A stretch of DNA of 21,343 nucleotides from Phycisphaerales bacterium UBA2421. GTDB taxonomy: Bacteria; Planctomycetota; Phycisphaerae; Tepidisphaerales; Tepidisphaeraceae. The stretch lies in NCBI GenBank assembly GCA_002343075.1, contig DDRH01000048.1, positions 1 to 21,343 of the forward strand, in the 5' to 3' direction. A program made the position numbers and the translations under genes. Shown piece after piece: positions 1-21,343 of this stretch; within the stretch, counting starts at the first letter, position 1; each line of letters starts with the position of its first letter. The notes beneath the pieces are model-generated. The model was given only the letters and a program-made list of their open reading frames with translations. It was not told where the DNA came from and ran no database searches.

Positions 1-41
1 GCGGTGGTGGCGGTGGCGGTGGCCGCGGCAAACGCTACTAA
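1..41 (+). CDS. C-terminal end of a glycine-rich protein (partial)
   Basis: Only the last codons are inside the window. Reading from base 3 gives a run of glycines ending GGRGKRY and a TAA stop at 39-41. Such tails are typical of small bacterial RRM-type RNA-binding proteins and of some other glycine-rich proteins. No RRM core is visible here, so the family is an inference. A strong intrinsic terminator follows about 60 bases downstream, which supports this being a real gene end. Confidence 0.6.
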   Translation, partial: GGGGGGGRGKRY

Positions 42-101
42 GCCAGAGCACCCGCAACTCTGCTGCAACATCGCCAGAGATTGTTAGTCGACAAAGATCT
101 T

Positions 102-141
102 CCGCGAGGCCATGCTCGTCATGGCCTCGCGGTTTTGTTTT
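102..141 (+). terminator. Rho-independent terminator
   Basis: A perfect 12-bp stem, CCGCGAGGCCAT (102-113) pairing with 121-132, closes a 7-base loop and is followed by TTTTGTTTT (133-141). It sits 60 bp after the stop at 41 and would end the transcript of the glycine-rich gene. Confidence 0.9.
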
Positions 142-396
142 CGCCCCTGCACACTCACCAGCAAACCCCTCTCATCGCGCCAGACGATTGAGTTTGATTC
201 TCGCGCCGCTGTTCGCGCGGATTTCCACGAATCTGTCGCCGCCATTAATCTGCGTTCGCCCCGCTGGTTTGCTGGTACCTCGTTCGCATCGGTGGTAATG
301 TGACCGGGTTGGCAATGATTCTGTCATGCCTGACCAGCGAACGGATTGCTTTCGACCGGGCCTCCTTCACTCGATCATGCATAGTTTTTTTCGCGG
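142..396. other. Intergenic stretch without a recognised gene
   Basis: This stretch separates the terminator from the radical SAM gene. Short open frames run through it but none has a ribosome binding site or a recognisable product. It must hold the promoter of the radical SAM gene, but I see no convincing -35/-10 pair. Confidence 0.5.
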
Positions 397-2031
397 GTGG
401 TGTGCGTGCGCGTATTGCTTATCTATCCAAAGTTTCCGCCGAGCTTCTGGTCGTTTGAAGAAACCATCAAGCTCATCGGCAGGAAAGCCATGCTCCCCCC
501 TCTGGGCCTGGTCACGGTTGCCGCCATGCTCCCGCAGGAATGGGAGTTCCGGCTGGTCGATCGCAATGTCGGCGACATAACCGAAGCCGACTGGCAGTGG
601 GCTGACATGGTCATGCTTTCAGCAATGATCGTGCAAAAGGCAGACATGTATTCGCAGATTCGTGCCGCAAAGCAACGGGGCAAGCCAGTCGTCGTCGGCG
701 GGCCATATCCCACGTCACTGCCTCATGAATTGCTCGATGCCGGTGCCGACTTTCTGGTGCTCGATGAGGGCGAAATCACGATTCCGCTCTTTCTTGATGC
801 ACTGGCCCGAGGCGAAAAACGGGGCACTTTTCGCTCGGACGGGGTAAAGCCTGATGTGACGCAGACGCCCATCCCCCGTTTTGAACTGCTCGACCTGAAC
901 GCCTATTCCGAAATGTCCGTGCAGTTTTCGCGCGGCTGTCCGTTTATGTGTGAGTTCTGTGACATCATCGTGCTCTACGGTCGCAAACCGCGCACGAAGG
1001 CTCCGGCGCAAATCCTCGCCGAGCTTCAGCGACTCTATGACCTCGGCTGGCGGCGCAGCATTTTCATGGTCGATGATAATTTCATCGGCAACAAAAAGAA
1101 CGTGAAAGTCCTGCTCAAAGACCTACAGCCGTGGCTGGTTGATCGGGGGTATCCGTTTTCGTTCGCAACCGAAGCCTCGGTCGACCTCGCACAAGATCAG
1201 GAAATGATGGACCAGATGCGCGCCTGCAACTTTGGCGCGGTGTTTCTTGGAATTGAAACGCCCGATCCGGAGAGTCTGAAACTCACGAAAAAGACGCAGA
1301 ACAATCGCGATCCACTGAATGAATCGGTGAACAGGATCACCCGTTCGGGCATTCAGGTGATGGCCGGGTTTATCATCGGATTTGATAATGAAAAGACCGG
1401 TGCCGGTGAGAGAATTGTGCAGTTTGTGGAAGAAACAGCCATTCCGAAAGCAACTTTCAGCATGCTGCAGGCCTTGCCCGACACCGGACTTTCCAAACGG
1501 CTGGCGGCCGAGGGCCGGCTGATCGACAGTCAAGGCGGTGACATTAACCAGACGACGTTGCTCAATTTTATCCCCACGCGCCCGGTGGACGAGATTGCCC
1601 GGGAATACGTCAATGGGTTCTGGACGCTCTACGACCCGATTAAATACCTCGAGCGCACCTACCGCCACTTCCTCATGCTCGGCGAAGCGGACTTTCCAAA
1701 AAAGCCCAAGTCGGCCAAACGCCGGCTGGATCGCGCCACGCTTCGCGCGCTGCTCATTGTATTCTGGCGCCAGGGTATCAAGCGGAAGAGCCGGTTCGTC
1801 TTCTGGAAAAGACTCTGGCAAATGTATCGCAAGAACCCGGGCGGCGTGGCGAGCTACCTGGGCACCTGTTCGCAAGCGGAACACTTTTTGCTTTACCGCG
1901 AGTTGGTGCGCACCGAGATTTCACAGCAACTTGCGGCGTGGCAAAAGGCACCGCCGACCTCGGCCAGTGGGGAGACCGTCGCCCGTTCGACCCCGCGGCC
2001 GCTGCCTGTGCTTCAGGCTGCGGGTGGCTAA
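397..2031 (+). CDS. B12-binding radical SAM protein, DUF4070-like
   Basis: Predicted cobalamin-binding radical SAM enzyme, a class that often does methylations or rearrangements on unreactive carbon; the substrate is unknown. The N-terminal 140 residues form a Rossmann-like B12-binding domain beginning VRVLLIYPKFPPSFWSFE. The usual DxHxxG cobalamin-ligand motif is replaced by DRNVG (residues 55-59). The radical SAM core has the cluster motif CPFMCEFC (Cys181, Cys185, Cys188), then YGRKPRTK and FMVDDNFIGNKK. The C-terminal region (about 390-520) resembles DUF4070. The hopanoid C-2 methylase HpnP is, as I recall, a related class, but I cannot assign that function. The frame opens at GTG 397; GTG 400 or GTG 406 (giving MRVLLIYP) are equally possible and 406 fits the family N-terminus best. 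No clear ribosome binding site decides. The next gene is convergent. Confidence 0.9.
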   Translation: MVCVRVLLIYPKFPPSFWSFEETIKLIGRKAMLPPLGLVTVAAMLPQEWEFRLVDRNVGDITEADWQWADMVMLSAMIVQKADMYSQIRAAKQRGKPVVVGGPYPTSLPHELLDAGADFLVLDEGEITIPLFLDALARGEKRGTFRSDGVKPDVTQTPIPRFELLDLNAYSEMSVQFSRGCPFMCEFCDIIVLYGRKPRTKAPAQILAELQRLYDLGWRRSIFMVDDNFIGNKKNVKVLLKDLQPWLVDRGYPFSFATEASVDLAQDQEMMDQMRACNFGAVFLGIETPDPESLKLTKKTQNNRDPLNESVNRITRSGIQVMAGFIIGFDNEKTGAGERIVQFVEETAIPKATFSMLQALPDTGLSKRLAAEGRLIDSQGGDINQTTLLNFIPTRPVDEIAREYVNGFWTLYDPIKYLERTYRHFLMLGEADFPKKPKSAKRRLDRATLRALLIVFWRQGIKRKSRFVFWKRLWQMYRKNPGGVASYLGTCSQAEHFLLYRELVRTEISQQLAAWQKAPPTSASGETVARSTPRPLPVLQAAGG

Positions 2032-2036
2032 GGTCC

Positions 2037-2051
2037 CCCGCCAGCGGCGGG
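2037..2051. terminator. Small GC-rich hairpin between convergent genes
   Basis: CCCGCC and GGCGGG form a 6-bp stem around AGC in the 24-bp gap between the convergent radical SAM gene and the LolA-like gene. There is no T-run on either side, so a role in termination is only suggested by position. Confidence 0.3.
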
Positions 2052-2055
2052 TCGG

Positions 2056-2877
2056 TCACTCGCCCGGCTTCGCCGCCGGGGCCTGCTGGGCCTTGAGCTT
2101 CTCGATGTCTGCGGGGAGTGCAAACTTCGCCTCGTCGAGCGTGGTGTCGTGGTCAACACTTTCCACGGTCATGCTCATGGTCATGCCCGCCACTTCCTGC
2201 ACCGTGGTGGTGGGAATTTTAATGCCGCCAAAGTCTTTGTAATTGCTTATCTTGCTCACCACCGCCAGCTCGCCCATGGGCGACTGCATGACGGTATCCA
2301 TGCGCACAACCAGCCCGGATTCTTTATCGTAGTACCCTACCGAATCAGCAAGCCCTTCGCCGACGGGCGTGAGCTTGACCTTGTAAGCCGGCTTGCCGTC
2401 GACATCTTCGACGCCGATTGTCTCGGCCGACTTGTAATACTTCTCCCAGTCTGAATCGCCATCGAAACGAAACTGCCTGATGAGCGTATCGCGCTCGCCC
2501 CCAGAGAGAATGCGCGCGCCCTGCATCGGGTCGATCGACCAGGCTGTTTCGCCGTCGCTGCCTTGCTTCATCACGCCCAAAGCTGGGATCTCGGATTCGA
2601 CAAGTCCCTTGTCGGGCGCTAATTGAAAAATGGTGAGAGATGCCTTCATTCCTTGCGCGGGGATGTCGAGTGTGCCCTTGGTGGTGCGGCTGGTGAACTT
2701 CGCATAGGCTTCGCGACCGCCGGTGGCCTGAATAAAGCGTTCAATGACTTCCTTCCCCGCAGGCAAAGCGGTGGCTGCAACCTCATCGGCGCGCGCCGTT
2801 GATGTCGTCAAAACCACCGGCAACCCTGCACCCACCACCGCTGCGGCAAGCACCGCGATCGAAAGCAATCGTTTCAT
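2056..2877 (-). CDS. Exported LolA-like protein of unknown function
   Basis: A 273-residue exported protein. Residues 1-30 form a signal peptide: basic MKRLL, a hydrophobic Ala/Val stretch, then a likely cut after TARA. The mature part opens with an amphipathic segment (KEVIERFIQATGGREAYAKF) common at the start of planctomycetal proteins with a LolA/LolB-like half-barrel. It continues as beta-strands with FGGIKIPTTT near residue 222, a phrase seen in outer-membrane lipoprotein-sorting-like proteins. The Lys/Pro/Ala-rich tail looks disordered. Start ATG 2877 has GGAGAG five bases upstream. It lies 147 bp downstream of the S41-like gene on the same strand, with a possible promoter between. The fold call is by resemblance and no substrate can be named. 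Confidence 0.75.
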   Translation of the reverse strand: MKRLLSIAVLAAAVVGAGLPVVLTTSTARADEVAATALPAGKEVIERFIQATGGREAYAKFTSRTTKGTLDIPAQGMKASLTIFQLAPDKGLVESEIPALGVMKQGSDGETAWSIDPMQGARILSGGERDTLIRQFRFDGDSDWEKYYKSAETIGVEDVDGKPAYKVKLTPVGEGLADSVGYYDKESGLVVRMDTVMQSPMGELAVVSKISNYKDFGGIKIPTTTVQEVAGMTMSMTVESVDHDTTLDEAKFALPADIEKLKAQQAPAAKPGE

Positions 2878-2948
2878 AGTCTCTCCGAGTTAAATCCTGA
2901 GTATTTCTTGTAAAAACGGCGGTCGCTCGATGATCGACCCTTACTCAC

Positions 2949-2954
2949 ACTATA
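2949..2954 (-). promoter_or_regulatory. Possible -10 element for the LolA-like gene
   Basis: On the minus strand this reads TATAGT, one mismatch from TATAAT, about 70 bases before the ATG at 2877. No good -35 hexamer is found at 16-18 bp, so this is a weak call. Confidence 0.3.
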
Positions 2955-3024
2955 GGCGCAACACCCGCAAATGTTTCAGGGCAGCCATTTCCGCCCGGCG
3001 ACACCGCCGCGGGGTGTTAGCCGC

Positions 3025-4353
3025 TCACTTCTTTGAACGAATCCAATCCACCGCGGCCTCGATCACGCGATCTTGGCCGGCCAGCAAGCTCTTGCGGTCG
3101 GGCTTGACTTCCACATCGGGAGTGACGCCCTTGCCTTCCAGCACATCACCCTTGGCCGACACATAGTTGGCAAACGCGTACTGGAATCCGTCGCCGTTAG
3201 GCAGTTTCTCGATTCGGCTGGGCAATGCTGCGCCCGGCGTGGGGGTGCCAAAGATCCGCGCCCGCCCGATGTCCTTCAGCCCGCCGGACATGATTTCGCT
3301 CGTACTCATCGATCCTTCGTCAATCAGCACCGCGACCGGCCCCTTAAAAATGGTCGGCTGGGGGTTGATGACAAACTTCAGGTCACCGGATCGCATGGTC
3401 ATGGTTCCGAGCTTGGTTCCCGGCTCGCTGACGAGATAGCCCGCCATGCCGTTGGCCATAAATCCGATCCCGCCGGGGTTACCACGCAAGTCGATGATGA
3501 AGCCGTCGGCCTTTTCAAACTGCTCGACGGCGCGCTTGAACGCGGTCGATACGGTCGGCGGATCAAAAAACGCGTTGAAGGCAATGTAGCCAATCCCCGG
3601 CGAGACTTCCTTCACCGTGGTTCGGAGATAAAACGTCGGCAGGTTGCCAAACTTGGCCGGCTTGCCCTGCGGGGTTGCCAGGACAATCTCTTTCTTGACT
3701 CGATGATTGCTGCCATCCAAAAAAGTCGCGCGGACGGTGTCACCGGCATCGCCGGATAGAAGTTGCTGGGTGGTGAGCTTTCGATATGCCAAGACGAGGC
3801 TGGAATCGGCATACGCCGCATCGACACGCTTGAGCACATCGGCCACTTCGAGTTTCCCGGCAGATTCGAGAATCCAGCCCGGCCGAACCCCCGCAGCGGC
3901 GCCCGGCGAGTTGGCTTCGACCTCGGTTACCAACGCCACGCCATCGACAACGCTCACATGAATGCCCGAATCCCCCTGTCCTGCGCCGGGCGTCTTGGAA
4001 TCATCCCCGCTGGGTAGACTTGCCACGCGTTCGTAAGCTTCACTCGGGATAATGCCAAAGTGAGACTGCTTGAGCCGCTGAATCAACGCCAGCATCGCAG
4101 CGCGGGCCTCGGCGTCGGTCTTGGCGGCTTGGACCCTGGGCCGCAGTTCATCGCGGGCAGCAGACCAGTCGACGCCATTGAGATCTTTATCCCAATGTTG
4201 ATCGCGAATGGTCGTCCAAACCTGGTCGAACGATTCGACATGTTTCTGGCGGCGCGCGTCATCAATCGGCGCAAGGTCGGCCGACTTGGCCGATCGACAA
4301 CCCGGCAATAGCGCAAACGCACATACCAACAGCCCAAAAATCGACAATTTCAC
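3025..4353 (-). CDS. S41-family (C-terminal processing protease-like) lipoprotein
   Basis: A 442-residue envelope protein, probably lipid-anchored. MKLSIFGLLVCAFALLPGC is a lipoprotein signal with the acylated cysteine at 19. A helical N-terminal region is followed by a PDZ-like domain (about 125-215, with GVALVTEVEANSPGAAAGV) and an S41 protease core (about 245-420) with YIAFNAFFD, IIDLRGNPGG and the nucleophile motif GSMSTSE. By alignment with the E. coli Prc triad (Ser430, Asp441, Lys455), the serine is residue 350 and the aspartate 361. The lysine position falls on Ala375 (GTPTPGAALPS), so the classic Ser-Lys dyad is not intact. The open frame extends to TTG 4371, but GTG 4353 is preferred: AAGGAG lies eight bases upstream and the signal peptide then begins correctly. 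It may act on exported proteins or be a non-catalytic relative. Confidence 0.88.
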   Translation of the reverse strand: MKLSIFGLLVCAFALLPGCRSAKSADLAPIDDARRQKHVESFDQVWTTIRDQHWDKDLNGVDWSAARDELRPRVQAAKTDAEARAAMLALIQRLKQSHFGIIPSEAYERVASLPSGDDSKTPGAGQGDSGIHVSVVDGVALVTEVEANSPGAAAGVRPGWILESAGKLEVADVLKRVDAAYADSSLVLAYRKLTTQQLLSGDAGDTVRATFLDGSNHRVKKEIVLATPQGKPAKFGNLPTFYLRTTVKEVSPGIGYIAFNAFFDPPTVSTAFKRAVEQFEKADGFIIDLRGNPGGIGFMANGMAGYLVSEPGTKLGTMTMRSGDLKFVINPQPTIFKGPVAVLIDEGSMSTSEIMSGGLKDIGRARIFGTPTPGAALPSRIEKLPNGDGFQYAFANYVSAKGDVLEGKGVTPDVEVKPDRKSLLAGQDRVIEAAVDWIRSKK

Positions 4354-4361
4354 GCTAACCA

Positions 4362-4367
4362 CTCCTT
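4362..4367 (-). promoter_or_regulatory. Ribosome binding site that sets the S41 gene start
   Basis: On the minus strand this is AAGGAG, eight bases before GTG 4353. It lies inside the longer open frame that begins with TTG 4371, which argues that translation starts at 4353. Confidence 0.75.
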
Positions 4368-4406
4368 GCAAACCGGGGTAATCATAGACGCCCGCTGGCA
4401 GACGAA

Positions 4407-4453
4407 CAAAAAAAGGCCTCGCTGCAAACGGTGGCGCGTATGCAGCAGGCCTT
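4407..4453 (-). terminator. Rho-independent terminator of the DNRLRE-protein gene
   Basis: Read on the minus strand, AAGGCCTGCTGCA (4453-4441) pairs with TGCAGCGAGGCCTT (4426-4413), with one bulged base and a 14-base loop. A run of T follows. It begins about 30 bp after the stop at 4482 and also insulates the S41 gene downstream. Confidence 0.85.
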
Positions 4454-4481
4454 GGTTTCGATGAACAACGAAATCTATTTC

Positions 4482-5246
4482 CTACGAGTTTGAGGCTTCC
4501 TTCCGGCGCTTGCGAATGCGTCGAATCCCGGCGGTTGCGGCGGCACCGGCGCTCGTCAGCACGGCAGGCAGGACGGCCCCCGGGAGCGGAACAGGTACCA
4601 CCCCCCCACCGGTGCCGGTGGAGGTGGCGTTGACTGTGATGCGAAATGCGTGGGCCGGGTTGAATTCCTGCTCGGCAAAGTACTCCCAGTTCCGATTGTT
4701 GCGATCCGCACTTTCATTCGCTGCGGCGAACATCAGGCTCAGCTTGCCATCGCCCGCTGCCTCGGATTGCACGAGTTCGGTCAGGTCCCACCGGGCGGTT
4801 TCACCCAACTTGGCCGAGGCCGAGTCAAACAGCGCATCGGGCGAGCCGTAGGCCGGGCCGGGCTGATTGATCCAATTGATCGTCTTCTCGGACCAGTCAT
4901 CAACGGAAACGAAGTGAATCCGGTGCAAGCCGTTGTCGTCGCGGTCGAGGTCATCTTCATAAACCGCTGACAAGACGGCGCTTTCTATCTTCGCGGTCTT
5001 GAGCGTCTCCGGAAAATCGAACATGAGATAGAAACGGGCGATGTCGTTGGTGCCGTCTGATCCGACAAACAACCCCCCGCGGTTGGTGTTGTCGTCGTAG
5101 TTTTTTTCTGCAAAGCCAGAAACGACGCTTTCGTCCTGCGAGACAGGAACCACCATGCTCACGCCCGCATCGGCGATTTGTGCACCGGCAAACCCGGCAA
5201 TGATCGTGAGGGCTGCTGTAACAGTGGTTGGTTCGGTTCGTGCCAT
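4482..5246 (-). CDS. Secreted DNRLRE-type protein with VPLPG sorting tail
   Basis: A 254-residue exported protein. It starts with a signal peptide (MARTEPTTVTAALTIIAGFA...), cut near ADAG. The mature part resembles a DNRLRE/CBM96-type beta-sandwich, with a SFAEKNYDDN-like opening (here SGFAEKNYDDNTNRGG), FYLMFDFPETL, DDWSEKTINWINQP and ARWDLTELVQ. The C-terminus is a PEP-CTERM-like sorting signal: a VPVPLPG motif, an Ala-rich hydrophobic helix, then RRIRKRRKE. Known families with this tripartite tail are processed by an exosortase; none is encoded here. ATG 5246 is chosen over the upstream end of the frame (5414) because GGAGAT lies five bases before it and the signal peptide begins there. 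The role is probably cell-surface or extracellular matrix related (inference). Confidence 0.85.
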   Translation of the reverse strand: MARTEPTTVTAALTIIAGFAGAQIADAGVSMVVPVSQDESVVSGFAEKNYDDNTNRGGLFVGSDGTNDIARFYLMFDFPETLKTAKIESAVLSAVYEDDLDRDDNGLHRIHFVSVDDWSEKTINWINQPGPAYGSPDALFDSASAKLGETARWDLTELVQSEAAGDGKLSLMFAAANESADRNNRNWEYFAEQEFNPAHAFRITVNATSTGTGGGVVPVPLPGAVLPAVLTSAGAAATAGIRRIRKRRKEASNS

Positions 5247-5251
5247 GACTG

Positions 5252-5257
5252 ATCTCC
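5252..5257 (-). promoter_or_regulatory. Ribosome binding site that sets the DNRLRE-protein start
   Basis: On the minus strand this is GGAGAT, five bases before ATG 5246. It supports the internal start over longer versions of the frame. Confidence 0.7.
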
Positions 5258-5367
5258 AGACGGGCTTCGCGGGTGCCGCCCAAGCGACATTTCTGCGGCG
5301 AGCCTGCTTTCGTGTACTGACAAGGACTCTTATCGGTCGCACGATGAACAAACCTTGAGCTATCGGA

Positions 5368-5395
5368 CGTCTGGCACGGTTGTAGCGTCTGGCAC
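5368..5395. repeat. Direct repeat, possible operator
   Basis: CGTCTGGCAC occurs at 5368-5377 and again at 5386-5395, 18 bp apart start to start. It lies in the divergent gap between the DNRLRE gene and the C39-like gene, 60-90 bp before the presumed start of the latter transcript. A regulator binding site is possible but no family is recognised. Confidence 0.4.
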
Positions 5396-5454
5396 CGATC
5401 GGCCCGCTTGACATCGCTCGGGAAAGAGGCTCGCGTTCACCTGTAATCAGCCGC

Positions 5455-5460
5455 TATACT
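5455..5460 (+). promoter_or_regulatory. Possible -10 element of a near-leaderless transcript
   Basis: TATACT lies 10 bases before ATG 5471. Transcription would start only about 3 bases before the ATG, and there is no Shine-Dalgarno sequence. No good -35 hexamer is visible at 16-18 bp. Confidence 0.4.
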
Positions 5461-5470
5461 CTCCCGGGTC

Positions 5471-6721
5471 ATGTCTTCCCGCGGTCCGACGATCATTGCG
5501 ACGGTTGCAACGATGATGGTAATCATCGCGCTTTGCATCGCCCTCGCCGCCCACAGCGCCGATTCGGCGCCCAAAGGTGGCAACCCGCTCTCGCTGCAGC
5601 CTGATTTCGCCGACAAGCTCGACTTTTTCGACACGCAACGCGCCTTCGAGGCCGGGACGCTCACACGCGTCAAAGCCAATAGCTCGGGCGATGGCGGGGT
5701 TGTCGTGCTCGATGCATCAACCGAAAACCAGTTTCCCCGCCGAGGGGTGTGGATCAGCCCGATTGTGCAAGCGGAGTTTAACTTTCAGGAGCTACTCCCG
5801 TCGTACAACGCATACGCCCCGCCGGGCACCGGCGTGAGGCTGCAAATGCGGGTCCGCGATGCGAAGAACGGGAAGTGGTCGCCGTGGCTTTATTTTGGCA
5901 GGTGGGGCCGCACGGTCGCCGGCCGCGGCGACGATCAGGTCGTCACCAGTTTCGCCGGCGGGCGCGTGGAGACCGACGTCCTTCTGCTCCACCGACCGGC
6001 CGACGCCTACCAGGTGCGCGTTGCCCTGCAAAGCCTGACCCCGGATATCAGCGCGACGCCGGTTCTTCGGCGCGTTGCCGTCTGCTACAGCGGACCGGTA
6101 AGCGATGCCCAGGCGCGTGCAAAGTTTCTCGCGCCTGTTGCTACTCCCCTCGTGGGAGCAAAGGTGCTTAAGGTGCCGTTTATTCCACAGGGTGATGCAC
6201 CCAAACCGCTGATTGGCGAAGTCTGCTCCCCGACAAGCATGACCATGGTGAGCACCTACGGCGGGGCAGCGCGCCCGCTGACCGAGAATGCACTGGCAAT
6301 CTACGACGACGAGGCCAACATTTTCGGAAACTGGAATCGGGCCGTGCAACGCGCCGGCGAACTTGGGCTGGATGCCTGGCTGGCGCGGTTTCGCAACTGG
6401 GATCAGGTTCGGGCGATGATCGCCATCAACCAGCCTGTCATTGCCAGCATCCGATTTGAACGCGGCGTGATGCCCAGCAACCCGATCTATCAAGAAAACG
6501 ACGGGCACCTGATTGTGATAAAAGGCTTCACCTCCGAGGGCGATGTGATTGTAAATGACCCCGCTAGCCGTGATAAAGGGGACGGCGTGGTTTACAAGGC
6601 CTCGGAGTTGGGCAATGCATGGTTCGGGGCCGGGGGTGTCGGTTACATTATCCGGCCCCGCGGGGCGCCGCGGATGGCGTCTGAAGTGCCGACAACCGTG
6701 CCGTCGGGTCCTGCGAAGTAG
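5471..6721 (+). CDS. Exported C39-like cysteine peptidase
   Basis: A 416-residue exported protein. Residues 1-33 are a signal peptide or N-terminal anchor (hydrophobic stretch IIATVATMMVIIALCIALAA). Residues about 40-215 form a beta-rich region of unknown fold (SPIVQAEFNFQELLPSYNAY, RVRDAKNGKWSPWLYFG). Residues about 230-395 form a papain-like C39 (C39_2 type) domain opening KVPFIPQG, with the catalytic Cys252 in GEVCSPTSMTM, His346 in NDGHLIVIKGF and Asp363 in VNDPAS. The substrate is probably an envelope or extracellular peptide. ATG 5471 has no ribosome binding site but sits 10 bases after a -10-like TATACT. The gene ends 10 bp before nagZ, so it likely heads an operon with nagZ, the symporter and the DUF2231 gene. 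A role in cleaving cell-wall peptides is a context inference. Confidence 0.85.
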   Translation: MSSRGPTIIATVATMMVIIALCIALAAHSADSAPKGGNPLSLQPDFADKLDFFDTQRAFEAGTLTRVKANSSGDGGVVVLDASTENQFPRRGVWISPIVQAEFNFQELLPSYNAYAPPGTGVRLQMRVRDAKNGKWSPWLYFGRWGRTVAGRGDDQVVTSFAGGRVETDVLLLHRPADAYQVRVALQSLTPDISATPVLRRVAVCYSGPVSDAQARAKFLAPVATPLVGAKVLKVPFIPQGDAPKPLIGEVCSPTSMTMVSTYGGAARPLTENALAIYDDEANIFGNWNRAVQRAGELGLDAWLARFRNWDQVRAMIAINQPVIASIRFERGVMPSNPIYQENDGHLIVIKGFTSEGDVIVNDPASRDKGDGVVYKASELGNAWFGAGGVGYIIRPRGAPRMASEVPTTVPSGPAK

Positions 6722-6731
6722 CGTGAGCGTG

Positions 6732-7847
6732 ATGGTAAAGTTTGACCTGGACATGTCCGTAGCCCGCCTGTTTGGTGTGGGGTTTCACGGAACGCAGATG
6801 ACCGATGACCTGATGTGGCTCATCGATCGCGGTGTTTCCACCATCATCCTCTTCAAGCGGAATGTCGAGTCACCCGAACAGCTCGCCAAGCTCTGCGGTG
6901 AGATCAAACGGCGCGCCGGCAGGCCCATCGCCATCGCCATCGATCAGGAAGGGGGCCGGGTCATGCGCCTGCGAGGCAAGTTTACTGACATGCCGAGCAT
7001 GCGTGACGTCGGCCGCACCAATGACACCGACTTGGCGCGCCACGTCGGCATGGTGCTCGGCAAGGAACTGCGCGCGGTCAATATCGATATTAACTTCGCG
7101 CCTGTCATGGACATTGACACCAACCCGTCCAATCCGGTCATCGGCGATCGCTCGTTTGGCCGGTCGGCGCAGCTCGTCACACGACTGGGCACGGCGGTTA
7201 TCGAAGGGTTGCAGTCGGCGGGGGTTGCGGCTTGTGCCAAGCATTTCCCCGGCCATGGCGATACCAATGCCGACAGCCATTACACCCTGCCGATTCTCGA
7301 TCATCCAATCGAACGGCTGGAGAAAGTCGAACTGGTCCCCTTCGCCGCTGCCATTGCCGCGGGGGTGGCTTCGATCATGACGGCACATGTGATCTTCAAG
7401 CCGCTCGACCCCGATTTTCCAGCGACCATGAGCGAGAAGGTGCTCAAACCGCTTTTGCGCCAGCGACTCAACTTCAAAGGCGTCGTCTTCAGCGACGACC
7501 TTGAAATGCGGGCAATTGCCGAGCATTACGGCGTGGAGCAGGCAATTCTCCGCGGGATCGGTGCGGGTGTGGATGTCTTTATGATCTGCCACGACCATCA
7601 ATTGCAGCATCGCGCGATCGATCGGCTCATTGATGCCGTCGAAAATGGCGAGGTGGCCGAGGAGTTGATCGTACAGGCCAACGCGCGGGTGAACACGCTC
7701 ATCAACACCTACGCCCACCCCGCCCACAGCGGCGAAATGGGCGTGATCGGCTGCAACGATCATGTCACCGTCGCATACGGCGTGCGACAACTCGCCGGCG
7801 GCGTGGCGGGAACGCAAAAGGACCCGACAGAATACCTGCCGGGCTAG
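6732..7847 (+). CDS. nagZ: Beta-N-acetylhexosaminidase (glycoside hydrolase family 3)
   Basis: NagZ removes N-acetylglucosamine from GlcNAc-anhydro-MurNAc muropeptides during peptidoglycan recycling (EC 3.2.1.52). The 371-residue protein has the full set of GH3 NagZ landmarks: AIDQEGGRVMRL (68-80), FAPVMDI (122-128), and AKHFPGHGDTNADSH (169-183), which carries the Asp181-Ser-His183 acid/base dyad. It also has FSDDLEM (253-259) with the nucleophile aspartate. No signal peptide is seen, so it is probably cytoplasmic. The C-terminal 40 residues are outside the catalytic barrel. ATG 6732 is chosen because the family's GQLF-like start (ARLFGVGF) follows shortly after; ATG 6753 is an alternative, and the longer frame back to 6555 overlaps the C39 gene. 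No strong ribosome binding site is present, so coupling to the C39 gene 10 bp upstream is likely. Confidence 0.93.
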   Translation: MVKFDLDMSVARLFGVGFHGTQMTDDLMWLIDRGVSTIILFKRNVESPEQLAKLCGEIKRRAGRPIAIAIDQEGGRVMRLRGKFTDMPSMRDVGRTNDTDLARHVGMVLGKELRAVNIDINFAPVMDIDTNPSNPVIGDRSFGRSAQLVTRLGTAVIEGLQSAGVAACAKHFPGHGDTNADSHYTLPILDHPIERLEKVELVPFAAAIAAGVASIMTAHVIFKPLDPDFPATMSEKVLKPLLRQRLNFKGVVFSDDLEMRAIAEHYGVEQAILRGIGAGVDVFMICHDHQLQHRAIDRLIDAVENGEVAEELIVQANARVNTLINTYAHPAHSGEMGVIGCNDHVTVAYGVRQLAGGVAGTQKDPTEYLPG

Positions 7848-7860
7848 CCGCCCGTCGGTC

Positions 7861-7867
7861 GAAGGAG
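7861..7867 (+). promoter_or_regulatory. Ribosome binding site before the symporter
   Basis: GAAGGAG lies just after the nagZ stop. The first in-frame start codon after it is TTG 7882, 14 bases away, longer than usual spacing, so the exact start remains uncertain. Confidence 0.5.
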
Positions 7868-7881
7868 CCGACTGCCGAAAA

Positions 7882-9492
7882 TTGAGCATCGCGCAACCCA
7901 TTCTCGCCTTCGGTTCGCTCGATTGGACGATTCTCTGCATCTACTTCGCAGCGATGTTCGCGGTCGGCTTGTGGCATTACCGCAAGCATGACTCTTCGGA
8001 AGATTATTTCCTTGCCGATCGCTCGATGCCAACCTGGGTGCTTGCGATTTCCATCGTAGGCTCGTCGCTCAGCGTTGCTACATTTGTGGGCGCGCCCGAC
8101 TTTGCGTTCGGGAAAAATCTGACCTACGTCATGTATTTCCTCGGCAGCTCGATCGGGGCGGTAATCGTGGCGTTTCTTTTCGTGCCCCGACTCTACGCTG
8201 CCGGGACGGTGACGGTCTATGGATTCCTCGCCACCCGGTTCGGCGAAGGCGCGCGTATCGCGTCTGCGGTGGTGTTTCTGCTCGGGCGATTCATGGCCTC
8301 AGGCTCGCGCGTCCTGATGGCGGCGGCGCCGCTTTGCCTATTGTTGTTCGACGACCTCGCACCTTTCGATAACAAGCAAAACATGATCCTGGCCATCTGC
8401 CTGATCGGCGTGGTTGGGACATTTTATACGGTTCTTGGGGGCATTCGCGCAGTCATCTGGGTCGATCTTGTGCAATATTGCATTGTACTAGGTGCCGCAA
8501 TTCTGACGCTGGTAATCCTCTTCACCAAACTGCATATGTCCCCGGCAGAGCTTTGGGCCGTGCTATCCACCGCCGGCGAGGGTGGCGGGAGCAAACTGCA
8601 GGTGGTGAGCCTTTCAACCAGCTTCTCCAACCCCCACACCCTCATGGCAGCGGTGTTTGGAGCAACCTTTCTCGCCGTCGCCTCGCTCGCCCTCGATCAG
8701 GACATGGCCCAGCGGTTCCTCGTGGCCAAAAGCGCCAGCCGCGGGGCCGCGAGCGTGATCGCGTCGCAATTGATTGCCGTACTCACCGTGATGCTCTTTC
8801 TCATTATTGGCTTGCTTTTGTTCGTTTTTTACAAGCGAACCGATCTCACCGGCCTAAGCCCCGTCCCCCCGCCGAGCGATTCACTCGCGCAGATTGTCTA
8901 CCCCTGGTTTCTGCTGCGCGAGTTGCCCCCGATTCTAGCCGGGCTGGCAATCGCAGGTCTGTTCGCCGCGGCGCAAGGAACGATGGACTCGGCCATCAAC
9001 GCGATGGCCAGCAGTGCGGTTGCGGATGTTTACTTTCCGATTCGCCGAATGATGGGAAGGCCCATCGATACCTCGACCGACGCCGCAGCCCCGAAATGGG
9101 CCGTTGCGCTCATCGGCGGGGTGATGACACTCTTCGCGATACTTTGCGTCTTCATCTACGACGCAAAGAGCAACACATTTCTAGATTTCGCGCTGGCGAT
9201 GCTCACATTCTCTCTTGCCGGGCTTCTCGGCGTCTATTGCTGCGCGATGTTCACGCGCCGGGGCAATTCGGCTTCGGTTATCGCGGCGCTCGCGGGCGGG
9301 TTCATTACTGTTGTGGTGCTGCAGAATTTTGTGCTCGGCCCGATTACAGAGCGATTCCTCGAACAGCGCTTTACGCTTGCATGGCCGTGGCATATGCCCA
9401 TTGGCGGGTTAGTGAGTTTCCTGATTTGCTGCATTGGTTCGCGGCGCGGCGCTCGCCAAGCGATGCAATCGGAAGTACAACTCGCGCGATGA
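7882..9492 (+). CDS. Sodium:solute symporter (SSS family)
   Basis: Inner-membrane secondary transporter of about 536 residues with roughly 13 hydrophobic segments. It opens with the family-typical GSLDWTILCIYFAAMFAVGLW and HDSSEDYFLADRSM (first helix and following loop). SSS features follow: SIVGSSLSVATFVGAPDFAF in the second helix, FYTVLGGIRAVIWVDLVQ, and ALDQDMAQRFLVAKS near the middle, matching the DQ...QR motif. AAQGTMDSAINAMASSAVADV comes later. These support Na+-coupled uptake. The substrate cannot be read from sequence; its place just after nagZ suggests an amino sugar or muropeptide fragment. The open frame extends upstream into nagZ; TTG 7882 is preferred because GAAGGAG sits between the nagZ stop and this codon. 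Its stop overlaps the next gene's start (ATGA). Confidence 0.88.
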   Translation: MSIAQPILAFGSLDWTILCIYFAAMFAVGLWHYRKHDSSEDYFLADRSMPTWVLAISIVGSSLSVATFVGAPDFAFGKNLTYVMYFLGSSIGAVIVAFLFVPRLYAAGTVTVYGFLATRFGEGARIASAVVFLLGRFMASGSRVLMAAAPLCLLLFDDLAPFDNKQNMILAICLIGVVGTFYTVLGGIRAVIWVDLVQYCIVLGAAILTLVILFTKLHMSPAELWAVLSTAGEGGGSKLQVVSLSTSFSNPHTLMAAVFGATFLAVASLALDQDMAQRFLVAKSASRGAASVIASQLIAVLTVMLFLIIGLLLFVFYKRTDLTGLSPVPPPSDSLAQIVYPWFLLRELPPILAGLAIAGLFAAAQGTMDSAINAMASSAVADVYFPIRRMMGRPIDTSTDAAAPKWAVALIGGVMTLFAILCVFIYDAKSNTFLDFALAMLTFSLAGLLGVYCCAMFTRRGNSASVIAALAGGFITVVVLQNFVLGPITERFLEQRFTLAWPWHMPIGGLVSFLICCIGSRRGARQAMQSEVQLAR

Positions 9493-10592
9493 ACGCCGAA
9501 CTGATTCAGCCGAATATTCATATCGCGGTCGTCCATTTCCCGATCGCCCTGCTCGCGCTGGGTGTATTTCTGGAAACCTTCAGCTTCCTCGGCTGGCGCG
9601 ATTCGTCACTGCGCCGGGCGGCACGATGGATGATCCTGTTCGGCGCGATCGCCGCGGCGCCTGTGGCGACCAGCGGCATCTATGCGCTGTTCGACACCCG
9701 CGACGCCACCCCGACCGACGCACTCACGCAGGAAATCGTGAGCGACCATGTGCTGTTTGGCAGCATCGGCACGGTCGCAGCGCTGCTGGTCTGTGCCGGT
9801 TGGATCGGGTTGACCGACGAGTGGCGACGCAAGTTGCACTGGCCGCTGCTGGTTTTGATGCTTCTCGCCACCGCCGTCGTTTTGTCGACCGCGCATCATG
9901 GCGGTGAAATGGTCTATCAACACGGCATCGGCGTGAAGACTGACGGCGGTCTCACCGAACCAGCATCGACCCAGCCGCTACCGGGTGGACTGGCGGGCCT
10001 GAGCCAGCGGGTTGCGCCGATCGCCCCGCCGCTGCAGGTGCATATGCTTCTCGGTGGGCTTGCCGGCGGGTTGGGGATCATCGCAATCGGGGTCTCCAGC
10101 CGTGCCATGCTCGACCGCGGCGCCCCTATCGAGCCGAATGAGCGTCACGACGGCACCGCGATTGCCTCAGCGTTCGCGGCCCCGCTGGCCGACGTCGTGT
10201 TTGCCGAGGAGCGAGCACAGCGCGCCGGTCCCGTGGTGTGGCTGACGATTCTCATCGGCGCCCTCGCGTCGCTGGCAGGGTGGTGGTTTTTGGCACACGA
10301 CAGCGATGTCTGGAGTATCAAGGCGCTGTGGCAAATGGCCACCGATCGATCGCTCAATGAAGGCCGGTGGCTCACCCGTCGCACCGCACACCTCATCGCA
10401 GGCCCGGCGATGCTCCTGCTGCCGCTAATCCTGCTGGCCATCTCCCGCTACCGCCCCCGCGGGCGCGTTCTATGGGCGGTGGTGAGCCTTCTGCTGCTGG
10501 TTGCCATCGCGGCGCAAGTCTGGCTTGGACAACTCATGTTGCTGGATGAGTCGCGCACCATGGGCCCGATCACGCGATGGAGTACTCGCTGA
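9489..10592 (+). CDS. DUF2231-like multi-pass membrane protein
   Basis: A 367-residue integral membrane protein. The N-terminal half matches the DUF2231 pattern: NIHIAVVHFPIALLALGVF (His11 and His16 in the first helix), a second helix with AAPVATSGIYALFD, His87, and AHHGGEMVYQHGIGV (136-149). Regularly placed histidines in such proteins suggest b-type haem, which is not proved. The C-terminal half adds helices near 185-205, 250-270 and 300-355 (HLIAGPAMLLLPLILLA and a long Leu/Val helix), so the protein is larger than a lone DUF2231 domain. ATG 9489 overlaps the symporter stop by four bases, which implies translational coupling. A much longer open frame reaches back to 8478 but is a shadow of the symporter gene. 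Function in the operon is unknown; an electron-transfer or accessory role is possible. Confidence 0.8.
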   Translation: MNAELIQPNIHIAVVHFPIALLALGVFLETFSFLGWRDSSLRRAARWMILFGAIAAAPVATSGIYALFDTRDATPTDALTQEIVSDHVLFGSIGTVAALLVCAGWIGLTDEWRRKLHWPLLVLMLLATAVVLSTAHHGGEMVYQHGIGVKTDGGLTEPASTQPLPGGLAGLSQRVAPIAPPLQVHMLLGGLAGGLGIIAIGVSSRAMLDRGAPIEPNERHDGTAIASAFAAPLADVVFAEERAQRAGPVVWLTILIGALASLAGWWFLAHDSDVWSIKALWQMATDRSLNEGRWLTRRTAHLIAGPAMLLLPLILLAISRYRPRGRVLWAVVSLLLLVAIAAQVWLGQLMLLDESRTMGPITRWSTR

Positions 10593-10602
10593 TCAAGAGT
10601 CC

Positions 10603-10637
10603 CCCGGCGGGTTCGACTCGCTGATTCGGCCGCCGGG
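10603..10637. terminator. Hairpin between convergent genes
   Basis: CCCGGCGG (10603-10610) pairs with CCGCCGGG (10630-10637) around a 19-base loop, in the 66-bp gap between the DUF2231 gene and the methyltransferase. No T-run follows on either strand. ACTCGCTGAT occurs twice nearby (10584-10593 and 10616-10625). Termination is inferred from position only. Confidence 0.4.
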
Positions 10638-10658
10638 AGAACCCACATGACCGATTCA

Positions 10659-11393
10659 TCACCGCCGAAGCGTCAGCAGCCGGATGGTCTTTGATCGGTC
10701 TTCCAGCCGGACTTCGCTCAGTTCCAGCTTCCATCCGCACAACCGGATCCAATCGGGAAATGGCGCACCGTTGGGCCGGGTTGGTTCACCCAGGAGCACC
10801 GCACCATCGGGTGCAAGGTGGTGTAACCAAAAATCGTTGAGGTACTCCCACTGCGCGCGATCGTACAGCACATCTGCTCCCAGGATTAGATCATATCGAT
10901 CGTCCATGCGGTCGGTTTGCCAATCAACCGGGCGCGCGGAAACTCTCTCACTCCATGCCAGCGCATTGAGCAGGGCAAACTCCAGCGATTGAGCCTCGAT
11001 ATCCACAAATGTAACAGTGGCACCCAGCGATGCGGCGATCATCCCGGCAAAGCCCATGCCGCAGCCCAGGTCGAGCACGCGCTTACCCGCGGCGGTCGCG
11101 GGGTGCTGGTGCAACCACTCGCCGATGCCGATCGCGCTTTCCCACAATTCAGCCCAGTAGGGCATGCGCCCGACTTCTCCCCGGCCTTCGGCGGCGATGA
11201 CCTGATCGAGCACCTGCTCTGGGTCGGCCACGCGCGTGAATGCATAAGCCCGGCCGGCGATGGTGTATGTCTCGTCCAGCAGCTCGAATTGTGCCGAAAG
11301 AGTGCGCCGCTTCTCGGCGAGCAAAGTGGCAAGATGGGGAGAGGGCGAGGGCAATCCGCCGGGAGTCTTAACTGCCCTGCCGAGTCGGTGCAA
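10659..11393 (-). CDS. SAM-dependent methyltransferase, family-16 (METTL21-like)
   Basis: Class I methyltransferase of about 244 residues. The SAM site is VLDLGCGMGFAGMIAASLGA (motif I) followed by VTFVDIE (acidic residue after strand 2). Upstream is PYWAELWESAIGIGEWL, where eukaryotic METTL21/EEF-KMT lysine methyltransferases have a similar xxWxx(S/A)xxL segment. DVLYD matches the DxxY motif of methyltransferase family 16, so a protein lysine (or small-amine) methyltransferase is suggested; no substrate can be named. The start is uncertain: TTG 11393 opens the frame without a ribosome binding site, and TTG codons 14 and 24 residues in are alternatives. It is convergent with the DUF2231 gene and divergent from the lipoprotein gene, 39 bp away. 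Confidence 0.85.
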   Translation of the reverse strand: MHRLGRAVKTPGGLPSPSPHLATLLAEKRRTLSAQFELLDETYTIAGRAYAFTRVADPEQVLDQVIAAEGRGEVGRMPYWAELWESAIGIGEWLHQHPATAAGKRVLDLGCGMGFAGMIAASLGATVTFVDIEAQSLEFALLNALAWSERVSARPVDWQTDRMDDRYDLILGADVLYDRAQWEYLNDFWLHHLAPDGAVLLGEPTRPNGAPFPDWIRLCGWKLELSEVRLEDRSKTIRLLTLRR

Positions 11394-11422
11394 TCGACAA
11401 GCGGGACAAAGTGATTTATTCT
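11394..11422 (+). promoter_or_regulatory. Sigma-70-like promoter of the small lipoprotein gene
   Basis: TCGACA (11394-11399, one mismatch to TTGACA) and TATTCT (11417-11422, one mismatch to TATAAT) are separated by exactly 17 bp. The -10 ends 10 bases before ATG 11433, leaving a 5' leader of only about 3-4 bases and no ribosome binding site. Confidence 0.55.
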
Positions 11423-11432
11423 ACGCGGCACG

Positions 11433-11678
11433 ATGAAGGTTCACGTTCTGAAGCGATCGGTGTCGGGAAGTCTCGTCGTAGCCCTTTTGCTGGCGGCGGG
11501 CGTCGGAGGTTGCTCCCGCGGCAATAAGTTGGAAACCGGGTACACCTATCGCCCCCTTTCCGCCTCCCCGGCGGAGATTCGGGGCTTTTACGCAGAAAAG
11601 TTCACTCCCGAGGCTCGCGCGGCCCAGCTCGAACGAGAGCAGGAGTTTGAAGCCCGCCGACCAAGGCCGGGGTACTAG
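11433..11678 (+). CDS. Small lipoprotein
   Basis: An 81-residue protein with a clear lipoprotein signal: basic MKVHVLKR, a hydrophobic stretch (GSLVVALLLAAGVGGC), and the lipobox VGGC with the acylated cysteine at 27. The mature 55 residues are polar and contain a probable helix (TPEARAAQLEREQEFEARR) ending in RPRPGY. No family is recognised. It has its own promoter-like sequence and is probably monocistronic, with 150 bp to the next gene. The lack of a Shine-Dalgarno sequence suggests near-leaderless translation. Confidence 0.75.
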   Translation: MKVHVLKRSVSGSLVVALLLAAGVGGCSRGNKLETGYTYRPLSASPAEIRGFYAEKFTPEARAAQLEREQEFEARRPRPGY

Positions 11679-11815
11679 GTATTACCCGCAGCGATCGAAG
11701 GTGCACACGGAGAGTTACACCGATGGGTCGCGGCGAGAATTGCTCCGGCGATATCGGACGTGGCCTGCTGTTGCCGTTTCATGTCCCAGGCTAAACGGTG
11801 CCTACATCTGGTGCC

Positions 11816-11820
11816 GGAGA
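11816..11820 (+). promoter_or_regulatory. Ribosome binding site for the HEAT/TPR-like gene
   Basis: GGAGA lies eight bases before TTG 11829. This supports TTG as the start over the in-frame ATGs at 11847 and 11883. Confidence 0.5.
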
Positions 11821-11828
11821 TAGCGTGA

Positions 11829-12536
11829 TTGGACGCGGGCCGTCTGATGCGCCTAGAGTTTGATAATGTGGAAACACGCTCGATGATTGATCCCCGGGCC
11901 TTTGTGGCTGCGGTTCAACCGCTTTTGCAGGCGAAAGATTGCAACGGCCTCCACGCGCTGTTGCGCAACCGCTGGGCGAGCCGGGAGATTATTGACCTGC
12001 TTCGGTTCGGCGATTGCGAAGCGCGCAAGGTTGCGGCGCTGGCGCTCTCGCTGGTGGGGTGCCGGCGGTGTCTGCCGGAATTGGCCAGGCTCTTAAAGGA
12101 CTCCGACCCCGTGACCAACCAGATGGCCGAGCACGCAATGTGGTCGATCTGGTTTCGGCTAGGCTCTTCCAAGGCCAACTGCCTGCTCCGCGCCGGCGTG
12201 GAAGCGATGAACCAGCAGCGCCTGAATGAGGCGATCGGCTATTTCTCCGAGGCCATTACCGAATGCGATGAGTTTGCCGAGGCCTGGAACCAGCGCGCCA
12301 CGGCGCACTATCTCCTGGAAAACTACTCCACTTCCATCGTCGACGCCCGGGCTGCGGTGGCGCGCAATCCGAATCATTTTGGAGCGTGGGCGGGACTTGG
12401 ACATTGCTATGCGCATCTGAATCGGCTCGACGAAGCGCTGGAGGCATATGAACGCGCGCTGGAGATCAACCCAAGCCTGGAGTGCCTTCAGGAGGCGATC
12501 CATCAGATCACCGAACTTCGAGACGGCAAAGCGTGA
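11829..12536 (+). CDS. HEAT-like plus TPR protein
   Basis: A 235-residue protein with no signal peptide or membrane segment, likely cytoplasmic. Residues about 60-110 resemble a HEAT-like helical repeat (FGDCEARKVAALALSLVG, then ELARLLKDSDPVTNQMAEHA). Residues about 115-230 contain three TPR-like units: AGVEAMNQQRLNEAIGYFSE; AWNQRATAHYLLENYSTSIV; and AWAGLGHCYAHLNRLDEALE followed by AYERALEINPS. Such helical scaffolds bind other proteins; the partner is unknown. TTG 11829 is used because GGAGA is eight bases upstream; ATG 11847 and ATG 11883 are alternatives. It ends 22 bp before the next gene on the same strand, so the two may be co-transcribed. Confidence 0.8.
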   Translation: MDAGRLMRLEFDNVETRSMIDPRAFVAAVQPLLQAKDCNGLHALLRNRWASREIIDLLRFGDCEARKVAALALSLVGCRRCLPELARLLKDSDPVTNQMAEHAMWSIWFRLGSSKANCLLRAGVEAMNQQRLNEAIGYFSEAITECDEFAEAWNQRATAHYLLENYSTSIVDARAAVARNPNHFGAWAGLGHCYAHLNRLDEALEAYERALEINPSLECLQEAIHQITELRDGKA

Positions 12537-12558
12537 TTCGGAGCAATGATCGCCGCGG

Positions 12559-13629
12559 GTGGCGGCGGCTGGGCATTTCACAGTGAAGCAAGCACTTCAC
12601 CAATATCTCTTCCGGCAACGCCTGGCATGGGTCGCCACCCGCGCCGTGGAGGGCGCGTCGATGGGCCTGATCGTCGGGGCGGCGGCTTCGCTTGGGGTTG
12701 TGGGGCTCCTCTGGTGGTCCGGGGAGCCTTCAACCGCGTTCGTCATCGCGCTTTCGTTGCTCGGCATGACCTGCGCCGGTGCTTTGACCCTCCTGAAGAT
12801 TCCATCCAACCTTGCAGTAGCAAGCCGGATTGACCAGCAGTTTCGCCTGCATGATCTGCTTTCCACTGCCCTGCAGACGATGGGCGATCGCGGCGCAGAT
12901 CCACAGTGGCGCACGATTTTGGCGGCGCAGGCCGAGGCCGCCACGGCCCAATTGCCAGGGTTTGGAATTCGGGGGACACGATTCGGCCCCCGCCTGCACG
13001 CGGCGGCAGTGCTGGCTGTGGGGATGGTCGTGACCGTGTCAGCCATCGCATCGCCGAACGCTGGCAAGCATCCGCGCAATTCCTCTCGGCTGGACGAAAC
13101 GAACACGGCATCAGCAAAACACGCGCCCGATCCTGCATCGAAGCAGCGCACGAACGGTGATTCAATCCGGAACACAGAAGACGCGCGCATTCCCACCGCC
13201 CCTGGCCCCGAAGCAACCGTTGCTGCGACGCTTGACCGTGATGGAGAAACGAATGCGTCTGATCGCTTTGCTTTCGCGGAAGCGGACTCAGGCGACGCAG
13301 CCGGGGCATCGGCCGGAGCAGGCGCGCGGAATCGATCGCGCGAAACTGAATCCACTTTTCTCAAGCCTTCTCCAGCAGACGCGTCGGCGTCCGGCAACAT
13401 CAATGGTGTAACCGCCGGCGGCGCGGCGGCGACGGAACTGCCCGCGGGCGAGCCGCGCGATGCCTCAGACACCGATGCAGTCGGCGAGGTGTCGAAGAAA
13501 TCGCCGCAGCCCGTGGTGACGAAGTTAAAGGAACCGCCGAGTTCGAGCGACGGGCAGGCCCAACCCCGATCACCGGAGATTCCGCCGGAGCATCGAGAAC
13601 TGGTTCGCCGGTTTTTTTCGCGCGATTGA
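12559..13629 (+). CDS. Membrane protein with a long disordered region
   Basis: A protein of about 356 residues. Hydrophobic segments lie near 33-53, 59-79 and 145-165. Between them, NLAVASRIDQQFRLHDLLSTA resembles the segment after the first two helices in DUF4175-like membrane proteins of planctomycetes (resemblance only). From about 168 to 335 the sequence is Ala/Ser/Glu/Asp-rich and low complexity, probably disordered and outside the membrane core. It ends EIPPEHRELVRRFFSRD, a compact charged/aromatic motif resembling the (V/I)PPxxRxxVRRYF tails of planctomycetal envelope proteins, recalled from memory. The start is uncertain: GTG 12559 opens the frame and GTG 12583 (MKQALHQYLF) is an alternative; neither has a good ribosome binding site. 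A long open frame on the opposite strand is a GC-bias shadow. Confidence 0.7.
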   Translation: MAAAGHFTVKQALHQYLFRQRLAWVATRAVEGASMGLIVGAAASLGVVGLLWWSGEPSTAFVIALSLLGMTCAGALTLLKIPSNLAVASRIDQQFRLHDLLSTALQTMGDRGADPQWRTILAAQAEAATAQLPGFGIRGTRFGPRLHAAAVLAVGMVVTVSAIASPNAGKHPRNSSRLDETNTASAKHAPDPASKQRTNGDSIRNTEDARIPTAPGPEATVAATLDRDGETNASDRFAFAEADSGDAAGASAGAGARNRSRETESTFLKPSPADASASGNINGVTAGGAAATELPAGEPRDASDTDAVGEVSKKSPQPVVTKLKEPPSSSDGQAQPRSPEIPPEHRELVRRFFSRD

Positions 13630-13689
13630 GGCCCGGGATTTCTGACGACTTCCGATTTGTCCACTTGCAACTTTCTTGCATTTCCAGTG

Positions 13690-13704
13690 TTGTAACTGAT
13701 ACGA
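13690..13704 (+). promoter_or_regulatory. Imperfect palindrome resembling a Zur box
   Basis: TTGTAACTGATACGA matches 10 of 14 defined positions of the Bacillus-type Zur site TCGTAATnATTACGA as I remember it. Its arms TTGTAAC and TCGTATC (reverse complement) agree at 5 of 7 positions. It lies 43 bases before the start at 13733 and overlaps a possible -10 (TACGAT, 13700-13705). The idea of a zinc-responsive operator rests on this and on the operon content. Confidence 0.35.
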
Positions 13705-13732
13705 TTTTTGGCGCTTTTTCAGGAGTAGTGCA

Positions 13733-14476
13733 TTGGCTGTGACGCTCGATTCAGTTTTCAAGCAGTACGTCGCGCCCGACGGCTCAGCGGTGCCGGTCAT
13801 TCATATTCCAAAGTTCGCGCTTCTCCCCGGCGAACACGTTGCGTTGATTGGCACCAGCGGATCGGGAAAGACCACGCTGCTGCACCTGATTGCCGGGATT
13901 CTGGTGCCGGATCGGGGGCGGATAGTCTTTTCGGGAACCCGGGACGACGCGCGTGGGTCGGGCTCAGCCGTCGTCCCCTACTCGACCCCGCCGGGCCTGG
14001 GTCGCGAGGTGGACATTTCCCAACTTTCCGAAGCGCGCCGCGATGTGTTTCGTGGGCAGAACATCGGCTACATCTTTCAAACGCACCACCTACTGGGCGG
14101 GTTCACTGCGTTGGAAAATGTGCAACTGGGCATGAGTTTTACTGGTCGGCGCGTGGATGTGGGGTGGGCAACCCATCTTCTCACCGCGGTGGGCCTGGCA
14201 GATCGCATGCACTACAAGCCGGGCAAGCTCTCGGTCGGCCAGCAGCAGCGGGTTGCGGTGGCGCGGGCGCTGGCCAATCGCCCGCTGCTCGTCCTGGCCG
14301 ATGAGCCGACCGGCGCGCTCGATCCTGCCAACGCCCAGCAGGTGCTTGACCTCATCCGCACGCTCTGCACCGAAGTGGGTGCCAGCCTGCTCTTAGTGAC
14401 GCACGACATGACAATCGCCAACCAGCTTCCCCGGCAGGTGATGCTGGGCGAGCTCAATCAACCGCAAGTGAAATGA
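13733..14476 (+). CDS. ABC transporter ATPase, MacB/LolD-like
   Basis: ATP-hydrolysing subunit of an ABC complex of the MacB/LolCDE type, which works mechanically on envelope substrates rather than importing through a pore. All nucleotide-binding motifs are intact: Walker A GTSGSGKT (40-47), Q-loop Gln116 (FQTHHLLGGFTALENV), signature LSVGQ (166-170), Walker B LLVLADE with catalytic Glu191, D-loop ALD, and switch His224 (LLVTHD). A 25-residue insert (about 68-95, rich in Gly/Ser/Pro) lies between Walker A and the Q-loop. TTG 13733 is chosen because AGGAG (13721-13725) is seven bases upstream; GTG 13739 is an alternative. The stop overlaps the permease ATG by four bases, so the two subunits are coupled. 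It is the first gene of the 13733-17134 operon. Confidence 0.92.
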   Translation: MAVTLDSVFKQYVAPDGSAVPVIHIPKFALLPGEHVALIGTSGSGKTTLLHLIAGILVPDRGRIVFSGTRDDARGSGSAVVPYSTPPGLGREVDISQLSEARRDVFRGQNIGYIFQTHHLLGGFTALENVQLGMSFTGRRVDVGWATHLLTAVGLADRMHYKPGKLSVGQQQRVAVARALANRPLLVLADEPTGALDPANAQQVLDLIRTLCTEVGASLLLVTHDMTIANQLPRQVMLGELNQPQVK

Positions 14477-15843
14477 ATATATTCCAACTGGTACTCAAGC
14501 AGATGCGCCAGCGGGCGCTGTCCACCTGGCTGACGCTCTTGAGCGTGATGCTTGGGGTGGCGCTCGCGGTTGTCATCATGCTCATCCGGCGCGAGTCGGC
14601 GGTGCTCTTCGGACAGACCGATTACGGGTTTGATATCATTGTCGGTGCCAAGGCTTCTTCATTACAGCTAGTGATGAACACGGTCTATCACATCGACCGC
14701 TCGCCGGGCAATATTCCCTATTCGGTCTACAAGCAGCTTACCGAAAGCCCACAGTTTCGCCCGGCAGTGCGAATGGCCGTCCCGACGGCAGTCGGAGACT
14801 CATACCAGGGCCAGCGCATTGTCGGCACAATCCCGCAGCTATTCGGCATGGAGGACGACGGCATCACCCCAATCCCGGCCAATCGCACGATGCAATATCG
14901 CCCCGGCAAGCGCTACGAAATCGCGCAAGGCCGGGTGTTTCACGGGCAAAAGTTTGAAGCCGTCATCGGTGCCGACATTACCAAGCTCACCGGCCTGAAA
15001 CTTGGCGACATTTTCAAGGCGACCCACGGCCTGCCTAAACCCGGCGAAACACCCGACATTCACGGAGAAGAGTGGACCGTTGTCGGAGTGCTGAAGGAGA
15101 CTGGAACCGCCGCCGACCGCGTGCTGTATATCTCGCTGCCGTCGTTCTATGCCATGAGCGGCCACGATTATGCAATGAAGGCGCAGGCCGCCATTCGCCA
15201 GGGCATTGACACAAGCCGAGCCAACGCGCCCGGGCCAACGACTGCGTATGACGTTCGACCCGATGGCACAATCGAACTGCATCTGCCCGAATCCGATTGG
15301 GCGCTCTCTGCAGTGCTGGTCAAAAGCCGAAGCCCGTTTTTTGCCAGCCAGATGATGTATGTCATGAACAACGGCCAACAAGCGGCCGCGGTCAACCCGG
15401 CGAGCGTGATGCGGGAGTTTTTTAACACATTCCTGCAACCCACCACCCGCGCCTGGGGGGCTGTGGCCTACCTCGTGAACGCAGTCGCGATCGTGGCGAT
15501 CCTGGTAAGCATCTACAACAGCGTCGCGGCGAGAATTCGCGAAATTGCAATTCTCCGGGCCTTGGGGGCAACCCGCCGCAGGGTGATGCTCACCATCTGC
15601 CTGGAGGCAGGGCTGATCGGCTTGGCAGGCGGTGTGCTGGGCATCGCCGCCGGGCACCTTCTTGGTGCTCTGGTAAGCGGGTATTTTCAACAAACGATAG
15701 GCGAGGGCATCCGATGGTGGATTGTCTCCCGGGAAGAATGGCTATACTTACTGAGCGTGACGGTCGTTTCGATGCTCGCAGGTCTGGTGCCAGCGATGAA
15801 GGCCTATCGGACACCCGTGGCGGACAATCTGGCGGGAGTGTAG
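14473..15843 (+). CDS. ABC transporter permease, MacB/FtsX-like
   Basis: A 456-residue inner-membrane subunit with the MacB/FtsX layout: one N-terminal helix (about 16-40, LSTWLTLLSVMLGVALAVVI), a large periplasmic domain (about 42-330), then three helices near 333-355, 380-405 and 430-450. RIREIAILRALGATRRRVML between helices 2 and 3 is the conserved coupling segment of this family. The periplasmic part contains motifs such as IVGAKASSLQLVMNTVYHID and VVGVLKETGTAADRVLYI, seen in MacB-type permeases. It overlaps the ATPase stop by four bases and is followed 33 bp later by the first DUF3299-like gene. It probably moves or extracts an envelope substrate together with the two DUF3299 proteins (inference from gene order). 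Confidence 0.9.
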   Translation: MNIFQLVLKQMRQRALSTWLTLLSVMLGVALAVVIMLIRRESAVLFGQTDYGFDIIVGAKASSLQLVMNTVYHIDRSPGNIPYSVYKQLTESPQFRPAVRMAVPTAVGDSYQGQRIVGTIPQLFGMEDDGITPIPANRTMQYRPGKRYEIAQGRVFHGQKFEAVIGADITKLTGLKLGDIFKATHGLPKPGETPDIHGEEWTVVGVLKETGTAADRVLYISLPSFYAMSGHDYAMKAQAAIRQGIDTSRANAPGPTTAYDVRPDGTIELHLPESDWALSAVLVKSRSPFFASQMMYVMNNGQQAAAVNPASVMREFFNTFLQPTTRAWGAVAYLVNAVAIVAILVSIYNSVAARIREIAILRALGATRRRVMLTICLEAGLIGLAGGVLGIAAGHLLGALVSGYFQQTIGEGIRWWIVSREEWLYLLSVTVVSMLAGLVPAMKAYRTPVADNLAGV

Positions 15844-15876
15844 CCTGGCTTGGTGATCTCTGATCGGAGTGACAGG

Positions 15877-16572
15877 ATGATTCGAGGCATTGTTTCAGTT
15901 TTCGCGGTTCTTAGCCTGCTTGCTGTGACAGTGCGCGCCGAACCCACCCCTGTTGCCGATGATGCCACGGTGGAAGTGCGGGCGCAGTCGGCGATGAATC
16001 GTGGGGATTGGGAGCGGGCGGTGCCGCTTCTGAAGGAACTGCGGGAAAAATACGCCGATATTGCGCCCGAGCGCCTCGGCGCGATTGATGAACAGATTCG
16101 CATGGCCGAGCGGGCACTGGCGACGGGTGCCCCCCCGCCGGAGCAAGTGCTCACCGCGGCTGACGTCCGTAAGCCGCATTCCCTCCCGGGCGATGGGCAG
16201 GTCTATGAAACGACCATCAAGGAACTGGGCAATTTTGATTATGATCAGAACGAAGGCGGCAACATCCCCAACGACGTTAAAGCCTTGTCAGGAAGCAAGA
16301 TACGGCTCAAAGGATTCATGATTCCCATGGATCAGGCCGAGTCGATTACCAGTTTTGCGCTGGTTCCGGACTTGTTTGCCTGCTGTTTCGGTCAACCGCC
16401 CCAAATTCAACATACTTTGGTAGCTTCCACGCCCAAAGGCAAAGCTGTGTCGTATTATCCTGATGAGATTGTCGTCGAAGGAAGGTTGATCGTCGAGGAG
16501 AAAAAGGAAGACGGCTTTCTCATCAGCGTGTTTGAGGTGGAGGTCGACAGCGTGCGGCCGGCGTCTAAGTGA
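15877..16572 (+). CDS. Exported TPR-like plus DUF3299 protein
   Basis: A 231-residue exported protein. MIRGIVSVFAVLSLLAVTVRAEP is a signal peptide, likely cut after VRA. Residues about 31-82 are a TPR-like helical pair (RAQSAMNRGDWERAVPLLKE). Residues about 135-228 match DUF3299: IRLKGFMIPMD, then ALVPDLFACCFGQPPQIQH, then EIVVEGRLIVEE. Typical DUF3299 proteins have a Cys and a Pro-rich stretch at this place (CIHVPPPPPNQ, recalled); here it is CCFGQPPQIQH, with Cys169, Cys170 and His179 as possible metal ligands. ATG 15877 is preferred over TTG 15850 because GGAG is seven bases upstream and the signal peptide then starts properly. It belongs to the ABC operon. Confidence 0.85.
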   Translation: MIRGIVSVFAVLSLLAVTVRAEPTPVADDATVEVRAQSAMNRGDWERAVPLLKELREKYADIAPERLGAIDEQIRMAERALATGAPPPEQVLTAADVRKPHSLPGDGQVYETTIKELGNFDYDQNEGGNIPNDVKALSGSKIRLKGFMIPMDQAESITSFALVPDLFACCFGQPPQIQHTLVASTPKGKAVSYYPDEIVVEGRLIVEEKKEDGFLISVFEVEVDSVRPASK

Positions 16573-16588
16573 GTGAGGGTGTGTCGCG

Positions 16589-17134
16589 ATGGAAACGGCG
16601 ATTGCAAAACCAGCGAGACTTTCGTTGAGCGAGCGGTTTAACTTCCGCATCCTTCTCTTTGTAGCCTTCCTCATTGTGGTCGTAGGCTACCCGGTCTATG
16701 TCTATCTCGAGGGTGTATTCACCGGCGGAGTGAAGCGACTCGGCGATGGTGTGACGCAAGTTGATCTGAAGTTTATGAGCACATTCATGTTCGATCAGGT
16801 CAATGGCACGATCGACGATGTTCCCCAGCGGTGGCGCGACCTTCACGGCACAACCGTCGTGCTTGAAGGAGAAATGTGGTCACCCAGTTATGCAGGATAC
16901 GAAGTGCCGGCGTTCCAACTCTGCTATTCAGTGGCGCAGTGCTGCTTCAGCGGCCCGCCGCAGGTGCAACACTTTGTTAACACAACTGCGAAGGGCGGAG
17001 GGATGATTCCGTTTTTCGACGGCAAGGTGCGCGTTGTCGGGACATTGAAAGTCGAAGTCAAACGCGACGAGGCCGCAAACAAAGTGGCGAGCGTCTTTGA
17101 ACTGGAACTGGAAGATATACGGCCCGTGGGCTAA
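16589..17134 (+). CDS. Membrane-anchored DUF3299-like protein
   Basis: A 181-residue protein, distantly similar to its upstream neighbour. One N-terminal helix (about 20-40, ILLFVAFLIVVVGYPVYVYL) serves as an uncleaved anchor, placing the rest outside the cytoplasm. The DUF3299-like core reads VVLEGEMWSPSYAGYEV, then LCYSVAQCCFSGPPQVQHFV (Cys112, Cys118, Cys119, His128), then VRVVGTLKVEV and VFELELEDIRPV. The CCF(S/G).PPQ.QH element is shared with the exported protein, which argues that the pair arose by duplication and shares a ligand. ATG 16589 has GAGGG nine bases upstream and begins 16 bp after the previous stop. It is the last gene of the operon. No intrinsic terminator with a T-run is visible downstream. 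Confidence 0.82.
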   Translation: METAIAKPARLSLSERFNFRILLFVAFLIVVVGYPVYVYLEGVFTGGVKRLGDGVTQVDLKFMSTFMFDQVNGTIDDVPQRWRDLHGTTVVLEGEMWSPSYAGYEVPAFQLCYSVAQCCFSGPPQVQHFVNTTAKGGGMIPFFDGKVRVVGTLKVEVKRDEAANKVASVFELELEDIRPVG

Positions 17135-17653
17135 CCCAGACACCTGCACGGACACGCCCGTCGCCCGCGGCGGTAGTTTTGGGTGCCAAATCTCACGAAC
17201 CGCCGGCCAAAACCCCAACCCCTTCGCCAAAAAGCACGGCCATCCACTTGTGTCGTGTGAGAGCGGTTTGATCGAACCCATCTTCGTAAAGATTTGGGGC
17301 GTTTAGGCTGATCGAGCTTTCGCTCGTCTTCCTCGTATCATCACTTCCTGTCAGAGCAGGCTTGATCAGATCAAGGCAGCTGGCCCCGGGGTTGTCTCAT
17401 AGGTCAGACCAAATATGTACTCTCAATCTCGAACACTGCAGAACAACCGTACAGCGATATTATCGACCACAATTGCCCGGCGGCAACTGGGGAAATGGAA
17501 AATTCGCACCACAAATCACCTGATTATTTACCCGCTTCGGCGCGGATTTTTGTTGACACGGCGCGAACGAGCGTCCCGCAATCCCGGCAAGCCCTTTAAT
17601 CGAGCCTGTTCCCTGTCGCAGTATGAGCTTCACCACGCCGCACAGCTCACACC
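17135..17653. other. Intergenic stretch without a convincing gene
   Basis: These 519 bp between the DUF3299 operon and the convergent response-regulator gene are less GC-rich than their surroundings, mainly from 17400 to 17620. Short open frames cross it on both strands, but their products are unlike any family, lack ribosome binding sites and run into the regulator gene's end. Two small hairpins are present (17313-17326 CGAGC/GCTCG; 17473-17486 TTGCC/GGCAA) without T-runs, plus the palindrome at 17361. An uncharacterised small RNA cannot be excluded. Confidence 0.5.
17361..17375. repeat. Short palindrome
   Basis: CTTGATC-A-GATCAAG is a perfect 7+1+7 inverted repeat in the gap after the DUF3299 operon. 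It could be a dimeric regulator site or the stem of a weak hairpin; no promoter is seen beside it. Confidence 0.4.
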
Positions 17654-18835
17654 CTAGAACGGCGGCGGGTCGCCGCGCTTCCACCAGTCGGCGTCGTGCT
17701 GTTCCTTCTTCTTCTTCTCGCGGCGCTTCTTTTCGTCTTCGTCGCTGTTCTCGAAGCTCGTTCCGCCGGCTTCGCCGTACTCGTCGGGGCGGTCGTCGCC
17801 TTCGGTCTTGCGCACCATACCCGCGAGCGCCGTTGCAAAGACTGGGGCAATCGCCTTTACCATCGCCAAATCAGCGTCGGTAAACGGGCATTTTTCATCG
17901 CGGAAGAGCGTGAGTACCGCCAGGCTCTCCCCAAGATAAGTGCAGTTCTGACTCAACACGGTCTGGTTCTTCAAAAACCCATGCTCGCCCGCGGTGAGAT
18001 TCTTTTTCAGCGCGTGGCCTTCCAGTTGCACGGTGCCTTCGCGCGCGGTCATTGGGACCAGATTCTGCCTGATCGCGTCGGTCAGCGCCGGCTCGCCCGG
18101 AATTGTGTATTTCATATAAGCGCCGAGCTGATATTCGGCATCGTCCGCCGCCAGCCAGACCGCCAGGTTGCAATACCCCGCCTGACGCAGAATCCAATCC
18201 ATCGCGTGGCACAGCATCTGCTCCAGATCCTTGCTCGATTCGAGCAGACGACGGAAGGATTCCTGATTGCGAATCTCCTCCACCTGCTTGCTCACTTCGC
18301 CGTACGCGCTGATAAGGTCGTTGCACAGCAGATCAACCTTGCGGGTGACCACTTTGCGCGACTGGTTCAATCGGCGAACCGCATCTTTCAGTCGGTCGAT
18401 GCGCTTTTCGTTTCGCGCGATCAGCGTTTGCCGGTGAATGGCGCGATCGACATGTTCGATGATCTGGTCAATGTTGAACGGCTTTGGCACGAAGTCGATC
18501 GCGCCGGCCCGCAGAGCCCCCACCGCCGACTCCACCGTCGGCTGGCCGGTGATAATCAGCGCCCGCGCCGCAGGTTGCCGGGCCTTGAGCACCGGCATGA
18601 GCGACATGCCATCGCCGTCGGGCAGATGAAGGTCGGTCAGCAGGACGTCGATTGGCTGGCTCTCGATGATGCTGCGTGCGGATGCGAGATTCTTCGCGGT
18701 GACAAGCTTGCAACTGACTTTGGCGCTGATGGCATCGCGCAACAGTTCCAGCACATCGGATTCGTCATCAACCACGAGCAGCCGGGGCATGACTTTGGAA
18801 GCCGACTCGGTCGGCGGCAACATCGCAGAGGCCAT
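17654..18835 (-). CDS. Response regulator: REC domain plus GAF-like output
   Basis: A 393-residue regulator. The N-terminal REC domain (about 17-130) has the acidic pair in VVDDE, phosphoacceptor Asp68 in LLTDLHLPDGDG, the switch Thr in LIITGQ, and Lys118 in VPKPFN. A coiled-coil linker (about 135-205, NEKRIDRLKDAVRRL) leads to a GAF-like domain (about 210-355). There is no DNA-binding domain, so output is probably by protein contact. The last 40 residues are strongly charged (NSDEDEKKRREKKKKEQ) and end DADWWKRGDPPPF. ATG 18835 is chosen over TTG 18853 because AGGA lies six bases upstream. The gene follows the histidine kinase by 57 bp on the same strand and likely receives its phosphate. Confidence 0.88.
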   Translation of the reverse strand: MASAMLPPTESASKVMPRLLVVDDESDVLELLRDAISAKVSCKLVTAKNLASARSIIESQPIDVLLTDLHLPDGDGMSLMPVLKARQPAARALIITGQPTVESAVGALRAGAIDFVPKPFNIDQIIEHVDRAIHRQTLIARNEKRIDRLKDAVRRLNQSRKVVTRKVDLLCNDLISAYGEVSKQVEEIRNQESFRRLLESSKDLEQMLCHAMDWILRQAGYCNLAVWLAADDAEYQLGAYMKYTIPGEPALTDAIRQNLVPMTAREGTVQLEGHALKKNLTAGEHGFLKNQTVLSQNCTYLGESLAVLTLFRDEKCPFTDADLAMVKAIAPVFATALAGMVRKTEGDDRPDEYGEAGGTSFENSDEDEKKRREKKKKEQHDADWWKRGDPPPF

Positions 18836-18892
18836 GATAATTCCTACTCCCAACTCCGGTACTACCTGTTCGACGACACGTCCCGCAATCCG

Positions 18893-21235
18893 TCAGGCCG
18901 ACTCGGCCCGCGTTTCGGGTCCCTGCAACGCATCGCCCGACTGAGATGAGTCGGCAACCGCTGCGGGGAGAAGGACAATCGCCCTCGTTCCCACACCCGG
19001 TCGGCTCTCCAGGCGAATCGCTCCGCCGTTGAACTCGATCCATCGGAGCGCCTTGGACAATCCCAATCCACGCCGCCGACCTGCCTTTTTGAAGCTGAAA
19101 AAGGGATCGAACGCGTGCTTAAGCGTTTGTTCGTCCATTCCACAGCCGTTGTCGGCGATCGTCAGCACCACTTTCTGGCTGAACGGATCAAACGCCGCAT
19201 TCATCTCTACCTTGCCGCCGGTTTCTGGCAGGCTTTGGACGGCATTGACGATGAGTTCTGCCATCGCCGCTGACGTCTGCCCCGGATCAACCTGCACCGC
19301 AGGCGTCTGACCGAGCGACGAAGTTAATGTTGTATCGGTGCGAATCTCGGTCTGCTTCGCAATCGTTATCGCTTGTTCGAGTACTGTATTTATCGGAACC
19401 GCGGCCGGCCGGGCGGCTTCCGGCTTCGCGAAGTCCATCAATTCGGTAATGATTCCGCTTAGCCGCTGGCTGTTATCAAAGATCTTGGCCGCCAGTTGCT
19501 TCTGTTTCGGATCGGTCAGTTCCTGCTCCAGCATCTTCGATCGCCCGCTGATGACCATGAGCGGGTTGTTCATTTCATGCGCCGCCCCGGCGGCCATTTC
19601 GGCGACCATGACTACCGTCTTACTGCGCAGCAACTCGGTCTGCGCCGACTGTAGCCGTCGGTTGGCCTCGGCAAGCTGCTCGGCGAGTGTGCGGGCTTCC
19701 TCGCGTATCTGGGTCGTGCGCAGCGCCAGCGACCAACCCCCGCTCAGTGCTGTAAGCTCGGCATACTGCGGGGTGAGGCGTTGACCTTCGCCAATATCGG
19801 CACCCCAGACAATCCCGCCAATGCATCGCCCGTCGGCGTGCAGGGCTAACCAATACCGATGCTCGCCGGCCAGCCTTGGCGACACCGATTCGAGCAGCCA
19901 CTCCATCGCGGCATCACAGGGCTGAACCGGCGCATTGGGTGCAGCGGGCGGTGCGTCTACCCCAACACCCGCCCCTTCGCCCGCGCCAACTGTCGGCTGA
20001 ACATGACCCGCTTCAGCAATGGTGCTTTCGAGAAGATCGCCGTTGCCATCAACCAGCGCCACCTCGGCATACTCGCGCCCCGGTGCCAGCGAAAAGACCG
20101 CGACGGTGCCGGCGTGCAACACACTGGCAGCGGTCTGGCCGATCGCATGCATAATGACCTGCGGCGGTGCATCGGGCCGAAGTTCGGCCTGAAAGCGATT
20201 GAGCGCATCAAAAAACGAAGCGCGGACGGCAAGCTTGCGACTCTTGGCCGTCAATTGCTGGTTGACCCGGCCAAGCTCAACATTTGCCTGCGCCAGCGCC
20301 GAAACGTAAATGTCATTCGCGCTCGATTGCCCCAGCCCGAGCGTCGCGGCGCGCGGTTCGATGTGCTTTACCAATTCAGCAACGGCACCGATGACTTGTT
20401 CTGATGTCAGCCCGATCGCGTCAAGCAAAGCCTGGCGGGTGGGGGTGAATGTGTAGTTACCGCTCCAGCCGAGGTGCATCTCGCGCACAACCACGTCGGC
20501 GAGCGTAACGACATTCACAAGCTGCGGGTGTTGCACAGTGCCGGGCAAGGCTGTCGGTGCGTGGCCGTGCAGCCAGATGGTTTCCCGAATGCTCGCAGGC
20601 AGTCCCCATCGCTCGGCGAGGCGCTTCCCGACGACCATATGATCCAGCCCGATCACCTGCCGTTCGACATCGGCGATATTGCCCCGAAGCAACTCGGCGG
20701 CATCGACCACACGCGAGAAGCTCTTGGGCAGGGCTGCATCGAGGGCTACTTTGCCCAGGTCATGCAACAAGCCGCAGACAAAGGCATCGCTGGCGTCGGC
20801 CCCCGCATCACGCCCGTGGACGCGCTTCAGTTCGATGGCGATCAACTCTGCGCAACAGGCGACCGCGACGCAGTGCTTCCAGAAATCTTCCCGGCTGAAC
20901 TTACTCGCCCCGCCGCTGGGGCTGGTGCGGAACGTGTCAAACACACTCACCGCAAGCACCGCCGACCGCACAGCGTCGAACCCAAGCAGTTTCACAGCCC
21001 GATCGACACTATTCACCTCCCCGCGCACGCCCAGATCGGCGCGGTGGACGAGCTTGAGAATGCGCGTCGTGAGTGAAGGATCGGACTCGATCAACCGGAC
21101 GACATCGGCGGAGCTGGATTTGTCGTCCTGGGTCACCTGCAACACGCGCACCGCCACCGCAGGCAGCGTGGGCAGATCGTCCAACTGCTGCAGGATCAGT
21201 TCGGCGCGTTTCTCTCGAAGGTCCAACATGCCCAC
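18893..21235 (-). CDS. HDOD plus GAF-like histidine kinase
   Basis: A 780-residue soluble hybrid sensor with no transmembrane segment. Residues about 10-290 form an HDOD domain (LPTLPAVAVRVLQ, then FVCGLLHDLGKVALD) that keeps the His158-Asp159 pair. Residues about 335-510 resemble a GAF-type sensor with a Gly/Ala/Pro-rich insert (about 412-437). A coiled coil (511-545) precedes the kinase core: H-box AAGAAHEMNNPLM with phosphoacceptor His553, N-box ELIVNAVQSL (Asn664), G1 DNGCGM (695-700), F-box FDPFFSFKK, and G2 RRRGLGLSKAL. The pattern matches the NtrB-like HPK4 group. The frame opens at GTG 21235; ATG 21229 two codons later is equally likely, and no strong ribosome binding site separates them. 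It precedes the REC-GAF regulator. Confidence 0.9.
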   Translation of the reverse strand: MGMLDLREKRAELILQQLDDLPTLPAVAVRVLQVTQDDKSSSADVVRLIESDPSLTTRILKLVHRADLGVRGEVNSVDRAVKLLGFDAVRSAVLAVSVFDTFRTSPSGGASKFSREDFWKHCVAVACCAELIAIELKRVHGRDAGADASDAFVCGLLHDLGKVALDAALPKSFSRVVDAAELLRGNIADVERQVIGLDHMVVGKRLAERWGLPASIRETIWLHGHAPTALPGTVQHPQLVNVVTLADVVVREMHLGWSGNYTFTPTRQALLDAIGLTSEQVIGAVAELVKHIEPRAATLGLGQSSANDIYVSALAQANVELGRVNQQLTAKSRKLAVRASFFDALNRFQAELRPDAPPQVIMHAIGQTAASVLHAGTVAVFSLAPGREYAEVALVDGNGDLLESTIAEAGHVQPTVGAGEGAGVGVDAPPAAPNAPVQPCDAAMEWLLESVSPRLAGEHRYWLALHADGRCIGGIVWGADIGEGQRLTPQYAELTALSGGWSLALRTTQIREEARTLAEQLAEANRRLQSAQTELLRSKTVVMVAEMAAGAAHEMNNPLMVISGRSKMLEQELTDPKQKQLAAKIFDNSQRLSGIITELMDFAKPEAARPAAVPINTVLEQAITIAKQTEIRTDTTLTSSLGQTPAVQVDPGQTSAAMAELIVNAVQSLPETGGKVEMNAAFDPFSQKVVLTIADNGCGMDEQTLKHAFDPFFSFKKAGRRRGLGLSKALRWIEFNGGAIRLESRPGVGTRAIVLLPAAVADSSQSGDALQGPETRAESA

Positions 21236-21281
21236 AAAATCTTACTTCGGCTCAAACGGCTTTCGAACAGAAGATTGAACC

Positions 21282-21343
21282 ACGAAGACACAAAGGGCAC
21301 GAAGAAATTCGAGGAAGCATCTTCGTGCCCTTTGTGTCTTCGT
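21282..21343. repeat. Perfect 23-bp inverted repeat at the window edge
   Basis: The left arm (21282-21304) begins ACGAAGACACAAAGGGC and is exactly complementary to the right arm (21321-21343), around a 16-base spacer. Each arm carries ACGAAG at both ends. The repeat may continue beyond the window. It lies 46 bp upstream of the kinase gene. Very similar palindromes with CACGAAGACACAAAG-type arms recur in many bacterial genomes as I recall, so this is probably one copy of a dispersed REP/MITE-like element. Confidence 0.8.

Follow-up and report, generated by a model that had tools for sequence, protein, structure and literature searches.

A detailed analysis of four adjacent genes in the window (the whole 21,343-nucleotide stretch of DNA that was analyzed) indicated that they probably make up a hitherto unstudied branch of the zinc-responsive system that Vibrio and Pseudomonas are known to possess, since putative metal-ligand histidines and cysteines are conserved both in the ABC machine and in its two DUF3299-type partners, here called A and B. 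What is new in the sequence comparison is a family-wide signature of three histidines in the predicted periplasmic domain of the permease. The genes lie at 13733-17134, all on the + strand, in the order ATPase, permease, A and B. The sequence-only reading had described four tightly packed genes starting at 13690; the gene set and its close spacing on one strand were recovered, whereas that position falls in an intergenic stretch, and the first gene begins at 13733. This gene (13733-14476) starts with TTG, preceded by AGGAG 7 nt upstream, and encodes a 247-residue ABC ATPase of the LolD/MacB class (ABC_tran, 99.2 bits). It overlaps by 4 bases with the gene for a 456-residue MacB/FtsX-type permease (14473-15843; FtsX PF02687, 60.9 bits; MacB_PCD PF12704, 33.8 bits). 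Searching the window for promoters and terminators gave nothing beyond the level of shuffled sequence. In the window, as in two other loci (L031 and L038), a DUF2231 protein is encoded close to the DUF3299 pair.

Hydropathy analysis of the permease revealed hydrophobic segments at residues 14-47, 325-356, 370-405 and 421-445, of which the first and second flank a large periplasmic domain. Permeases of the four-helix FtsX/MacB class are held to act by mechanotransmission, without a translocation path. In the family alignment, which comprised 161 rows (157 distinct after removal of the repeated window sequence and of three genes seen in two loci), three histidines of the periplasmic domain stood out: His185, part of an invariant His-Gly (15025-15027), was present in 161/161 rows, His197 (15061-15063) in 158/161 and His231 (15163-15165) in 157/161. 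Each exception has a histidine a few residues away, as seen in the printed segments, and the signature is common to the planctomycete, alphaproteobacterial, gammaproteobacterial and Deinococcota permeases aligned. As controls, we used further MacB-type permeases encoded in the genome to which the window belongs. One ORF was aligned for each locus from 12 MacB_PCD places, two of which gave the same ORF, while the ORF at C55:226231 was checked by pattern only; none of the resulting 11 control rows (10 distinct ORFs) had histidine at any of the three columns. We read His185, His197 and His231 as a putative metal site of the permease.

Protein A (15877-16572) has 231 residues when counted from ATG, or 240 from an alternative TTG start at 15850, and exceeds the curated Pfam DUF3299 (PF11736) score (42 bits versus a cut-off of 22). 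Its sole hydrophobic stretch is N-terminal and resembles a signal peptide, for which VRA|EP is a by-eye guess of the cleavage site; in the structure model it is followed by three helices within residues 32-83 and by a C-terminal OB-fold domain. The extension had been called TPR-like, but the best Pfam evidence was weak (TPR_14, E 0.013), so the TPR identity was set aside and the segment is treated as a helical extension only. Protein B (16589-17134; 181 residues) carries an N-terminal membrane helix, seen as one long helix at residues 19-45 in both the model and the hydropathy profile, followed by an OB-fold domain. The proposed topologies, A exported and B membrane-anchored, are thus borne out by these predictions. 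B gave no match to PF11736, and four B-like relatives scanned against this profile behaved similarly, two scoring 20.9 and 17.9 bits, short of the cut-off, and two giving no match. Nevertheless, profile comparison linked A with B (hhalign 99.6%, E 1.5e-23), and the top structural match of both OB-fold models was PA4066 (PDB 4hsp). The assignment of both proteins to the DUF3299 type was therefore upheld, for A by Pfam and for B by profile and fold kinship to A.

Both proteins contain the motif CCF-(G/S)-x-PPQ-x-QH at the residues initially assigned: CCFGQPPQIQH in A (16381-16413; Cys169, Cys170, His179) and CCFSGPPQVQH in B (16940-16972; Cys118, Cys119, His128), which are the only two CC...PP..QH matches in six frames of the window. 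Counting the window's own proteins, the Cys/Cys/His set is present in 120/120 listed relatives of A and 76/76 of B, and the whole loop motif in 67 of the 76; the alignments (A1 and A2) were built from 30 of the listed A and 30 of the listed B proteins. In one locus (L038), the A loop is in a different frame from the rest of the gene, on a gapped contig. The first regular expression for the loop missed four CC loops (L006, L022, L027 and L029), which were found in the tree set. Ten residues after the first cysteine, 51 of 64 CC loops have E, H or D. At this position the 16 loops from Phycisphaerae loci have H (13) or E (3), whereas the 48 loops from elsewhere have E (18), D (14), Q (7), G (4), H (3) or A (2). 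Likewise, among the nine B-like proteins encoded in the eight named loci, four retain both cysteines and carry Glu at the histidine position. Of the paired cysteines and the histidine suggested as metal ligands, the cysteines are invariant among the listed relatives and the histidine is kept in most of this clade, but across the sequences compared it is clade-specific, and Cys-Cys-His does not constitute one fixed site. Taken together, the strongly conserved histidines and cysteines of the machine and its partners look like metal ligands, and they may also be structural.

Co-occurrence of DUF3299 proteins with the ABC pair in planctomycetes, a check that the sequence-only reading had suggested, was seen across Planctomycetota: a permease lies within about 1.5 kb in 26 of 29 phylum-wide DUF3299 loci. 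At the family level, 24 of 26 genomes contain the permease, which is within 3 kb of a DUF3299 match in 16 of the 24; the other eight, fragmented MAGs, have no such match within that distance. The permease adjoins a B-like protein without A in 6 of the 26 genomes, and in five of the eight named loci the twin occurs without a permease within roughly 6 kb of upstream sequence. Tandem DUF3299 proteins, in several cases differently anchored, were also found in other loci, and several partner proteins elsewhere look, by eye, like lipoproteins; the second DUF3299-like protein of L059 is weak, scoring 29 bits in one search and giving no Pfam match in another. A midpoint-rooted tree with many open forks and unsettled bootstrap suggests several separate origins of the twin DUF3299 genes. 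It left out five candidates lacking the regular-expression match, two of which (L031:6650-7177 and L037) do hold CC loops, as well as the Shinella CPFC protein (L044). Separate duplications of the partner, several into anchored and lipoprotein-like forms, suggest separate jobs for each copy. As to neighbors that hint at metals, small His-rich proteins of one family (8-16 His) adjoin in 4 of 19 non-window contexts, which were hand-picked for long contigs from 82 places (81 in other genomes), so that these counts are no random sample. An alkaline phosphatase (PF00245) is a neighbor in three loci other than the three ZrgA-bearing plasmid loci described below.

A search of the plasmid collection with the window permease gave 91 records at E 1e-10, the best being Phaeobacter permeases. 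The Phaeobacter match that was opened (29.3% identity over 99%) belongs to a Zrg-type operon with the order Fur-ZrgA-ATPase-permease-DUF3299, and both Rhodobacteraceae matches opened sit in such operons. Among seven plasmid-collection places examined, one of them found via DUF3299 itself, four have DUF3299 next to the ABC pair (L039, L040, L043 and L045), three have there a small Cys-loop protein whose layout is similar (CPFC; L041, L042 and L044), and three contain ZrgA (L039, L040 and L045). Kinship to Zrg of Vibrio, as presumed from the outset, and to PA4063-PA4066 of Pseudomonas is supported by the split ABC pair, DUF3299, the 4hsp fold match and the Phaeobacter operon. The second half of that presumption, control by Zur and zinc, found no direct backing in the window's own genome, which lacks ZrgA and a palindrome upstream of the ATPase. 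The genome encodes two FUR-family proteins and three ZnuA-family matches, but no match to the His-rich ZrgA family (PF10986, DUF2796); in the class, 0 of 248 genomes were over the cut-off and six had weak matches under it. A scan of 26 cluster starts revealed no palindrome or Fur-type pattern upstream of the window ATPase, although the phylum's Zur box may differ, and no palindrome common to the FUR-family and ZnuA-like loci of the genome was seen by eye. The same scan revealed a match to TGTTATAACATAACA, presumably resembling the gammaproteobacterial Zur consensus, within a divergent promoter at the Catenovulum locus (L043).

These findings led us to lean toward a ZrgBC/PA4064-PA4065-like mechanotransmission ABC machine that would handle a transition metal in the periplasm together with two OB-fold partners. 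In such a split machine of the MacB/LolCDE type (type VII), cytoplasmic ATP hydrolysis would move the periplasmic domain of the permease, whose His185, His197 and His231, perhaps as one site, would bind or release a transition metal, free or in a complex. Given the relation to Zrg, zinc is the first candidate. The Cys-Cys...His loops of anchored B and diffusible A, both presumably contacting the permease, would then exchange the metal with it in the periplasm; the direction of exchange we infer rather than observe. Mechanotransmission is mentioned in a passage of PMC11481552. According to passages in PMC9817125 and PMC11481552, known family members answer to zinc through Zur; the latter also reports, for the crystallized PA4066, no evident ability to bind Zn, and PMC9820375 includes a passage in which single zrgE knockouts had no effect. 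A relay between the two topologies across the periplasm is a fair hypothesis. Its fuller form is tentative but possible: a periplasmic machine for metal relay, of a type absent from the literature searched, in which a mechanotransmission ABC with a three-His metal site in its periplasmic domain would use ATP to pass metal between inner-membrane-anchored and diffusible (elsewhere lipid-anchored) OB-fold Cys-loop carriers, by the logic of LolCDE-LolA-LolB applied to a metal, and whose twin form would have evolved repeatedly.

The mode of action of ZrgBC/PA4064-PA4065 is disputed in print between importer and exporter, and the three-His signature offers a direct residue-level test of this question. 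An exporter, in which the split MacB pair would expel a chelator or chelator-metal complex with DUF3299 proteins as periplasmic accessories, is argued for PA4064-PA4065 with pyochelin-cobalt, and against uptake, in those parts of PMC11481552 that present PA4065 genetic and metal-content data. The window pair has a MacB-like architecture as well, but a scan of 10 window proteins, including the four of the cluster, found no MacA-type (HlyD) adaptor, and the conserved periplasmic histidines would suit direct metal contact; export appears unlikely. A zinc importer working as an ABC pump, in which A or B would be the solute-binding protein, in line with the original proposal for ZrgABC, is somewhat less probable again: a mechanotransmitting permease of the four-helix class is at odds with it, ZrgA, the presumed binding protein, is absent and three ZnuA-family matches are already present. 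It draws on zrg deletion data in Vibrio (in passages of PMC9820375 and PMC9817125).

A Lol-like or YbbAP-like machine moving lipoproteins or hydrophobic compounds, with structural Cys and His, seems improbable. LolD is the nearest ATPase class and the best NCBIfam match, but its score (187 bits) misses the LolD equivalog cut-off (307.75). The best LolE, LolC and LolF profile matches are confined to the FtsX part of the permease, short of the His region. Lipoprotein-like partners elsewhere, and the layout of a soluble plus an anchored partner, which recalls LolA and LolB, speak for it; the modeled OB folds of the partners and zinc regulation of the characterized relatives speak against it. Most doubtful of all is a thiol-redox pair, whose adjacent cysteines would form a vicinal disulfide for redox sensing or copper/haem-thiol chemistry: the loop holds the only two cysteines of A, and CPFC loops occur in related operons, but classical members have a single loop Cys plus His (C-x-H), so that a disulfide is not the shared feature, and the position ten residues after the first Cys is mostly ligand-like; at least three cysteines follow residue 25 in 100 of the 120 listed A relatives, which makes further disulfides possible in those.

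Compared with known systems, the metal-handling ABC machine that we favor shares an alignable FtsX-type permease C terminus with the type VII proteins MacAB-TolC, LolCDE, FtsEX and YbbAP, whose best profile matches stop short of its His region; unlike the one-chain MacB of MacAB-TolC, it is split over two genes, and the MacB-type permeases aligned from the same genome are devoid of the three histidines. The Pseudomonas PA4063-PA4066 system, a split MacB for which pyochelin-cobalt export is proposed, has the same kinds of genes; the window genome lacks a PA4063/ZrgA homologue, its loop motif (CC...QH) differs from C-x-H of PA4066, and A differs from PA4066 by its extra N-terminal helices and B by its membrane anchor. 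The Rhodobacteraceae plasmid operons (Phaeobacter inhibens pPGA1_262 and Rhodobacteraceae SC52 pSC52_1) encode permeases about 28-29% identical to that of the window but keep ZrgA, and the Phaeobacter operon also a Fur-family gene; SC52 likewise has two DUF3299 genes in tandem, whose products, by eye, both look like free exported proteins rather than one anchored and one free. Vibrio ZrgABCDE, a Zur-regulated zinc acquisition system to which the window locus is likened by gene content, combines a split ATPase and permease with DUF3299 (ZrgE) in one operon, as listed in Table 1 of PMC9817125, whereas the window has no ZrgA, two differently anchored DUF3299 proteins and a CC...QH loop unlike the C-x-H loop of PA4066. 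Finally, by gene list, the locus resembles that of Vibrio vulnificus lineage 4, for which the lineage-marker table of PMC12777771 includes successive rows for a permease, an ATPase and two DUF3299 proteins.

The window spans the whole of contig C4 (21,343 bases) of a 4.47-Mb genome in 67 contigs, and the named close relatives are mostly Phycisphaerae or Tepidisphaeraceae. The four-gene cluster described in the sequence-only reading proved to be real: on the plus strand, an ATPase gene (13733-14476), nearest to LolD by Pfam and NCBIfam at a score under the LolD cut-off, overlaps by 4 bases a permease gene (14473-15843; Pfam FtsX plus MacB_PCD), which is followed after 33 bases by the gene for the exported DUF3299 protein A (15877-16572, from its ATG start; Pfam DUF3299) and, 16 bases further on, by that for the membrane-anchored DUF3299-like protein B (16589-17134), with no match in a Pfam and NCBIfam scan. 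On the minus strand, 3' of the cluster (17654-21235), are genes for a response regulator, whose GAF-like matches are weak, and for an HDOD-histidine kinase protein; together they look like a separate signalling unit.

A pointer to a metal function came from three histidines of the permease periplasmic domain. Across 161 aligned rows (120 relatives from the database plus 41 rows taken from loci, 157 distinct) spanning Planctomycetota, alpha- and gammaproteobacteria, and Deinococcota, H185 was present in 161, H197 in 158 (not aligned in L007, L020, and L050), and H231 in 157 (not aligned in L040, L041, L042, and L045). Since the printed segments show a histidine a few residues off in every exception row, these exceptions may be alignment shifts. 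In a further alignment of 26 sequences sharing 23 to 76% identity with the window permease, H185 and H197 were invariant and H231 nearly so; the H185-H197 interval is often His-rich. The window's genome contains a further 11 MacB_PCD matches, and none of 11 control rows (10 distinct ORFs) of its own MacB-type proteins, aligned to the family, had His at the three columns; the HG...H...H pattern was not found in control frames matching the permease profile and occurred in other frames only. The best stretch shared with solved MacB, LolE, LolC, LolF, FtsX, and other chains, compared by residue-level alignment for four of them, fell inside profile positions 238-417, i.e., the FtsX part. We read H185, H197, and H231 as a likely metal site, at which the three may converge.

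The paired cysteines and histidine of A and B, previously seen as possible metal ligands, fared unequally. All three residues are kept in the 120 matches to A listed, out of 1208 above threshold, and in all 76 listed relatives of B (the window's own counted in both). The Cys pair occurs in 9/9 B-like proteins of eight named loci and the CC loop in 28 of 29 loci across the phylum (a classical C-I-H in one). The histidine is less constant: Glu replaces it in 4/9 B-like proteins, and position ten after the first Cys, which in Phycisphaerae loci is H in 13 and E in 3 (n = 16), is elsewhere E in 18, D in 14, Q in 7, G in 4, H in 3, and A in 2 (n = 48). Beyond the window's clade, the Cys pair is maintained and the loop His mostly is not. 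The loop of Pseudomonas PA4066, ACIHVPPPPSNQ, has the first Cys alone in common with the A/B loop. In Deinococcus, Allomeiothermus, and Shinella, the ABC pair is adjoined by small proteins, unnamed by Pfam, that carry CPFC in a domain layout similar to that of the DUF3299 loop proteins; the two included in a 97-row tree form a long branch. When the CC, PA4066, and CPFC loops are compared, one Cys is, by our reading, equivalently placed in all of them, and another potential ligand sits at +1, +2, or +3.

Among 26 genomes of the window's family, with all counts lowered by fragmentation of the metagenome-assembled genomes, a match to the alignment of A relatives was found in 23, the permease in 24, and A-type proteins in 16, a B-like match adjoining A in 15 of these and lying on another contig in the sixteenth. 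By coordinates, the permease is within 3 kb of a DUF3299 match in 16/24 genomes (A in ten, a B-like protein but no A in six), and the A-B twin is present in all eight named loci, with a permease visible within the stretch examined in three. The full gene set is thus common, not universal. In the 97-row tree, the sampled A rows form one clade and the B rows another (100/96 each), the pair found in families f30 and f63 forms two further clades (98/88 and 99/96), the two DUF3299 copies of genome G028 are mutual closest kin (100/97), and one copy of Rhodobacteraceae SC52 groups with a Phaeobacter protein (100/98), the other standing apart. These separate groupings indicate that the DUF3299 twin arose more than once. 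In PMC12777771, a list for Vibrio vulnificus lineage 4 gives a permease, an ATPase, and two DUF3299 genes consecutively.

Of 244 genomes of the phylum, 70 had a DUF3299 (PF11736) match, and co-occurrence with the ABC pair in planctomycetes was borne out: a permease lies inside the examined stretch of about 3.3 kb in 26/29 DUF3299 loci of other genomes, two of the remaining three being close to contig ends. Nineteen hand-picked longer contexts contained the ABC pair in 15 and at least two DUF3299-like genes together in 8 (L059 doubtful); several (L054, L057, L058, and L062) pair an anchored with a lipoprotein-like form, judged by eye from N-terminal sequences. Four of the 19 encode, next to the ABC pair or a DUF3299 gene, a Pfam-less His-rich small protein (L049:4986-5534, L056:8977-9663, L059:6719-7201, and L061:9393-9908); these make one family by blastp, with 8 to 16 His each, that could stand in for ZrgA, the His-rich protein of the Vibrio Zrg system. 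Six contexts, from other planctomycete families, have beside DUF3299 pairs an exported-looking protein, some 400-690 aa long, in which CPFC lies close to the start (L054:9832-12304, L057:6540-7721, L058:8815-10359, L062:6030-7586, L064:5362-7425, where CPFC is deeper and the frame probably over-long, and L065:9318-10592); two of the six, when scanned, contained HEAT repeats. A DUF2231 membrane protein occurs near the twin in three loci (window about 9500-10592, within ORF 8478-10592; L031:8546-9796; L038:7335-8627). On plasmids of Deinococcus (L041:1057-5550), Allomeiothermus (L042:1583-5688), and Shinella (L044:1452-5679), a permease of the same family accompanies a PF00245 alkaline phosphatase gene with the CPFC-loop small protein directly 3', a hint of a metal-enzyme link.

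Two FUR-family genes and three ZnuA-family proteins, one of the latter with a loop rich in His, are present in the organism's genome, which therefore probably encodes ordinary metal uptake. At the four-gene locus, no regulatory site was found; the divergent DUF3299/ATPase promoter of Catenovulum (L043:3732-3782) contains TGTTATAACATAACA, which we take to resemble a gammaproteobacterial Zur box. Searching titles and abstract openings, with subscription literature mostly outside the scope, we found no publication on planctomycete DUF3299 systems or the three-histidine signature.

Vibrio zrgABCDE, including the DUF3299 protein ZrgE, is induced by zinc limitation and repressed by Zur (PMC9817125). 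PA4066 has an OB-like fold (PMC8561739) and no evident zinc-binding ability, and PA4064-PA4065 are argued to be a split MacB exporting pyochelin with cobalt (PMC11481552), an exporter reading restated in 2025 in a paper that reports colonisation of larvae to be unaffected when PA4065 is lost (PMC13083405). The metal-handling role proposed from the sequence alone is strengthened by the permease histidines, the neighbours, and the Zrg operon as best plasmid match of the window permease, while zinc, Zur control, and the relay are candidate features, unproven at this locus. The window system appears to be of the same kind as Zrg and PA4063-PA4066, but it lacks ZrgA, which was absent from the organism's genome when searched for, and has two DUF3299 partners, making it a twin-partner variant.
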